NCBI GenBank assembly: GCA_011390165.1
Contig: JAABSV010000016.1
Span: forward strand, 1-64,000
DNA: 64,000 nt
From: Desulfobulbaceae bacterium
Lineage (GTDB): Bacteria > Desulfobacterota > Desulfobulbia > Desulfobulbales > Desulfocapsaceae
Reading direction: 5' to 3'
In this document: positions 1-64,000 of the stretch, piece after piece
Layout of the letters: each line of letters begins with the position of its first letter
Numbering within the stretch: the first letter of the stretch is position 1
Translations under genes and position numbers: made by a program
The notes under the pieces: generated by a model
Database searches by the model: none
What the model was told of the DNA's origin: nothing
The model's input: the letters and a program-made list of their open reading frames with translations, nothing else

Positions 1-47
1 GCTCCAGCTTGTATTTTTTGGCTTTTTTTGCACCTGTTGATGGCCTG

Positions 48-123
48 TGGTGGGCGGCACAGGGCTTGAACCTGTGACCCTCGGCTTGTAAGGCCGATGC
101 TCTCCCAGCTGAGCTAGCCGCCC
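48..123 (-). tRNA. tRNA-Val (anticodon TAC)
   Basis: Read on the minus strand this folds into a complete cloverleaf. The acceptor stem GGGCGGC pairs at the 3' end, the D arm is GCTCAGCTGGGAGAGC, and the anticodon loop is CTTACAA, giving TAC, which reads the Val codon GTA. The T loop is GTTCAAG-like and the CCA end is encoded. It lies downstream of lon on the same strand but has its own promoter. Confidence 0.95.
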
Positions 124-147
124 ATGGCCAAGCAAACGGTGATGGTC

Positions 148-176
148 TGTATACCAGCTTCACCCAGGCCCGTCAA
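148..176 (-). promoter_or_regulatory. sigma-70 promoter of tRNA-Val
   Basis: On the minus strand TTGACG and TATACA are separated by exactly 17 bases and end about 25 bases before the 5' end of tRNA-Val. Both boxes are near consensus. Confidence 0.75.
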
Positions 177-220
177 GAAAAAACATCGGCCCCGGGTAAT
201 CCCGCAACGAAATTATATTT

Positions 221-2632
221 TTACGATTCCGAGGGGATAGCGCTTTTCAGCAGGCTCTGGCCGGCAGCCACCGCCAGCGCCTTATCGAGTACCTCGTCCA
301 TATGGTTGACCATCTCGATGGCCAGTGGTTTACGGATTTTCAACGGCACATCCTGCAGCTGCCGTTCGTTGTCCTTGGGGATGAGGACATGGGTGATGTT
401 TCCCCGTTTGGCGGCCAGGAGTTTTTCGGTGAGGCCGCCAATGGGCAGGATCCGGCCGCGCAGGGTGATCTCGCCGGTCATCGCCAGCTGGTGCTTCACC
501 GGCACCTTGACCAGGGCGGAGACCAGGGTGGTGGCAATGGTGATTCCGGCGGAAGGGCCGTCTTTTGGGATCGCCCCTTCCGGCACATGGATGTGGATAT
601 CAAGCTTCTGATAAAAATCCTCCTCTAGGCCAAGCAGAGCGGCCCGGGAGCGGACGTAGCTGAGGGCGGCCCGGGCCGATTCCTGCATCACATCACCCAG
701 CTTGCCGGTGATGATCAGCTGGCCGGAACCGGTCATCAGGGTCGCCTCGATCTGCAGGAGCTCGCCGCCGACCTCGGTCCAGGCCAGGCCGGTGGCCAGA
801 CCGATCTCGTCGTGTTCTTCGGCCAGGCCGTAGCGGTACTTCGGGGTACCGAGAAACTTGATCGCCGACTGGGCGGTAAGACGATATTTTTTCCGGGGTT
901 GCTTCTTCTTCAGGCGTTGCCGGGCAATCTTGCGGCAGAGGCTGGCAATGATCCGCTCCAGACCACGCACCCCGGCCTCCTTGGTGTACCGCCTGATCAC
1001 CTCGAGAACGGCGCCATCGGTGAGCTGGATATCACCGCTTCTGAAACCGTTCTGTTCCAGCTGTTTGGGGATCAGGTAGCCCTCGGCGATCTTCAGCTTG
1101 TCTTCTTCGGTGTAGCCGCTGATCTGGATGATCTCCATCCGGTCCTGGAGCGGCACCGGAATGCCGTGCAGGTTGTTGGCGGTGGTGATGAAGAAGACCT
1201 CGGAGAGGTCGTAGTCGATATCCAGGTAGTGGTCGTTGAAGGCCACATTCTGTTCGGGGTCGAGCACTTCCAGCAGGGCCGAGGAGGGGTCGCCGCGAAA
1301 GTCCATCGACATCTTGTCCACCTCGTCCAGACAGAAGACCGGATTGGCCACCCCCACTTTCTGCATCGACTGGATGATCTTGCCGGGCATCGCGCCGATA
1401 TAGGTCCGCCGGTGGCCGCGGATCTCCGCCTCGTCACGGACCCCGCCGAGGGAGAGGCGGGCGAACTTGCGCCCCATCGCCCTGGCGATGGACTTGCAGA
1501 TCGATGTCTTGCCCACCCCAGGCGGCCCGACCAGACAGAGAATGGGTCCCTTGATCCGCTTCACCTGGGCCTGTACCGCCAGGTACTCGAGAATCCGTTC
1601 CTTGGTCTTGTCGAGGCCGTAGTGGTCCTCGTTGAGGATTTTTTCGGCTCGGTTGATATCGATCTTCGAACGGCTTTTTTTCTCCCAGGGCAGACTGACG
1701 ATGCAGTCGATATAGTTGCGGACCACCGTGGTCTCGGCCGACATCGGCGGCATGCTCTTCAGCTTCTTGAACTCCTTCAGGGCCTTTTCCCGGGCCACCG
1801 AAGGCATGCTCTTGCCCTTGATGGTCGCCTCAAGCTCACCCATCTCATCGAGGCCGTCCTCGTTCTGGCCCATCTCGGTCTGGATCTCCCGGACCTTCTC
1901 ACCGAGATAGTAGTCCCGCTGGGTCTTGCCCATCCGCGCCTTGACCTTGGCGTTGATGTTTTTTTCCAGTTCTGCCAGCTCGATCTCACGGTTGAGGATC
2001 GACAGCACCTTCTCCATCCTGGTGCTGAGCGGTTCGGTCTCGAGGATCTCCTGTTTCTCGTCGCTTTTGATCGGCAGGTGAGAACAGATGATATTGAGGA
2101 TTTTCAGCGGATTTTCAATAACTTTTAGGGAATTGATCACCTCCCGGGCGATCTTTTTGTTGCTGAGGGCAAACTCTTCGAAGAACCTCCGCAACTCCCG
2201 CTCGTAGGCCAACAGGGCGGGCGTCGGCGAGGTGTCGTCGGGCCGCTCCTCGACCTCGGCCTGCAGGAAGACCGGGTGCGGCACATAGCTGACCACCTTC
2301 GCCCGGGCCTTCCCCTCGACCAGGGCCTTGATTGTCCCATCGGGAAGGCGCAGCAACTGCATCACCGTTGCCAGGGTGCCGCAGGCATAGAGGTCACCCG
2401 GGTCCGGGTCCTCTACTCCCGACTTTTTCTGGGTCACCAGCAGGATATCGGTCTTCTTCTCCATGGCGTCTTCCAGCGCCTGGATCGACCGCTTCCGCCC
2501 AACCACCAGCGGTGCCACCATGTGGGGAAATATTACGATATCCCGCAACGGCATCAGGGGGTACAATTTTGTCACTGCCACTCTTTTACCAGCCTCTCTG
2601 TCCGTCGCCCGAATCGGGCCCGGATCAGGCAA
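221..2632 (-). CDS. lon: ATP-dependent protease Lon
   Basis: Cytoplasmic AAA+ serine protease that degrades misfolded and regulatory proteins. The 803 residues show the family order: N-terminal substrate domain (about 22-220), coiled segment, AAA+ module with Walker A GPPGVGKT near 369-376, and a C-terminal peptidase domain. The catalytic Ser694 lies in PKDGPSAG and Lys737 in GGLTEKLLA. The length matches bacterial Lon. The frame opens with TTG, overlapping the clpX stop by 8 bases; a GTG at codon 18, with GAGAGG 11 bases upstream, is an equally good start and fits the usual Lon N-terminus. It is the last gene of tig-clpP-clpX-lon, so co-expression with Clp is likely. Confidence 0.97.
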
Positions 2633-3893
2633 TTTTCAATTTTTCCTCGGGCTTACTGTGGTACAGCACCACCGGATAGTCGCCCTGTGTGATCACCTCT
2701 TCGCTGATCACACACTCCTGCACCCCCTCGCGGGAGGGCAGGTCGTACATCACATCGAGCATCGCCTCCTCAAGCACCGAACGGAGCCCTCGGGCACCAG
2801 ACTTGCGCTTCAAGGCCTTTTTGGCGACGGCGATCAGCGCCCCTTCGGTGAAGCGCAGGCTGATCCCGTCAAACTCGAAGAGCTTCTGGTACTGCCGGGT
2901 GAGGGCGTTTTTCGGTTCTTTGAGAATCCGCACCAGGTCCTCTTCGACCAGCTCCTCCATGGTGGCGATCACCGGCAGCCGCCCCACCAGTTCCGGAATC
3001 AGCCCGAACTTGAGCAGATCCTCGGGCTGCACCATCTTCAGCAGCTCGCCGATCTTCTTCTTTTCGTCACCGGTCACCCGGGCACCAAAACCAATGGATT
3101 TCGAGCCCTGCCGGCGGCTCACCACCGCGTCGAGGCCGACAAAGGCACCGCCGCAGATGAAGAGAATGTTGGTGGTATCGATCTGCACCAGTTCCTGCTG
3201 CGGGTGCTTGCGGCCACCCTTGGGTGGCACCGAGGCATTGGTCCCCTCGATGATCTTCAGCAGGGCCTGCTGCACCCCCTCGCCGGAGACATCGCGGGTC
3301 AGCGAAGGGCTGTCCGACTTACGGGCGATCTTATCGATTTCATCGATATAGATGATCCCCCGCTGGGCCCGCTCGACATCGTAGTCGGAGGCCTGAAGGA
3401 GGCTGACCAGGATATTCTCGACATCCTCGCCGACATAGCCGGCCTCGGTGAGAGTAGTGGCATCGGCCATGCAGAAGGGCACGTTGAGTATCCGGGCCAG
3501 GGTCTGGGCGACCAGGGTCTTGCCGGAGCCGGTGGGGCCGATGAGGATGATGTTGGATTTCTGCAGTTCGACATAGTCGTCGTCCTGCGGGGCGTCGATT
3601 CGCTTGTAGTGGTTATGCACCGCCACCGAGAGCACCTTCTTGGCAAACTCCTGACCGATCACGTAATCGTCGAGGTGGGCCTTGATCTGCGCCGGCTTCA
3701 GGGCAACGGTGGTCTCCACCCGTTCGGCCTGGTCGGTGGAGTCGTCCTTGTCGAGGATGATCTCGTTACAGAGTTCTATGCACTCGTCACAGATAAAGAC
3801 ATCCGGCCCGGCGATGAGCTTTTCCACCTCATCCTGATTCTTGCCGCAAAAGGAGCAACGGCACTCAGGCCCGCTGTTGTTGGCATCATCCAT
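2625..3893 (-). CDS. clpX: ClpX, ATPase subunit of the ClpXP protease
   Basis: Unfoldase that recognises substrates and feeds them to ClpP. The N-terminal zinc-binding domain has Cys13, Cys16, Cys35 and Cys38 (C-x2-C...C-x2-C). Walker A is GPTGSGKT at 119-126 and Walker B is in [10 protein letters not shown]. The length of 422 residues is normal for the family. It starts 2 bases after the clpP stop and its end overlaps the lon frame, indicating one transcript. GAGG lies about 10 bases before the ATG. Confidence 0.98.
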
Positions 3894-3895
3894 TG

Positions 3896-4498
3896 CTAGG
3901 AAACCTCAGCTAGTTCTTCCCGGTTTACCAGGACCCGATCAACAATGCCGTACTCCTTGGCCTCGGCGGCACTCATGAAGTAGTCCCTTTCGGTGTCGCG
4001 CCCAATCCGCTCCAGGGGCTGGCCACTGTGCCGGGCCAGCAGGCGGTTGAGATCCTCTTTCAGACGGAGAATCTCCCGGGCCTGGATATCGATATCGGTG
4101 GCCTGCCCCTGAAAGCCACCCATGGGCTGGTGGATCATGATCCGGGCGTTGGGCAGGGCGTAGCGCTTGCCCTGGGCACCGGCGGCGAGAAGAAAGGCCC
4201 CCATCGAGGCGGCCTGGCCCATGCAGAGGGTGGCGATGTCGCATTTGACATACTGCATGGTGTCGTAGATGGCCAGACCGGCACTTACCGAACCGCCGGG
4301 GGAGTTGATGTAAAAGGTGATGTCCTTGTCCGGGTCTTCCGCCTCGAGAAAGAGGAGCTGGGCAACGATCACGTTGGCCACCTCATCGTGCACGCTCGAA
4401 CCGAGGAAGACGATCCTTTCCTTCAGCAGGCGAGAGTAAATATCGTACGCCCGTTCGCCACGGGGGCTCTGCTCCACCACCATCGGTACCAGATTCAT
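3896..4498 (-). CDS. clpP: ClpP protease proteolytic subunit
   Basis: Serine peptidase that forms the tetradecameric barrel of ClpXP. From the ATG chosen here the protein has 200 residues, with the triad Ser98 (GQAASMG), His123 (MIHQP) and Asp172 (GRDTERD). An in-frame extension of 13 codons runs upstream to 4537, but the start at 4498 has AGGAG at proper spacing and gives the conserved N-terminus MNLVPMVVE, so it was preferred. Next in the operon is clpX. A 148-base gap separates it from tig, so an internal promoter is possible. Confidence 0.97.
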
Positions 4499-4646
4499 AT
4501 CCGCCACTCCTAGAAACGAGGCGACTGCAAAAGGCATTGCTCCTCATGCAGTCGCTCAGGGTAAACAGCCATTTATGCCCGTTCCGGCCGCCGGGCCAGC
4601 GGGATACGCTCACTATAAGGTTTTTCCCGGCCCAGGCAAGCAGGTA

Positions 4647-5969
4647 TCAGCTTTCGCTCCCCGCCTCACCGTCATCGGCCACCGGTGCCGGCTCGATAAA
4701 AACAGTCTGCTCACGGAGGAAGGTGAGAATCTTTTCGTTGAGCAGCTCGTTGACGAAGGGGAGGATATCTTCCCGCTTGCGGAAGTGCTCCTTCACCTTG
4801 GCCACCGGCATATTGTACATGGTGGCGATCCGCTGGAAGCCCCTCTCCATGTCCTCTTCTTCCACCTTGATCTCTTCGACCTCGCCGATCTTCTTCAGGA
4901 TGAAGTCGCCCCGCACCCGTTTTTCGGCAATGGGCTCCTTGTCCTGGGCAAGCTTTTCCCGGCTGATGCCGGCCGCCTCAAGGCTCAGGCCACTCTGCTC
5001 CAGCTGCTCGACGGTCTGTTTGACCATCTGCTCGATTTCGTAGGCCACCAGCCGCTTTGGCACCGGGAAATCGTGGTTGTCGAGGAGTTTCTGCATGATC
5101 CGGTCGGTGACGGCGCCGGCTGCCCGCTCTTCCTGCTGCCCTTTGAGCCGGGCGCGAATCGAGTCCTTCAGTTCCGCCAGGGTGGTGAACTCCTCGCCGA
5201 CATCCTTAGCAAACTCATCGTCGAACTCGACCAGGACCCGCTCCTTGATATCCCTGACCACGGTGCGGAACTCGATCTTTTTCCCTTTCAGGATCGGGTT
5301 GGGGTGGTTTGCCGGGAAATCGACCTCGTGGCTCCCCTCCTCGTTCAGCTGCATCCCCACCAGCCGCTCCTCGAATTCGGCACCCATCCGGCCGGAACCG
5401 ACATCCACCGAGTAGTTGTCGTTGTGCACCGAGGGCATCGCCTCACCATTGTGGTAGCCCTGGAAGTCGACTGTCACCACATCGTCCTGCTGCACCGGAC
5501 GGTCGGTGACCGAGCGGAGCGCGGCCATGTTGCGGCGCATCTCCACGAGTTCCCTGTCGATATCCTCGTCATTCACCACGATCGGCTCTTTTTCCACCTC
5601 CAGCCCCTTGTAGACATTGAGGGAGAATTCCGGGCGGACGTCTACTTCGGCAACATAGGTGTAGGTGCCGTCCTCGTTGTAGCGCACCGAGGTGATTTCG
5701 GGATGGACGATGGGGTCGACCTTTTCCTTTTCGACCACGTCGAAATAGGTGTCCTGCACCAGTTTCTCACCCACCTCCCCTTCCACCTGCTGCTTGTAGT
5801 GTTTGACGATCACCGCCCGGGGGACCTTGCCACGACGGAACCCTTTCAGTTTCACATCTTTCTTCAACTTGTCATAGGCTGCGTCGAGTTTGCCCTGAAC
5901 GTCTTCCGCCGGCAGAGTCACGGTGATTTTTCTGGTGAGGGTACCGGTTTCTTCTACTTGTACATCCAT
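4647..5969 (-). CDS. tig: trigger factor, ribosome-associated chaperone and prolyl isomerase
   Basis: Binds nascent chains at the ribosomal exit tunnel. The 440-residue product begins MDVQVEETGTL and carries the ribosome-binding signature GFRRGKVPR at about residues 36-44. A central FKBP-type segment follows (around VTVDFQGYHNGE) and then the long helical C-terminal domain. The frame is open 52 codons further upstream, but ATG 5969 has AAAGGA at good spacing and gives the standard N-terminus. It heads the tig-clpP-clpX-lon cluster. Confidence 0.96.
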   Translation of the reverse strand: MDVQVEETGTLTRKITVTLPAEDVQGKLDAAYDKLKKDVKLKGFRRGKVPRAVIVKHYKQQVEGEVGEKLVQDTYFDVVEKEKVDPIVHPEITSVRYNEDGTYTYVAEVDVRPEFSLNVYKGLEVEKEPIVVNDEDIDRELVEMRRNMAALRSVTDRPVQQDDVVTVDFQGYHNGEAMPSVHNDNYSVDVGSGRMGAEFEERLVGMQLNEEGSHEVDFPANHPNPILKGKKIEFRTVVRDIKERVLVEFDDEFAKDVGEEFTTLAELKDSIRARLKGQQEERAAGAVTDRIMQKLLDNHDFPVPKRLVAYEIEQMVKQTVEQLEQSGLSLEAAGISREKLAQDKEPIAEKRVRGDFILKKIGEVEEIKVEEEDMERGFQRIATMYNMPVAKVKEHFRKREDILPFVNELLNEKILTFLREQTVFIEPAPVADDGEAGSES

Positions 5970-6032
5970 TGAGTTGCCGTCCTTTCTGTAAAATGGTATC
6001 GAATACACCTGACATGGCCGCCTGTCCTGCTC

Positions 6033-6053
6033 GGGCGCCGCTGCGCGGCGCCC
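6033..6053 (-). other. perfect 9-bp GC hairpin between tRNA-Leu and tig
   Basis: GGGCGCCGC and GCGGCGCCC enclose a 3-base loop. In the minus direction it lies after tRNA-Leu and before tig. No T tract follows, so it is not a canonical terminator; it could stabilise or process the tRNA 3' trailer or the tig leader. Confidence 0.5.
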
Positions 6054-6157
6054 GCCGTACCGCACCCCGTCGGGGAGCGGCAGCGGCCACAGGCCATGGC
6101 ATTCTTGGCAGCTTGCCGCCGTCAAGCTTGCGGTGTGGTTGGTCGCGCTGTGGCAAG

Positions 6158-6242
<85 letters not shown>

Positions 6243-6257
6243 GGTGACAATCGGCCG

Positions 6258-6286
6258 ATACTAATTCACCTCGGCGCGGCCGTCAA
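6258..6286 (-). promoter_or_regulatory. sigma-70 promoter of tRNA-Leu (TAG)
   Basis: On the minus strand TTGACG and TAGTAT are separated by 17 bases and end 15 bases upstream of the tRNA 5' end. Spacing and sequence resemble the tRNA-Val promoter at the window start. Confidence 0.7.
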
Positions 6287-6517
6287 GACCGCAGCCGCGA
6301 ATCGCCCCGGCGTGCCCAAAAAGATGCTATCAATACCATCTTACGCCGCTTTTTACCAGCCATTTCTCCCCTTGCCGGTTGATTTCGGCAGCTCTTACCG
6401 GGGGCGGCAGGCGACACCGGACTGCTTGCCAAAAACCGGCGGAATGGCTATGGTAGGGGCGTCCGGAAAGGCCGGAATAGCCACCCCTTACTTTTCCCTT
6501 CTGCCCATGAGGTTTTC

Positions 6518-7390
6518 ATGAAACGTTTGCAATTTTTCACCGGCTGCCTGCTGGCCACCCTTCTCGCCACAGCCGGCAACGTTTTGGCCGTCGGCGAATC
6601 CGGCCAGAACGAGCGAATTGAGTGGCAGCGGGTGGCAAACTGGACCATCGGCGCCACCGCCCGTTCCATGGTCCACTCCCTCGACGGCAAGTACATCTTT
6701 ATCCTTACCGACCGGCAGCAGGTGGAGGTGTACAACAGCCAGGGTCAGCTCCAGGGCAGTATCCCGGTGGAGGCCGGTGTTGCCGCCATCGACATCGCCC
6801 CCCAAGGGGAACTCCTCTACCTCATTGACAACGACCAGAAGAGTTTCACCGCTGTCGCCATCTCCTTCGTGGTTCAAGTTGACACCAATGGCGCGCCGAT
6901 ACTCGGCCCGGCCGACGCCCCTGTGCGTATGGTGCTGTTCACCGACTTCGAGTGCCCCTATTGCCGCAATATCGGCCCTCTGATCGAACAGGTGCTGCAC
7001 CGAAACCCAAAGACGGTGAATCTGGTCTTTAAAAACATGCCGCTGAAATTCCACAAAATGGCCGAACCAAGCGCCCGTGCCGCCCTCGCCGCCCACGAAC
7101 AGGGAAAATTCTGGGAATACCATGACCGCCTCTTTGCCGCCAGCAAACTGACCGATGAACTGCTGACCAGGACCGCCAGCGAGCTTGGTCTTGATATGGC
7201 GCGCTTCGAACAGGATATGGCCTCACCCACCATCCGGGCAAAAATCCAGAAGGATCTTATCGATGCCCAGAAGGCCGGAGTGACCGGTACCCCGACGATC
7301 TTCATCAACGGCCGGGTACCGAAACAGCGGAGTGTGGAGGGCTTTCAGGCAATAATAGACGACGAGTTGACTAAACTTGGTAAAAAATAA
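6518..7390 (+). CDS. secreted DsbA-family thiol-disulfide oxidoreductase
   Basis: A signal peptide (about residues 1-24, hydrophobic and ending NVLA) sends the 290-residue protein to the periplasm. Residues 35-115 form an unassigned N-terminal region. From about 125 the protein is a DsbA/DsbG-like thioredoxin fold with active site FECPYC (Cys146, Cys149) and the cis-proline segment TGTP (Pro259). A likely role is thiol exchange or chaperone action on exported proteins; the many c-type hemes encoded nearby need reduced Cys pairs, which is a plausible but unproven link. The next gene, phoH, begins only 7 bases after the stop. Confidence 0.88.
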   Translation: MKRLQFFTGCLLATLLATAGNVLAVGESGQNERIEWQRVANWTIGATARSMVHSLDGKYIFILTDRQQVEVYNSQGQLQGSIPVEAGVAAIDIAPQGELLYLIDNDQKSFTAVAISFVVQVDTNGAPILGPADAPVRMVLFTDFECPYCRNIGPLIEQVLHRNPKTVNLVFKNMPLKFHKMAEPSARAALAAHEQGKFWEYHDRLFAASKLTDELLTRTASELGLDMARFEQDMASPTIRAKIQKDLIDAQKAGVTGTPTIFINGRVPKQRSVEGFQAIIDDELTKLGKK

Positions 7391-7397
7391 CCAGGCC

Positions 7398-8363
<966 letters not shown>

Positions 8364-8400
8364 ATGGCGTCGGGACCGGAGAGTAGAGGGAGACAGAACC

Positions 8401-9624
8401 GTGCCCACCGCTTTCAGCTGCCAATACCCACCCGGACTACAGGCCGATGTCGGCCGGCGCCTGCAGAAAGAGGCAAACTGGCTGCTCCGCGAGTGCGGGG
8501 TGGCCGACCACCACCTGGCAGTCCGGCTGGTCGACGATGCCGAAATGAGCCGGCTGAACGGCCTCTACCGACACCAGGCAAAACCCACCAACGTCCTGGC
8601 CTTTCCCCTTGTCGACTGGGCCGACAGCGCCGCCGGCAACGCCGATGCCACCGCCACCCTGGCCGGTCTGCCGCTGCGGGAACTGGGTGATATCGTCATC
8701 TCCACTGATACCGCCCGGCGTGAGGCTGCCGAGTTGGGGGAGAACCCTGGCCGGCGGCTGAGCCGGCTGCTGACCCATGGCCTGCTCCACCTGCTCGGCT
8801 ACGACCACGAGCGTTCAAGGGAAGATGAGGAGGAGATGCTCGGCAGGGAAGAGGCCCTGCTGGGCCGACTGAACCAGTACCGGAGAACCATGATGACCAC
8901 ACTTGCCGTCAACGTCGACCACATCGCCACTATCCGCCAGGCCCGGGGAGGGCGGGAACCGGATCCGGTGGCCGCCGCCGCGATCTGCGAACTCGCCGGG
9001 GCCGCCGGCATCGTCGTCCACCTGCGTGAAGACCGCCGCCACATCCAGGACCGGGATGTCCACCTCCTCCGCCAGACCATCAAGAGCCGCTTGAATCTCG
9101 AGATGGGGGCGAACCGGGAGATTATCGCCATCGCCCTCGATCTGCAGCCGGATATTGTCACCCTGGTGCCGGAAAAAAGGGAAGAGCTCACCACCGAGGG
9201 CGGCCTTGATGTCGCTGGACAGAAAAAGAAGATTGGCAAGGTGGTTGAGAAGATGGGCAAGGCAGGCATCCCGGTGTCGATCTTCGCCGACCCGGAGGAA
9301 GGGCAACTGCGTGCGGCCAGGGACATCGGCGCGACCTTTGTCGAACTGCACACCGGCCACTACAGTGATGCCGGCAATGAAGAGGGACAGCTGCACGAGC
9401 TGCGGCTCATTGCCGAGGCGGCCCGGATGGCCGGCGAACTCGGTCTGCGGGTCTACGCCGGCCACGGTCTCAACTACCGCAACACCGCCGCGGTCGCCGC
9501 CCTGGAGGGTATCGAGGAACTCTCCATCGGCCATGCCATCATCGCCCACGCCGCCTTCGTCGGCCTCGACCAGGCGGTCCGCGAGATGCTGGCCATCGTC
9601 CGCCACGGCTCACTGAGCCTCTGA
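8401..9624 (+). CDS. ybeY-pdxJ: YbeY endoribonuclease fused in frame to PdxJ pyridoxine 5'-phosphate synthase
   Basis: One uninterrupted 407-codon frame holds two complete enzymes. Codons 1 to about 163 are YbeY, a zinc RNase for 16S rRNA 3' maturation, with the metal motif [11 protein letters not shown]. From codon 164 ([14 protein letters not shown]) the frame is PdxJ, a TIM barrel that makes pyridoxine 5'-phosphate in the DXP-dependent B6 route, with [14 protein letters not shown] at the start and ELHTGHY near the end. GTG 8401 is chosen because AGGGAG precedes it at about 10 bases. No stop codon separates the parts. The sequence CGGAGAACC just before the two ATGs at 8890/8893 could let PdxJ also be translated separately. 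phoH precedes it. Confidence 0.9.
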
Positions 9625-9689
9625 GCCAGCACAGGGCAGCCGGTACAGGGCGGTCACAGCCATCCCGGCGCTGACCGCCTGCTTGGCAA

Positions 9690-9719
9690 TTGACAAGGAC
9701 AAAACCGGTATGGTAGAGT
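9690..9719 (+). promoter_or_regulatory. sigma-70 promoter of tRNA-Leu (TAA)
   Basis: TTGACA (9690-9695) and TAGAGT (9714-9719) are 18 bases apart and end 10 bases before the tRNA 5' end. Confidence 0.55.
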
Positions 9720-9729
9720 CGGCGGCAGT

Positions 9730-9818
9730 GCCTGGATGGCGGAATTGGTAGACGCCCGAGACTTAAAATCTCGTGGGCCCTCGTGCCCGTGCGAGTTCGA
9801 TCCTCGCTCTAGGCACCA
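9730..9818 (+). tRNA. tRNA-Leu (anticodon TAA)
   Basis: Class II tRNA with a long variable arm. The acceptor GCCTGGA pairs with TCTAGGC (one G-T). The anticodon loop CTTAAAA gives TAA (codon TTA). The T arm is GCGAGTTCGATCCTCGC and CCA is encoded. Confidence 0.95.
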
Positions 9819-9923
9819 CCGAGCACTCTCCCTATAGCCCATTTTCCATTTGGCCGGCGCAGTTGTCCCCACCGCCGGCTTCGACGTTGCCGGGCTTCTG
9901 GGTTATGGGCAGCATCCTGAGCA

Positions 9924-10028
9924 GCCCTTTTTGGGGTGCCCTATTTGGGGTGCCCTATTTGGGATGGCCCTATTTGGGATGGCCCTTTTAAGATTGCCCT
10001 TTTGGCTGAGCCTTTTGGCGTTAGTCTT
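9924..10028 (+). repeat. degenerate 14-15 bp tandem repeat, about seven units
   Basis: Units of the form TTTGGGGTGCCCTA run head to tail and decay towards the right (TTTGGGATGGCCCTA, TTAAGATTGCCCT, TTGGCTGAGCCTT). The array sits in the 322-base gene-free stretch between tRNA-Leu and the aldolase-like gene. Open frames cross it on both strands but show no family features, so I treat it as non-coding. The rest of the gap (10030-10140) is A/T-rich. Confidence 0.75.
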
Positions 10029-10140
10029 TTCGGGTTTTCGGGTGGCAATCCGCATAACCTTCTGAAAAAAATAGAAAAAAACTTCGAAATCTATTTTGTA
10101 AGCCATTTGCAAGTTATTTTGCAAGCAAATTGAAAAGGGA

Positions 10141-10773
10141 ATGCCCCGGCACTGCGCCCAAGGGCGAAGAAAGGGCATGGAAGAGTACCAAGGGCTCAAG
10201 TTTTCCTGCCGACAGAGCCGGATGGCCCTGCCCGACGACCTTCGGCTCCCCCGCCTTAACCACTGGGCCTGGCTCTTCGCCCAGCTCGGACTTGCCCCCG
10301 CCCATCCCGCTGGTGCCTACGGTAATCTCTCCTGCCGGAGCGAGGCCGACTCTTTTCTGATCACCCGGGCCGGAATGGCCCCGGCTGCCGACTTCATCCC
10401 GGACAACTTCTGCCAGATTCAGGGTTTCGACCAGGCGGACAGCTCTTTTCTCTACGCGGGCAAGCACCCCCCCTCATCGGAGAGCTACCTCCACTACCGG
10501 CTCTACCAAGCCCTGCCGGCCACCGCCGCCATCTTCCACGGCCACTGCCCCCTCTTCCATGAATTTGCCTCGGCCCTGGACATTCCTGAAACTGCCGCCT
10601 TCCACCCCTACGGCACCAGAGAGCTGGCCGAGTCCGCCCTCACCTTGGTGGCAGAGTGCCGGCCTCACTTCTTTCTCCTCCGCGAACACGGTTTTGTCGC
10701 CCTGGGCGACGATGTCGACACCGCCGGCCGGCTGACCCTTGACTGGCTCGGCAGACTTCTTAAACTACTCTGA
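10141..10773 (+). CDS. class II aldolase/adducin-like protein
   Basis: The 210-residue protein resembles the class II aldolase/adducin head fold, a zinc enzyme family acting on sugar phosphates. Possible zinc ligands are the histidines of IFHGHCPLFH and of LREHGFVALG near the C-terminus; the latter is the typical family ending. The substrate cannot be inferred. ATG 10141 and ATG 10177 (beginning MEEYQGLKF) are both preceded by purine-rich sequence; the second may be the true start. It stands alone between a tRNA and a secreted-protein gene. Confidence 0.65.
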   Translation: MPRHCAQGRRKGMEEYQGLKFSCRQSRMALPDDLRLPRLNHWAWLFAQLGLAPAHPAGAYGNLSCRSEADSFLITRAGMAPAADFIPDNFCQIQGFDQADSSFLYAGKHPPSSESYLHYRLYQALPATAAIFHGHCPLFHEFASALDIPETAAFHPYGTRELAESALTLVAECRPHFFLLREHGFVALGDDVDTAGRLTLDWLGRLLKLL

Positions 10774-10819
10774 CCGACGGCCTTTTTCTTTCTCAGCAAC
10801 CATCTCCGGAGGAGCAAAT

Positions 10820-11443
10820 ATGAAAAAATTATGTACCGGCCTGGTCTTTTCCCTGCTGATCGCGGGGACGGTTCAGGCGCAAAGTGTGCAGGAAGAGGTG
10901 ATTGGCAGCCTGACCACCGCCGAGCAGCTGGTCACCACCGGCAAGTACAGCAAGGCGATCGAGGAGATCAACTACGCCCTGGCCAAGATCAACGAACTGA
11001 CCGCCGAGGAGATGCTCAAATACATCCCGGCGGCGCCCCAAGGCTATGCCCTGGTCAACAAGCAGTCCCAGGGGGTAGGCGCCGCAGCTGCCATGGTGGG
11101 CACCGCTGGGGCCAGTGCCCAATACAGTGACGGGGCGACATCGACCATAGACCTGAACATCGCCATCGGGGGGATGAGCGGCAAAATGGCCGGCTTTGCC
11201 GCCCTCGGCTCGATGTTCGCCGCTCTCGGCCAGGACAGCGGTGCCGGGCAGAGCCGCCAGGTGCGGGTCCAGGGATACACCGGCACCGAGACCTTCAACG
11301 CCGCCCAGAAGAGCGGATCCCTCACCTTTCAGATCGGCGACAAGACCTCGGTGACCATAGAGGGGACGGGTATTGCCTCGGCTGATATTCTCATGCAACT
11401 GGCCAAGGGTATCGATATGGCCGGAATCAACAATAATTTCTAA
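10820..11443 (+). CDS. secreted protein of unknown function
   Basis: Not recognised. The 207 residues begin with a clear Sec signal peptide (MKKLCTGLVFSLLIAG, cleavage near VQAQ). The mature part starts with a helical segment rich in Glu and Lys (about 25-70, TPR-like in composition). A Gly/Ala-rich hydrophobic stretch follows (about 90-150, AAAAMVGTAGA and KMAGFAALGSMFAAL), then a short beta-rich tail with Thr/Ser. The start is fixed by GGAGGAG 7 bases upstream. It appears to be a single-gene unit ending in a hairpin. Periplasmic or outer-membrane-associated location is likely. Confidence 0.75.
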   Translation: MKKLCTGLVFSLLIAGTVQAQSVQEEVIGSLTTAEQLVTTGKYSKAIEEINYALAKINELTAEEMLKYIPAAPQGYALVNKQSQGVGAAAAMVGTAGASAQYSDGATSTIDLNIAIGGMSGKMAGFAALGSMFAALGQDSGAGQSRQVRVQGYTGTETFNAAQKSGSLTFQIGDKTSVTIEGTGIASADILMQLAKGIDMAGINNNF

Positions 11444-11452
11444 TATTTGCAT

Positions 11453-11480
11453 CCATCCACCGGCTATTCCCGGTGGATGG
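11453..11480 (+). terminator. probable terminator hairpin after the secreted-protein gene
   Basis: CCATCCACCGG and CCGGTGGATGG form an 11-bp perfect stem around a 6-base loop, 10 bases after the stop. The following TTCCTCTCCT is pyrimidine-rich rather than a pure T run, so termination strength is uncertain. Confidence 0.55.
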
Positions 11481-11643
11481 TTCCTCTCCTCTCCTACCCG
11501 TCCCAGCCACCCTGTCAGAAGCTCTCCACCGCGTACAACGAGCAAACCTGAGCCCCCCGAAAATACGGCTCTGCCCGCCGCAGCGACCGTTGACTGTCCC
11601 CGGTGTGAACGAAAAATTTATACGACGAGGTGACCTGATTCGT

Positions 11644-11672
11644 TTGACACGAGAATTTTTTTTTTGTAGATG
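11644..11672 (+). promoter_or_regulatory. candidate promoter of the Rnf locus
   Basis: TTGACA (11644-11649) and the weaker TAGATG (11667-11672) are 17 bases apart. A run of ten T bases fills part of the spacer. It lies about 70 bases upstream of the first gene of the unit, with a perfect palindrome between them. Confidence 0.45.
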
Positions 11673-11697
11673 TTGCAGGCCATCGTAACAAGATACC

Positions 11698-11715
11698 TCT
11701 GCCAGCGCTGGCAGA
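11698..11715. promoter_or_regulatory. 18-bp perfect palindrome, possible operator or leader hairpin
   Basis: TCTGCCAGCGCTGGCAGA is a perfect inverted repeat. It lies just downstream of the candidate promoter and 25 bases before the first ATG of the Rnf unit. Its position suits a repressor site or a short 5' leader hairpin. It does not match the Rex or Fur consensus that I know. Confidence 0.45.
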
Positions 11716-11740
11716 AGGCCACTTTTCACAGGAGCAGTAG

Positions 11741-12217
11741 ATGGAAAAAAAGAGTTCCATACCACCAGCCAACCGACAGGAAGAGGGTTTGAAACCCCCT
11801 CCCCTGATGCGGCGCACCCATCTGCAACACGACACCTACCTCAGCTGCTGGTGCCCCCATTGCGGGGTCGGTCTCAACGAGGGGGACAGGGCTGTTTTCG
11901 AGATTACCAACAACGAGGGGGAAGTCGGGGTGAGCAGAGTCGCCGCCTACCTGAATGTGCTGGAACAGGAAAGCACGTTGCACGTAGACGATGATGAGGA
12001 ACTGGCCGATGTACGCTGCCCCCACTGCCGTGTCTCGCTGATCGAACCGGGCCAGCTCTGCCGGGAGGACGGCTGCAAACTGGTGGGCATCGAGGTGTCG
12101 ATTTCCAACTCGAAAAGGTTAAGACTGATCAGCTGTATCCGCCGTTCCTGCCGCTGGTACACGATGAGCGAAGAGGACAATGAACGGCTGATTTTACGGG
12201 ATAGTCATGAGTGGTAA
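11741..12217 (+). CDS. zinc-ribbon protein heading the Rnf locus
   Basis: Not a named family to my eye. The 158 residues hold two CxxC knuckles in each half: CWCPHCG (about 37-43) and CPHCRVSL (about 93-100), with further Cys at CREDGC and at CIRRSCRWY near the C-terminus. A zinc ribbon or rubredoxin-like metal site is likely. There is no signal peptide or membrane segment, so the protein should be cytoplasmic. It overlaps the start of the octaheme cytochrome gene by 11 bases, so it is almost certainly co-translated with it. A role in Rnf assembly or regulation is only a guess. Confidence 0.75.
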   Translation: MEKKSSIPPANRQEEGLKPPPLMRRTHLQHDTYLSCWCPHCGVGLNEGDRAVFEITNNEGEVGVSRVAAYLNVLEQESTLHVDDDEELADVRCPHCRVSLIEPGQLCREDGCKLVGIEVSISNSKRLRLISCIRRSCRWYTMSEEDNERLILRDSHEW

Positions 12218-12833
12218 TCTTCCGGACCGACAGAACTGGACCCCTGCGCTGACCGTTGTCCTCCTGCTGGCCATTGCCGCAGCCGCAGTCGGCTACATGG
12301 TCGACGGCAACGCCACCGGCACGGATCGCCTCTATCTGCAGAACACAGCCGGACCGGTGCTTTTTGACCATGCGGCCCACAGCCAGCAGGCCGAATCCTG
12401 CGCCGTGTGCCATCACCCCCTCTACAGTGCGGCAGAGGCGGTCTCCTGTGCAGAATGCCATGGCGAACGGCCGGAAACGGATCAGGCCGACCATCGCCGT
12501 ATCCAGGAAATGCACGGTGGTGACTGCAGCCTCTGCCACCAGGAGACGCAGGGCGAGGCAAGCTCCTGCCGGCAATGCCATCCCAGCCGGCAGGAAGAGG
12601 AAACCTCGACAGTCGCCTGCACCACCTGCCACGATGACGGGTACTCTGCCGAAATGCTCAGCCATGACGAGTACCAGGACATCGCCGAACATTCCTGTCT
12701 CGGCTGCCATGCCCCTCAGGCCCTCGCCGACATCTACCATAGTAACTGTTCCGGCTGTCACCTGCAGCAAGCACCGCAGAGATTCTCTCAGGCCGGTGAC
12801 GAGGTGCGGTGTGGGGCTTGCCACGTACCTTGA
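12207..12833 (+). CDS. membrane-anchored octaheme c-type cytochrome of the Rnf locus
   Basis: The 208-residue protein has one N-terminal membrane helix (about 13-31, ALTVVLLLAIAAAAVGYMV) that should anchor it with the heme part in the periplasm. Eight CxxCH motifs are visible: CAVCH, CAECH, CSLCH, CRQCH, CTTCH, CLGCH, CSGCH and CGACH. Several further His residues can act as distal ligands, as in class III cytochromes. It directly precedes rnfC, as multiheme cytochromes do in some Desulfovibrio and Methanosarcina rnf operons. The inferred role is electron exchange between Rnf and a periplasmic pool. The last motif ends two residues from the stop. Confidence 0.92.
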   Translation: MSGNLPDRQNWTPALTVVLLLAIAAAAVGYMVDGNATGTDRLYLQNTAGPVLFDHAAHSQQAESCAVCHHPLYSAAEAVSCAECHGERPETDQADHRRIQEMHGGDCSLCHQETQGEASSCRQCHPSRQEEETSTVACTTCHDDGYSAEMLSHDEYQDIAEHSCLGCHAPQALADIYHSNCSGCHLQQAPQRFSQAGDEVRCGACHVP

Positions 12834-12843
12834 GAAAACCACC

Positions 12844-14163
12844 ATGAGCCTCTTTGCACAGCTGTTCAGCAGCAGACCGATATTGCCCGCCGTACCGGAC
12901 TATGACCCGGTTATCCGCCAGGTCGAGGAACCGGATATGGTGGTGATCCCCCTGGATTACCCACGACATATCAACTATCTGCCGACAGTCGAGGCCGGAG
13001 AGAAGGTCCGCCGGGGCGGGGTGATCGGCCGCTCTCGTCTGGGCAACTGCAAGTTGGCCAGTATCAGTGGCAAGGTGCGGGAGATCACCACCGTCTGGAC
13101 CGCCCAGAGTGTCCACTCCCCCGCCATCGTCATCGAAAACGACGGTGGCGAGGGGCTCTCCCCGGAAGAGATATTCACCGATCAGCTCCCCCCCGACAAC
13201 CCCGTCGCCGCCCTTGCCAGAATCCGCAGTGCCGGGGTGAACCCGCCCTGGCGCTTGTCCGGGCGTGATTACGGCGAGGAGGATATCTCCGGCCTGCCAC
13301 CGCTGGAGGCTGTGGTCGTCACCGGCATCCAGGAAGAACCGACTATCCTCACCTCCCAACTCCTTCTTGCCCAGAACCCCGACAAGGTGGCGGAGGGGCT
13401 GCGACGGATCGGCCGGCTGTTGCCGGAGACCCCGCTCTGGCTCACCGTCCCGGAGAAAGAACTTGCCTGGGCGGAGAAGCATTTTGCCGGCCTGGCACGC
13501 ATCGCGGCCGTGCCGGCGCAATACCACGGCCGCCTGGAGCGGGAGCTGGTCGCCCGGCTGCTGGGGCGGCGGATCCCCAACCGGAACAGTTTCATCAGCC
13601 ACGGCATCGTGGTGCAGGATGTCGAGTACCTGCTGGCCATGGTCGATGCCCTGGACGGGACCTCCCCGTTTCTCGACAAATGCCTGACGATCAGTGGCAC
13701 AACCCTGGCGAAAGCGATCACCGTCCGCTTTCCCCTGGGCAGTTCCCTGCGGCATGTCCTCGCCAGCCAGGGGTTGCAGGTAGCCGATTTCACCCGGCCG
13801 GTGGTCGGTGGCCCGATGAAGGGAGTAGCCCAGTATTCGGACCTCACCCCCCTCACCTATGACAGCGGCATCTATCTGGTCAGCGAAGATCTCACCCCAT
13901 TTGATCCGATTGCCCCCTGTATCTTCTGTGGTCGCTGTACCCGGGTCTGCCCCGCCCGTATTCAGGTACACCTGATCAATCGGATGATCGAATTCGGGCA
14001 GATCGAATCGACCGGAAGCCTCCACCCGGAGGCCTGCCACGAATGCGGGCTATGCGCCCATGTCTGCCCGGCGGAACGCCCGATCGTGCAACTCCTCCAC
14101 TTCTGCAACCGGGAAATGACCCACGGCGAGCGGTACAGTTGGCCGGAAAGAGGCAAACAATGA
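12844..14163 (+). CDS. rnfC: RnfC, peripheral iron-sulfur/flavin subunit of the Rnf complex
   Basis: Cytoplasmic-side subunit of the ion-pumping ferredoxin:NAD+ oxidoreductase, which contacts NADH. The 439 residues carry the N-terminal RnfC domain, an NQO1-like nucleotide/SLBB region, and two [4Fe-4S] motifs near the C-terminus, CIFCGRCTRVCP and CHECGLCAHVCP. The frame is open far upstream through the cytochrome gene, but ATG 12844, 10 bases after the cytochrome stop, gives the expected N-terminus. Its stop overlaps rnfD as ATGA. Confidence 0.95.
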   Translation: MSLFAQLFSSRPILPAVPDYDPVIRQVEEPDMVVIPLDYPRHINYLPTVEAGEKVRRGGVIGRSRLGNCKLASISGKVREITTVWTAQSVHSPAIVIENDGGEGLSPEEIFTDQLPPDNPVAALARIRSAGVNPPWRLSGRDYGEEDISGLPPLEAVVVTGIQEEPTILTSQLLLAQNPDKVAEGLRRIGRLLPETPLWLTVPEKELAWAEKHFAGLARIAAVPAQYHGRLERELVARLLGRRIPNRNSFISHGIVVQDVEYLLAMVDALDGTSPFLDKCLTISGTTLAKAITVRFPLGSSLRHVLASQGLQVADFTRPVVGGPMKGVAQYSDLTPLTYDSGIYLVSEDLTPFDPIAPCIFCGRCTRVCPARIQVHLINRMIEFGQIESTGSLHPEACHECGLCAHVCPAERPIVQLLHFCNREMTHGERYSWPERGKQ

Positions 14164-15155
14164 AAGAGTTGAAGATGTTCCAGCCGGCCCGGGCAACGGA
14201 TCCGGGAATGCTCGACGTGGCGGTCGGCCCCCACTGCCGGCTGGGTACCGGTCTGGCCCGGGTGCAGCAGCGCTGGGTTCTCGCCCTGCTGCCGGCCATT
14301 GCCGGCAGCCTCTACCTCCTCGGCCCTGCCGCCCTGCGTGTCTTCGGGCTGTCGGTGCTCTTTGCCCTGCTCTTTGATCTGGTTGCCGAACGGCTGGCCC
14401 CCTCACGTGATCTCACCTCCAACTGGAGCAGTGTCTCCCTGGCCCTGCTGCTCGCCTTCATGCTGCCGCTTAACGCACCCTGGTGGCTGATCATGATGGG
14501 GTGTTTTTTCATGGTGGTCGTCGGCAAGAAACTGTTCGGCGGGGTTGGCGCCTACCCGGCCCAGCCGGCAGTTCTCGGGGTGGCGATTCTGCAGCTCTCC
14601 TGGCCGGGGCGAATGGACAACACCGCCGCCATGCTGCATATGGACTGGCAGGTGACCATGATCGAGCCGCTGCGGTTGCTGAAGTCGATGGGCGGCACCG
14701 CCGAATCGCATTACCAGTGGACCGATCTCCTCCTCGGCCGGCAGGTGGCCGGCACCGCTGACGGGATGGTGCTTCTTCTCCTCCTCGGCGGGCTCTTTCT
14801 TCTGCTGCTCCGCGAGATCCAGTGGCAGCTGCCGGTCGGTTTCCTCATCGGTCTGTTGACCACCGCCACCCTGCTGCACCTCGCCAACCCGGAGGCCTTC
14901 GCCTCGCCCCTCTTCTATCTGCTCAGTGGCGGGACGGTGTTCATGGCCCTCTTTCTGATTACCGACCACACCACCTCTCCGGTGAACAGGGTTCCGATGC
15001 TCCTATCGGGCATATTGGCCGGCGTCCTGCTCATGCTTATCAGGGGGTATGCAAAACACCCCGACGGCCTCGTCTATGCCGTTCTCCTGGTCAATCTCTG
15101 TTCGCCGCTGCTGGATATGATCAAGCCGCAAGTAAAGGGGGCGAAAGATGTCTGA
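14160..15155 (+). CDS. rnfD: RnfD, membrane subunit of the Rnf complex
   Basis: The 331-residue integral membrane protein of the NqrB/RnfD family has about nine hydrophobic helices and the conserved loop LITDHTTSPVN, typical of the second half of RnfD. In characterised Rnf complexes this subunit carries covalent FMN and helps form the ion path. The ATG is embedded in the rnfC stop (ATGA), and the 3' end overlaps rnfG by 8 bases, so translation is tightly coupled. Confidence 0.94.
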   Translation: MKELKMFQPARATDPGMLDVAVGPHCRLGTGLARVQQRWVLALLPAIAGSLYLLGPAALRVFGLSVLFALLFDLVAERLAPSRDLTSNWSSVSLALLLAFMLPLNAPWWLIMMGCFFMVVVGKKLFGGVGAYPAQPAVLGVAILQLSWPGRMDNTAAMLHMDWQVTMIEPLRLLKSMGGTAESHYQWTDLLLGRQVAGTADGMVLLLLLGGLFLLLLREIQWQLPVGFLIGLLTTATLLHLANPEAFASPLFYLLSGGTVFMALFLITDHTTSPVNRVPMLLSGILAGVLLMLIRGYAKHPDGLVYAVLLVNLCSPLLDMIKPQVKGAKDV

Positions 15156-15747
15156 AATTGTCCGCATGGTCGTGGTGCTTTCCCTGATTGCGGCGATCTG
15201 CTCGGCGGTCCTCACCTTCGCCCATCAGGGCCTGGGGCCGCGGATTGACCAGCAAACCGACCTCTATGTGCGCGGCCCGGCGTTGGAGCGGCTTTTCGGC
15301 AAACCGGCGACGGAGGTTTTGCACAACAAGGTGGTGATCGCCGTCGGCGACCAGGCCATTCCGGTCTTTTTTGCCCGGGAGGGGGATAGGGTCTCGACCA
15401 TTGCCGTGGAGGCAACCGGCAAGGGCGGCTTCGGCGGTGACCTCAAGCTGATGGTGGGCGTTGACCTCGACGCCGGACAACAGACGGGGATGGAGGTGGT
15501 CAGCCACAGCGAAACCCCGGGACTTGGCGCCCGGATCGACGAGATCAGCTTTCGCCGTCAGTGGCAGGGGTTGCCCACCGATACCCCGGTGGCCCTCACC
15601 AAGGATGGCGGGAAAATCGACGCCATCAGTGGCGCAACCACCACCTCGCTGGCCGCCGTCGGCGGAACCAACGAGGTAATCCGGTTTCTGCGTGACCACA
15701 AAGAAGAGATTGTCCAGGCAATCGCCAAACGTGAGGCTGGCTCATGA
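15148..15747 (+). CDS. rnfG: RnfG, FMN-carrying subunit of the Rnf complex
   Basis: The 199-residue protein has one N-terminal membrane helix (about 5-24) and a periplasmic FMN-binding domain. The flavinylation motif D-x-x-S-G-A-T ends at Thr164, the residue expected to receive FMN from the ApbE transferase. No apbE gene lies in this window, so it must be supplied from elsewhere. The gene overlaps both rnfD (8 bases) and rnfE (ATGA). Confidence 0.95.
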   Translation: MSEIVRMVVVLSLIAAICSAVLTFAHQGLGPRIDQQTDLYVRGPALERLFGKPATEVLHNKVVIAVGDQAIPVFFAREGDRVSTIAVEATGKGGFGGDLKLMVGVDLDAGQQTGMEVVSHSETPGLGARIDEISFRRQWQGLPTDTPVALTKDGGKIDAISGATTTSLAAVGGTNEVIRFLRDHKEEIVQAIAKREAGS

Positions 15748-16364
15748 GCAAGGGAAAACTGGGGGCAACACTGACGGCCGGTCTGTGGAAACGATTACCC
15801 CCCTTCCGTCTGGTTCTCGGACTCTGCCCGTCACTGGCGGTGACCACCTCGGCGGAAAACGGGCTCGGCATGGGGATCGCTCTGGCCCTGGTGGTAACCA
15901 TGTCCAACGGCATCATCTCCGCCCTGCGGAAACTGATTCCGGCCAAGGTGCGCATCGCCTCGTACATCGTCATCATCGCCACCCTGGTCTCCATTGTCGA
16001 AACGCTCATGAAGGCCTACTTCTTTCCGCTGTCTGAGCAACTTGGTATCTACATCCCGCTGATCGTGGTGAACTGCATCGTTCTCGGTCGGGCTGAAGGC
16101 TTCGCCGCCAAAAATCCCCCCCTTCTCTCCATGGCGGACGGCCTGAGCGTCGGCATCGGCTACACCCTCTCCCTCACCCTGATCGGCTCGATACGGGAAA
16201 TTCTCGGGGTCGGTTCGTGGTTTGGCCTCCCTGTCTTCGGGGCCGCCTTCGAGCCCCTGGCCTTTCTCGTCCTGGCACCGGGAGCCTTCATCACCATCGG
16301 CATCCTCCTCGGCATACAGAATCTCTTCTCCCGCTGGCGCGGGGAAAAATTCGTTCAAGGGTAG
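15744..16364 (+). CDS. rnfE: RnfE, membrane subunit of the Rnf complex
   Basis: The 206-residue polytopic protein of the RnfE/NqrD family has about six helices. Recognisable family segments are GLCPSLAVTTSAENGLGMG near residue 30 and the highly conserved VNCIVLGRAEGFAAKN near 110. RnfE and RnfA form an inverted-topology pair that holds an intramembrane iron-sulfur centre. It overlaps rnfG by 4 bases and is followed by rnfA after 9 bases. Confidence 0.95.
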   Translation: MSKGKLGATLTAGLWKRLPPFRLVLGLCPSLAVTTSAENGLGMGIALALVVTMSNGIISALRKLIPAKVRIASYIVIIATLVSIVETLMKAYFFPLSEQLGIYIPLIVVNCIVLGRAEGFAAKNPPLLSMADGLSVGIGYTLSLTLIGSIREILGVGSWFGLPVFGAAFEPLAFLVLAPGAFITIGILLGIQNLFSRWRGEKFVQG

Positions 16365-16373
16365 AAAACATTC

Positions 16374-16949
16374 ATGGATCTATTGTACCTGGCCATCTCG
16401 GCAACCTTCGTCAACAACATCCTTCTTGCCCAGTATCTCGGCCACTGCCCGTTCCTCGGGGTGTCGAAACGGATTGAAACCGCCCTCGGCATGGCGGCGG
16501 CAATCATCTTCGTCACCATCCTCTCGGCTATCTTCACCTGGACGGTGCTCACCTACGCCCTGATTCCTTACGGCCTCGAATTTCTGCAGACCCTCACCTT
16601 CATTCTCATCATCGCTTCCCTGGTCCAACTGGTCGAGATACTGATGAAGAAAAAGAGCCGCAGCCTCTACAACGCGCTGGGGGTCTATCTTGCCCTGATC
16701 ACCACCAACTGCGCCGTGATGGGCGTGGCCCTGCTCGTCGCCCGCGAGGAACTGGGCTTTATCGAGATGCTGGTCTTTGCCACCGCCAGTTCCTTCGGCT
16801 ACGCCCTGGCCCTGCTGCTCTTTGCCGGCCACCGTGAACGTCTGCAGATCTCAGCCATCCCGAAAAGCATGCAGGGTACGGCCATTGCCCTGGTAACCGC
16901 CGGCATCATGTCTCTGGCCTTTATCGGCTTTCAGGGAATGGCCAGTTAA
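16374..16949 (+). CDS. rnfA: RnfA, membrane subunit of the Rnf complex
   Basis: The 191-residue protein of the RnfA/NqrE family has about six membrane helices. The conserved features are VNNILLAQYLGHCPFLGVSK near the N-terminus and ALITTNCAVMGVALL in the middle, each with the Cys used for the shared iron-sulfur site with RnfE. The downstream partner, the RnfB fusion, begins 18 bases later. Confidence 0.96.
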   Translation: MDLLYLAISATFVNNILLAQYLGHCPFLGVSKRIETALGMAAAIIFVTILSAIFTWTVLTYALIPYGLEFLQTLTFILIIASLVQLVEILMKKKSRSLYNALGVYLALITTNCAVMGVALLVAREELGFIEMLVFATASSFGYALALLLFAGHRERLQISAIPKSMQGTAIALVTAGIMSLAFIGFQGMAS

Positions 16950-16967
16950 GCAACAAGGAGAGTTGTC

Positions 16968-19109
16968 GTGATCACCCCCATTTTACTGCTCACCGGAATC
17001 GCCTTTGTCGCGGCCATAGTTCTCGGCATATCGGCTCGGGTCTTTTTTGTCGACGAAGACCCGAGAATTGAGGCTGTCGCCAACCTCCTCCCCGGCGCCA
17101 ACTGCGGCGGTTGCGGCCAGGCCGGCTGCAACGCTGCCGCCGAATCGATAGTCAAGCGCAAAAGTGAGGTCAATATCTGCGTGGTCGGTGGCATCGAAAC
17201 GGCCGAATCCATCGGCGCTTACCTCGGCTACGATGTCCGCGGCGCCGAGCCGATGCTGGCCTGCTCCACCTGTGAGGGAGGATACCGGGCCGCTCGCAAA
17301 TACCACTACACGGGATTGCAGGACTGTCGGGCCGCCCTGCAGCTCTTTCATGGCTTCATCCGCTGTGAAAACGGCTGCCTCGGCCTCGGTTCTTGCCAGC
17401 GGGCCTGCCGCTTTTCGGCGATCCGGATGGATCCCGACAGCGGTCTGCCGGTTTTCGACCCGGACCGCTGCGTCGGCTGTGGCAGTTGCATCGCCGCCTG
17501 CCCCAAGGGGATAATTTCCCTGGCCAACGAAAACACGAAAATACTCCACTGGAACCAGTATACCCAGTGTCTCTCGCCCTGTCGGCAGCGCTGCCCGGCC
17601 CAGATCGACATCCCCAAATATCTCGCCCAGGCCAGGCGTGGCGAGTATGGCGCCGCCCTGATGACCATCAAGGACAAGAACCCGTTGCCGGTGGCAACAG
17701 GCCGGGTCTGTCCCGAATTGTGTGCTACCCAGTGCCGGCGGAACCTCAAGGATGACCCGCTGGCCATCAATTCGGTAAAACGCTTTGTCTCCGACTGGGA
17801 ACGAAGCAACAAAGTGCGGATGCCGGTGGCGGTGGCCCCCGATACCGGCCTCCGGGTTGCCGTGGTCGGCGGTGGCCCGTCCGGGCTCTCCGCCGCCTAC
17901 TACCTGCGAAGACTCGGCCACGCCGTCGAGATTTTTGAAATGATGCCGAAACTGGGCGGTATGCCCCGCTACGGAATTCCTGACTACCGTCTCTCCGACG
18001 AGCAGCTCGACTGGGACGTTGATGGCGTCCTGGAACTTGGCGTGCAAGCCCATACCAATGTCACCCTCGGCAAGGATTTCACTATCCAGTTCCTGCGTTC
18101 GAACGGTTTTGACGCGGTCTATCTGGCCATCGGCGCCTGGCACGGCCGACTCCTCCCCCTGGAGGGCAAGGAGTTGACCGGTATCTACAGCGGCATAGAT
18201 TACCTCCGCCGGTTCCATACCGACGAGGAGAAGATTACCGGCAAACGCTTTGTGGTGATCGGTGCCGGCAATGTGGCAATGGATTGTGCCCGCTCGGCCC
18301 TCAGGGCCGGAGCGGAGAGTGTCCTCTTGATTTTCCGTTTCTCCCGCGACCTGATGGAGGCCAACGCCCATGAAATCAACGATGCCGAGAGCGAAGGGGT
18401 GGTCATGCGCTGCCTCGTTTCACCGGTTCGTTTTCTCGGTGAGGAAGGGCGGCTGAACAGCATCGAGGTGCAGCAGGTGACCCTGCGCCATTCTGCCGGT
18501 GGTGGGCTCCCGGATGTTATCCCGGTTGAGGGGAGCAACGAGGTGCTCCCCTGTGATGTGGTTATTCAGGCAGTCGGCCAGGCCGCCGATCTCGCCGCCA
18601 TCGTCGCCGCTGATGGACTGGCAAAGACCCGTTACCACACCATCGATGCCGACGAGGAGACGCTGCAGACATCAATCCCCGGCGTATTTGCCGGCGGCGA
18701 CTGTTACACCGGGCCACGCCTTCTGGTCGAGGCGGTCGCCTCCGGCAGGTTTGCGGCCCGATCGATCCATTACTACATGACCACCGGCGAGATTCCGGCA
18801 ATCAAGGAGAGACAACGCGAGATGATGGCGCCGGCCCTGATTGATGACCTGACCAATGTGGTGCCGATACCAACCATGGCCATAAAACCGATGGTACCCG
18901 TCGAGGAGCGGATGGCCTCCTTCCGCGAAGTTGAAGGAACCATCAACGAAGATCAGTGCCGCCTGGAGGCGACACGCTGTCTGAACTGCGGCATCTACTG
19001 CTACGATCAGGATGATCTGCCGGCGGAACTCATGCGCAAGGCCATCTCCTGCCCCAACGAACCACATCTCGTGGCGGAGGAGGAGAGGGAGAAGGAACCG
19101 GCTCTCTGA
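16968..19109 (+). CDS. rnfB: RnfB fused to a GltD/NfnB-like FAD-NAD(P) oxidoreductase
   Basis: The 713-residue protein is far longer than ordinary RnfB (usually 180-330). Residues 1-25 are the RnfB membrane helix. The Fe-S domain GANCGGCGQAGC (44-54) and ferredoxin clusters CENGCLGLGSCQRAC (about 133-147) and CVGCGSCIAACP (168-179) follow. From about 195 the protein is homologous to the glutamate synthase small subunit and NfnB: CLSPCRQRCPAQ (201-211), FAD site VGGGPSG (300-306), NAD(P) site IGAGNVAMD (431-439), AGGDCYTGP (575-583) and a C-terminal CLNCGIYC (671-678). The GTG start has AAGGAG at 8 bases. It may join ferredoxin and NAD(P)H chemistry directly to the Rnf membrane arm. Confidence 0.95.
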   Translation: MITPILLLTGIAFVAAIVLGISARVFFVDEDPRIEAVANLLPGANCGGCGQAGCNAAAESIVKRKSEVNICVVGGIETAESIGAYLGYDVRGAEPMLACSTCEGGYRAARKYHYTGLQDCRAALQLFHGFIRCENGCLGLGSCQRACRFSAIRMDPDSGLPVFDPDRCVGCGSCIAACPKGIISLANENTKILHWNQYTQCLSPCRQRCPAQIDIPKYLAQARRGEYGAALMTIKDKNPLPVATGRVCPELCATQCRRNLKDDPLAINSVKRFVSDWERSNKVRMPVAVAPDTGLRVAVVGGGPSGLSAAYYLRRLGHAVEIFEMMPKLGGMPRYGIPDYRLSDEQLDWDVDGVLELGVQAHTNVTLGKDFTIQFLRSNGFDAVYLAIGAWHGRLLPLEGKELTGIYSGIDYLRRFHTDEEKITGKRFVVIGAGNVAMDCARSALRAGAESVLLIFRFSRDLMEANAHEINDAESEGVVMRCLVSPVRFLGEEGRLNSIEVQQVTLRHSAGGGLPDVIPVEGSNEVLPCDVVIQAVGQAADLAAIVAADGLAKTRYHTIDADEETLQTSIPGVFAGGDCYTGPRLLVEAVASGRFAARSIHYYMTTGEIPAIKERQREMMAPALIDDLTNVVPIPTMAIKPMVPVEERMASFREVEGTINEDQCRLEATRCLNCGIYCYDQDDLPAELMRKAISCPNEPHLVAEEEREKEPAL

Positions 19110-19152
19110 GTTGAAGTTCCACAGCCAACCCTTTTCCTTCTCGCCCTCCACC

Positions 19153-19186
19153 AGCCCCCGGCGTGCTCTCCGGCAGAGCCGGGGCT
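19153..19186 (+). terminator. hairpin at the end of the Rnf locus
   Basis: AGCCCCCGGC and GCCGGGGCT form a stem with one bulged C, 44 bases after the rnfB-fusion stop and between convergent genes. There is no T tract, so it may be a 3' end protector rather than an intrinsic terminator. Confidence 0.35.
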
Positions 19187-19242
19187 GACGCCAGGCCGCA
19201 GACGCTGCCTGCCTTCGTGGCGGGACAACTCTTCCGGCAGGA

Positions 19243-20046
19243 TCACTCTGTGGCCTTGCCGTCTCCCGGGCCGCTGATCTCGATGAAATCGACAAAGGAG
19301 ACCGCCGCCTCACCGGTGTTGTCGGAATCGTTCATGATCGCCAGAGAGGCCAACGGCGGCGGCGGTTCCCCGAACAGGCGCAGGTAGTCGGCAAGGATGT
19401 TCACCGACTCCTCCTGCCAACGACCGAGCTTTTCCGGGCCGGACTGGATCGGCACCATCATCGCCCTCTCGGTAAACGGATTGGCCACCGACTCGCGCTC
19501 CTCGGCCCGATTGGCCCAGATGTAGTTGATACTGCTGTGCGGCGGGTAGGTTCCATAGAGGGTCTTGGCCAGGCGGTATTTGAGCCTGGTGGCAAGATCG
19601 GCACGGTCCGGGTCGTAGGCAAAGATCACATAGACCCGCAAGGGGTAATCATCGCCATCCTTGCGCCGATAGTCGCCACCGGCGTAGAGCTTGTCCACCC
19701 GCCAACGCCAGCGGAGGTGCGGGTAGTCGGCCACCGAAAAACGCATCCTGCCAATCAGCGCCGAGGCGCTCGCCTTGCTCTTGGCAACCAGTACCGACCC
19801 CTCACCGAGATCGGCAACGCTGTACTCGCTATGGCGATCAATCCCCCGAAAATAAAAGGGCTCCCAGCCATCAAGGGTGTCGAACTCCTCACGCAGCAGG
19901 ATCTCGGTGGCGCCGCTGCCACCGGCGGCAGCCAGCAAGGTGGACGCCAGCAGGCTGGTCATGAGAAGCAGAGTCGCCGGCCAGGGCAGGCGGCCAGGGC
20001 GAGCGGGAGAGCGGCAACAGTTTTTCCTTGAAAGCTCTTTGTGCAT
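19243..20046 (-). CDS. DUF3047 exported protein
   Basis: The 267-residue protein begins at ATG 20046 with a positively charged segment and a signal peptide (about 20-40, LLLMTSLLASTLLAAAG). The rest matches the DUF3047 family pattern: REEFDTLDGWEPFYFRGI at the start of the mature part, LRWRWRVDKL in the middle, INYIWANR, and NDSDNTGEAAVSFVDFIEI at the end. The function is unknown; the fold is likely beta-rich and periplasmic. The frame runs 35 codons further upstream, but the signal peptide places the start here. A decayed copy of its 3' end occurs at 33.6 kb. Confidence 0.85.
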   Translation of the reverse strand: MHKELSRKNCCRSPARPGRLPWPATLLLMTSLLASTLLAAAGGSGATEILLREEFDTLDGWEPFYFRGIDRHSEYSVADLGEGSVLVAKSKASASALIGRMRFSVADYPHLRWRWRVDKLYAGGDYRRKDGDDYPLRVYVIFAYDPDRADLATRLKYRLAKTLYGTYPPHSSINYIWANRAEERESVANPFTERAMMVPIQSGPEKLGRWQEESVNILADYLRLFGEPPPPLASLAIMNDSDNTGEAAVSFVDFIEISGPGDGKATE

Positions 20047-20145
20047 GTCTCTCTCTCTACCAGAAACCGCACCGGGGCGCCAGCAGGCAATCGACCTGCA
20101 GCTCAGCCCGGTGCCGGCCGTCCATGTCTGGAACAACACCACCCT

Positions 20146-20173
20146 TACCATCTACCCCCATACCATCTACCCC
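20146..20173. repeat. short tandem duplication, two 13-bp copies
   Basis: TACCATCTACCCC occurs twice, 2 bases apart, in the gap between the DUF3047 gene and the epimerase gene. No coding or regulatory role is visible. Confidence 0.5.
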
Positions 20174-20235
20174 TTTACACCTTACCGCGACCTCCATTGA
20201 CGACAAACACCTGCCCTTGCCACAGTCATCCAGGC

Positions 20236-21177
20236 TCAGTAGGAGCGCCGCATGCAGCGGGCGGTCTTGTCGATTCCCTCGGCATAGGGGGTGGCGGCAA
20301 AGAAGCGGCTGGAGAATTTGCTGCTGTCGATTAGATAGGGGCGCTGGTGCTGGTAGAGCATTTCCGTCGTCTCCCGGACCGTGACATTGAACAGGCCAGC
20401 CACCTTCACCATGCCTGCTCCCAGAAGGCGATAGGTCGGTTTGCTGTTGAAGGCCCTGGCGACCATGGTGATAAACTGCCTGCCGGTGGGAGGGTCGGGG
20501 TGGACCGGCAGGTGCCAGACCTGGCCATAGGCATCCTCGGTATTGCCGAGCAGGGCGGTGGCACGGGCGGCATCGGGGGTGAAGAGCATAGCGTGCGGTA
20601 CCTCGCTGTTGCCAAGCCAGGATGCTTTCTTCCCGTCGCGGAGCAACTCGAAGACCATCGGATGGACAAAGGTATTGGTCGCATCAGGACCATAAAAATC
20701 GGCGGCACGGGCAATGAGCCCGCAAAGGTTGCCGGCTCGGATCTCTCCCATTAGCATGTCGGCGATACGGGCCCGCACCTCCCCTTTACGGCTGCAGGGG
20801 TTGACCGGGGTCTCTTCGCTCATCGCCCCCTCGACGTAGCCATACAGGTAGACATTGTCGAAAAAGACCAGGCGGACCTGGTGCCTTGCGCAGGCGGCGA
20901 TGACGTTTCGCATGATCACTGGCCACTGGCTCTGCCACACCGCCGTCCGATAGGGCAGACCGGCGACCAGATAGGCGACGGCCGACCCGCGGACGGCATC
21001 GGCTACCTGCCCGGGATCGAGGAGGTCGGCGGCACGGGCTTCGATGCCGGCCGCAGCTGGCGGCTGCGGCTGGCGGCGCACCAGGCGGATATGGTCGGTG
21101 TAGGCGGCCAGTTCACGCACCAGCTCGCGGCCGATGACACCGCCCGCCCCGAGGATGGTGTGGAGATTGTTGCTCAT
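20236..21177 (-). CDS. NAD-dependent epimerase/dehydratase (extended SDR)
   Basis: The 313-residue protein has a Rossmann fold with the dinucleotide motif GAGGVIG at the N-terminus, close to the extended-SDR GxxGxxG pattern. VFFDNVYLYG stands where these enzymes usually have the catalytic Tyr segment; the classical YxxxK is not obvious, so catalysis may be atypical. The substrate is unknown. ATG 21177 (MSNNLHTILG) was chosen over the longer frame to 21225 because it places the nucleotide motif correctly. It is 35 bases downstream of the serine hydrolase gene on the same strand. Confidence 0.85.
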   Translation of the reverse strand: MSNNLHTILGAGGVIGRELVRELAAYTDHIRLVRRQPQPPAAAGIEARAADLLDPGQVADAVRGSAVAYLVAGLPYRTAVWQSQWPVIMRNVIAACARHQVRLVFFDNVYLYGYVEGAMSEETPVNPCSRKGEVRARIADMLMGEIRAGNLCGLIARAADFYGPDATNTFVHPMVFELLRDGKKASWLGNSEVPHAMLFTPDAARATALLGNTEDAYGQVWHLPVHPDPPTGRQFITMVARAFNSKPTYRLLGAGMVKVAGLFNVTVRETTEMLYQHQRPYLIDSSKFSSRFFAATPYAEGIDKTARCMRRSY

Positions 21178-21212
21178 AGCTTTTCTGATACCATAAGGTT
21201 GTGGGTTATTCG

Positions 21213-22427
21213 TCACTCTTGCCACTTTTTACTGATTGGGACAACGCTCTTTTTGGCAAAGGCAATTGCCACTCCGGCCAGGCGCCTTTCCATCGCCCCA
21301 ATCACCTCACTGCCGCCGTTAATGATGCCGATATCGGTATTGATCTGCAAGGCGACGGTCACCCCATGTTCCTGATAGTAGCGCAGGCTGGAACTGTAGC
21401 CCGGTATCCAGCCCCCATGACCGTAGACCGGGCCGTAAGGGCCGTTGCGGAAGATAGCAACGCCCGCACCGTACTCGATGGCGTCGCTCTCCAGGCTGAT
21501 CGGCACGGCACTCAGCATCTCGGCCAGCGCCTCCTCCAACAGCACCCTGCCGCCAAAAAGTGCCGCGCCCCAGCGGGCAAGATCCCGGGAGGTACTCAGC
21601 CAGCCTCCCCCAGTCCATTCAAGGCCGGGGTGCCACAGCAGGGCGCCGTTTGCGGCGGTGGTTTTCTCTGGAAAACCAAACGGGTTGTCGGCCGCTATAT
21701 ATCCAGCGGCAAGCCCCGGCAGATCGCGGCGATTGGCTGGAATGGTCTCAGTCAAACCCAGGGGAACCAAAAAGCGCTCGGTGATCTCTTGAAAACAGTC
21801 CCTCCCGGTGGCGGCTTCAATGACCAGACCGGCAAGGACATAGCCGCTGTCGGAGTAGGCCCAGCCCCTGCCTGCGGCAAACAGCGGCAGTGTATCCAGG
21901 CTGTACTCGATCAGAGCTAATGGGGGAAACGGGTTGTCCGGCTCCCGCCAACGTTGAGCGACCTCGGCGATGAATCGCTTCGAATAGACGTGGTCGGCAA
22001 GGCCGGAGCTGTGAGTGAGCAGGTGCCGCAAGGTGATCTCACGATGGTTGGGCAAACGGCTGAACCACGGCTGATCGCCAAGCCAGAAGGAAACCGGCAG
22101 ATCAAGGTTAAGCCGGCCTTCACCGGCCAGGGCCACCGCGGCGGCGGCGAGATAGGTTTTACCGATGCTTGCCGACAGCAGCCGCGACCGGGGAGTCATC
22201 ACAGTCGCGGTCTCGCTGTCGGCAAACCCGGTCGCAGCCTCCCCGACAGTACCATCCGCCAGGACATAGGCTGCGGTGGCACCGGGAAAACCGTACTCGT
22301 GGCGAAGGCTGTCCAGTTCGGCCTGAAATGCTTCGCTCCGGGTCAGGCCGGCGCCGTTACCGGCGGCAAGGCCGAAGATCACCAATAAAAGACAGAAGGC
22401 AAGCAGAACTCTGGCAGTTCCGTTCAT
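21213..22427 (-). CDS. exported serine hydrolase of the class C beta-lactamase family
   Basis: The 404-residue protein has a signal peptide (about 1-22) and a penicillin-binding-like catalytic domain. The SxxK motif is SIGK (in LLSASIGKTYL), the second motif is YSDSGY (Asp or Ser in place of the usual Asn), and the third region is GHGGWIPGYSS. Such proteins are often D-aminopeptidases, esterases or carboxypeptidases rather than antibiotic hydrolases. Its ATG overlaps the stop of the upstream CPBP protease gene as ATGA, so the two are co-translated. Confidence 0.88.
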   Translation of the reverse strand: MNGTARVLLAFCLLLVIFGLAAGNGAGLTRSEAFQAELDSLRHEYGFPGATAAYVLADGTVGEAATGFADSETATVMTPRSRLLSASIGKTYLAAAAVALAGEGRLNLDLPVSFWLGDQPWFSRLPNHREITLRHLLTHSSGLADHVYSKRFIAEVAQRWREPDNPFPPLALIEYSLDTLPLFAAGRGWAYSDSGYVLAGLVIEAATGRDCFQEITERFLVPLGLTETIPANRRDLPGLAAGYIAADNPFGFPEKTTAANGALLWHPGLEWTGGGWLSTSRDLARWGAALFGGRVLLEEALAEMLSAVPISLESDAIEYGAGVAIFRNGPYGPVYGHGGWIPGYSSSLRYYQEHGVTVALQINTDIGIINGGSEVIGAMERRLAGVAIAFAKKSVVPISKKWQE

Positions 22428-23290
22428 CGACTCATTCTCCCCTGGGGTTGGGGAATCACTTCAGTTACCGCCCCTTGCCTGGTAAGCATCGCTTCTCGGT
22501 TGAACCAGACAACACCGGCGGCGACGACGATCAACATCCAGGTGTCATAGGGCTGGGCATCGGGAAAGATCGGGTTCATCAAGTTGAAATGAAACACCGC
22601 CGGCAAGAGGATACTGCCGCCTGAGGCGTTGAACAACTGTGTGACGAGAACGCTTATGGCAATGCAGCCGAGCAAAAACGGAGCAAATGACCACTCACTC
22701 TGTTGGGTGCCGCTGAGCAGGAAGGCCGGCAGATGCCAGAACCCCCATATTCCCCCCAGAATCAACCCGGCCGCAAGGGGGGTGACCATTCGCTGCAACA
22801 ACGGCAGCGCCAGGCCGCGCCAGCCGAACTCCTCCACCGGCCCCTTTATGGCGGCAAAAAACAGCGCCACCAGCCCTGCCTGCCAGGAGGAAAAGGGCAG
22901 CGGCTCGGAGAAGAGGTTCCCGGTATACCAGGAGCCGGCAAGAAAGAGGAGCGGGATACCGATGAGCAGAAAGGCCCACCAGCCAGGCGAGCACCGCCAG
23001 AGCAGGGCACGGGAGAGATAACGCCGAAAGCCGCCTGGTCCGGCGTGGCGGGCGACGATGATCCAGGCGGCAATCGCCGGTGCATAGACCGCCAGGAAAA
23101 AGAGGGGGTGCCGGCCGGAGAGCTGACCAAAGAGCCCGGTCATCTGCTCGGGAAGAAAGAGGAACAGGGCAAGTACCCCCCAGGCGAGAGCGAAGGTGAT
23201 CAGCAAAAAGGGCAGCAGAGCACGAGGAGAAAGCGATTCCGCCTCGCGAGGGGCAATGGCATCGACGGTTGCTGTGTTGATATTCATCAT
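22424..23290 (-). CDS. CPBP family intramembrane metalloprotease (CAAX protease-like)
   Basis: The 288-residue polytopic protein has about eight hydrophobic helices. It carries the CPBP/Abi motifs: EEFGWRG (Glu-Glu...Arg), FWHLP (His) and FHFNLMNP (His-x3-Asn) for metal binding in the membrane. The start MMNINTATV at 23290 has AGGAAA upstream and is preferred over the frame opening 30 bases earlier. In bacteria such proteases act in peptide export, immunity or envelope stress. Pairing with a beta-lactamase-fold hydrolase suggests a shared envelope substrate, which is only inference. Confidence 0.88.
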   Translation of the reverse strand: MMNINTATVDAIAPREAESLSPRALLPFLLITFALAWGVLALFLFLPEQMTGLFGQLSGRHPLFFLAVYAPAIAAWIIVARHAGPGGFRRYLSRALLWRCSPGWWAFLLIGIPLLFLAGSWYTGNLFSEPLPFSSWQAGLVALFFAAIKGPVEEFGWRGLALPLLQRMVTPLAAGLILGGIWGFWHLPAFLLSGTQQSEWSFAPFLLGCIAISVLVTQLFNASGGSILLPAVFHFNLMNPIFPDAQPYDTWMLIVVAAGVVWFNREAMLTRQGAVTEVIPQPQGRMSR

Positions 23291-23316
23291 ATTTTCCTGT
23301 TTTTTTGATTTTTTTC

Positions 23317-23439
23317 TCAATTCCAGCGCACCCTGTGCAGCCAGGCTAAAACGCTACCGATCGTTTCGTGGTCCATCACCTCACGCAACCACCACTGATG
23401 GCTGGTCAGCACCGGTACCAATCGTTCAGCGGTGCACAT
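23317..23439 (-). CDS. possible 40-codon ORF, or remnant of an upstream gene
   Basis: An open frame of 40 codons begins MCTAERLVPV and ends LAWLHRVRWN in the gap between the DUF2860 gene and the CPBP protease gene. It reads like protein sequence (helical, Trp-rich) but has no ribosome site and no family that I recognise. It may be a small gene or the tail of a lost regulator. Confidence 0.2.
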   Translation of the reverse strand: MCTAERLVPVLTSHQWWLREVMDHETIGSVLAWLHRVRWN

Positions 23440-23484
23440 CGCCCATCAGCTGTTGCATTTCGTCAGCACTTCAGGTTCGACTAC

Positions 23485-24456
23485 TCAGAAGCGATAGGTC
23501 AGGCCAAGGCCGCAGGCCAGGGATTCGCTGTCGTAGAAGGTCTGACTGGCCTCTCCCCGGCTGTACCCGACAATTGCCAGCAGGCCGACCGATTCAATGC
23601 CGAAAAGCCCGTCATACTTCACGGCCAGATTGGCCCCGAAGCCATGTTCGTTTCGGGTTGCGGCAAATATCGGATCCCTTTCATCGTGCTCTTTGTAGCT
23701 GTAGGAGAGGCTCGATTTGAGTGAGTACCGCCCGGCCAGGTAGAGACCGGATATCTCCCCCTTGACTTTGGCAAAGGAACTGCTCTCGCCATCGTATTCC
23801 CCCTTGAGCACCGTCACCCTGGGAGTAAGGGAAAATGGCTCACCGGCAAAAAGCTGATACCTGAGGCTGGCGGCAAAAATCTTCCCGTCGCGGGCCAGCT
23901 CCGGAAAGATTTGGGCGAGCAGATCATTGTCGACATCTTCCCGCATATAGGCGACATCGAGAGAGAATTCCGAGTCGAAAATTTCATTCGCGGCAATATG
24001 GGCGCCGAAGACGGTGACATCGGTCTCGTTCCGCGGCCGGTTGAGGAGATAGGGGTTCTCCCACACTTCGGCAAAGGGAACGGCAAAAAAACCGGCCACC
24101 AGGGTGGCGAAACCGGGGTGGGTGTACTTGAGGCCGGTGGTGAGGGCGAATTCACCTGCCTCCTCAAGCGGCGCTTTTGTCTTGAAGTACCAGGCAAACC
24201 TACGCTCGGCGCCGAACTGCCAAGTGACCTCGGGCAGCAGAACAGGGATGGTGGTAAGCTTTTTTTCCGCCGATTTGCCAAGGGTACTAATGGTCCGCGA
24301 CGAACCGCCGGGATCGAGGTTGTCGGCACTGTTCAGGAACAGCACCCCTGCCGACACCTCGCCGCTCAGACTGCTGTCGGCAGTATCCTGGCTGAAGAGG
24401 AGGGTCGGCGGCAGAAGAATCGGGATGAGGAGTGAGAAAAGGAGTGTTTTTTTCAT
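23485..24456 (-). CDS. DUF2860-like outer-membrane beta-barrel protein
   Basis: The 323-residue protein has a signal peptide (about 1-22, cleavage near LFSQ) and then alternating amphipathic strands with many aromatic residues. It ends in YRF, the C-terminal Phe expected of outer-membrane barrels. The overall pattern resembles DUF2860 proteins (LSGEVSAGVLFLNSADNL at the start of the mature part). Transport or adhesion function is unknown. It stands alone, with no close neighbour on its strand upstream. Confidence 0.75.
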   Translation of the reverse strand: MKKTLLFSLLIPILLPPTLLFSQDTADSSLSGEVSAGVLFLNSADNLDPGGSSRTISTLGKSAEKKLTTIPVLLPEVTWQFGAERRFAWYFKTKAPLEEAGEFALTTGLKYTHPGFATLVAGFFAVPFAEVWENPYLLNRPRNETDVTVFGAHIAANEIFDSEFSLDVAYMREDVDNDLLAQIFPELARDGKIFAASLRYQLFAGEPFSLTPRVTVLKGEYDGESSSFAKVKGEISGLYLAGRYSLKSSLSYSYKEHDERDPIFAATRNEHGFGANLAVKYDGLFGIESVGLLAIVGYSRGEASQTFYDSESLACGLGLTYRF

Positions 24457-24683
24457 CTGTTAACCTTTGTTTTAAAAATTTGCTTTGACGGCTGTCCGGT
24501 CCGGTCAACGCTACCGGGTCGGGCAGGGCTGGATTGGTGAGGAGTGAGAGTACCCTTTCCCCACTCTCTAAGCACAGCCCGTGCCAGCATCGTAAAAAAG
24601 AATTAATTGTTCGAAATAACTATATAAAATATTTACATAGAACCAATCCGACGAACGAACGGTCGCTGATTTACGAAATATCG

Positions 24684-24848
24684 TTGCGAATATCCGCCAT
24701 CATCGCTATCCTGGTCGGAACTATCCTGGCCAGCGGCAGTTCCTGCGCCACCACCTCGGCTCGGAACCGGCCGAATGGGGAGGCCGGGGGGGGGCGGGGG
24801 GACCGGTGGCAAGCGCCGACGTTCGATGCAAGGGGGCTGGAGGAGTGA
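24684..24848 (+). CDS. possible small lipoprotein ORF upstream of the response regulator
   Basis: The frame is open from 24534; the part from TTG 24684 starts LRISAIIAILVGTILASGSSC, which looks like a lipoprotein signal with a weak lipobox (SGSSC), followed by a short Gly/Arg-rich tail. It ends 9 bases before the response regulator ATG. No ribosome site is visible for any start. The 401-base gap 24457-24857 otherwise holds only an AT-rich island around 24595-24650. Confidence 0.25.
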   Translation: MRISAIIAILVGTILASGSSCATTSARNRPNGEAGGGRGDRWQAPTFDARGLEE

Positions 24849-24857
24849 GGGGGGGAA

Positions 24858-26795
24858 ATGCAGGCAGCGAAACCGCCGGGACGACACCAGGGCACCATTC
24901 TGGTGGTGGATGATAAGCCGGCCAACATCAAACTGCTCTTTGCCGCCCTGCAGGGGACCGGCTACCGGACCCTGGCCGCCCTGGACGGGGAGAGTGCGGT
25001 GCGCCAGGCGACTCTTGCCAGCCCGGATCTGATTCTGCTGGATGTGATGATGCCGGGGATCGATGGCTTCGAGACCTGCCGGCGGCTGAAGGCCGAACCG
25101 GCCACCAGCAACATTCCGGTGCTCTTCATGACCGCCCTGGCCGGCACCGCCGACAAGCTGCGCGGCTTCAGGGCGGGTGGGGTCGATTACCTCACCAAGC
25201 CCCTGCAGCATGACGAGGTGCTGGCCCGAATCGACGCGCAGATGAGCCGGCACCGCCTCTGGGCCGATATCGGCAGGTACAGCGCGCTCCTGCTGGCAAT
25301 CGGTGCCGCCGACGCAACGGCCGGGGCGTGGGAAGCCGTTGCCAGTCTGACCGAGAGTCAGCCGGGCATCGCCGGAGTGGCCTTCTGGCAGGCAGGTACG
25401 CAGGGGCTGACCCTCCAGCATAACTACGGTTTCACCCATGGTGGGCCGGCCGGCTGGCTGCGGGGGGAGGGTGACTTTCGCTTCATGCCATTCACCGATC
25501 CCCTGCTGGGCAAGGTCTACAGGCAGAGACGACAGCTGGCCCTGGCCGAACCGGGGGATTGGCAGCCCTATCCCGAATGGGCCGAGGCGACGGGGCTCCG
25601 GGAGCTGATCCTCAGCCCGGTATTCTGCCGGGAGAACTGTTACGGTGTCCTGGGGGTGATGTCCGACGCCCCGGCCGGTTTTGCCTTTGCCGAGCGGCAG
25701 CGCTGGCAGCAGATCCTTGCCCAGAGCCTGGGGAACGCCCTTTTTCAGGCCGACTCCCTGGCCGCTATTCGCCGGTTGAGCGAGCAGTTGCGCCAGGAAA
25801 ACGAGGGCTTGCGAGCCGAGGTGAGCAAACCGGAAAGCTCCGAACACCTTCTCGGCGACAGCCCCCCTTTCCGCCGGGTGATTGAACAGGTGGAACTGGT
25901 CGCCCCCACCGAGGCGGCAGTGCTTATTTTCGGTGAGTCGGGGACCGGTAAGGAACTATTGGCCGAAAAAATCCACCGGGCCAGCCGGCGGCGGGAGGCA
26001 CCAATCATCCGCGTCAACTGCGCCGCCATCCCCCGGGAACTGTTCGAGAGTGAATTTTTCGGCCACGTCCAGGGGGCGTTCACCGGTGCGGTCAAAGACC
26101 GTGCCGGCCGTTTCGAACTGGCCGATGGCGGCACTCTCTTCCTCGACGAGGTGGGGGAGATTCCTCTGGAGCTGCAGGGCAAGCTGCTGCGGGTGCTGCA
26201 GGAGGGGAGCTTTGAACGGGTTGGTGAGGTGAAAACCCGCCAGGTCAATGTGCGCATCGTCGCCGCCACCAATCGTGACCTGCAGCAGGCGGTTACCGCC
26301 GGCCAATTCCGTCAGGATCTCTATTATCGGCTGAGTGTTTTCCCGCTCACCCTCCCTCCTCTCCGCCAGCGACGCGAGGACATCCCCTTGCTGAGCCGCC
26401 ATTTTGCCGCCCGCACCGCCCGGAAAATGGGTATGCAGGCACCGACCATCAGCGACGGCATGCTCAGCCACTATCTGGCCTACGACTGGCCCGGCAATAT
26501 CCGTGAATTGCACAACGAGATCGAACGGGCAATGATCCTTTCCCGAGGTGGGCCGTTGAACCTGACCGCCCCGGCCTCCACCGTCAACCAAAGGCCAGAG
26601 GCCATGCCGGCTACGGCAAAGGGCCTGATTACCGAGGCGGAGTGGCAGGCATTGCAGCGCGACAACATCCTTGGCGCTCTGCATACGACCGCCTGGCGGG
26701 TAGACGGGCCCGGCGGCGCCGCCGAACTGCTCGGGCTGCGCCCCACCACCCTGCGCTCTCGGATGAAAGCAATGGCGATCAGCCGTCCCCTTTGA
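24858..26795 (+). CDS. sigma-54-dependent response regulator (REC-GAF-AAA+-HTH)
   Basis: The 645-residue NtrC-class activator has a receiver domain at 12-125 with Asp18/Asp19, phospho-acceptor Asp62, Thr92 and Lys114. A GAF-like region follows (about 140-300), then a short coiled linker. The AAA+ domain has Walker A GESGTGKE (359-366) and the sigma-54 contact loop GAFTGA (406-411). The C-terminal Fis-type HTH is around [18 protein letters not shown]. It should activate RpoN promoters when phosphorylated. The sensor kinase on the opposite strand ends within its last codons, so they are very likely partners. Target genes cannot be read from here; no clear -24/-12 promoter was found nearby. Confidence 0.95.
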
Positions 26796-29139
26796 TTTCT
26801 TGCCCGTCCGGCTGCCGCCCATCTGCCGGCAACAGTCGCTGCAGGGCCGGAATATCGAACTCGGCGGCAAGCCGGGACAAGCAGTCAAGAAAGGCGTCGT
26901 GCTCCGGCAGCCTTGTCCGCAACAGCACGATCTCCTGGACAATTGTCTCGATATCACCAATCCCGGCCGCCAGGCAGAGAGGGCCGTACGCCTCCGGTAG
27001 CGGCTGGGGAAGCGGAGCGGCAACCCCGCCCCACTCCTCCGCCGGGTGCTCCGCCTCCCCGACCGCCACAGGGGGCTGGGCCGCCTCCGCCCGCGACTGG
27101 AACGCCGTGGACGGCTTTTCAGGAAGCACACAGGGCAGCTCCAGGGAAAAGGTGCTCCCCTGCCCAGGACTGCTCTGCACCAGCACATCGCCTCCCATCT
27201 GCCGGGCTATGGTCCGGCAGATGGCCAGGCCGAGGCCGGCACCCTCGCTGCCGGCCTGGCTGGACACCTGTTGAAAGGGGGCGAAAATGGCCTCGAGATG
27301 CTCGGAGGCTATGCCTATGCCGCTATCGATAACCTGAAAGAGCAGTTTTCCCTCCCTGCAGCCCACCACCAGCCGTACCTCTCCCTTATCGGTGTAGCGG
27401 ACCGCATTGCCAAGGAGATTGAGAAGCAACTGCCGCAAGCGCTTTTCGTCGCTCAGAACCACCCGGGGCAGATCGTCGTCGACCTGGCAGTGGAAATGCA
27501 GTTGACCCTCCCTGGCCCGAGGCCTGACCATTTCGACAACACCCCCGATCAGGGCCGGCAGTTCCACCGCCGCCGACTGTACCGTCAATTTTCCCGCCTC
27601 GATTCGTGAGATATCGAGAATATCGTTGATCAGCAGGAGCAGGTGTTCACCGCTCTGCCGGATAATCCCGGCCCCCTCGCGGTGCGTGCCGTTCAGGCGG
27701 CGGTCACGCTCAAAGAGCTGGGCATAGCCGAGAATGGCGTTCAGGGGGGTGCGCAAATCATGGGACATATTGGCCAGGAATTGGCTTTTCGCCTGGCTGG
27801 CCTCCTCGGCGGCCCGGGTGGCCAGCCGGAGTTCCGCCGTCCGTTCCTCAACCAGTTCCTCCAGATACTGCTGCTGCCGCTGCAGGGCATCGGCCTGCCG
27901 GCGAAGCTGAATCTGCGCCTCACCGGCGGCCCGCTCCTGCCCGACAGCCAAGGCGACTATCAGGGCCAGCGCCCCCCAGGGGTACAACTCCGTCTCGAGG
28001 GTGAAGGGTAAGAAGGCCACCGCAATATCGACCAGACCGGCCAGAGAAAAGATCAGCACCCCCAGGGCGGTGAGGCTGGTCTGTCTCTTCCTGAGATGAC
28101 GCCACCCCTCACCGACGCCGACCAACAGCTGGAGGGCCAGCGCCCCGTTGCCGAGAAGTTGGCCAGCCGTTCCGAAGGGGGTCCAGCCAACCACATCGGG
28201 AACCCAGAGAACGAGCACCACGACGATCTGCAGCTGCCAGCAGCGGCGGATCAGTTTCCCCCAGCCGGCACCCAAGGAGATCTCGACAAACCGCCAGAGG
28301 CCGATGGGAAAGAGCAGCACCGCCAGCAGCCCGGCATGGTAATACCACTCGGCGCCATCATGGCTCAGGAACAGCAGGTTGCCGGCAAAGAGCTGCGAAA
28401 GCCCCAGGCTGATGGCCAAAAAACCGAACCAGGGGGAGAAGGAGAGGCCGTAGCGGCGCCGGACAAGGTGGGCGACCAGGGCATAGATGCCAACAAAGAG
28501 AAAGAGCGAGCCAAACGCCTGTCTGTACCAGGCATCGGCCAGCAAGGCCTCGGTCAGGCTCGACTGTGGGGCGTAGAGGAGAATCGGCTCCGCCGGCGGC
28601 AGCAACTCCGGCCGGTTGCTGTGGAGGAGGAGTTGCAGAAGCTTGCCACCGGCATCACTGGGCAGCGGCACCCAGTGCAGACGGTTGGCGGGGCGACGGA
28701 CAGAGAACCCGGGCTGAAACGAGCCACTGGCATAGAGTTGCCTGCCATCCAGAAAGACCGCCAGCGCATCACACTGCAGGTTGGCGATGAGCAGCGATTT
28801 ATCAGGTTGGGCCATTTCCGGCAAAACCCGACTCAACCAGAGCCGGCCGGCACCAGCGCTGTTGGCCGCCGGCTGGTGCCAGTCCCAGGGCTGCCAACGT
28901 GAACTGTCGGCCGGCGGAACCTCTCCCGGCGGGGTGGAGAGTGGGCCAACTTCGTCGCCTTCGTCGCTGTCTTCGTACACGTACGACCAGCCGCGGCGCA
29001 GGCCAATAAAGGCACCCTCGCCGCGCTCGGCGGCAAGCCATAAGCGCTCGACCTCCTTCGGAGTATGGGCGGCCGGAGCCCTCTCCACCGCCAGCCCAAG
29101 ACTGAACAGAAAAGAGATGAGCAGAAGGAGAAATCTCAT
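26779..29139 (-). CDS. 7TM-DISM sensor histidine kinase
   Basis: The 786-residue inner-membrane sensor begins at ATG 29139 with a signal peptide and a periplasmic 7TMR-DISM-type extracellular domain (about 25-195). Seven hydrophobic helices (about 205-400), a coiled coil (405-450), HisKA with His460 in NMSHDLRTPLNAIL, and an HATPase domain (DSGIGI and GAGLGLAI) follow. A C-terminal extension of about 100 residues after the ATPase, including a helical segment near EIVLLRTRLPEHDAF, has no receiver. The frame runs on 238 codons upstream, but that part is antisense to the neighbouring gene and is excluded. The start has GGAG at 9 bases. It converges on the response regulator gene and overlaps it by 17 bases. 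Confidence 0.93.
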   Translation of the reverse strand: MRFLLLLISFLFSLGLAVERAPAAHTPKEVERLWLAAERGEGAFIGLRRGWSYVYEDSDEGDEVGPLSTPPGEVPPADSSRWQPWDWHQPAANSAGAGRLWLSRVLPEMAQPDKSLLIANLQCDALAVFLDGRQLYASGSFQPGFSVRRPANRLHWVPLPSDAGGKLLQLLLHSNRPELLPPAEPILLYAPQSSLTEALLADAWYRQAFGSLFLFVGIYALVAHLVRRRYGLSFSPWFGFLAISLGLSQLFAGNLLFLSHDGAEWYYHAGLLAVLLFPIGLWRFVEISLGAGWGKLIRRCWQLQIVVVLVLWVPDVVGWTPFGTAGQLLGNGALALQLLVGVGEGWRHLRKRQTSLTALGVLIFSLAGLVDIAVAFLPFTLETELYPWGALALIVALAVGQERAAGEAQIQLRRQADALQRQQQYLEELVEERTAELRLATRAAEEASQAKSQFLANMSHDLRTPLNAILGYAQLFERDRRLNGTHREGAGIIRQSGEHLLLLINDILDISRIEAGKLTVQSAAVELPALIGGVVEMVRPRAREGQLHFHCQVDDDLPRVVLSDEKRLRQLLLNLLGNAVRYTDKGEVRLVVGCREGKLLFQVIDSGIGIASEHLEAIFAPFQQVSSQAGSEGAGLGLAICRTIARQMGGDVLVQSSPGQGSTFSLELPCVLPEKPSTAFQSRAEAAQPPVAVGEAEHPAEEWGGVAAPLPQPLPEAYGPLCLAAGIGDIETIVQEIVLLRTRLPEHDAFLDCLSRLAAEFDIPALQRLLPADGRQPDGQEIKGDG

Positions 29140-29290
29140 CGATACCACTCCAGCAGAAGACAACAACTGCTCCCTGAAAAATCCCAGCAACTGGAACTCG
29201 CCGATATTGACGCAACGTGCCCGCAGCGGTAGGTTAGCAGGATGAGAAGAGCAAATCCAGAAGAACATGGCAACATGACGGGCGTGCGCC

Positions 29291-30610
29291 TTGGCTGAGA
29301 AGAACCCGGCCGCAGGCCGCCGGGCTGTCGCCGGAATCCTCATCGCCCTGATGGCCACCACCGCCATCGGCAACGGGTTCACCCCGGAGATACCCTCCTG
29401 GCTGGCCGGCACCTTTGCCTGGGCCGCCGGCGGCCTGCTCATCTGGCAGGTTTCCCGGGCCCAACTGCTGCAGATCAGCTTTCTGCTGCTGCTCAGTTCC
29501 GCGGTGTTCGGCACCGCTTTGGCCCTTGGCGACCACCCCTCCTGGCTTCGCCTGCTCGACTCCACCACCGGTTTGCTGGCCATGTTGGCGGCAGTCAGTT
29601 TTCTTCGCCTGGTGGCGATGGGTGGCAGCACCGGCGAAGAGAGCCCGCCACAGGGGATGATCGCCTTTCGCCAAACCATGCTGGTAGTGGCCCTGTTCGG
29701 CAGTTTTATCAATATCTCGGCTGCCGTGCTGGTTGCCGACCGTCTCTCCCGCACCAGGCCGCTCAGCCCCTTTGCGGCCCAGTCAATCATCCGGGTCTTT
29801 ACCGGCGGTGCCGCCTGGTCCCCCTTTTTCGCCGGCATGGCGGTGGTCCTCACCTATATTGCCGAGGCCAGACTGTTGTCGGTGATGGTGGTCGGCCTCC
29901 CCTTTGCCGCCATCGGCCTGCTCCTGGTGCTGGCCGAGGCTCACTGGCGCTATCGCCCGGAACTGGCCGGCTTCGAGGGGTACCCGGTAACCTTCGCCAG
30001 CCTCTGGGTGCCGCTGAGCCTCACCTTCGCCGTGGTAAGTGGCCATGCCGCCCTTCCCAAGGTACCGATCCTGGCCATTATCGCCCTGTCGGCCGTGGCG
30101 GTCAGCGTCCTTTTTCTTACCTTTCGCCATGGGCCGAGCGGTGCCTGCCGGTACCTCCTCGACCACATCCTCCATGGCCTGCCGGGAATGGTCGGTGAAC
30201 TTCTGCTCTTTCTCTCCGCCGGCATGCTGGTAGTGGGGCTGCAGGCACTGGTGGCGGCGGAACACTTTCAGCTGCCGGCCATCGCCAATTTCACGGCCAT
30301 AAACGCCGCCCTTCTCCTGGCCGCCATGGTGGCCGCCTCGGCGGTCGGGGTTCACCCGATCATCTCCATCGCCCTGGCCACGCCGCTGCTCACCCCAAGC
30401 GAGCCGGCACCCCTGCTGCTGGCGATGTGCTATGTCTTTGCCTGGAGTCTGGGGACCTGTGCCGGCCCGCTCTCCGGCATCAATCTGACCATGCAGGGGC
30501 GGTATGGCATAGAAAGCTTCCGAGGCGCCACCCGCAACTGGCCCTATGTGGCGGCGATGTACGGGGTTGGGGTTGTTCTCCTCTTTCTGGTCGACCGGCT
30601 GGCCGGATAA
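29291..30610 (+). CDS. polytopic membrane protein, probable ion/solute transporter
   Basis: The 439-residue protein is almost entirely hydrophobic, with about twelve predicted helices and short loops. It lacks signature motifs I can name. The size, two-half organisation and polar breaks such as NGFTPEIP, SFINISA and GTCAGPLSGINLTMQG resemble ion-transporter superfamily permeases. The substrate is unknown. The start is uncertain: TTG 29291 has no clear ribosome site and an ATG exists 20 codons on. It is divergent from the sensor kinase gene with a 150-base gap, so the two-component pair might regulate it. Confidence 0.6.
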   Translation: MAEKNPAAGRRAVAGILIALMATTAIGNGFTPEIPSWLAGTFAWAAGGLLIWQVSRAQLLQISFLLLLSSAVFGTALALGDHPSWLRLLDSTTGLLAMLAAVSFLRLVAMGGSTGEESPPQGMIAFRQTMLVVALFGSFINISAAVLVADRLSRTRPLSPFAAQSIIRVFTGGAAWSPFFAGMAVVLTYIAEARLLSVMVVGLPFAAIGLLLVLAEAHWRYRPELAGFEGYPVTFASLWVPLSLTFAVVSGHAALPKVPILAIIALSAVAVSVLFLTFRHGPSGACRYLLDHILHGLPGMVGELLLFLSAGMLVVGLQALVAAEHFQLPAIANFTAINAALLLAAMVAASAVGVHPIISIALATPLLTPSEPAPLLLAMCYVFAWSLGTCAGPLSGINLTMQGRYGIESFRGATRNWPYVAAMYGVGVVLLFLVDRLAG

Positions 30611-30787
30611 ACAGGGCCGGAAGAAGCATCGCTGCAAAGTATCGCCATCCAGTACAGTGCCTTGTAAAAGGTCGGCGCTACAGCTGATGACATAGACTTG
30701 GCCAAAAAAGTAATGAGAAGAGGAAAAATGGAGGTCCCCAGGCCGATCAGCTCTGCCACTGACCGACGCCCAAAGGCCCCAGCCGGG

Positions 30788-31225
30788 TCAGCGTCCTTTC
30801 GCCTGCTCGATAAGCCGGTTGTTACGCTCGACCAGCTGCTGTCGGCCGCCGGCGAGGCTGTTTGATTTCAGCCCGAACTGCGCCGCCTGCCGGTACTCAC
30901 CCTGGCCGTACTTGATCCGGGCGAGCGTATGCCAGTAGTGGGCGTTGCGCGGCTCGATCCGCAAGGCTCGTTCGAGAAACATCTCCGCCCTGTCCCACTG
31001 CCCGGCGGCAAGGGCCTTCACCCCATCGTGATAGAGCCCCGCCGCCGGCCCGGTCTCGGCGACATAAGGCTGAGGTACCGCCAGCGGGGCCGGCCTGCTG
31101 ACGGGTGGCGAGGAGGTTGATGGCGAGGTGGGCGGCGGGGAAAAGATCTGTCGCCCGGGGGCACAGCTGTTGAGCAGCAAGGTGACGGCAATGATCGCAA
31201 AAAGAGGGAAAGCAGATGGTCGCAT
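30788..31225 (-). CDS. TPR-containing lipoprotein
   Basis: The 145-residue protein begins at ATG 31225 with a type II signal peptide whose lipobox is LLNSC, so Cys21 should be lipidated. A Pro/Ser-rich linker follows and then a tetratricopeptide-like unit (GVKALAAGQWDRAEMFLERA and LARIKYGQGEYRQAAQFG). It is 38 bases downstream of the PBP1b gene on the same strand. A role as an outer-membrane activator of the synthase, like LpoB, is possible from context only; homology to LpoA or LpoB is not evident. Confidence 0.75.
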   Translation of the reverse strand: MRPSAFPLFAIIAVTLLLNSCAPGRQIFSPPPTSPSTSSPPVSRPAPLAVPQPYVAETGPAAGLYHDGVKALAAGQWDRAEMFLERALRIEPRNAHYWHTLARIKYGQGEYRQAAQFGLKSNSLAGGRQQLVERNNRLIEQAKGR

Positions 31226-31263
31226 ACGGCTCCTGGCTGGCGCGGCAAGCAATCTTGCCGGCC

Positions 31264-33573
31264 CTACTGGGTGGAGAGGGTCTGCCGCAGCAGCCCCCGG
31301 ATGGAATCGATCAGCCCCTTGCCGGGGGCCGGCGGCGGTCTAGACCGCTCCGGTTGCGGCAGACCCTCGACGGCCGGCACCTGGGTCGGGGCGGCGACAA
31401 CCGGCAGCAGCAGGCTGTCACCCAGGATCACCGGGCGGAGAGTTTGCCGGTTAAACCGCTGCCAGGTGATCCCAGGTGGTTCGGTGAGGACCAGGGGTGC
31501 GCTCTGGATCGCCGCCAGAACCTTCATCCACACGGCCAGGGCACCCCCGGCGCCGGTCAGGTCGATGGGGCGGTTGTCGTCCCGTCCCAGCCAGACGACC
31601 GCAAGGTGCTCGCCGGTAAAACCGGCGAACCAGCTGTCCCGCAGCTCGTTGGTGGTCCCGGTCTTGCCGGCCGGGCGCAGGCCGGCCAAGGGGGAAGCAA
31701 GGACCGCCCGGCCGGTTCCCTCGTCCATCACCCGTTGCAGGGCGTAGTTGAGCAAAAAAATGGCCTCCGACGGAAAACGCTGCTCGACGGAAAGGCCGTA
31801 ACGGCTCAAGGTGGTCTTGTCCGCCGCCTGCACCGCGTTGATCGCCCGGAGCGGGGTGTAAAAGCCGTCCGCCGCCAGGGTCTGGTAGATCTGGGTCACC
31901 TCGAAGGGAGTCATCGCCACCGCGCCAAGCAGCAACGAGGGTAGCTGGGGAATCTCCTCTGGAAAGCCAAGCTGTTGCAGGGTTTCGGTTACCGCCGCCA
32001 ACCCCAGTGCCAGGCCGAGTTGGACCGTGGCGAGATTATAGGAGTTGGCCAGAGCGGCATAGAGGGCAACGGTGCCGTGCTCACGACGGTCGTAATTCTG
32101 CGGCTGCCACGCCTGACCATTCTCACCGGTGAGGGTGACCTGGGTGTCGTTTACCGGCGAGGCCAGGCCGTAGCCATGGGCAAGGGCGGCGAGATAGACC
32201 GCCGGCTTGACCAGGGAACCAATCGGCCGGCGGGCCTGCAGCGCCCGATTAAAGGTGCCCTGCTGCGGAACCCGGCCGCCAACCAGGGCGAGTACCTCGC
32301 CATTGTCGCGATTGCTGAGGACCATCGCCCCCTCGAGTTGCTCCCGCCGGCCTTCCGCTTCGAGCTGGCCGATCGTCTCGAGCAGGTTTCGTTCCGCCTC
32401 GAACTGGAGGCGGGGGTCGAGGGTGGTCAGCACCTGCAGCCCATCGGTTTTCAGGTCGACCTCCTGATATTCCACCGCCAGCTGCTGCCGCACCAGATCG
32501 AGAAAGGCCGGAAAGCGGTTGAAGCCGCCCGACTGCCCCGCGCTGTCAAGGAGCGGCGCGGCAGTGGCGGCATGGAAGGTCTCCTGGTCGATCAACCCGG
32601 CATCCGCCATCCGGGCAAGGACCAGCTGGCGACGCTGGCGGCACCCTTCCGGGTTGCGCCGGGGGTCGTACAGGCTGGGCCCCTTCACCATCCCGACAAG
32701 CATGGCGATCTGGGCGGGGCTCAAGTCGTTCAGGGCCCGGCGGAAATAGTGCTGCCCGGCGAGGGCAAAACCGTGGATTGCCCGGTTGCCGTCCTGCCCG
32801 AGAAAGACCTCGTTGAGATAGGTTGTGAGGATCTCCTCCTTGCTGTAGCGCCAGTCAAGAACCACCGCCATCAGCGCCTCCTTGATCTTTCGGCTCAGGG
32901 TCCGCTCGGGGGTGAGGAAGAGGTTTTTGACCAGCTGCTGGGTGATGGTGCTTCCCCCCTGCACCCGGCTCCCAGCCCGGATATTGGCGAGCAGGGCCCG
33001 GACGATGGCCAGCGGGGCGATCCCGAAATGGCGATAGAAATTCTGGTCTTCTACTACCAGAAGGCTCTGGCGCAACAGGGGGGGGATTTCCTGCGACTCG
33101 AGGACAATCCGGTCCTCGTGGACGATGGGGTGGAAACTGCCGATCCGGGCGGGATCGATCCTCGCCAGGGAGAGTTCCTCGCCGCTCCGGCCATCGCTCA
33201 GGGCGCTGACGGAGTCCGCGGAAAAACGCAGCCTGAGGTGGCGCGAGGGTTCAAACCCGGAAGGGAAGTGGAAGCCGCGGCTGATCAGCTCGATTAACCC
33301 GCCATCGCGGCTGTAGCTTCCCTCCCCTTGCAGTTGCAATCCCTGGCGGTAGCCGGAGAGGAGCAGTTCCTCCTCGACCATCGCCGCGGAGAGCCTCTGC
33401 CCGAGATAGAGCTCCAGAGGGCGGGCGTACACCGTAGCCGGCAGAGACCAGCGTTTCCCCTCGAACCGAAGGCTGATCTCGTCGTCGAGACGAGTAGCGT
33501 ACCAGAAGAGCAGAGAAAAGCCGGCAAGGAGGAGCAGGACGATGCCGCCGGCAAAGTAGATGGTTTTGCGCAT
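31264..33573 (-). CDS. mrcB: bifunctional penicillin-binding protein 1B
   Basis: Class A PBP that polymerises and cross-links peptidoglycan. The 769 residues contain an N-terminal membrane anchor (about 5-25), a UB2H-like region (about 55-140), a glycosyltransferase domain with catalytic Glu175 (VVEDQNFYRHFG), and a transpeptidase domain with Ser453-x-x-Lys456 (SLVK), Ser511-Tyr-Asn513 and Lys637-Thr-Gly639. The UB2H region marks it as PBP1b rather than PBP1a. The C-terminus is Pro-rich. A TPR lipoprotein gene follows, and the decayed DUF3047/exported-protein remnant lies just upstream. Confidence 0.95.
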   Translation of the reverse strand: MRKTIYFAGGIVLLLLAGFSLLFWYATRLDDEISLRFEGKRWSLPATVYARPLELYLGQRLSAAMVEEELLLSGYRQGLQLQGEGSYSRDGGLIELISRGFHFPSGFEPSRHLRLRFSADSVSALSDGRSGEELSLARIDPARIGSFHPIVHEDRIVLESQEIPPLLRQSLLVVEDQNFYRHFGIAPLAIVRALLANIRAGSRVQGGSTITQQLVKNLFLTPERTLSRKIKEALMAVVLDWRYSKEEILTTYLNEVFLGQDGNRAIHGFALAGQHYFRRALNDLSPAQIAMLVGMVKGPSLYDPRRNPEGCRQRRQLVLARMADAGLIDQETFHAATAAPLLDSAGQSGGFNRFPAFLDLVRQQLAVEYQEVDLKTDGLQVLTTLDPRLQFEAERNLLETIGQLEAEGRREQLEGAMVLSNRDNGEVLALVGGRVPQQGTFNRALQARRPIGSLVKPAVYLAALAHGYGLASPVNDTQVTLTGENGQAWQPQNYDRREHGTVALYAALANSYNLATVQLGLALGLAAVTETLQQLGFPEEIPQLPSLLLGAVAMTPFEVTQIYQTLAADGFYTPLRAINAVQAADKTTLSRYGLSVEQRFPSEAIFLLNYALQRVMDEGTGRAVLASPLAGLRPAGKTGTTNELRDSWFAGFTGEHLAVVWLGRDDNRPIDLTGAGGALAVWMKVLAAIQSAPLVLTEPPGITWQRFNRQTLRPVILGDSLLLPVVAAPTQVPAVEGLPQPERSRPPPAPGKGLIDSIRGLLRQTLSTQ

Positions 33574-33589
33574 TTTTCCTCTCGCGCCC

Positions 33590-33816
33590 TTACCGGCTGC
33601 GCAGTTCGATGAATTCGAGATACGAGGTGGCCGCCTCGCCGGTGTTGTCGGATTCGTTCAGAATCGCAGGGAGGCGACCAGCTGCGGCGGCTGGACAAAA
33701 ACCAGAGGCGGCGGGGCCCCGATATTGACAGTAAAATCGACCGAAACCTGCGCTGGTGCCAGTCGGGATAAGGACAGGAACAGAGCAAACACGGCCACGG
33801 TTGTTGTCTTCTGTAT
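33590..33816 (-). pseudogene. chimeric remnant: exported-protein N-terminus joined to a DUF3047 tail
   Basis: The 5' part encodes a good signal peptide (KTTTVAVFALFLSLSRLAPAQ) and a mature start like VNIGAPPPLVFV. Its expected ATG, 7 bases after AAGGAG, is ATA. After about 50 codons the frame breaks by one base. In the neighbouring frame it continues as LNESDNTGEAATSYLEFIEL, which matches NDSDNTGEAAVSFVDFIEI, the end of the DUF3047 gene at 19.2 kb. The DNA similarity covers about 75 bases. The rest of the 480-base gap before the flavodoxin gene holds nothing recognised. Confidence 0.7.
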
Positions 33817-34055
33817 GGCACAACTCCTTTGCTGGAGAGGACACGAACCGCCGGCGTGCCCCAAATTATAACCATTTTCGGCCCGCCTGGGGGTGATCTC
33901 TCCGATATTCAGGGTAGCCAAGGGATTCTCCCCTGTCAACTTCTCGTTGACGCTTGGGAGACTATGGAGCATCATGCAGCGGGGAAAAGCTCGGGCAGGC
34001 GAAGCGAGGACCTGCACCCCGTCACCAAACCACCACAGCGAAGGGGAACACCACC

Positions 34056-34691
34056 ATGAAAGTAGTCGCATTCAACGGCAGCCCCAACAAGGAAGGCAAT
34101 ACCTGGCACGCCATCAAGATGGTCAGCGAGGAACTGGACAAGGCGGGCATCGCCACCGAGATCGTCCACGTCGGCAACAAGGCAATCCGTGGCTGTCTGG
34201 CCTGCGGCCAGTGCATCAAGATGATGAACGAGCAGTGCATCCAGGGCGACGATCCAGTCAACGAGTGGATCCAGAAGATGAAGGCGGCCGACGGGATCAT
34301 CATCGGCTCACCGGTCCATTTTTCGGCCATCGCCGGCACGATGAAATCCTTTCTCGACCGGGCCTTTTACGTCTCGGGGGTCAACAACTCCCTGCTCCGC
34401 CACAAGGTGGGGGCGGCGGTGGTGGCTGTCCGCCGTTCCGGCGGCCTGCCGACCGTCAATCAACTCTACAACTTTCTCTGCTATACCGAGATGCTCCTGC
34501 CCACCGCCAACTACTGGAACGTCATCCACGGCACCAGGCCGGGCGAGGCCACCGGCGACGCGGAAGGGGTACAGATCATGCGGACCCTGGGGAAAAACAT
34601 GGCCTGGCTGATGCGGCTGGTGGAACACGGCAAGGGGGCAATCACCCCGCCGGAGCGAGAAAACAAGATCAGGATGAATTTCATCCGCTAG
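34056..34691 (+). CDS. flavodoxin-fold NAD(P)H-dependent FMN reductase
   Basis: The 211-residue protein belongs to the NADPH-dependent FMN reductase / iron-sulfur flavoprotein family. The FMN phosphate loop is NGSPNKEGNTW at residues 6-16. A Cys cluster, GCLACGQCIKMMNEQC (about 48-63), resembles the iron-sulfur-flavoprotein motif, and GSPVHFSAIAGTMKSFLDR is the second FMN segment. The likely role is electron transfer or detoxification in anaerobes. The start has AAGGGG upstream. It sits between two pseudogenes, alone on its strand. Confidence 0.9.
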   Translation: MKVVAFNGSPNKEGNTWHAIKMVSEELDKAGIATEIVHVGNKAIRGCLACGQCIKMMNEQCIQGDDPVNEWIQKMKAADGIIIGSPVHFSAIAGTMKSFLDRAFYVSGVNNSLLRHKVGAAVVAVRRSGGLPTVNQLYNFLCYTEMLLPTANYWNVIHGTRPGEATGDAEGVQIMRTLGKNMAWLMRLVEHGKGAITPPERENKIRMNFIR

Positions 34692-34822
34692 GCCAAGGAC
34701 GCCTCTTTGCTGCCGGGGAATTCCCACTTCAGCGGCATCCGCATCGAGGCGCTGCGCTAGGCTGCCAACACCAGACCGTCCCGGACCAGGATGGCGCACG
34801 CGACCGGAATTTCGCTGTTCAT
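34692..34822 (-). pseudogene. decayed MutT/NUDIX gene fragment
   Basis: On the minus strand, ATG 34822 opens IPVACAILVRDGLVLAA, then an in-frame TAG, then RSASMRMPLKWEFPGSKEA. This is the N-terminal part of an 8-oxo-dGTP pyrophosphatase (family pattern: VLAAQRS...WEFPGGK). The stop replaces the expected Gln (CAG to TAG) and Ser replaces a Gly of the NUDIX start. The fragment ends before the catalytic NUDIX box is complete. It is too short to work. Confidence 0.75.
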
Positions 34823-34826
34823 CTGA

Positions 34827-34863
34827 GACAAAAACCACTCACATCACAAAAATGTAAGTGGTT
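34827..34863 (-). terminator. intrinsic terminator of tRNA-Thr
   Basis: In the minus direction AACCACTTACAT and ATGTGAGTGGTT form a 12-bp stem with one G-T wobble and a 7-base loop, followed by TTTTTGTC. The wobble becomes a C-A mismatch on the other strand, which fixes the direction. It starts 9 bases after the tRNA 3' end. Confidence 0.8.
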
Positions 34864-34871
34864 GATTTTGA

Positions 34872-34947
34872 TGGAGCCAGCAAGCGGGATCGAACCGCTG
34901 GCCTGCGCTTTACGAGAGCGCCGCTCTACCGACTGAGCTATGCTGGC
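34872..34947 (-). tRNA. tRNA-Thr (anticodon CGT)
   Basis: Complete minus-strand cloverleaf: acceptor GCCAGCA pairing with TGCTGGC, D arm GCTCAGTCGGTAGAGC, anticodon loop CTCGTAA giving CGT (codon ACG), T arm with GGTTCGATCC, and encoded CCA. Confidence 0.95.
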
Positions 34948-34985
34948 TTGGCAGGTGAGAGGTGCTGACCCCTCTCCAGGCTGCC

Positions 34986-35014
34986 TGTATAGCAGGAAAT
35001 TGTTGAAAGTTCAA
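34986..35014 (-). promoter_or_regulatory. sigma-70 promoter of tRNA-Thr
   Basis: On the minus strand TTGAAC and TATACA are separated by 17 bases. The -35 box lies only 5 bases from the start of the divergent cytochrome gene, so that gene has no room for its own promoter between them unless the boxes overlap or its true start lies downstream. Confidence 0.7.
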
Positions 35015-35019
35015 GGTCA

Positions 35020-36591
35020 ATGCATTATACCCCCTCCATGATTGGAAGGCGAAGTGAACAAGGGAGATCGGTGGGCCACTCGACCTCTGCCGCCACGGTG
35101 GTCACCAGGCTGTTCTTGCCTGCTCTGCTTCTCCCGGCACTCCTCCTCTTTCTCGCCGGCTGCCAGGAGGGCGGGCCACCAACTAAGACAAGCCCTCAAA
35201 ACTGCCTCGACTGCCACGCAGTCGCGCTGGATCCGCCCCACAACCTTGCCTGCACCAGTTGCCACCGGGGCGAAGAGCCAGCTGAGAGCGCCGACACCGC
35301 CCACCAAGGGCTGATCGCCCGTCCCGCCCACCCCGATCATCTGACGGCCAGCTGCGGCCCCTGCCACCGGCAGGAGGTGGCGGCAGTCAGTGCCAGCAGC
35401 CACTTCACCCTGCCCCGCACCACCAATCTCACCCGTGCCGCCTTCGGCGCAGAGGAGTGGCTCAGCAGCTATCGCCTCACCCCGGTGGCGGAGAATCCGG
35501 AAAGTGTCCTCGACCTGGCCGACGATCTCCTCCGCCGCCGCTGCTTCCACTGCCACCCGGCCAGTTCCGGTGAGGCCTATGCCGCTGTTCAGCGCGGTAC
35601 CGGCTGCGCCGCCTGCCACCTGCCGTTCGGCGACGGCCGGCTGCTCTCGCACCGCTTCACCGCACCGGCGGATGGCCGCTGCCTCGCCTGCCACTACGGC
35701 AACTACGTCGGCTTTGATTACTACGGCCGCTTCGAACACGATTTCAACCACGAGTACCGCACCCCCTACCTTGCCCCGGGCAGCACGCCGGCGGCACCCT
35801 ACCCCCCCCGCCCCTACGGGGTGGAGTACCGGCAACTGCAGCCGGATATCCACCAGCAGGCCGGGATGGCCTGTATCGACTGCCACGGTGGCGACGAACT
35901 GATGCGGGGGGGAAGCAGCCCCACCTGCCAGGGCTGCCACCTCCCGGGCGAGCAGCCTGGCCCGCCGCCACCCCGGGTAGACACCGGTCCGAGCGGAGCA
36001 CGCCACCTCGGTGTCGACGGCCGGGAACGACCGATTCCGCCGGCCAGCCACCCGGCCCACCGGCGCAACCCGGAGAGCAGCTGCCAGGCCTGCCATGCCC
36101 AGTGGGCGGTCTCCGACCTCGGCCGGCATTTCCTTCGCCAGGACAGCGACGATCTGGACGACTGGTGGGCCTTGGCGGTCCAGGGGAGCAGGGAGGTGGA
36201 GGAGTTGATCAGCACCAACACCAACTTTCTGCGGGCGGAACTGCCGGTGGTTATGAGCGATGGACTGAGCGGTGAAAAACGGCCCGGGATCTGGCTGCAA
36301 GGCTTTACCAGCCGCCGCTGGGAGATGGTAGAACTGGGCCGCAACCGGCAGGGGCTGATCAGCCCGATGCGGCCGATCCTCGACCTCAGCCTCTCCTGGC
36401 TTGACGAGGAGGAGGTGGTTCGCTTCGACGCCGTCCCGGCGGAGAGTGCCGGAGCAAACAAGGGACTGCGCCCCTACACCCCCCACACCACCGGCCCGGC
36501 CGGCCTCTTTGCCGAGGAACGGATCGCCGCCTTTCTCCGCCGGGAGGAGGCGGCACGGCAGCTTCCACCTGGAGAAGGTGGCGGGCCATGA
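35020..36591 (+). CDS. nine-heme c-type cytochrome lipoprotein
   Basis: The 523-residue protein has a hydrophobic signal segment ending LLLFLAGC, a likely lipobox, so it should be anchored to a membrane in the periplasm. Nine CxxCH motifs are visible: CLDCH, CTSCH, CGPCH, CFHCH, CAACH, CLACH, CIDCH, CQGCH and CQACH. They occupy the first two thirds; the last 170 residues carry no heme. This heme-free tail may be an interaction domain. AAGG lies 4 bases before ATG 35020; ATG 35038 and GTG 35071 are alternative starts. The stop overlaps rlpA as ATGA. Confidence 0.9.
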   Translation: MHYTPSMIGRRSEQGRSVGHSTSAATVVTRLFLPALLLPALLLFLAGCQEGGPPTKTSPQNCLDCHAVALDPPHNLACTSCHRGEEPAESADTAHQGLIARPAHPDHLTASCGPCHRQEVAAVSASSHFTLPRTTNLTRAAFGAEEWLSSYRLTPVAENPESVLDLADDLLRRRCFHCHPASSGEAYAAVQRGTGCAACHLPFGDGRLLSHRFTAPADGRCLACHYGNYVGFDYYGRFEHDFNHEYRTPYLAPGSTPAAPYPPRPYGVEYRQLQPDIHQQAGMACIDCHGGDELMRGGSSPTCQGCHLPGEQPGPPPPRVDTGPSGARHLGVDGRERPIPPASHPAHRRNPESSCQACHAQWAVSDLGRHFLRQDSDDLDDWWALAVQGSREVEELISTNTNFLRAELPVVMSDGLSGEKRPGIWLQGFTSRRWEMVELGRNRQGLISPMRPILDLSLSWLDEEEVVRFDAVPAESAGANKGLRPYTPHTTGPAGLFAEERIAAFLRREEAARQLPPGEGGGP

Positions 36592-37337
36592 AGAAAAATA
36601 TGAAACGGCGACGACCCCTCCACCTGGCCACCCTGCTGCTCGCCGCCCTCTCTCTGCCGCCGCTGGTGGACATCGAAATGGCCGAGGCCCGGCCGCGTAC
36701 CCAGCTGCCCTATGTGATCAACAGCCGGCAGTACTACCCGATCCCCTCGGCGAGGGGCTTTCGGGAAGAGGGCATCGCCTCCTGGTACGGCCCCAGTTTC
36801 CACGGTCGACGGACCTCCAACGGCGAGATCTACGACATGCACGGGATGACCGCCGCCCACAAGATTCTGCCCATGAACACCATGCTGCAGGTGAAGAACC
36901 TGGAAAACGGGCGCAGTACCGTGGTCCGGGTCAACGACCGCGGCCCCTTTATCCGTGGCCGGGTGATCGATCTCAGTCTCCAGGCGGCCAAGAGCCTGGC
37001 CATTGTCCGCAACGGCACCGCCCGGGTGGAGGTCGTCGCCCTGGCCGAGGGGCATGCCGGTGGCCCTGGCCAGCCACCCATCCTCCACTACCGCGACCTC
37101 TTAAGCGGCGAATTTTATGTACAGATCGGCGCCTTTGCCAAACAAGAGAACGCCACCAGGCTGCAACGGCGGTTCACCGAGACCGGCCACACCACGGTGA
37201 TCCAGCAATACCTGGGCAGCACCGCCCCCCTGTACCGGGTGCAGGTCTACGCCGGCAGGAACCTCTCCGAGGCCAGGCGCGCCGAGCAATCCCTGCTGGC
37301 CCGCGGCTACCAGGGGGCCTTTATCATTGCCCGCTAA
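36588..37337 (+). CDS. rlpA: RlpA-like septal lytic transglycosylase with SPOR domain
   Basis: The 249-residue exported protein has a signal peptide (about 9-34), then the double-psi beta-barrel RlpA domain (GIASWYGPSFHGRRTSNGE, about 60-78, through VRVNDRGPFIRGRVIDLS). A C-terminal SPOR repeat starts around FYVQIGAFAKQENA and binds denuded glycan at division sites. RlpA cleaves stem-less peptidoglycan. The four-base overlap with the cytochrome gene implies coupled translation, an unusual pairing. Confidence 0.92.
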   Translation: MKKNMKRRRPLHLATLLLAALSLPPLVDIEMAEARPRTQLPYVINSRQYYPIPSARGFREEGIASWYGPSFHGRRTSNGEIYDMHGMTAAHKILPMNTMLQVKNLENGRSTVVRVNDRGPFIRGRVIDLSLQAAKSLAIVRNGTARVEVVALAEGHAGGPGQPPILHYRDLLSGEFYVQIGAFAKQENATRLQRRFTETGHTTVIQQYLGSTAPLYRVQVYAGRNLSEARRAEQSLLARGYQGAFIIAR

Positions 37338-37409
37338 AGCTGCGCAACCGGCCAGGGTCACCTGGCCCACCTGACTCACCTCGGCTGGTTGAGCCACCAG
37401 GGCCACCAA

Positions 37410-37471
37410 GCCAATCGAACCAATCGAGCCAACCGAACCAATCGGGCCAACCAGATCAACCGAGCCATCGG
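37410..37471. repeat. 9-bp tandem repeat, about seven units
   Basis: Units GCCAATCGA and ACCAATCGA alternate with GCCAACCGA and related versions in strict 9-base register, just downstream of trpF and rlpA (convergent). A looser region, GAGCCACCAGGGCCACCAA, precedes it. In one frame the minus strand would give Leu/Val-Arg repeats, but no ribosome site supports translation. Confidence 0.75.
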
Positions 37472-37484
37472 CTCAACCAGACCC

Positions 37485-38177
37485 TCAGTCCGGCGATGAG
37501 GAGGGGGGGAGAGCCGGCAGAGCGGCAAAAAAGGCCCGGAGGAGATCGTGGTCCTTGACCCCCGGCCGTTGCTCCACTGCCGAGTTGACATCGACGGCAT
37601 AGGGACGTATGGCCCTGATCGCTGCGGCGACATTGGCCGACGAGAGTCCACCGGCCAGCAGGAAGGGACGGCGGAGGGAAAGGGTGGCGATCAGCGACCA
37701 GTCAAAGACCTGGCCGGTGCCGCCCCTGGTACCGGCGACAAAGGTATCGAGAAGAAAGGCGTCCACCAGCGGCTGGTAGGGGGAAAAATCGGCCGGCTGA
37801 CTCAGGATACCGACCCGGAAGGCCTTGAAAAGGGTGCAGTGGGGCAGGGCCCGACGAAGCTGGCGGCAGTAGTCGCTCGACTCCCGGCCGTGCAGCTGGA
37901 TGGCGCTGAGACCGACGGCGGCGGTGGCCACCACCTCGCTCAAGGGGGCGTCGACGAAGACCCCGACCCGGTGCACCAAGGGCGGCAATTCGGCGATGAT
38001 CGCCGCCGCCGCCGCCGGCTGGAGAGCGCGCGGGCTGCCGGCAAAGAAAATAAAACCAACGGCATCGGCACCACAATCAACGGCAAGGCGGGCATCTTCG
38101 GCCCGGGTGATGCCGCACACTTTCACCCGGGTCCGAGCGCCGCCGACCACCTCCCTGCCCTGGCCACCGTCGACCAT
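37485..38177 (-). CDS. trpF: phosphoribosylanthranilate isomerase
   Basis: Third-stage enzyme of tryptophan synthesis, a TIM barrel that isomerises phosphoribosyl-anthranilate. The 230 residues contain the catalytic Cys in VKVCGITRAEDA, the IQLHGRES strand and the phosphate site DVNSAVEQRPGVKD. The proposed ATG overlaps the trpC stop by one base. It is the last gene of the trp run, with no trpB or trpA after it. The N-terminal 15 residues are atypical and could be non-translated if a later start is used. Confidence 0.95.
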   Translation of the reverse strand: MVDGGQGREVVGGARTRVKVCGITRAEDARLAVDCGADAVGFIFFAGSPRALQPAAAAAIIAELPPLVHRVGVFVDAPLSEVVATAAVGLSAIQLHGRESSDYCRQLRRALPHCTLFKAFRVGILSQPADFSPYQPLVDAFLLDTFVAGTRGGTGQVFDWSLIATLSLRRPFLLAGGLSSANVAAAIRAIRPYAVDVNSAVEQRPGVKDHDLLRAFFAALPALPPSSSPD

Positions 38178-38965
38178 CAGCCGGCCTCCCCCGCCGCCCG
38201 CAGAGTCTGCAGGAGAGGGCTGTCGGCCCCGGCCCGCATCAGGGTCTCCCCAACCAGGGCGGCGGCAACACCGGCGGCCCGCAGCCGTTGGAAATCGTCG
38301 GCACTGCGCAGGCCAGACTCGCTCACCACCGGGATATCGGCCGGGATCAGTTTTTTCAAGCGAAAGGTGGTGGAAAGATCCATGGAAAAATCGTTCAGGT
38401 TGCGGTTGTTGATACCAATCAACCGGGCCCCCGCCGCCAGGGCCAGTTCGGTTTCCGCTTCGTTGTGGACCTCCACCAGGCTGTCCATCCCCAGTTCCGC
38501 GGCCCGGGCCTGAAAATCGCTGAGCTGGTGCCGGTCGAGAATGGCGGCGATCAACAGCACCGCGTCGGCACCGTGGGCCCCTGCCTGGTCGATCTGCAGC
38601 GGGTCGATGAGAAAATCTTTGCGCAATACCGGCAACTGCACCGCCGCCCGCACCGCCATGAGGTCAGCAAGTGAGCCTTGAAAAAAATCGTGGTCGGTGA
38701 GCACCGAAATCGCCCGCGCCCCCTGCCGCTGGTAGTTGGCGGCGATGGCCACCGGCCGGAAATCGGCGCTGATCACCCCCTTTGATGGCGACGCCTTCTT
38801 CACTTCGGCAATCACCGCCACCCCCGGGCCGCTGATCAAGGCGCCGGTAAAGCCCCGGGGCGGTGGCACCGGCCCTTCCTGAAACGCCGCCGGAAGGACG
38901 ATACCCTGGCGGCGGAGCTGGGCCACCTCTTCCCGCTTACGGGCTACTATCCGGTCAAGAATCAT
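38177..38965 (-). CDS. trpC: indole-3-glycerol-phosphate synthase
   Basis: TIM-barrel enzyme closing the indole ring. The 262 residues show the family segments: VIAEVKKASPSKG with the catalytic Lys, ISVLTDHDFFQGS, LRKDFLIDP, LVEVHNEAE, IGINNRNL and VSESGL. The length is normal. Its start overlaps trpD as ATGA. Confidence 0.97.
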   Translation of the reverse strand: MILDRIVARKREEVAQLRRQGIVLPAAFQEGPVPPPRGFTGALISGPGVAVIAEVKKASPSKGVISADFRPVAIAANYQRQGARAISVLTDHDFFQGSLADLMAVRAAVQLPVLRKDFLIDPLQIDQAGAHGADAVLLIAAILDRHQLSDFQARAAELGMDSLVEVHNEAETELALAAGARLIGINNRNLNDFSMDLSTTFRLKKLIPADIPVVSESGLRSADDFQRLRAAGVAAALVGETLMRAGADSPLLQTLRAAGEAG

Positions 38966-40037
38966 CCTCGTATCTCTTTATTGCCGCTATCGACGGTGCA
39001 GGAAAAGGCGATGAGGCGGGCAAGCCGGTCGGCGGCGGCACCGGAGGCGATCAACTCCCGAGCCAGGGCCACCCCCTCGCCAATGGTCGCCACCCGGTCG
39101 GCGACGCAGAGGGCGGCACCGGCGTTGAGCAGCACCATATCCAGGCGGGCTCCCGGTTCGCCGGCCAGGACCGCCCGCATCTGCACCGCCGATTCGGCCG
39201 GGTCGTCTCCGCCGCGGATATCGGCAAGGGTCGCCCGGGGCAGGCCGAACTGCTCCGGGGTGAGGGTGTAGCACTCCACCCGGCCATCCCGGCCACCCTG
39301 GCCACCCCGACCATCAGCGACATGACTGGTACCGGTGACGGTCAACTCGTCCATGTTCCCCTCCCCCCAGACCACCATGGTGCGGCGGACGCCGAGACGT
39401 ACGAGAACCTCGGCCAGCACCCCCGTCAGTTCCCGGGCAAAGACCCCGGTTACCTGCACGTTGGCCTGGGCAGGGTTGGTGAGTGGGCCGAGGACGTTGA
39501 AGATCGAGCGGATGCCGATCTCCCGGCGCGGGCCAATGGCGTACTTCATCGCCGCATGCAGCATCGGCGCAAAGAGAAAGCCGATGCCCACCTTCCGTAC
39601 TGCCTCGGCGACCCTCTCCGGCGACAGGCGAAGATTCACCCCGAGGGCCTCAAGGACATCGGCGGCGCCGCACTTGGAGGAGACCGCCCGGTTCCCGTGT
39701 TTGGCCACCGGTATCCCGGCCGCAGCCACCACGAAGGCGCTGGTGGTGGAGACGTTGAAGGTGCCGGCGCCATCACCGCCGGTGCCGACAATATCGAGCA
39801 GCACTTCGCCGCCGGCGGTGTCGATGCCGGTATCGACAAAGGTCGCCTTCTCCCGCATCACCCGCACCGCCCCGACGATTTCGTCGATGCTCTCCCCCTT
39901 CATCCTCAGGGCGGTGATAAAGGCGGCGATCTGCGCATCGGTGGCCTCTCCACCCATGATCTCGGTCATCACCGCGACCATCTCCGCCTCGCTGAGGCCC
40001 TGCCCTATGACCACCCGGCCAATGGCTTCCCTGATCG

Positions 40038-40041
<4 letters not shown>
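38962..40041 (-). CDS. trpD: anthranilate phosphoribosyltransferase
   Basis: Transfers phosphoribosyl from PRPP to anthranilate. The 359 residues hold the glycine-rich site [27 protein letters not shown] and the later segments of the family. ATG 40041, overlapping the trpG stop as ATGA, gives the conserved N-terminus; the frame runs 14 codons further upstream. A Gly-rich insertion near residue 250 ([11 protein letters not shown]) is slightly unusual. Confidence 0.96.
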
Positions 40042-40682
<641 letters not shown>

Positions 40683-40697
40683 GGCGCAGGTCCCAGG

Positions 40698-42194
40698 TTA
40701 AAAGCCCGTTTCGGCAAGGGCCACCGCCCGGCGCAAGGCCTTGGCCTTGTTGACCGTCTCGGCAAACTCCAGTGCCGGGTCGGAGTCGGCGACAATTCCC
40801 GCCCCGGCCTGCAGCCAGAGATCCCGGCCCCGCATGATGAAGGTGCGGATGGTGATACAGAAATCCATGTTTCCGGAGAAGCCGAAATAGCCCACCGCCC
40901 CGGCATAGGGGCCGCGGCGGTCCGGTTCCAGTTCGTCGATGATCTGCATGGCCCTGATCTTCGGCGCCCCACTCACCGTGCCGGCCGGGAAACAGGCGGC
41001 GAGGACATCGAACTGGTCCTTCCCCTCTTCGATCACCCCGTGCACGCCGGAGACGATGTGCATGACGTGGCTGTAGCGCTCGATCACCAGGAGGTCGTCG
41101 ACCCGGACCTGGCCGCCCCGGGCCACCCGGCCAACATCGTTGCGCCCCAGATCGACCAGCATCAGATGTTCGGCTGTCTCCTTCGGGTCGGCGAGAAGCT
41201 CTTTTTCGAGGGCGAGGTCCTCCGCCCTGTCCACCCCCCGCCGCCTGGTCCCGGCAATGGGCCGCAGTTCGATGTCATCCCCCTCCTTGCGCACCAGGAT
41301 CTCCGGCGAGGAACCGATCTGAACCAGCCCATCCAACTGGAGGTAGAAGAGGTAAGGGCTGGGGTTGATGTGGCGCAAAGCCCGGTAGAGGACCAGTGGC
41401 GTCAGGCTGGTGGTGGTGTGAAAACGCTGGGAAAGGACCACCTGGATAATATCCCCGGCGAGGATATACTCCTTGGCCCGGCCAACCATGGCCAGAAAGT
41501 GCTCCCTCTCCATGTTGGCGGTGAATTCGTGGCCCTCCGGCACCCCGGCGCTGCTGGCGACAGCAAGGGAGGGGGGCACCGGTCCTCTGATCCGGGCCAC
41601 CACCGCTTCGATCTCGGCCACCGCCTGGCGGTACAACTCTTCGCCGCCACCATCGGCACTGCGTTGCCAGCAGAGGACGGTGACGGTCTGGCGGAAGCTG
41701 TCGTGGACCAGGACGATCTTCGGTACCATAAAGGCCGAATCGGGGAGGTCGCCGCCTGCCCGCTGATCGGGCAGCTCCTCGATGAAGCGGACCATGTCGT
41801 AGCCGAGAAAGCCGACCAGACCACCGGAAAAACGGGGCAGATGGGGATATGCCGCCGCCTCGCAGGTGGCGAGGAGATTTTTCAGCACCGACAGGGGATT
41901 GCCCTCCTCGCGACGGGAAAGCAGTCTGTTCTGATGGAACTCGCAGATGGTGGCGGTACTGCCGGTCGAGGAGAAGGTGAGGAGCGGTTCAAAGCCGATG
42001 AAGGAGAAGCGTCCCCACTTCTCCCCTCCCTCCATGCTCTCGAAGAGAAAGGCGTGCGACTGCCCTTCGGCAACCTTGGCGTAGAGCGTCAAGGGGGTGT
42101 CGAGGTCGGCGACAATCTCCCGGGATACCGGCACCAGGCGATGGTGGCCGACGTCCCGGCTAAAGGTCTCTGGATCCGGCAGATAATCGGGCAT
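40698..42194 (-). CDS. trpE: anthranilate synthase chorismate-binding subunit
   Basis: First committed step of tryptophan synthesis. The 498 residues carry the N-terminal domain and the chorismate-binding domain with PSPYLFYLQL, IAGTRRRG, HLMLVDLGRND and TVSGAPKIRAM. ATG 42194 (MPDYLPDPETF) is chosen over ATG 42227. It heads the run trpE-G-D-C-F. Feedback inhibition by tryptophan is expected from the family. A strong hairpin lies about 20 bases upstream of the start codon. Confidence 0.95.
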   Translation of the reverse strand: MPDYLPDPETFSRDVGHHRLVPVSREIVADLDTPLTLYAKVAEGQSHAFLFESMEGGEKWGRFSFIGFEPLLTFSSTGSTATICEFHQNRLLSRREEGNPLSVLKNLLATCEAAAYPHLPRFSGGLVGFLGYDMVRFIEELPDQRAGGDLPDSAFMVPKIVLVHDSFRQTVTVLCWQRSADGGGEELYRQAVAEIEAVVARIRGPVPPSLAVASSAGVPEGHEFTANMEREHFLAMVGRAKEYILAGDIIQVVLSQRFHTTTSLTPLVLYRALRHINPSPYLFYLQLDGLVQIGSSPEILVRKEGDDIELRPIAGTRRRGVDRAEDLALEKELLADPKETAEHLMLVDLGRNDVGRVARGGQVRVDDLLVIERYSHVMHIVSGVHGVIEEGKDQFDVLAACFPAGTVSGAPKIRAMQIIDELEPDRRGPYAGAVGYFGFSGNMDFCITIRTFIMRGRDLWLQAGAGIVADSDPALEFAETVNKAKALRRAVALAETGF

Positions 42195-42213
42195 GGTTGG
42201 CAGCTGGCAGTCA

Positions 42214-42242
42214 GCCAGCGGCGGCAACGCTCCGCCGCTGGC
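42214..42242 (-). promoter_or_regulatory. 11-bp hairpin in the trpE leader
   Basis: GCCAGCGGCGG and CCGCCGCTGGC form a perfect stem with a 7-base loop, 20-48 bases before the trpE ATG. No T tract follows in the minus direction and I found no leader peptide with adjacent Trp codons, so classic attenuation is not supported. A translation-level control element is possible. Confidence 0.4.
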
Positions 42243-42338
42243 GTAGGGTTAGAGGGTTCGAGGGCCAGGGGTGGGGGAAAGGCCCGACACTGCGGCCGGA
42301 AGTATCACCCATACCAGAAGATAACAGCACCTGAACAT

Positions 42339-42379
42339 AACACAAAAGGCCATGAAATCGATTTCGATTCCATGGCCTT
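42339..42379 (-). terminator. intrinsic terminator of rpsT
   Basis: In the minus direction AAGGCCATG and CATGGCCTT flank a second pairing region (GAATCG with CGATTTC, one bulge), followed by TTTTGTG. It lies about 42 bases after the rpsT stop. Confidence 0.8.
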
Positions 42380-42420
42380 GCAACAACAGCCGGGGTCAAC
42401 TGCAAAAGAGCCGGCGGAAC

Positions 42421-42687
42421 TCAGGCGACCATGGCGTTGACCCGCTTGGTGAGGCGGGAAATTTTCCGCGAGGCGGTCCTTTTATGGATGGTACCCTTCG
42501 TCGCGGTCTTGGCAATCACCGAGGTGGCCTGACGAAGGACCTCCCGGGCGGTTTCGGCGGAACCGGCGGCCAGTGCTTCGTCCACCTTCCGAACCATGGT
42601 CTTCATTTTGTTCTTATTCATCCGGTTACGCAGACGCCGGACCTGAGCCTGACGGTTTCGCTTCTCTGCCGATTTGTGATTAGCCAC
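42421..42687 (-). CDS. rpsT: 30S ribosomal protein S20
   Basis: Small, very basic protein (88 residues) that binds 16S rRNA early in assembly. It shows the family start ANHKSAEKRNRQ and conserved segments such as RQATSVIAKTATKGTIHKRTASRK. GTG 42687 is chosen as start because AGAGGAAG sits just upstream and the N-terminus is then canonical; an open frame to 42738 is not used. Confidence 0.97.
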   Translation of the reverse strand: MANHKSAEKRNRQAQVRRLRNRMNKNKMKTMVRKVDEALAAGSAETAREVLRQATSVIAKTATKGTIHKRTASRKISRLTKRVNAMVA

Positions 42688-42923
42688 CTGCTTCCTCTCT
42701 AGGAACGCGCCCCGGCCGGGGCGGCGTCTGAATATCATCTGTTTCCCTTTTCCGGCACCTCCTTCCCTCGCTTCCAGAGCCCCCCTGCAAGAGGAGAGGG
42801 AGAACGAAAAACTGGGAGAACGGCGACCGGATCTTTTTTTCCGTAAAAGAAGTTGTTTTTACCGCGCCCGGCAGGAAAAGTCAACAGATATCCTTGTCGC
42901 GTCAAGGCCGGCGGAATCCAGGT

Positions 42924-42953
42924 TTGACAGGGCGAAGTCTGATCGGCTATGCT
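42924..42953 (+). promoter_or_regulatory. sigma-70 promoter of the cyclic-nucleotide-binding gene
   Basis: TTGACA and TATGCT are separated by 18 bases, about 115 bases upstream of ATG 43071. Transcription from here rules out the upstream in-frame start at 42894. The remainder of the 383-base gap between rpsT and this gene holds no recognised gene. Confidence 0.6.
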
Positions 42954-43070
42954 GTGACGTCTGGCAGAAAATCCCGGCGGTTTGCCAGCTCCTCCCACCG
43001 CCTGACCCCGGTTCCATGCTCCTGTGTCGAACCGGTTGACAACCGCCCACAGGTAGCGAGGTTTCCCTGC

Positions 43071-44168
43071 ATGAGTTTTCCCAAAGTGGTCTTCCGGATC
43101 GTTGAAAACCGCCACTGTCCGCTCTACGCCTTCGCCGACAGCATCAAGCTCTCCGGAATCGCCATTGCCCTGAACAACGAAGAGGAGAACAGCTTCATCA
43201 CCACCTCGGTGGTCAGCTATCCCACCGGCAAGCAGGTGTGCAAGATCCTCGACGGCGACCTCAACCGGCTCCTCGCCCAGTACGAACGGGTCGACAAGAT
43301 CCCGGTCTGTCTGATCAGCTGCAGCGGCTGCACCGGCACCATCCGCCTGGAGAACAGCCCGGACAACAGTATGCTGCAGAAACGGGACAACAGCCTTTCC
43401 GACGAACTCGGCTCCATGGTCCACCTGCTGAGCAGCTTTGCCTTTTTCAAGAATATTGACGGCAAGCACCTCGACACGGTGATCAGTTATTTCGAGCTGA
43501 GCAACCACCGCAAGGGGGAGATCGTCCTCCGCAAAGGGGATCCCGGCGGCAGATTCCACATCATCGCCTCCGGCAGCGTCAACGTCTTGAACGAGGGGGG
43601 GCTGATCATCTCCACCCTCGACCGGGGTGAGGTCTTCGGCGAAATGAGCCTGATCTGCAATGACCGGGTCAACGCCACCATCCAGGTCCGCGAGGAGACC
43701 GCCCTGCTCTCCATCGACCAGCACAACTTCAAGAAGATTCTCGATCTCTACCCGGCAATCCAGCTCTACTTCTCTCGGCTGATGGCCAAACGGCTCAACC
43801 GCTCAAACCGAATCCGCGCCGAAGATCTCAGTTCGGGGATTAACGGCAACCTCAGCGAGATCCCCCCGGAAGCGCTCTTTCAGACCCTGAACGCCAACAA
43901 CAAGACCGGTATCCTGACCATTTCCGACCTGCCCAGAGGGACGGCCCGCTTCTCCTTTCGCCACGGTGCCCTGATCAAGGCCAAATACGGTAGCGATACC
44001 GGCGATATGGCCTTCTATCAGATCCTCAAGGAGAACTCCGGTCGCTTCCGCTTCACTCCGGGGATCGCCCCCGAGGATTTCAGCACTCCGGAAATCGGCT
44101 TCTTCATGAAGCTGCTGATGGAAGGGATGCGCCGCCTGGACGAGGGAAAGAGCCAGAGCGCCAACTGA
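43071..44168 (+). CDS. cyclic-nucleotide-binding domain plus DUF4388 protein
   Basis: The 365-residue cytoplasmic protein has three parts. Residues 1-95 form a Cys-containing domain (CPLYAFADSIKLSG and CLISCSGCTG), similar in pattern to TIGR04076-like proteins. Residues 120-240 form a Crp-type cyclic-nucleotide-binding domain (GEIVLRKGDPGGRFHIIASG, GEVFGEMSLICNDRVNATI). The phosphate-binding Arg is at or near Arg199. Residues 258-350 form a DUF4388 domain (LFQTLNANNKTGILTI). There is no DNA-binding HTH, so it is probably a signalling or motility-type adaptor rather than a transcription factor. GAGG lies 9 bases before the ATG. Confidence 0.88.
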   Translation: MSFPKVVFRIVENRHCPLYAFADSIKLSGIAIALNNEEENSFITTSVVSYPTGKQVCKILDGDLNRLLAQYERVDKIPVCLISCSGCTGTIRLENSPDNSMLQKRDNSLSDELGSMVHLLSSFAFFKNIDGKHLDTVISYFELSNHRKGEIVLRKGDPGGRFHIIASGSVNVLNEGGLIISTLDRGEVFGEMSLICNDRVNATIQVREETALLSIDQHNFKKILDLYPAIQLYFSRLMAKRLNRSNRIRAEDLSSGINGNLSEIPPEALFQTLNANNKTGILTISDLPRGTARFSFRHGALIKAKYGSDTGDMAFYQILKENSGRFRFTPGIAPEDFSTPEIGFFMKLLMEGMRRLDEGKSQSAN

Positions 44169-44189
44169 CCATCCCTGCCGACAACAAGC

Positions 44190-46421
44190 CTATTCCAGCC
44201 TGCCCAGGTAGTTGAAGGTGGCCAGTTTGCCGTAGCGGCCGCTGTTGTCGAGCCGTTCGCCCAGTTCCTGCAACTCCCGTCGGCCACTGCCGCCACTGAT
44301 ATCAATAACCGCATAGTCGAGGCCCAGGGCCCGCAGTTCAGCGAGATAGGGGAGGAGCGAAAAGGGGCGTTGCGGCCGGGTACGGCTGCCGCCGGCCACC
44401 TTCTCGAGGCGATAGGCTTCCCCCCGCGGGCTGTAGAGCTGGCGGTCGGCCGGCAGCGGTGCCAGCCGGGCGGTGTACAGGGCGGGGGCGGCGTAGACGG
44501 TGAGGCCAAGGCGGATCCCACCTCTTCCCTGCCCGCCTCCGGCGGCCCCCCCCAATCCCCGGCAGGCGGCGAGCAGATCGGCCAGAGCGGCACGGTCCAG
44601 TTCGATGGAGGCCTGGGCCGCTTCGATGCCAAGACCGGCTAGCAGGGCAACCGCCTGGTGGTTGACGAGGCTGACGGTGTAGTCGCTCTGCAGGTGGACC
44701 TTCTCGCCAGTGAAGAGGCGCTGCTGGCTGAGATGGCCGAGTTGGAAGCTGCGGAAGCCGGAACGGAGAAGCTGCCCGAGCTGGCGGCGCCAGAGGGGGA
44801 GATCCTGCTCAAGGATCACCGGCGGCAGGGCCCAGGTGACCAGCCGCGTGTGCTTGCCGAGAAGGGCCTTGAGCCGGCCGACCTGCGCGAGCAGCTGGCG
44901 GTCGCAGGGGAGAAGGTAGCGGGCCGGGGTAAAGGGCAGACCGGCCTGGAGCGGCTTGAGCGAGTCGAGCCGCAACCACAGTTCCGGCCGGGCCCTGCCG
45001 CTGCCCTTGGCGGGCTGGTTGCGCCCCGGGGCAGCGGCCACCTGGGCTGTGGGGCGGCCGGACTGCTCGGGTCGTTCGGGCAGCACCGGCAGGTTGGCAA
45101 CCAGACGGGCCACCGTGACCGAGAGCCGCCTCTCCGCCCGGGCAACCTGCTCCCGGGCCGCCGGCAGCCGTGCCGCAATCGGCCCGTTTGCCCCTTCCCG
45201 GCCGGCACCATCCACCCGGTAGACCTCGACGGACTCTCCGGGCAAAAGGGTAAAACCGGCTGGCAGGCTGATGGAAACCCGGCTCCCCGCCGGCGCCCGC
45301 TCCTGGGCCTCGCCGCCGACGAAGAGGGTCTGCAGACGGAAAGCGACCCGCTCGCCGGAAGGTTCGCGGTGCAACCGCAAACGGTCTCCCACCGCCAGCG
45401 GCCCCTTGACCACAAAACGGCAGGTGCTCTCGCCGCCAACCGGTTTGAGGGTGGAAAAACGACCGAGATGGCTGCCCATATTGCCGGAGTGGTGGGCAGT
45501 GATCGCCTCCGCCGGTTGCGGCGAAAAAAAATAGCCGGAGGAGGTCTTCCGGCTCATCGCCTGATCGATCAGCTGCCGGGCCTCGGCCAGGGCGGTATCG
45601 CTCTCCCCGGCAGGGGCATCAAGGAGCCGACGGTAGGCGCTGACCACACAGTGGACATAGTGGGCCGAACGGAGCCGCCCTTCGATTTTCAGCGAACTGA
45701 TCCCCATTTCGCTTAAAGGCGGCAGGGCCTCGAGCCCACTGAGATCGTTCATCGAGAAGAGGTACCTCGCCGACTCGCCGGCGCGACCCCGCCCCTTTTC
45801 CCCCGGCGGCGCGCTGCTGTAGGCCCGCCGACAGGGCTGGACGCAATTGCCGCGCAGGCCGCTCTTGCCGCCAAGATAGGAAGAAAAAAGGCAGAGGCCG
45901 GAGTAGGCAAAACACATCGCCCCGTGGACGAAGACCTCCAGTTCAACCTCTCCCCGCCGGGCAGCGACCTCGGCGATCTCGCGAAGGGTGAGTTCCCGGG
46001 CCAGCACCACCCGCCGACAGCCAAGGCTGGCCAGCAACTCCACGCCGTCGCCGTTGTGGGCGGCCATCAGGGTGGAGCCGTGCAGGGTGAGGCTGGGAAA
46101 GTGGCGGCGCACCAGGGGAGGGAGACCAAGATCCTGGACGATCAGGCCGTCGGGTGCCAGCTCTTCGATGAGGGCCAGCTGGCGGAGCAGTGCCGGCAGT
46201 TCCCGTTCCAGGACCAGGCTGTTGGCGGCGATATAGAGCCTTCTGCCCAGATCGCGGCTCAGGGCACGCATCGCCGCCAGCTCCTCCAGGCTCAGCTCTC
46301 TGGCCGGGTTGCGGGCGTTGAAGCCGGGTGCCCCGACGTAGATGGCATCGGCACCGGCGTCAAGGGCCGCCTGAAAGCTCTCCAGGCTGCCGGCCGGGGC
46401 AAGCAGTTCCGGGCGGGCCAT
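44190..46421 (-). CDS. peptidase U32 family protein
   Basis: The 743-residue protein begins ARPELLAPAGSLESFQAAL, the U32 signature, and carries the Cys cluster MCFAYSGLC...GNCVQPCRR (about 200-230) that binds an iron-sulfur cluster in U32 enzymes. A DUF3656-type C-terminal half follows. Related proteins catalyse tRNA hydroxylation (TrhP, RlhA) rather than proteolysis; which applies here is not clear. ATG 46421 is used; the frame continues 58 codons upstream into purN, where the sequence is not homologous. It is the last gene of the hslR-purH-purN unit. Confidence 0.9.
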   Translation of the reverse strand: MARPELLAPAGSLESFQAALDAGADAIYVGAPGFNARNPARELSLEELAAMRALSRDLGRRLYIAANSLVLERELPALLRQLALIEELAPDGLIVQDLGLPPLVRRHFPSLTLHGSTLMAAHNGDGVELLASLGCRRVVLARELTLREIAEVAARRGEVELEVFVHGAMCFAYSGLCLFSSYLGGKSGLRGNCVQPCRRAYSSAPPGEKGRGRAGESARYLFSMNDLSGLEALPPLSEMGISSLKIEGRLRSAHYVHCVVSAYRRLLDAPAGESDTALAEARQLIDQAMSRKTSSGYFFSPQPAEAITAHHSGNMGSHLGRFSTLKPVGGESTCRFVVKGPLAVGDRLRLHREPSGERVAFRLQTLFVGGEAQERAPAGSRVSISLPAGFTLLPGESVEVYRVDGAGREGANGPIAARLPAAREQVARAERRLSVTVARLVANLPVLPERPEQSGRPTAQVAAAPGRNQPAKGSGRARPELWLRLDSLKPLQAGLPFTPARYLLPCDRQLLAQVGRLKALLGKHTRLVTWALPPVILEQDLPLWRRQLGQLLRSGFRSFQLGHLSQQRLFTGEKVHLQSDYTVSLVNHQAVALLAGLGIEAAQASIELDRAALADLLAACRGLGGAAGGGQGRGGIRLGLTVYAAPALYTARLAPLPADRQLYSPRGEAYRLEKVAGGSRTRPQRPFSLLPYLAELRALGLDYAVIDISGGSGRRELQELGERLDNSGRYGKLATFNYLGRLE

Positions 46422-46473
46422 CAGCCGGCGGCGACCACCGTCGCCCTCCCGGCCGGGGGCCAAGCCGGGCCGT

Positions 46474-47055
46474 TCACCGCCCCACCCGTTCCCAGAAGAA
46501 CTCTCTGCCCAGTTCGCCGACCCGGTTGATCGCCTCCGGATAGGCCTCGCACTCCACGGCGAAGACCTTGTCGGCGACGGCGTCGACGTCATCATCGTAG
46601 CTCAGTTCCACTGCCTTCTGGAGGATGATCGGCCCTTGGTCGTAGCAGTCGTCGGCAAAGTGGACGGTACAGCCGCTCAGCATGCACCCCCGGGCCAGGA
46701 CCGCCTGATGGACCCGGTGGCCGAAGAAGCCGTCGCCGCAGAAACTGGGGATCAGCGAGGGGTGGATGTTGAGCACCGCCCGGGCCAGTTCCGGCGGTGG
46801 GGCAAAAAGCTTCAGGAAACCGGCCAGGCAGACGATGTCCACCTGATAATCGGCCAGGATCCGGTTGATCTGGCTGCCGTCGGCGGCAAAATAGGCGGGG
46901 TAGCCGTAGTGCACCGCCTTCTTCAGCCCCAGCGCCCCTTCGACGTTGGCCACCACCACCTCGATGGAGGCCTGCAGACGGCCGTCCTCAATGCGCTCGT
47001 GGAAATTATCCAGGGTCCGGCCGCTTCCCGATAGCAAAACCGCCATCCGTAACAT
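46474..47055 (-). CDS. purN: phosphoribosylglycinamide formyltransferase
   Basis: Transfers formyl from 10-formyl-THF to GAR in purine synthesis. The 193 residues contain the phosphate loop LSGSGRTL, the catalytic segment VLNIHPSLIPSF (Asn-His) and the catalytic Asp region GCTVHFADDCYDQGPI. The length is typical. It follows purH after 3 bases. Confidence 0.92.
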   Translation of the reverse strand: MLRMAVLLSGSGRTLDNFHERIEDGRLQASIEVVVANVEGALGLKKAVHYGYPAYFAADGSQINRILADYQVDIVCLAGFLKLFAPPPELARAVLNIHPSLIPSFCGDGFFGHRVHQAVLARGCMLSGCTVHFADDCYDQGPIILQKAVELSYDDDVDAVADKVFAVECEAYPEAINRVGELGREFFWERVGR

Positions 47056-47058
47056 GGG

Positions 47059-47667
47059 CTACTCCGCCGAAGTGGGGCCGGACTGCCGGGCAAGCCAGTT
47101 GCTGATGGCTGTGTCGTAGGCCGCAGTAAGGGCAAACACCTTTTGCATCAGGTAGAAACGGGTCGCCGGCAGGGTATTGCCGCCGGCACGAAGCTCGGCC
47201 AGCACCTGCGGGTAATCGGCGGGGTCGACCACCACGGTGACGTCGTTGAAGTTCTTGGCCGCGGCCCGCAGCAGGGTCGGGCCACCGATATCGATGTTTT
47301 CGATGGCATCGACAAGGCTGCAATCGGGGTTGACCACCGTCTTTTCAAAGGCATAGAGGTTGACCACCACCAGATCGATGGGCAAGAGGCCGTGCGCGGC
47401 GCACTGCCTCCGGTGCTCCGGATTGCCCCGCTGGTGGAGGATGCCGCCATGGACCCTGGGGTGGAGGGTCTTCACCCGGCCGTCCAGCATTTCCGGAAAG
47501 CCGGTGAACTCGGCGACATCGGTTACCGCCAGGCCGGCCGCCCGCAGTTTTGCCGCCGTCCCGCCGGTGGAGAGCAGTTCGATGCCCAAGTCGGCCAGGG
47601 CGGTGGCAAACTCTTCAATACCTGATTTGTCGGTGAGGCTGATCAGCGCTCTGCTTATTTTTTCCAT
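47059..47667 (-). CDS. purH: stand-alone IMP cyclohydrolase (N-terminal half of PurH)
   Basis: Last step of IMP synthesis. The 202-residue protein matches only the MGS-like IMP cyclohydrolase domain of Pur[17 protein letters not shown] at the start, [36 protein letters not shown] and [17 protein letters not shown]. The AICAR transformylase half (about 320 residues) is absent, with a clean stop and purN 3 bases later, so this is a split arrangement rather than a truncation. The frame extends 87 codons upstream but has no homology there. ATG 47667 gives the canonical N-terminus. Confidence 0.93.
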
Positions 47668-47686
47668 GATCGTTTCGCAGTTGACG

Positions 47687-48079
47687 TTACTCTTTTCTGG
47701 TGAAGGATCTGATCTTCCGCCGATCCCGCTTGCCAGGCTTCCCCTCCGGAGGGGTAAAGCCGCTTCCGGCCAGCCGTCGGAGTTCCCGAGCCTCCTCCCG
47801 CTTGCGAACGCTCTCCGCCGCCTCTTCGTAGCAGAGCCTCGCCGCTGCCGCCGGGCCCCGGCGTTCCACCACCGCCAGCACGGTGATCTGGTACTCGTCG
47901 GTACCGATGGTGATCCGCAATCGGTCACCGGCGTTGACGGTGCGGGCGGCCTTCACCCGGTTGCCGTTGTGGTGCACCCGGCCACCGTTGACCGCCTCCG
48001 CCGCCAGCCCGCGGGTCTTGAAAAAACGGGCCGCCCAGAGCCACTTGTCGAGCCGGACACCTTCCCGGGGTGTATCCAT
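47687..48079 (-). CDS. hslR: S4-domain RNA-binding protein, heat-shock protein 15 family
   Basis: The 130-residue protein starts [16 protein letters not shown], the S4 signature of Hsp15, and ends in a basic tail ([11 protein letters not shown]). Hsp15 binds stalled 50S subunits carrying nascent chains. It heads the purH-purN-U32 run. The gap to folE2 on the other side is about 700 bases. Confidence 0.9.
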
Positions 48080-48787
48080 TCCCGCATCCCCCCGCTGCCG
48101 GCAACTCTTTCTGTCGCCGGTCGACGCAGCCTGTCACTCCGGCCTACACTCCGGCCTATCATCAGCCAGTCAGCCAGTCAGCCTGGCCATCCCGCTTAAG
48201 CCGGCCTGCCGCCGATCTTTAACCAATCATCAATTTCCCACCAGCGCTGCCGGCAGAGGGTCAGAATACACCGAATCGCCCCGAAGCGCATGGAAAAATA
48301 TCCCCTGCCACCGGCACCTCCCACAGCAGCGGCCGGCACAACAGGAGAGGAAAAATAGCCCATCCGGCAGCAGGCCAATCGGTTCTGCCTGCTGCTGCAG
48401 CGCCTTTATGACAGAAGGGATGGCGAACCAGGGTCGCCGGTTTGCCGGCTTGCCGGCAGGGGTATCGGCAGTCGGCGGTCAGGGCAAAAAAGATGGCCTC
48501 TCTGCCGGCCTTACCGGCTGGTTGATCAGGCAGAGGAACAGCAACCGCAGGTGCAGCCGGCCAGCCTTTGGATTCAAGGAGTTCCAGCACAAAAAACGGA
48601 TTGTCGAAAAGGGGCAAACAAGGTAAGGAGGGCTGGGAAGGTGGGAAAGAAGAGACCCGGAACGGGCCGACCGGAGCAAACTGCCCACCGGCTGGCAGGC
48701 GGCAAGGTCGAGAGGCAAAAGACAAAAGGCAAGAGGCGGCAGGCTGACTGATAACGGCACTACGGCATTTCGGCAGCGGGAGAGAAC
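48080..48787. other. 708-base gap between divergent hslR and folE2, no gene recognised
   Basis: Open frames on both strands lack family features and ribosome sites. A short direct repeat (CAGCCAGT twice, near 48173-48190) and a purine-rich stretch near 48690-48745 (AGGCAAAAGACAAAAGGCAAG) are the only structures seen. It may hold control sites for folE2 or a decayed gene; I could not identify a Zur box. Confidence 0.5.
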
Positions 48788-49573
48788 ATGGCTCGAGCAA
48801 CGAGTACTCCAGCCGGGGCATATGCTGGCAGGGGGATGCAGATCCAGACAGTCGGTCTGCGTGGCCTGAAGACCCCGGTACGGGTACGGGAAAAGGGGGG
48901 CCGGCTCCAGCACACCATCGCCGAGATCGCCATGCGGGCCGCCCTCTCCGAGGGCTCGCGGGACAACTGCGTCGAGATTCTCACCGCCGTCCTCAACGAG
49001 CACATCGACGCCCTGTCGGTGACCAGCTTCCGCTTCATCCTCAGCCGCCTGCAGGATGCCCTGCAGGCGAAAAGCGTCCGCCTGGAGATGACCTTCCCCT
49101 ACTTCATCGACAAGAGGGCGCCGGTGAGCGACACCCACAGCCTGATGGAGTACTCCTGCACCTTCTCAGGCGGCATCGGCGACGACGACGGCTTCATCCT
49201 CGCGGTGGCGGTGCCGGTGACCACCCTCTGTCCCTGTTCCAAAGAGATCAGTGCCGGCGGTGCCCACAACCAGCGGGCCGAGGTGACCCTGCGGGTGAAA
49301 TTCCGCAACTTCATCTGGGTGGAGGATCTGATCAGTCTGGTGGAGAGTTCCGCATCCTGCGAGGTGTACGCCCTGCTCAAGCGGCCGGATGAGAAGTATG
49401 TCACCGAAAAGGCCTTCAACAACCCGATGTTTGTCGAGGATGTGGTCCGCAAGGTAGCGGTGTCAGCCCTGGCCGACCCCAATATCACCTGGTTTTCCGC
49501 CGGGGTGGAGAGCTTTGAGTCGATCCACAAGCACAGCGCCTACGCCTACGTCGACAGCCGCGAACTGAGCTGA
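48788..49573 (+). CDS. folE2: GTP cyclohydrolase FolE2 (type IB)
   Basis: Makes 7,8-dihydroneopterin triphosphate from GTP for folate or queuosine. The 261 residues contain the FolE2 core: VTTLCPCSKEIS with Cys148 and Cys150, and AGGAHNQR with His160, which matches the metal ligand/catalytic residues of this family. FolE2 can use metals other than zinc and is often made under zinc shortage. Its N-terminal residues before IQTVGLRGLK are unremarkable. No other folate gene is adjacent. Confidence 0.95.
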   Translation: MARATSTPAGAYAGRGMQIQTVGLRGLKTPVRVREKGGRLQHTIAEIAMRAALSEGSRDNCVEILTAVLNEHIDALSVTSFRFILSRLQDALQAKSVRLEMTFPYFIDKRAPVSDTHSLMEYSCTFSGGIGDDDGFILAVAVPVTTLCPCSKEISAGGAHNQRAEVTLRVKFRNFIWVEDLISLVESSASCEVYALLKRPDEKYVTEKAFNNPMFVEDVVRKVAVSALADPNITWFSAGVESFESIHKHSAYAYVDSRELS

Positions 49574-49595
49574 CCCCTTTCTCCCGGCGCCGGGC

Positions 49596-49829
49596 TTAGC
49601 CCCGCCGCCCACCGCTTCCGGGGCCGGTACGACCACTGCCGGCCGGCGACTCGGTACCCTTCTGGCCGTCGAGCATCCGGCGCAGCAATCGCCACTCCTC
49701 CTCGGCCGCTCGCAAGGGGGCGGCGAGGGAGCGCCTCTCTCCCTCCGGGGCAGCGGCAACCGCCTGGCGCAGTGCATCCAGACGCTGTTGGGCTTGGTAC
49801 AATTCCCGGGCCAGAACCCGTATCGACAT
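49596..49829 (-). CDS. small coiled-coil protein of unknown function
   Basis: Not recognised. The 77-residue protein starts MSIRVLARELYQAQQRLDAL, is mostly amphipathic helix with heptad-like spacing to about residue 55, and ends in a Gly/Ser tail. AAAGGAG precedes the ATG at good spacing, which supports translation. It follows darP by 41 bases on the same strand, so it may be its companion. Confidence 0.6.
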   Translation of the reverse strand: MSIRVLARELYQAQQRLDALRQAVAAAPEGERRSLAAPLRAAEEEWRLLRRMLDGQKGTESPAGSGRTGPGSGGRRG

Positions 49830-49870
49830 GGTCTTTCTCCTTTCCGCCAGGCCTGCTCTTTCTCCTGCTC

Positions 49871-50413
49871 TCAGCCCGTCCGTCCCGCTGCCGCCTTCTC
49901 CAGGGCCGTCCGGATGATCCGGAAGACCTCACGGTTGTGGCTGTGCAGCCGGGTCCGCACGTACTGGTAGACCGCGCCGCGCAGTTCCCCGGCCTCGAGC
50001 GGGTACCGTGCCACCACCGCCGCCAGTTCCTCCCCAGGCCAGTCCGGCTCCCACACCTCACCGACCTGGAGTGCCTCCTGCTGCCAGGCAATCGCCTCGT
50101 TGATCACCACGTCACGAAGCCGTTCCGCCTCGCGCAGCAACTGTTCCCCTTTCCGCTTCGAACCCTTGCGGGCAACAAGAAAATCAAGTATCGCCGGGCC
50201 ATTGTCGAGACGCAACAACTTGGCCAGATACTTCACCTGCCGTTTGCGTGCGCCACCCTGCAAGCCCCGGCAGGCGGCTATCACCTCCTTCAGTTCCTCG
50301 CCGGCCGGCAGCACCTGGAGATCTCTGGCGGTGAGCAGGGCCAGTTCGCCGGCTACCTGCTCATCCTCTTTAAAGCGCCGCTTGAGCGCTGATTTGCTGA
50401 TTGTTTCATTCAT
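49871..50413 (-). CDS. darP: ribosome biogenesis factor DarP (YjgA, DUF615)
   Basis: The 180-residue basic protein matches the DUF615/YjgA family (SKSALKRRFKEDEQVAGELA at the start, RKRQVKYLAKLLR in the middle). DarP promotes 50S subunit maturation at the peptidyl-transferase centre. ATG 50413 gives the typical N-terminus. It follows gpmI by 13 bases. Confidence 0.88.
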   Translation of the reverse strand: MNETISKSALKRRFKEDEQVAGELALLTARDLQVLPAGEELKEVIAACRGLQGGARKRQVKYLAKLLRLDNGPAILDFLVARKGSKRKGEQLLREAERLRDVVINEAIAWQQEALQVGEVWEPDWPGEELAAVVARYPLEAGELRGAVYQYVRTRLHSHNREVFRIIRTALEKAAAGRTG

Positions 50414-50426
50414 CCTGGTACTCCCT

Positions 50427-52064
50427 TTAAGGAAGGCGAAGACGCAGCAGGGATGGTTCGTACTCCGCCGGTGGGGTGAAGCCAAGCAGGGTGCAGAGGG
50501 TGGCGGCGACGTTGGCCAGGCCGGGTCTCTCCACCCCGCTCAGGGCAAAGCTGTTGGCCCCATCCCCGCTATAGTCCTTGACCAGGCAGGGCACCGGGTT
50601 GAGGGTATGGGCAACCATCGGCACGATGGCGCCGTTTTTCTCGGTCCACATACAGTCGGCATTGCCATGGTCGGCGGTGATCAGGGCCACCCCGCCGGCC
50701 TTGCGCACCGCCCGCAGAACCCGCTGCAGACAGAGATCGACGGTGGCCACGGCGATACGGATCGCCGGGACCACCCCGGTATGGCCGACCATGTCGCCGT
50801 TGGCGAAATTGAGTCGGATGAACTTGTGCCGACCAAGGGCGATTTGCGCCACCACCCGGTCGGTAATCTCCGCCGCCTTCATCCACGGCCGGAGGTCGAA
50901 GGCCAACCGGTCGGAGGGGATTTCTTCGTAGAGTTCCAGCTCTGCGTCGATGTAGCCGGAGCGGTTGCCGTTCCAGAAATAGGTGACATGGCCGAACTTC
51001 TGGGTCTCGGCAATGGCGTAGGAGGTGACCCCGGCGGCACAGAGGTACTGACCGAGAGTTCCGGAAATGGCCGGTGGTTCCACCAGGAAGTTTTTCGGAA
51101 TCAGGGCATCGCCATCGTACTGCATGATCCCGGCAAAGAAGACCTGCGGCCAGCGGCCACGCTCGAACTCGGCAAAACCCTCCTCCTCGAAGGCCCGGGA
51201 TATCTGGATGGCCCGGTCGCCGCGGAAGTTAAAGAGCACCACTGCATCGCCATCCTCGATGGTCCCCACCGGCCCGGCGGCATCGGCCACCACGAAGGGC
51301 GGCATGTACTGGTCGGTCATCTCCGGGTCTTCGGCATAGAAGACGGTCACAGCGGCGGCGGCCGACGGGAAGGGGCGCCCCTCGCCGAGGACATGGGCCC
51401 GCCACCCCCGTTCGACCACCCGCCAGTCGGCGTTGTAGCGGTCCATGGTGGTGACCATCCGCCCGCCACCGGAGGCAATCCGGTAGTCATGGCCGACACC
51501 GGCCAGGGCGGCCAGTTCCTCTTCCAGCCGGTCGAGGTAGTGCAGAGCGCTGCGCTGCGCCACATCACGGCCATCGAGCAGGGTGTGCAGCCGGACCCTG
51601 GCCACTCCCGCTAGCGCACAGCCCCGCAGGAGGGCAAAAAGCTGATCGATATGGCTATGGACGTTGCCATCGGAGAGCAGGCCGAGAAAATGCACCGTCC
51701 CACCGGCCCCGGCCCGGGCAAGCACCTGCTGCCAGGCCGCCCCCCGGAACACCGCCCCGGAGGCCAGCGCCTCGTTCACCAGCCTTGCCCCCTGGGCAAA
51801 GACCCGGCCGCCCCCCAGGGCATTGTGGCCAACCTCGGAGTTGCCCATGTCACCATCATCGGGCAGCCCCACCGCCAGGCCATGCGCCTGCAGCTGACAC
51901 TGCAGGGGTTCGTCAGCCAGGCTGTCGAGCACCGGGGTGTAGGCGCTGTGAACACCGTCCCGTTCGTCCCGGGAACCAATTCCCATCCCGTCCATGATGA
52001 TCGCCACCACCGGCCCGGGAAAGGGGCGATAGCCTTCGAGCGGGGTCATCCTGTAGTCTGTCAT
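50427..52064 (-). CDS. gpmI: cofactor-independent phosphoglycerate mutase
   Basis: Interconverts 3- and 2-phosphoglycerate using two Mn ions. The 545 residues hold the catalytic Ser76 in GDMGNSEVGHNALG, the DGRD region (HTLLDGRDVA) and the metal site ALITADHGNAD. The frame is open for 120 codons upstream, but ATG 52064 with AGGACAAAAG upstream is the family start. It leads gpmI-darP. The neighbouring gene is divergent, with a 225-base gap. Confidence 0.95.
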   Translation of the reverse strand: MTDYRMTPLEGYRPFPGPVVAIIMDGMGIGSRDERDGVHSAYTPVLDSLADEPLQCQLQAHGLAVGLPDDGDMGNSEVGHNALGGGRVFAQGARLVNEALASGAVFRGAAWQQVLARAGAGGTVHFLGLLSDGNVHSHIDQLFALLRGCALAGVARVRLHTLLDGRDVAQRSALHYLDRLEEELAALAGVGHDYRIASGGGRMVTTMDRYNADWRVVERGWRAHVLGEGRPFPSAAAAVTVFYAEDPEMTDQYMPPFVVADAAGPVGTIEDGDAVVLFNFRGDRAIQISRAFEEEGFAEFERGRWPQVFFAGIMQYDGDALIPKNFLVEPPAISGTLGQYLCAAGVTSYAIAETQKFGHVTYFWNGNRSGYIDAELELYEEIPSDRLAFDLRPWMKAAEITDRVVAQIALGRHKFIRLNFANGDMVGHTGVVPAIRIAVATVDLCLQRVLRAVRKAGGVALITADHGNADCMWTEKNGAIVPMVAHTLNPVPCLVKDYSGDGANSFALSGVERPGLANVAATLCTLLGFTPPAEYEPSLLRLRLP

Positions 52065-52131
52065 CTTTTGTCCTTTCTGGAAGTCTGGGCAACGATCCCG
52101 GCGTTTTTTTACTCTCATTCCGGGGTAAACC

Positions 52132-52140
52132 TGGTATATT
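52132..52140 (+). promoter_or_regulatory. candidate extended -10 element upstream of the cofactor unit
   Basis: TGGTATATT is an extended -10 (TG-N-TATATT) about 150 bases before ATG 52290, within the gpmI divergent gap. The -35 region is poor. It is the best promoter-like sequence for the moeA/aor unit. Confidence 0.35.
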
Positions 52141-52289
52141 GCGGTGCTGGCAGTAGCCGGGCGGGCCGTCTGCTGGCCATCTTCGCCGGGCAAGACCAGA
52201 TTGCCGGTCGATCTGTCCGCCTGCCTGCTGGCAGAGGGCTGGCGACTGCCACCAGCCGAAAATACGACCAGGAAGCGCCAGGCAAGAGA

Positions 52290-53027
52290 ATGAAACAGCA
52301 ACCTGACCATATGCCCGACGACTTGCCCACCACCAAGGCCAGCAATCGGTCCATCGCTCGGTCCATCGCTCGGTCCAACAAGGCGCCCGGCGAACAGCCT
52401 CACGATGGGTCCACCGATTTGCACCTGACCGTCAAGGCAGAGGCACTGCCTCTTTTTACCACTCTTTTGCAGTCGGGGATAGAGCTAAACGCCACCAGTG
52501 GCCAGCCCCTCGCCCTCCTCCTCCACAGCCTGCCGGGTTTTACCGCCGACTATCTGGCCGAACGGGTGCAGACCATCTTCCTCGACGGCACCGCCATCGA
52601 CGACCTGACCACCCCCCTGCAGCGCCAGTGGCAGGTGGTCGCCCTCTCGGCGGCGATGCCGGGCCTGGCCGGGGCGATATTCCGCCGCAACAGCTTCCAC
52701 GCCGCCCTGCGCACCGCCACCGGCACCCCGGGGAGAGGTAGTGGTGGCGGCGAGATCACCGTCCGCCTCAAGCTGTTCAACAGCATCGCCCGGGAGCGTG
52801 GGCCGGAACTGCTTCATCTCGGGGTGAGGGTGGCCGCCAGCGCCCTGGTCGATTTTTTTGCCCTGCGGCCAGGACTGCTTTCCACCATTGACCGGGCCTG
52901 CCTGGCCGGCAGGGAGGTTTCACCCCCCTCCCTTACCGACTTCCTTGCCGTGCGCCGGACTGCCGGCCACTCCCCTGCCGTTTCGGCCGACCTCATCAAC
53001 CTGCAGATTGTCCAAGCCGATGACTGA
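52290..53027 (+). CDS. uncharacterised protein preceding moeA
   Basis: Not recognised. The 245-residue protein is preceded by a purine-rich site (GGCAAGAGA). Residues about 20-30 are a short imperfect repeat (RSIARSIARSN), encoded by a tandem 12-base repeat. The rest is helical, with a Gly-rich loop (TPGRGSGGG) about two thirds along. No catalytic motif or membrane segment is seen. The last 8 bases overlap moeA, so it is translationally coupled to the cofactor genes. A role in molybdenum/tungsten cofactor chemistry is suggested only by context. Confidence 0.65.
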   Translation: MKQQPDHMPDDLPTTKASNRSIARSIARSNKAPGEQPHDGSTDLHLTVKAEALPLFTTLLQSGIELNATSGQPLALLLHSLPGFTADYLAERVQTIFLDGTAIDDLTTPLQRQWQVVALSAAMPGLAGAIFRRNSFHAALRTATGTPGRGSGGGEITVRLKLFNSIARERGPELLHLGVRVAASALVDFFALRPGLLSTIDRACLAGREVSPPSLTDFLAVRRTAGHSPAVSADLINLQIVQADD

Positions 53028-54291
53028 GCCCCGTGCCACTCTCGATATGCTTGGCCGCAGCGCGCTGATTTCGGTGCCGGCCGCCCAGCAAATTCTTCTC
53101 GACCACCTTGCCGGCAGCACCGTCGACGTTTGCTCTCTCCCCCTGGCGGAGGCCTTCGACCGAGTCCTAGCCCAGCCGGTGGCCGCCCCGGAAGACCTGC
53201 CGGCCCAGGCCCGTTCGACCATGGACGGTTTTGCCGTCCGCGCCGCCGACACCTTCGGGGCAAGCGAGTCAATGCCCTGCTACCTGAGCATCACTGGCGA
53301 GGTGGCCATGGGCACCGCCCCGACCCTCTCCGTTGACAGGGGCTGCTGCCTGCGCATCCCCACCGGCGGCCTGCTGCCGGCCGGTGCCGACGCGGTGGTG
53401 ATGCTCGAACACACCGTGCCGGTGGACGAGAGCCTGGTGGAGATGGTCAAAGGGGTCGGGGCAGGCAGCAATCTCATCCAGCGGGGGGAGGATATCCGTG
53501 CCGGCGACCAGGCCCTGCCCGCCGGCCGGCTGCTTCGCCCCCAGGATATCGGCCTGCTTGCCGGCCTCGGAATTGCCACGGTGACGGTGTACCGCCGGCC
53601 CCGGGTGGCCATCCTGGCCACCGGCGACGAGATCATCCCCCACGAAGGGAAGCCGCAACCGGGGCAGATCCGCAACATCAACAGCCTCACCCTGGCCGGC
53701 CTGGTCCGGCGGGCCGGGGGGCTGGCGGTTGACTGCGGCATCGTCTCCGACCGCCGAGACCTCTTTCTGCCGGCCATCACCCGAGCGGTGGCCGAGCACG
53801 ACATGGTCCTCTTCTCCGGCGGCAGTTCAGTGGGGGCCCGCGACCTGGGCGAGGAGGTGATCGCCGCCCTCGGCCCCCCTGGCATCCTGGTGCACGGGGT
53901 TACTTTGAAACCGGGCAAGCCGGTGCTGATCGGGATGAGCGGCACCACCCCGGTCTTCGGCCTGCCCGGCCACCCGGTTTCAGCGATGGTCTGTTTCGAC
54001 TACTTCGTCGCCCCGGCGCTCCACCGGCTCGCCGGCCGAGAGGTGCCGCCGCCGCTGCCGGAGACCTCTCTGCCGGCCCGCCTCAGCCGGAACACCAACT
54101 CCGCTGCCGGCCGCCGTGATGTGGTGCGGGTCCGCCTCGTTGCCGATGGCGATGGCTGGCTGGCTGAACCGGTTCCCGGCAAGTCCGGCTCCATCTCCAC
54201 CCTCTCGCGGGCACACGGTTATTTCGAGATCGACGAGGCCAGCCAGGGAGTACCGGAAAATTCAACTGTCAAGGTTTTCCTCTACCGATGA
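53020..54291 (+). CDS. moeA: molybdopterin molybdenumtransferase MoeA
   Basis: Inserts molybdate or tungstate into adenylylated molybdopterin. The 423 residues include the N-terminal domain start (LAEAFDRVLAQPV), ARSTMDGFAVRA, the metal-insertion segment VLFSGGSSVGARDLG, and LPGHPVSAMVCF in the catalytic domain. It precedes a second MoeA-like gene and an aldehyde ferredoxin oxidoreductase, so tungsten is the likely metal. The stop overlaps the next gene as ATGA. Confidence 0.95.
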   Translation: MTEPRATLDMLGRSALISVPAAQQILLDHLAGSTVDVCSLPLAEAFDRVLAQPVAAPEDLPAQARSTMDGFAVRAADTFGASESMPCYLSITGEVAMGTAPTLSVDRGCCLRIPTGGLLPAGADAVVMLEHTVPVDESLVEMVKGVGAGSNLIQRGEDIRAGDQALPAGRLLRPQDIGLLAGLGIATVTVYRRPRVAILATGDEIIPHEGKPQPGQIRNINSLTLAGLVRRAGGLAVDCGIVSDRRDLFLPAITRAVAEHDMVLFSGGSSVGARDLGEEVIAALGPPGILVHGVTLKPGKPVLIGMSGTTPVFGLPGHPVSAMVCFDYFVAPALHRLAGREVPPPLPETSLPARLSRNTNSAAGRRDVVRVRLVADGDGWLAEPVPGKSGSISTLSRAHGYFEIDEASQGVPENSTVKVFLYR

Positions 54292-56213
54292 ACCAGCGCG
54301 ATATTTACCTCCAAAACATGCCTCTCAGCGAGGCCCGGCAACTCTGGGCGGCAACCCTGCGGCAGCGGGGTTTCCTTGGCCCGGTGAAGGTCGAGCGGAT
54401 CGCCGTCGACGAAAGCCTTGGCCGGATAACCGCCAGACCGGTCTTCGCCACCACCTCGTCGCCCTCCTACAACGCCGCGGCGATGGACGGCATCGCCGTC
54501 GATTTTGCCGACCTGCAGGGGGCCAGCGAGGCGGCCCCGGTCCGCCTGGGCAGCGACCGCTTCCGGCCGGTGAACACCGGCAACGCCATCCCGGAGGGTT
54601 GCAACGCGGTGGTGATGATCGAGGATGTCCATTATCTGAGCGAGGCGGAGGTGGAACTGCAGCAGCCGGCCACCCCCTGGCAGCATGTGCGCACCATCGG
54701 TGAGGACATCGTCGCCACGGAACTGATCCTCCCCGAGGGGCACCGCATCCGGCCCATCGACCAGGGGGCGATGCTGGCCACCGGGGTAATCGAGGTGGCG
54801 GTGGTCCGGCCACCCAGGGCCCACGTGATCCCCAGCGGCAGCGAGCTGATCCAGCCTGGCCGACCGGCCAAACCGGGCCAGATCATCGAGTTCAACTCCC
54901 GGATTCTGGCCGGCTACCTCAGCGACTGGGGGGCGGTGGCCAGCCGCGGCATGCCGGTCGCCGACGACCCCGGCCGTCTCCGCGAGGCCCTGCTCGCCGC
55001 GGCGGCGGCCAACGACCTCGTGGTCCTGAACGCCGGTGCCTCGGCGGGGACGCGGGACTACAGTGCCCAGGTGCTGGCCGAGGTGGGCGAGGTCATCGTC
55101 CACGGGGTGGCGATCAAGCCAGGCAAACCGGTGATCCTGGCGATGATGGGCAACACCCCGGTAATCGGCCTGCCCGGCTATCCGGTCTCCGCCCTGCTCA
55201 CCATGCGCCTCTTCGTCCGGGAGATGATCGCCGCCTGCCTCGGCCAGGGGGCACCGGTCGAAGAGTTTGTCGAAGCGACCCTCTCCCGCCCCCTCCACTC
55301 GGCGATGGGGGTGGACCAGTTTGTCCGGATCACCCTCGGCCGGGTGGGCAGCCGGCTGATGGCCACCCCCTCCGGCAAGGGGGCCGGGGCGGTGATGTCC
55401 CTGGTCCGCGCCGACGGCCTGCTCACCGTTCCCTCAGGTTGCGAGGGGATCGGTGCCGGCGAGCAGGTCCAGGTGGAGCTGCTCCGACCGCAGACCGAGG
55501 TGGATGCTACCCTGGTCTGCATCGGCAGCCACGACAACATCCTCGACCTGATCGCCAACCACCTCCACCGGCGGCGGCCCATCGTGCGCATCTCCTCGGC
55601 CCATGTCGGTTCCATGGGCGGCATCATGGCAATCCGCCGGGGCGAGGCCCATATCGCCGGCAGCCACCTCCTCGACGAGGCGAGCAGCGAATACAACATC
55701 CCCTTTATCAAGCGTTTTCTGGCCGGCACCCCACTCCAGCTGATCAACCTCTGCTACCGCCGCCAGGGGCTGCTGGTGGCTCCGGGCAACCCGAAGAGAA
55801 TCAGGGATTTTCATGACATCGCCGGCAACGGCTGGACCTTTATCAACCGCCAGAAGGGGGCCGGCACCCGTCTGCTCACCGACAAAGTGCTGGCCGATGC
55901 CGGGATTGCCGCCGCCACCATCATCGGCTACGAGCATGAGGAGTACACCCACATGAGTGTCGCCGCGGCGGTGGCCAGCGGCAGCGTCGACTGCGGGATG
56001 GGAATTCTTGCCGCCGCCAACGCCCTGGGGGTGGACTTTGTGCCGGTGGCCGAAGAGCGCTACGATCTCATTGTCCCCGCCGAACATCTTGAGGACCACC
56101 GGGTGGCGGCCCTCTTGGCCCTGATCCGTGAGGAGGGCCCCCTGCGCCAGGCCATCCTCGCCCTCGGCGGCTACGATTTGCGCGACTGCGGCCGGGTGCT
56201 CTACGAGCAGTAG
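54288..56213 (+). CDS. MoeA-like protein with C-terminal periplasmic-binding-type domain
   Basis: The 641-residue protein has a full MoeA module (residues 1 to about 405: YNAAAMDGIAVD, LNAGASAGTRDY, LPGYPVSALLTM). A PBP-like domain of about 225 residues follows (RPIVRISSAHVGSMGGIMAI, GTRLLTDKVLADAG, HEEYTHMSVAAAVASG). The second part resembles LysR-type or molybdate-binding substrate domains and may sense metal or cofactor. Proteins of this architecture often sit beside moeA. The lack of a signal peptide makes it cytoplasmic. The start overlaps the first moeA by 4 bases. Confidence 0.9.
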   Translation: MNQRDIYLQNMPLSEARQLWAATLRQRGFLGPVKVERIAVDESLGRITARPVFATTSSPSYNAAAMDGIAVDFADLQGASEAAPVRLGSDRFRPVNTGNAIPEGCNAVVMIEDVHYLSEAEVELQQPATPWQHVRTIGEDIVATELILPEGHRIRPIDQGAMLATGVIEVAVVRPPRAHVIPSGSELIQPGRPAKPGQIIEFNSRILAGYLSDWGAVASRGMPVADDPGRLREALLAAAAANDLVVLNAGASAGTRDYSAQVLAEVGEVIVHGVAIKPGKPVILAMMGNTPVIGLPGYPVSALLTMRLFVREMIAACLGQGAPVEEFVEATLSRPLHSAMGVDQFVRITLGRVGSRLMATPSGKGAGAVMSLVRADGLLTVPSGCEGIGAGEQVQVELLRPQTEVDATLVCIGSHDNILDLIANHLHRRRPIVRISSAHVGSMGGIMAIRRGEAHIAGSHLLDEASSEYNIPFIKRFLAGTPLQLINLCYRRQGLLVAPGNPKRIRDFHDIAGNGWTFINRQKGAGTRLLTDKVLADAGIAAATIIGYEHEEYTHMSVAAAVASGSVDCGMGILAAANALGVDFVPVAEERYDLIVPAEHLEDHRVAALLALIREEGPLRQAILALGGYDLRDCGRVLYEQ

Positions 56214-56474
56214 CTGGTCGACCCCGACCCGGCCAGGTCGGCCCCCGGCCCCCGGTCCCAGTCAGCCCACTCGGCCCCACCCGGCCTTGCCTGGGATGAC
56301 CGTGACTCCCCAACTGGTTGGAAGTCACGACGAGAAATGAAAAAAGTTGCAGCCAGGTGGCAGACTGCTCGGGTTTGCCCCCGACTGCATCGTTTAAGGC
56401 CCGGCGGGGCGGTAAACCAGGCCCGCGGGGTTTGCCGATAGCCACAGCAAACTCAACCAACAAGGAGACCTAGC
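56214..56474 (+). promoter_or_regulatory. structured leader of the aldehyde ferredoxin oxidoreductase gene
   Basis: This 261-base gap contains strong dyads: CGTGACT...AGTCACG near 56299-56330 with an inner CCAAC/GTTGG pair, and GC-rich elements around GCCCGGCGGGGCGG and CCCGCGGGG (about 56400-56432). AAGGAGA precedes the gene. The position before a tungsten/molybdenum enzyme fits a Moco-type riboswitch, but I cannot align it to the consensus. Confidence 0.35.
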
Positions 56475-58202
56475 ATGGCCGATTCAATTTTTCGCGTCAA
56501 TATGAGCACCCTCAGTTGCACCGTCGAAGATGTTCCCGCCGCCTGGGCCGGCCACGGCGGCCGCGGCCTCACCAGCACCATTATTGCCGCCGAGGTGGAA
56601 CCCACCTGCCACCCCCTGGGGGAAAAGAACAAACTGGTCCTCGCCCCCGGTCTCCTCTCCGGGACAGTGGCGGCCAGCTCCGGCCGGCTTTCCATCGGCG
56701 CCAAGAGCCCGCTCACCGGCACCATCAAGGAGTCCAATGCCGGCGGCACCGCCGCCCAGCTTCTCGCCCGCACCGGCTGCAAGGCACTGATCATCGAAGG
56801 GCTGCCGAAGGAGGACCGTTGGTACCGGCTGCTGGTCTCTCAGCAGGGGGTGAAGATCGAGGAGGAGAGTGAACTGGTCGGCAAGGGCAATTTCGCCGTA
56901 GTCGAGGCCCATGGCCAACGCTACCCCGGCAAGATCGGCCTGATCACCATCGGCCCGGCCGGCGAGATGAAAATGGCCGGGGCCAACATCTCGGTCAAGG
57001 ACCCGGACGGCAGTGTCCGCTCCTCCGGCCGGGGCGGCCTGGGGGCGGTGATGGGCGCCAAGCGGGTGAAGTTCATCAGCATCGACCCAGGTGATGGGAA
57101 GGTGGCCATTGCCGAGCCGGAGAAGTTCAAGGAGGCCAACCGGGCCTTCAGCAAGGCCCTGGTCGACCACCCGGTGAGCCAGGCCCTCGGCCAGTACGGC
57201 ACCAACATCCTGATCAACATCATCAACGAATCAGGGGGGCTCCCGACGAAAAACTTCACCTCCGGTCAATTTGCCGGCCACGAGAAGATCAGTGGCGAAA
57301 CGATGTACGACACCATTGTCCAGCGCCAGGGCAAACCGAAGCACAACTGCCATCCCGGCTGTGTCATCCAATGTTCCCAGGTCTATACCGACACCGCCGG
57401 CAAGAAAATCACCTCGGGCTTCGAATACGAATCGATCTGGGCGATGGGGGCCGACTGCTGTGTCGACAACCTCGACCACATCGCCGAGGCCGACCGGCTG
57501 ATGGACGATATCGGCATCGACACCATCGAGACCTCGGTGGCCATGGGCGTGGCCATGGAGGCGGGTGTGCTCCCCTTCGGCGACGGCACCGGGGTCTGCC
57601 GCATCCTCAAGGAGGAGGTAGGAAATGGGACCCCGCTGGGGCGGATTATCGGCAACGGCGCCGGTTCGGTGGGCCGGGCCTTCGGGGTGACCCGGGTGCC
57701 GGTGGTGAAAAACCAGGCGATCCCGGCCTACGACCCGCGGGCAATCAAGGGGATCGGCATCACCTACGCCACCTCCACCCAGGGTGCCGACCACACCATG
57801 GGCTACACCATCGCCACCAATATCCTCAAGGTCGGCGGCTCGGTGGACCCCCTTACCAAGGAAGGGCAGGTGGAACTGTCGCGCAACCTGCAGATCGCCA
57901 CCGCCGCCATCGACTCCACCGGCATGTGCCTCTTTATTGCCTTTGCCGCCCTGGACAACCAGGAGTGCCTGCCGGCGCTGATCGACCTGATCAACGCCCG
58001 CTACGGGATCTCCCTCACCGGTGACGATGTGGTCAATCTCGGCAAGTATATCCTCAAGACCGAACGGGCCTTCAACACCGCCGCCGGCTTCACCGCCGTC
58101 GACGACCGGCTGCCGGAGTTCTTTTACAGCGAGCCGCTGGCACCGCACAACGTGGTGTTCGATTTCACCGGCGAGGAGATTGACACCTTCTGGAACTTTT
58201 AA
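56475..58202 (+). CDS. aor: tungsten-containing aldehyde:ferredoxin oxidoreductase
   Basis: Oxidises aldehydes to acids, reducing ferredoxin. The 575 residues contain the N-terminal bis-pterin domain (GRGLTSTIIAAE, RLSIGAKSPLTG, SSGRGGLGAVMG). The [4Fe-4S] ligands Cys292, Cys296 and Cys300 lie in NCHPGCVIQC and the fourth Cys485 in DSTGMCLFIA, which is the family pattern. The protein is slightly shorter than Pyrococcus AOR. The ferredoxin product could feed the Rnf complex encoded elsewhere in this window. It is followed directly by a MoaD-like gene. Confidence 0.95.
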   Translation: MADSIFRVNMSTLSCTVEDVPAAWAGHGGRGLTSTIIAAEVEPTCHPLGEKNKLVLAPGLLSGTVAASSGRLSIGAKSPLTGTIKESNAGGTAAQLLARTGCKALIIEGLPKEDRWYRLLVSQQGVKIEEESELVGKGNFAVVEAHGQRYPGKIGLITIGPAGEMKMAGANISVKDPDGSVRSSGRGGLGAVMGAKRVKFISIDPGDGKVAIAEPEKFKEANRAFSKALVDHPVSQALGQYGTNILINIINESGGLPTKNFTSGQFAGHEKISGETMYDTIVQRQGKPKHNCHPGCVIQCSQVYTDTAGKKITSGFEYESIWAMGADCCVDNLDHIAEADRLMDDIGIDTIETSVAMGVAMEAGVLPFGDGTGVCRILKEEVGNGTPLGRIIGNGAGSVGRAFGVTRVPVVKNQAIPAYDPRAIKGIGITYATSTQGADHTMGYTIATNILKVGGSVDPLTKEGQVELSRNLQIATAAIDSTGMCLFIAFAALDNQECLPALIDLINARYGISLTGDDVVNLGKYILKTERAFNTAAGFTAVDDRLPEFFYSEPLAPHNVVFDFTGEEIDTFWNF

Positions 58203-58427
58203 ATGCGGCTCACCGTCAAACTGTTCGCCTATTTCCGTGACCACCGTTTCAGCCTGGCGGAAGAGGAGTATCCGCCAGGCACCACGGTGGGTGACATCGT
58301 CGACGGCCTGGGCATCGACCGCGAAGAGGTGGGTGTACTGATGCGCAACTCCCGCCACTGCGACTTCTCCCTGATTCCGGAAGATGGCGATGTGCTCGCC
58401 ATCTTTCCGGTGATCGGCGGAGGCTGA
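58203..58427 (+). CDS. MoaD/ThiS-family sulfur carrier protein
   Basis: The 74-residue ubiquitin-like protein ends in GGG, the terminus that is adenylylated and thiocarboxylated. Strand and loop pattern (LFAYFRD at the start, VFPVIGGG at the end) fits MoaD. It begins on the base after the aor stop, so it is probably the dedicated sulfur donor for the pterin of that enzyme. No MoeB-like activator gene is nearby. Confidence 0.85.
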   Translation: MRLTVKLFAYFRDHRFSLAEEEYPPGTTVGDIVDGLGIDREEVGVLMRNSRHCDFSLIPEDGDVLAIFPVIGGG

Positions 58428-58482
58428 GGCCGACAGCGGCCACGGCAATCTGCCGGCACTGTGCCGGCCGGGGGAAAAAACG

Positions 58483-60099
58483 ATGCCCGCACTGCTGGAA
58501 ATAGACGACCTCAGCCTCTGGTTCACCAGATACGACGAACTGGGCGAATGGGTGGAGGAACAGGTCCTCCACCACGTCTCCCTGGACCTTGCGGCCGGCG
58601 AAACCGTGGCCCTGGTGGGGGAGTCCGGCTCCGGGAAATCAGTCACCGCCCTGGCCATACTCCGGCTCCTTGAAGAGAGCAGCACCATCCGCCAGGAGGG
58701 TTCAATCCGCTTTGCCGGCGAGGAGGTTCTCAGCCTGACGCCGGCGGAACTGCGCCGTATCCGTGGCAACCGCGTCGGCATGGTCTTTCAGGAGCCGATG
58801 ACCTCCCTCAACCCGGTCTACACTGTCGGCAGCCAGTTGCTCGAACCGCTCCGCCTGCACCGCCGGATGGGCCATGCGGAAGCGTTTCGGGAGGCCATCA
58901 GCCTCCTGACGCGGACCGGCCTTGATGATCCGGAGGGGCGGATGCGCGCCTTTCCGCACCAACTTTCCGGCGGCCAGCGACAACGGGTGATGATTGCCAT
59001 GGCCCTTGCCTGCCGGCCCGCCCTGCTGATCGCCGACGAGCCGACCACCGCTCTCGACGTCACCATTCAGGCGCAGATCCTCGACCTGCTCGACGAGATA
59101 CGGCAGGAGTACGGGATGGCGGTGCTCTTTATCACCCACGACCTGCAGATCGTCCGCCAGCGGGCGGAGCGGATCTGCATCATGCACCGGGGACGGATTG
59201 TCGAAAGCGGCCCGACCGGGAAAATCTTTGCCGCCCCCGCCGAGGCCTACACCCGCACCCTGCTGGCGGCCATCCCCGGGCCGGGGCGGACCATCGACCA
59301 GAGCAGCGCCCCGGTCCTCCTCGCGGTCGACAAACTCAACTGCCATTTCCGGGTCGCTAGCGGCTGGGTCCACCCCTTCAAGCGCCGCTGGAAGAGCATC
59401 CGTGCCGTTGACGAGGTGAGCCTGGAGTTCCGTCGCGGCACCACCTGCGGGGTGGTGGGCGAATCGGGTTCGGGCAAGACCACCCTCGGCATGGCGATCC
59501 TCAGACTGGTCCGCAGCACCGGCCGGATCCTCTTTGCCGGCGAGGAGATCCAGGACTGGAGCCAACGCCGCCTCCGCCCGCTGCGCAGCGACATCCAGGT
59601 GGTCTTTCAGGACCCCTTCTCCTCCCTCTCCCCCCGCCTCACCGTCCACCAGATCGTTGAGGAGGGGCTCTTGGTGCACAGCCCGGAGGCCGACCGCCGG
59701 GAGCGGCACCGCCGAGTACTGCAGGGGCTGGCCGAGGTGGGGCTGAGCGAGGAGATGGCCTTCCGCTTCCCGCACGAATTTTCCGGCGGCCAACGCCAGC
59801 GGATCGCCATTGCCCGGGCGATCGTGCTGAAACCGAAGTTTCTCATCCTCGACGAACCCACCTCCGCTCTCGATGTCACCATCCAGGCCCAGATCATCGA
59901 ACTCCTTCTCGACCTGCAGGAGCGGTACCGGCTCAGCTACCTGTTCATCTCCCACGACCTGCGCACCGTCCGGGCCCTCGCCGATTACCTGGCGGTGATG
60001 CGCCAGGGTCGGATCGTCGAGGCCGGCCCGGCGGCAGAGATCTTCGCCGCGCCGCGCCGGGAGTACACCCGTACCCTCTTCCGTGCCGCCCTCGGCTGA
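58483..60099 (+). CDS. double ATP-binding subunit of a peptide ABC transporter
   Basis: The 538-residue protein carries two ABC ATPase domains, as in YejF or GsiA. Domain 1 has Walker A GESGSGKS, signature LSGGQRQR and DEPTTALD; domain 2 has Walker A GESGSGKT, signature FSGGQRQR and DEPTSALD. Each ends with an oligopeptide-transporter C-terminal stretch ([22 protein letters not shown]). Partner permease and binding-protein genes are not adjacent, so the rest of the system must be elsewhere. uvrC starts 19 bases after. Confidence 0.93.
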
Positions 60100-60118
60100 T
60101 TTCCTCTCAAGGAACACC

Positions 60119-61975
60119 ATGCTGCCGGAGACCACCCTCGCCGCCGCCCCGCACGCCCCGGGGGTCTATCTGATGCGGGACGGCCAGGATGGGGTGCTCT
60201 ACGTCGGCAAGGCCAAGGATCTCCACAAGCGGCTCGCCTCCTACGCCCGCTTCAGCGGCAGCGAGCACTCGAAGACCACGGTGATGCTGGCCGGGGTCCG
60301 CCGGGTGGAGACGATCATCACCGCCACCGAAAAGGAAGCGCTGATCCTCGAGGCCTCGCTGATCAAGGAGCACAAGCCGAAGTACAACATCATCCTCCGC
60401 GACGACAAAAACTACCCCTATATCAAGGTAACCGTGGCCGAGGAGTGGCCACGGGTAGGCATGGCCAGGCGGAAGAGCGCCGACAAGGCCCGCTATTTCG
60501 GCCCCTACTCCTCGGCCAGCGCCATGTGGGCCACCCTGCGGCTGATCGCCGGCCTCTTCCCGCTGCGCAATTGCAAGGGGAACCGGCTGAAACCGCGGCC
60601 ACGCCCCTGCCTCAACCAGCAGATCGGCCGCTGCCTCGCCCCCTGCGCCGGCCTGGCCGACCGCCGGCTCTATCTGGAAAATGTCGAGAAGATCATCATG
60701 CTGCTGGAAGGACGGGGCAAGGCCCTGCAGGCAAACCTGGAGGAGCAGATGCACCAGGCCGCCGAAACCCTTGCCTTCGAACGGGCCGCCCAGCTTCGCG
60801 ACCAGCTGGCCGACCTGCGCCGCACCCTGGAAAAACAGGTGGTCTCGGCAGCGCACAGCAAAGACCAGGACATCTTCGGCCTGGCCAGGCAGGATGCCGC
60901 GGTCACCATCGCCATCCTGCAGATCCGCCACGGCCTGCTCAACGGCAGCCGGACCTTTTTCCTCACCGACCCCTACGGCGACGACCAGGCGATCCTGGCG
61001 CAGGTCCTCACCCAGTTCTACCAGCCGGAGACCCCGCTGCCCGGGGAAATCCTCCTCCCCTGCCCGCTGGCCGACCAGCCCCTCTATGAAGAATTTCTCC
61101 AGCAGCGAAGCGGCAATCGGGTCAGCCTGAAATTTCCCCAGCGGGGCGATGGCCGACAGCTGCTGCACATGGCCAACGCCAACGCCCGGCAACTCTTTGC
61201 CGAACGGGAGCAGCAGCACCGTTCCTGGCAGAGCCTCGCCGAGGCCCTGGTGAAGACCCTCCGCCTGCAGCGGCCACCGGAACGGATCGAATGCCTCGAT
61301 ATCAGCAATATCAGCGGCCAGCTGGCGGTGGGGGCCCTGGTCTGTTTCCGGCAGGGGGAGCCGGACAAGGGCAACTACCGCCACTACCGGATCAGGACGG
61401 TCGACGGACCGGACGACTACGCCATGATGCGGGAGAGTCTCCAGCGCCGTCTGCGCCGTGGCCGGGATGAGGGGAACCTCCCCGACCTGCTGCTGGTTGA
61501 TGGTGGCAAGGGACAGTTGGGCATGGCCCTGGCAGTGGCCGGCGAACTGGGGATCAGCGACGACCTGGACTGGGTGGGGATCGCCAAGGAGCGGGGTGAC
61601 GAGGGAGAAAAGCTCTACCGGCGGGGGCAGAAAAACCCGCTGCTCCTCCCGGCCCACAGCCCGGTTCTCCTCTATCTGATGCGGATCCGCGACGAGGCCC
61701 ACCGCTACGGCATCACCTTCCACCGCCGGCTCCGGCAGCGTTCGACCCTAGCCTCCGAACTGCAGGGGATCAGCGGCATCGGCAAAGAGAAGAAGGAGCA
61801 GCTGCTCCGCCACCTCGGCAGCTTGAAGCGGGTCAGGGAGGCCAGCCAGGCAGATCTGCGCACCGTTCCGGGGATCGGCCCGGAACTGGCCGGCGTGATC
61901 TATCGCCACTTTCACCCGCCGGCAGCATCGACCACGACCGGTGAGATCCTTGACACCCCCGGGAAAAAAGAATAG
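60119..61975 (+). CDS. uvrC: excinuclease ABC subunit C
   Basis: Dual incision nuclease of nucleotide-excision repair. The 618 residues hold the N-terminal GIY-YIG domain (GVYLMRD...LYVGKAK), a UvrB-binding UVR segment (ERAAQLRDQLADLR, about 220-235), the RNase H-like nuclease with DISNISG and LLLVDGGKGQL, and tandem HhH motifs (ISGIGKEKKEQLL, VPGIGPELAG). AAGGA precedes ATG 60119. It is unrelated in function to the ABC gene before it. Confidence 0.97.
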   Translation: MLPETTLAAAPHAPGVYLMRDGQDGVLYVGKAKDLHKRLASYARFSGSEHSKTTVMLAGVRRVETIITATEKEALILEASLIKEHKPKYNIILRDDKNYPYIKVTVAEEWPRVGMARRKSADKARYFGPYSSASAMWATLRLIAGLFPLRNCKGNRLKPRPRPCLNQQIGRCLAPCAGLADRRLYLENVEKIIMLLEGRGKALQANLEEQMHQAAETLAFERAAQLRDQLADLRRTLEKQVVSAAHSKDQDIFGLARQDAAVTIAILQIRHGLLNGSRTFFLTDPYGDDQAILAQVLTQFYQPETPLPGEILLPCPLADQPLYEEFLQQRSGNRVSLKFPQRGDGRQLLHMANANARQLFAEREQQHRSWQSLAEALVKTLRLQRPPERIECLDISNISGQLAVGALVCFRQGEPDKGNYRHYRIRTVDGPDDYAMMRESLQRRLRRGRDEGNLPDLLLVDGGKGQLGMALAVAGELGISDDLDWVGIAKERGDEGEKLYRRGQKNPLLLPAHSPVLLYLMRIRDEAHRYGITFHRRLRQRSTLASELQGISGIGKEKKEQLLRHLGSLKRVREASQADLRTVPGIGPELAGVIYRHFHPPAASTTTGEILDTPGKKE

Positions 61976-62018
61976 GTATTGGAGGAAACGGGCAAAGCAG
62001 ACGAGCGACGGCGGCAAA

Positions 62019-64000
62019 ATGGGGCAGGAAATGAAGGGCGGCACTATCCTGGGGATTGATATCGGTTCGGTGGCGGCGGGCCTGGTGGCCATCGACCGCA
62101 ACCGACGGATCCTCCGGCGGGGCTACCTTTTTCACCATGGCGACATCCCGGCAACCCTCGGCAAACTGCTGGCGGTGGTGCAGCCGGAGGAGGTCAGCCA
62201 CGTCGCCGCCACCACCTCCACCCCTCTCCTGGTCGCGGCGCCACGGCGCTATGACAACCAACTGGCGGTAACCGCCAGTGCCCGGCTCTTCCACCCACGG
62301 ATGGCGGCCCTGCTCACCGTCGGCGGCGAGCGCTTCAGCCTGGCCACCTTCGACGCCGATGGCAACTACCTCAGCTGTACCGCCAACACCGGCTGTGCCG
62401 CCGGCACCGGCAGTTTCCTCGACCAGCAGGCCGGCCGGCTGCAGCTGACGGGAATTGCCGATCTCGCCGCGCTGGCCGACAGCTGCACCGGGACCCCGCC
62501 CCGGATCGCCTCCCGCTGTGCGGTCTTCGCCAAGACCGACCTGATCCATGCCCAGCAGGAAGGGTACCGGTTGGACGAGATCTGCCAGGGCCTTTGCCGC
62601 GGGCTGGCCAGAAACATTGCCGATACCCTCTTTACCGGCCGCCACCGCCCCCGCGGCGAGGTGGTTTTCTGCGGTGGGGTCGGCAAAAACCGGGCGGTGG
62701 TCAACCAGCTCAGCCAAGGTACCGGCCTGAAGCTGCTGGTGCCTGCCGACGGCCACCTCTACGGCGCCCTGGGGGCTGCCCTCCTCCTTTTGGAGGAGCT
62801 CGAGGGAACGACCACCGTCTCACCGCCGCCCCTGCCGGGGGGGAGCAGCGGATTGCTGGCCGGCCGGCCGAGCACCCCCAGGGAGTACTTCTACCCCCCT
62901 CTGCAACTGCGCTATTCCAGCTACCCCGATTTTACCTGCGCCGAACAGTACACGACCCGCCGGGGAGAGGGGCCGGAGGTGGAGGTGGATCTCCACCGGC
63001 TGCCGGCGGATGGGGAAGGCCTCGACCTCTATCTCGGCATCGATATCGGCTCGACCAGCTCCAAGGCGGTGTTGCTGGATACGGCCGGCGAGGTGTTCGC
63101 CGGCCTCTACACCCGCACCGCCGGTCGACCCCTGCAGGCGGTGCAGGACATCTTCTGGGCCATTGACGGGCTTGCCGGCCGCCGCGCCCTTCGCCTCAAC
63201 ATCATCGGCTGCGGGACCACCGGCTCCGGCCGCAAGCTGATCGGCCGGCTGATCTCCGCCGACAGCGTCGTCGACGAGATCACCGCCCATGCCCGCGCCG
63301 CCTGCCAGCTCAACCCGGAGGTGGATACGATCATCGAGATCGGCGGCCAAGACGCCAAATTCACCACCCTGCGGAACGGCCAGGTCACCTTCTCCACCAT
63401 GAACAAGGTGTGCGCCGCCGGGACCGGCTCCTTTATCGAGGAGCAGGCGGAGCGGCTCGGCTGCCCCATCGGCGACTATGCCCGGCGGACCGAGGGAGTT
63501 GCGGCGCCGATGAGCAGCGACCGCTGCACGGTCTTCATGGAACGGGACATCAACCATTACCTCAGCGAGGGCTACAGCGTCGAGGAGGTGCTTGCCGCCG
63601 CCCTCCACTCGGTACGGGAAAACTATCTGCTGAAGGTGGCCAACGAACGGCTGATCGGCAAGACCGTCCTCTTCCAGGGGGCCACCGCCCGCAACAGGGC
63701 CCTGGTCGCCGCCTTCGAACAGCGCCTGCAGCAGCCGATCCTGGTGTCCAAATTCTGTCACCTCACCGGCGCCCTCGGGGTCGCCCTGCTCCTCGCCGAC
63801 GAGGGGCGGCGCCAGTCAGCCTTTGCCGGTCTCGGCCTGCACCGAAAAGCCATTCCGCTGCGCAGCGAGGTGTGCGACCTCTGTGCCAACCACTGCAAAC
63901 TGACCATCGCCGACATTGGCGGGGAGACGGTGGCCTACGGCTTTCTCTGCGACCGGGACTACCAGGGCACCGCCCCGGTGCCGCGCCGAACCGGGGCCAA
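62019..64000 (+). CDS. large acyl-CoA dehydratase activase, 3' end beyond the window
   Basis: The open frame runs off the window after 660 codons. It holds two complete BadF/HgdC-type ATPase domains in tandem. Domain 1 starts LGIDIGS and has the cluster Cys in TGCAAGTGSF and SRCAVF; domain 2 starts LGIDIGSTSSK with VCAAGTGSF and DRCTVF. Both have an intact pair of cluster ligands. After domain 2 the sequence VCDLCANHCKL begins a DUF2229-type region. Proteins of this layout reach about 1400 residues and may activate 2-hydroxyacyl-CoA or benzoyl-CoA-type dehydratases. ATG 62019 and ATG 62031 are both possible starts. Confidence 0.9.
   Translation, partial: MGQEMKGGTILGIDIGSVAAGLVAIDRNRRILRRGYLFHHGDIPATLGKLLAVVQPEEVSHVAATTSTPLLVAAPRRYDNQLAVTASARLFHPRMAALLTVGGERFSLATFDADGNYLSCTANTGCAAGTGSFLDQQAGRLQLTGIADLAALADSCTGTPPRIASRCAVFAKTDLIHAQQEGYRLDEICQGLCRGLARNIADTLFTGRHRPRGEVVFCGGVGKNRAVVNQLSQGTGLKLLVPADGHLYGALGAALLLLEELEGTTTVSPPPLPGGSSGLLAGRPSTPREYFYPPLQLRYSSYPDFTCAEQYTTRRGEGPEVEVDLHRLPADGEGLDLYLGIDIGSTSSKAVLLDTAGEVFAGLYTRTAGRPLQAVQDIFWAIDGLAGRRALRLNIIGCGTTGSGRKLIGRLISADSVVDEITAHARAACQLNPEVDTIIEIGGQDAKFTTLRNGQVTFSTMNKVCAAGTGSFIEEQAERLGCPIGDYARRTEGVAAPMSSDRCTVFMERDINHYLSEGYSVEEVLAAALHSVRENYLLKVANERLIGKTVLFQGATARNRALVAAFEQRLQQPILVSKFCHLTGALGVALLLADEGRRQSAFAGLGLHRKAIPLRSEVCDLCANHCKLTIADIGGETVAYGFLCDRDYQGTAPVPRRTGA

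What the first reader, a model, noticed from the sequence alone, without database searches (positions are those of the whole stretch)
16968..19109. RnfB fused to a GltD/NfnB-like NAD(P)H flavoprotein
A single 713-residue product joins the RnfB iron-sulfur arm to a full FAD/NAD(P)-binding flavoprotein with its own N-terminal Cys cluster and a C-terminal Cys cluster. Ordinary RnfB ends after its ferredoxin clusters. The added part is homologous to the subunit that exchanges NADPH, NADH and ferredoxin electrons in Nfn and glutamate synthase. Together with RnfC, the complex would have two nucleotide sites, which could allow ferredoxin, NADH and NADPH to meet at one membrane ion pump.
Basis: partly seen in the sequence, partly recalled or inferred. 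Interest (0 to 1): 0.75.

Follow-up and report, generated by a model that had tools for sequence, protein, structure and literature searches.

The report
Rnf pump with relocated nucleotide site
In this bacterium one arm of the Rnf membrane ion pump is fused to a flavin enzyme that should bind NAD(P)H, while the pump's usual NADH-binding subunit has lost its site; the fusion was described before, but how the altered pump works has not been tested.

Summary
The fusion is real: one intact 713-codon frame joins RnfB to an NfnB/GltD-type flavoprotein, last gene of a cytochrome c-rnfCDGEA-rnfB operon; 9 of 57 genomes (own plus 56 relatives) hold it at 72-100 % identity. As a kind it is known: a Desulfococcus multivorans paper describes this 'Tol2-type' Rnf (large RnfB with NAD-binding sites, RnfC without its NADH part), mechanism unverified. 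RnfC here has lost the FMN/NADH loop but keeps both [4Fe-4S] motifs, so one nucleotide site remains, not two. All 32 distinct fused operons with a complete rnfC have such an RnfC; all 49 operons with intact RnfC and a local rnfB have ordinary RnfB. The module replaces RnfB's C-terminal ferredoxin pair, was probably gained once, and probably after RnfC lost its site. The NADP-marking YRR motif is FRF in the window's clade, so NAD(H) is likelier than NADPH. A branch of the family lost flavin and nucleotide motifs but keeps the module's cysteines. Best reading: an Nqr-like layout, nucleotide site on the RnfB arm, electrons exchanged with periplasmic cytochrome or quinone. The counts reflect one or two evolutionary events; function is inferred.

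The parts
16968..19109 (+). rnfB-flavoprotein fusion, 713 aa
16968..17537 (+). RnfB part: N-terminal helix (residues 3-25 in the model), first Fe-S domain (C46, C49, C54, C71) and one ferredoxin pair (C133-C178); the usual C-terminal ferredoxin pair is missing
17553..18788 (+). NfnB/GltD-type module: Fer4_20 iron-sulfur part, FAD and NAD(P) domains
17868..17885 (+). FAD motif GGGPSG (residues 301-306)
18261..18278 (+). NAD(P) motif GAGNVA (residues 432-437)
18333..18341 (+). FRF (residues 456-458) in place of the NADP-type YRR
18900..19052 (+). C-terminal EAxRCLxC segment (C671, C674, C678, C695), similar to the N-terminal segment of NfnB
12844..14163 (+). rnfC: Fe-S cysteines kept, FMN/NADH loop lost
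13240..13287 (+). place of the lost FMN/NADH loop in RnfC (residues about 133-148; 139-148 have pLDDT under 50)
12207..12833 (+). multiheme c-type cytochrome, 8 CxxCH, hydrophobic N-terminus
14160..15155 (+). rnfD
15148..15747 (+). rnfG (best NCBIfam score RnfG_DVU2794, 162 bits, under its 205-bit cut-off; TIGR01947 102.9 over 102)
15744..16364 (+). rnfE
16374..16949 (+). rnfA

Best explanation
This is a large-RnfB ('Tol2-type') Rnf complex whose only recognisable nucleotide site sits on the RnfB arm instead of on RnfC. Shown by sequence: RnfC keeps two [4Fe-4S] motifs but not the FMN/NADH loop; RnfB carries a module with intact FAD and NAD(P) motifs in place of its last ferredoxin pair; a multiheme cytochrome c opens the operon. 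Inferred: NAD(H) (rather than NADPH) and/or ferredoxin exchange electrons with the RnfB clusters, NAD(H) through the fused FAD; the membrane core RnfAEGD pumps ions; and the far end is a periplasmic cytochrome c (through RnfG) or menaquinone, not NAD+ on RnfC. The layout resembles Na+-NQR, where NqrF brings NADH in on the side of RnfB and the RnfC homologue NqrA has lost its cofactors. The pump could run either way. My estimates: single nucleotide site, on RnfB, 0.8; NAD(H) rather than NADP(H) in the window's clade 0.6; cytochrome or quinone as partner 0.45.
For: RnfC site loss: alignment to three solved RnfC and to four intact ones. The lost-site class is defined by absence of the loop motif and confirmed in a second alignment: 57 complete members lack the loop (three more are cut by a contig end), and 60 of 60 keep all eight Fe-S cysteines; intact ones read GGAxFP in 50 of 50. 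The window RnfC model has the RnfC fold, with low confidence where the loop was. Association: 32 of 32 distinct fused operons with a complete rnfC are of the lost-site class; 49 of 49 intact-site operons with a local rnfB have unfused RnfB. Of the 36 fused operons first counted, 18 came from the rnfC-driven sample. FAD and NAD motifs 9 of 9 in the window's clade. Multiheme cytochrome upstream of rnfC in 38 of 56 lost-site and 0 of 43 intact-site operons. Nqr parallel: PMC11889175 and PMC4014512 passages.
Against: No function was tested. The tree needs only two changes of the RnfC state, two of the fusion and four of the cytochrome; 1-2 independent pairs exist, so the associations are not replicated. 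18 of 56 lost-site operons show no cytochrome in the 2.5 kb searched. In D. alaskensis dhcA mutants had no fitness defect except in one experiment (PMC4215793 passage). 15 lost-site operons have ordinary RnfB, so site loss does not require the fusion. One fused branch has lost the flavin and nucleotide motifs, so the module can be kept for something other than NAD(P)H.
Confidence: 0.5

Rival explanations
1. Site transplant at the exit: the reaction is still ferredoxin:NAD(P)+ oxidoreduction. Electrons leave the membrane through the two [4Fe-4S] clusters of RnfC, as usual, and are handed to the FAD of the fused module, which lies next to RnfC and takes over the job of the lost RnfC FMN.
For: [quoted passage not shown] tetanomorphum complex (PMC9588780 passages). 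RnfC keeps all eight Fe-S cysteines in 60 of 60, as a relay should. FAD and NAD motifs are intact in 34 of 34 window-type and YRR-type modules but for one deviation in the FAD loop.
Against: The module follows the RnfB ferredoxin pair after about 20 residues, so ferredoxin electrons might reach NAD(P)+ without crossing the membrane. Eleven unfused lost-site operons of the same clade do without a fused module. It does not explain the cytochrome.
Confidence: 0.25
2. The fused flavin bifurcates, as in NfnABC or StnABC: NAD(P)H electrons split, one to ferredoxin and one through the Rnf core to a cytochrome or quinone.
For: Best structural and sequence matches are large subunits of bifurcating NfnABC and StnABC. 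R341 aligns with T. maritima NfnB R187, which bonds to N5 of the bifurcating FAD (PMC6405883 passages; alignment).
Against: R341 is kept in 19 of 19 modules that have lost flavin motifs, so it is not diagnostic. A NuoF-like partner with FMN is what RnfC has ceased to be.
Confidence: 0.1
3. One reading: two nucleotide sites (RnfC for NADH, RnfB for NADPH) meeting ferredoxin at one pump.
For: Homology of the module to NfnB/GltD; 26 of 53 fused modules keep YRR.
Against: RnfC has lost its loop in the window and in the 32 of 32 distinct fused operons with complete rnfC; FRF replaces YRR in the window's clade.
Confidence: 0.05
4. The module is mainly an iron-sulfur relay or docking platform for another soluble protein; nucleotide binding is secondary or being lost.
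For: In 19 fused modules eight cysteines are kept in 19, but the FAD GxGP[AS]G motif in 0, the xGD motif in 3 and the NAD motif in 1.
Against: In the window's clade FAD and NAD motifs are kept in 9 of 9, although YRR is not.
Confidence: 0.1

Closest known systems
Large-RnfB ('Desulfobacula toluolica Tol2-type') Rnf, as described for Desulfococcus multivorans Rnf2 (PMC5109826, passages)
   Same: RnfB of about 700 residues with NAD-binding sites; RnfC without the NADH-ubiquinone oxidoreductase part; a second, ordinary Rnf in the same genome (as in D. multivorans)
   Different: The window's module has FRF where 25 related fusions have YRR. That paper says the soluble-ligand-binding domain of RnfC is also lacking; here that stretch still aligns. 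The Tol2 paper itself was not seen
Canonical Rnf (A. woodii, C. tetanomorphum, A. vinelandii)
   Same: RnfA, D, E, G and the Fe-S parts of RnfB and RnfC; RnfC fold
   Different: No FMN/NADH loop in RnfC; RnfB lacks its C-terminal ferredoxin pair and carries a flavoprotein; cytochrome c in the operon
Na+-NQR
   Same: NADH/FAD module on the side of RnfB; RnfC homologue without FMN
   Different: NqrF is ferredoxin-reductase-like, the module here NfnB-like; NqrA also lost its Fe-S clusters, RnfC here keeps them
NfnABC / StnABC transhydrogenases
   Same: Closest module by sequence and fold, with the same C-terminal EAxRCLxC segment
   Different: No Rnf membrane subunits; paired with a NuoF-like subunit (recalled; the B chains appear among the RnfC fold matches)
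DsrL and GltD
   Same: NfnB-like flavoproteins using NAD(P)H
   Different: Other partners; DsrL has its own C-terminal ferredoxin domain (PMC7596348 passages)

Membership tests
Rnf complex | Contiguous rnfCDGEA-B genes with recognisable subunits | tested here: met
   RnfA, B, D, E, G each over a TIGR cut-off (RnfB 71.3 against 68.7); RnfC 164.2 against 245.95, below
Rnf complex | RnfC with FMN/NADH site | tested here: not met
Rnf complex | Ferredoxin:NAD+ oxidoreductase activity coupled to ion transport | not testable with these tools
   no assay; for D. alaskensis a vesicle assay was reported as unsuccessful (PMC4841214 passage)
Large-RnfB (Tol2-type) Rnf | RnfB of about 700 residues with NAD(P)-binding flavoprotein | tested here: met
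Large-RnfB (Tol2-type) Rnf | RnfC lacking the NADH-binding part | tested here: met
NfnB | NADP-type YRR motif | tested here: not met
   FRF at 456-458
NfnB | Arginine at N5 of the bifurcating FAD | tested here: met
   R341; also kept where flavin motifs are lost, so not diagnostic
NfnB | Flavin-based electron bifurcation | not testable with these tools
   no spectroscopy or assay
Na+-NQR | Ferredoxin-reductase-like NqrF subunit | tested here: not met
   the flavoprotein is NfnB/GltD-like

The most novel reading that the evidence does not exclude
In a large group of Desulfobacterota Rnf has moved its nucleotide site from the exit subunit (RnfC) to the entry arm (RnfB): RnfC site loss, then one gain of an NfnB-type module, then in one branch loss of that site too, so that these pumps no longer make or use NADH at RnfC but connect NAD(H)/ferredoxin, or ferredoxin alone, with periplasmic cytochromes or quinone. 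It would be an independent, half-way counterpart of the change from Rnf to Na+-NQR.
Probability: 0.35. Interest if true: 0.75.

Novelty: new member of a known kind. Interest (0 to 1): 0.5.

Why it matters
The papers on sulfate reducers whose passages I saw write Rnf as a ferredoxin:NAD+ pump, with PMC5109826 as the exception for its Tol2-type. If the RnfC site is gone in a large part of this group, energy budgets and mutant phenotypes need another electron partner for the pump. It also makes testable how an ion pump can change redox partners by swapping end modules while the membrane core stays the same.

Tried and rejected
Artefact or frameshift: rejected, nine genomes share the intact frame. 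Fusion as novelty: rejected after PMC5109826 passages. Two nucleotide sites: rejected. Bifurcation from R341: weakened, since R341 is kept in the flavin-less branch. A phylogeny-aware test of cytochrome against RnfC loss had 1-2 independent pairs and says nothing.

Of 151 loci examined, 115 had RnfC, D, E and A and were used; the other 36 lacked at least one (listed), among them fused genes on short contigs or without rnf neighbours. In three of the 115 (L172, L199, L213) the script had taken the rnfE frame for rnfA too; one search repeats the tree without them, without L214-L216 (doubtful, no rnfB) and without L167 (identical to L038): 108 rows, same two changes for RnfC and fusion. In three fused operons (L035, L041, L062) rnfC is cut by the contig end, so the loop cannot be judged; 36 fused operons thus become 32 distinct ones with a judged RnfC. 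L199 and L213-L216 were also left out of the counts. Operons whose contig ends within 2.5 kb upstream of rnfC were left out of the cytochrome test (4 lost-site, 7 intact). The 53 fused modules leave out six whose flavoprotein match was under 330 residues in one piece (L044, L050, L051, L053, L062, L074). L062 (Salidesulfovibrio) has its gene split into overlapping frames and was classed 'fusLo' for that reason alone.

Full report
OBSERVATION. The open frame at 16968-19109 (+) is 713 codons long with a GTG start and no interruption. Residues 2-192 match RnfB of C. tetanomorphum and A. woodii, and about 199-607 match NfnB/GltD-type flavoproteins; Pfam gives FeS, 4Fe-4S domains, Fer4_20 and Pyr_redox_2 in this order. 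Of 57 genomes searched (own plus 56 relatives), 9, in six genera by the tool's codes, hold a full-length copy at 72-100 % identity, and one of these has a second copy at 43 %. In the alignment all are continuous through the junction. The gene closes an operon: a cytochrome c with 8 CxxCH (12207-12833), rnfC, rnfD, rnfG, rnfE, rnfA, rnfB-fusion.

WHO CARRIES IT. Thirty-one of the 80 match across both the RnfB and the flavoprotein part, among them loci of Desulfosarcina, Desulfocarbo, Desulfobacula, Pseudodesulfovibrio and Salidesulfovibrio. Seventeen of the 31 have other rnf genes in the stretch held; a divergent set (L042-L051 except L046) shows none, four of its nine loci with about 20 kb held. 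The window's genome has a dsrA match over the cut-off, hence probably a dissimilatory sulfur metabolism, and a second, ordinary Rnf operon with a 309-codon RnfB frame and an intact RnfC (L020). I could not name the host; its phylum (Desulfobacterota) is inferred from the named relatives.

RNFC HAS LOST ITS SITE. Against three solved RnfC the window's protein lacks the glycine loop (GMGGATFP in C. tetanomorphum) and has an altered NAAECEP-type segment, while the two [4Fe-4S] motifs align. In a phylum sample 99 of 247 genomes had an rnfC-type match. I fetched 116 regions and added named loci, L017, L020 and the window: 151 loci, of which 115 showed RnfC, D, E and A. Counts: 49 intact RnfC with unfused RnfB, 1 intact without rnfB nearby, 36 lost-site with fused RnfB, 15 lost-site with unfused RnfB, 14 lost-site without rnfB nearby. 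On checking: three fused operons have rnfC cut by a contig end and one is a duplicate, leaving 32 distinct fused operons, all lost-site; five of the 14 are doubtful and one ends before rnfB. The lost-site class is defined by the missing loop motif; a second alignment confirms it, and 60 of 60 keep all eight Fe-S cysteines, as do 49 of 50 intact ones. Of the eight lost-site operons that truly lack a local rnfB, seven are in genomes with a fused RnfB elsewhere, 38-48 % identical to the window's; in G234 none was found. A model of the window's RnfC (pLDDT 80.6) has the RnfC fold, with residues 139-148, where the loop was, under pLDDT 50.

ORDER OF EVENTS. On the corrected tree of RnfD, E and A (108 rows, quick method) the RnfC state needs two changes and the fusion two. 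All fused rows lie in a lost-site clade of 54 rows (SH-aLRT 100; three of them with unjudged RnfC); inside it they form, with eight rnfB-less rows and three unfused ones near Desulfovibrionaceae, a set of 46 rows with moderate support (88), beside eight rows with lost site and ordinary RnfB. The flavoprotein parts of 53 fused proteins form one side of a branch against 67 unfused relatives (SH-aLRT 98). So: RnfC site probably lost first, module gained once, perhaps lost once. The window row is long (1.29) and the order rests on the 88 branch.

WHAT THE MODULE IS. It replaces RnfB's C-terminal ferredoxin pair: a CxxCxxC tail is present in 64 of 64 unfused RnfB and in 0 of 36 fused ones. A model of the fusion (pLDDT 79.4, pTM 0.79) is nearest to NfnABC and StnABC large subunits, then NfnB, then GltD. 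The C-terminal EAxRCLxC segment resembles the N-terminal segment of P. furiosus NfnL (a weak local match, -0.4 bits), which suggests relocated ligands of the distal cluster; this is inference. In NfnB, Y310-R311-R312 hold the 2'-phosphate of NADP, and DsrL-1 enzymes without YRR prefer NAD(H) (PMC7596348 passages). YRR is present in 66 of 67 unfused relatives and 26 of 53 fused modules; the window and its eight nearest have FRF. Their FAD and NAD motifs are intact, 9 of 9. A set of 19 fused modules keeps eight cysteines in 19 but the FAD loop in 0, xGD in 3 and the NAD motif in 1: apparently flavin-less modules that still hold their iron-sulfur sites. Six further fused proteins were not scored.

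CYTOCHROME. An ORF with at least three CxxCH lies within 2.5 kb upstream of rnfC in 38 of 56 lost-site operons and 0 of 43 intact ones. These are few independent events: the tree offers 1-2 independent pairs, too few to test.

MECHANISM. In canonical Rnf electrons go from ferredoxin through RnfB, the iron site of RnfA/E, FMN of RnfG and RnfD, riboflavin, the two clusters of RnfC and its FMN to NAD+ (PMC9588780 passages). Here the last step is missing in RnfC and a nucleotide site has appeared on RnfB. The nearest parallel is Na+-NQR: NADH enters at NqrF, in the place of RnfB, and NqrA has lost its cofactors (PMC11889175, PMC4014512 passages). I therefore favour NAD(H)/ferredoxin exchange at RnfB and a cytochrome or quinone at the far end, with relocation to the RnfC exit as main rival. 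For D. alaskensis, attempts to show an ion gradient coupled to ferredoxin oxidation and NAD+ reduction in vesicles were unsuccessful (PMC4841214 passage); [quoted passage not shown] Whether the Rnf of that strain has lost its RnfC site was not tested here.

LITERATURE. PMC5109826 (passages) reports the large RnfB with NAD-binding sites and the reduced RnfC for D. toluolica Tol2 (citing an earlier paper not seen here) and D. multivorans Rnf2, whose subunits it detected by proteomics, and says the mode of action awaits verification. PMC11434368 (passages) says many Desulfovibrionaceae lost rnfB and have an FAD-dependent oxidoreductase gene at the operon's end; in L024 (Pseudodesulfovibrio) such a gene is rnfB fused to the flavoprotein, so I suspect that those are fusions too. 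A 2025 review of RNF/NQR has no occurrence of 'fused', 'fusion', 'Desulf' or 'NADPH'. In the listings of my searches I saw no other account of the large RnfB; only the held open-access library was searched, listings are capped, and 15 papers were opened, all by passages.

Noticed in passing
L020 (own genome, contig C31): A second, canonical Rnf operon with intact RnfC and ordinary RnfB coexists with the window's Rnf.
   Followed up: partly
L039-L043, L045, L047-L049, L163, L186, L189, L190, L198, L200, L202, L207, L210, L212: Fused RnfB proteins that have largely lost FAD and NAD(P) motifs but keep the module's eight cysteines (L039 still reads YRR).
   Followed up: partly
L206, L208, L211: Operons near Desulfovibrionaceae rows in the tree with a 10-CxxCH cytochrome, unfused RnfB and an RnfC without the loop: no recognisable nucleotide site; no fused match at E 1e-90 in these three genomes.
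   Followed up: partly
window 8260-9624 (+): One 454-codon frame matches both YbeY and PdxJ: a fusion, or two genes in one frame.
   Followed up: no
L062: In Salidesulfovibrio brasiliensis the fused gene lies in two overlapping frames in the draft assembly.
   Followed up: no
G026:C55: A second copy of the fusion in pieces, besides an intact one on another contig.
   Followed up: no
G123:C16:66948-68696: A 600-codon frame similar to residues 101-682 of the fusion (a stop is counted inside the match), in a genome whose rnf operon has an unfused RnfB.
   Followed up: no
window 10739-11443 and 11741-12217 (+): Two frames upstream of the cytochrome without a Pfam match.
   Followed up: no
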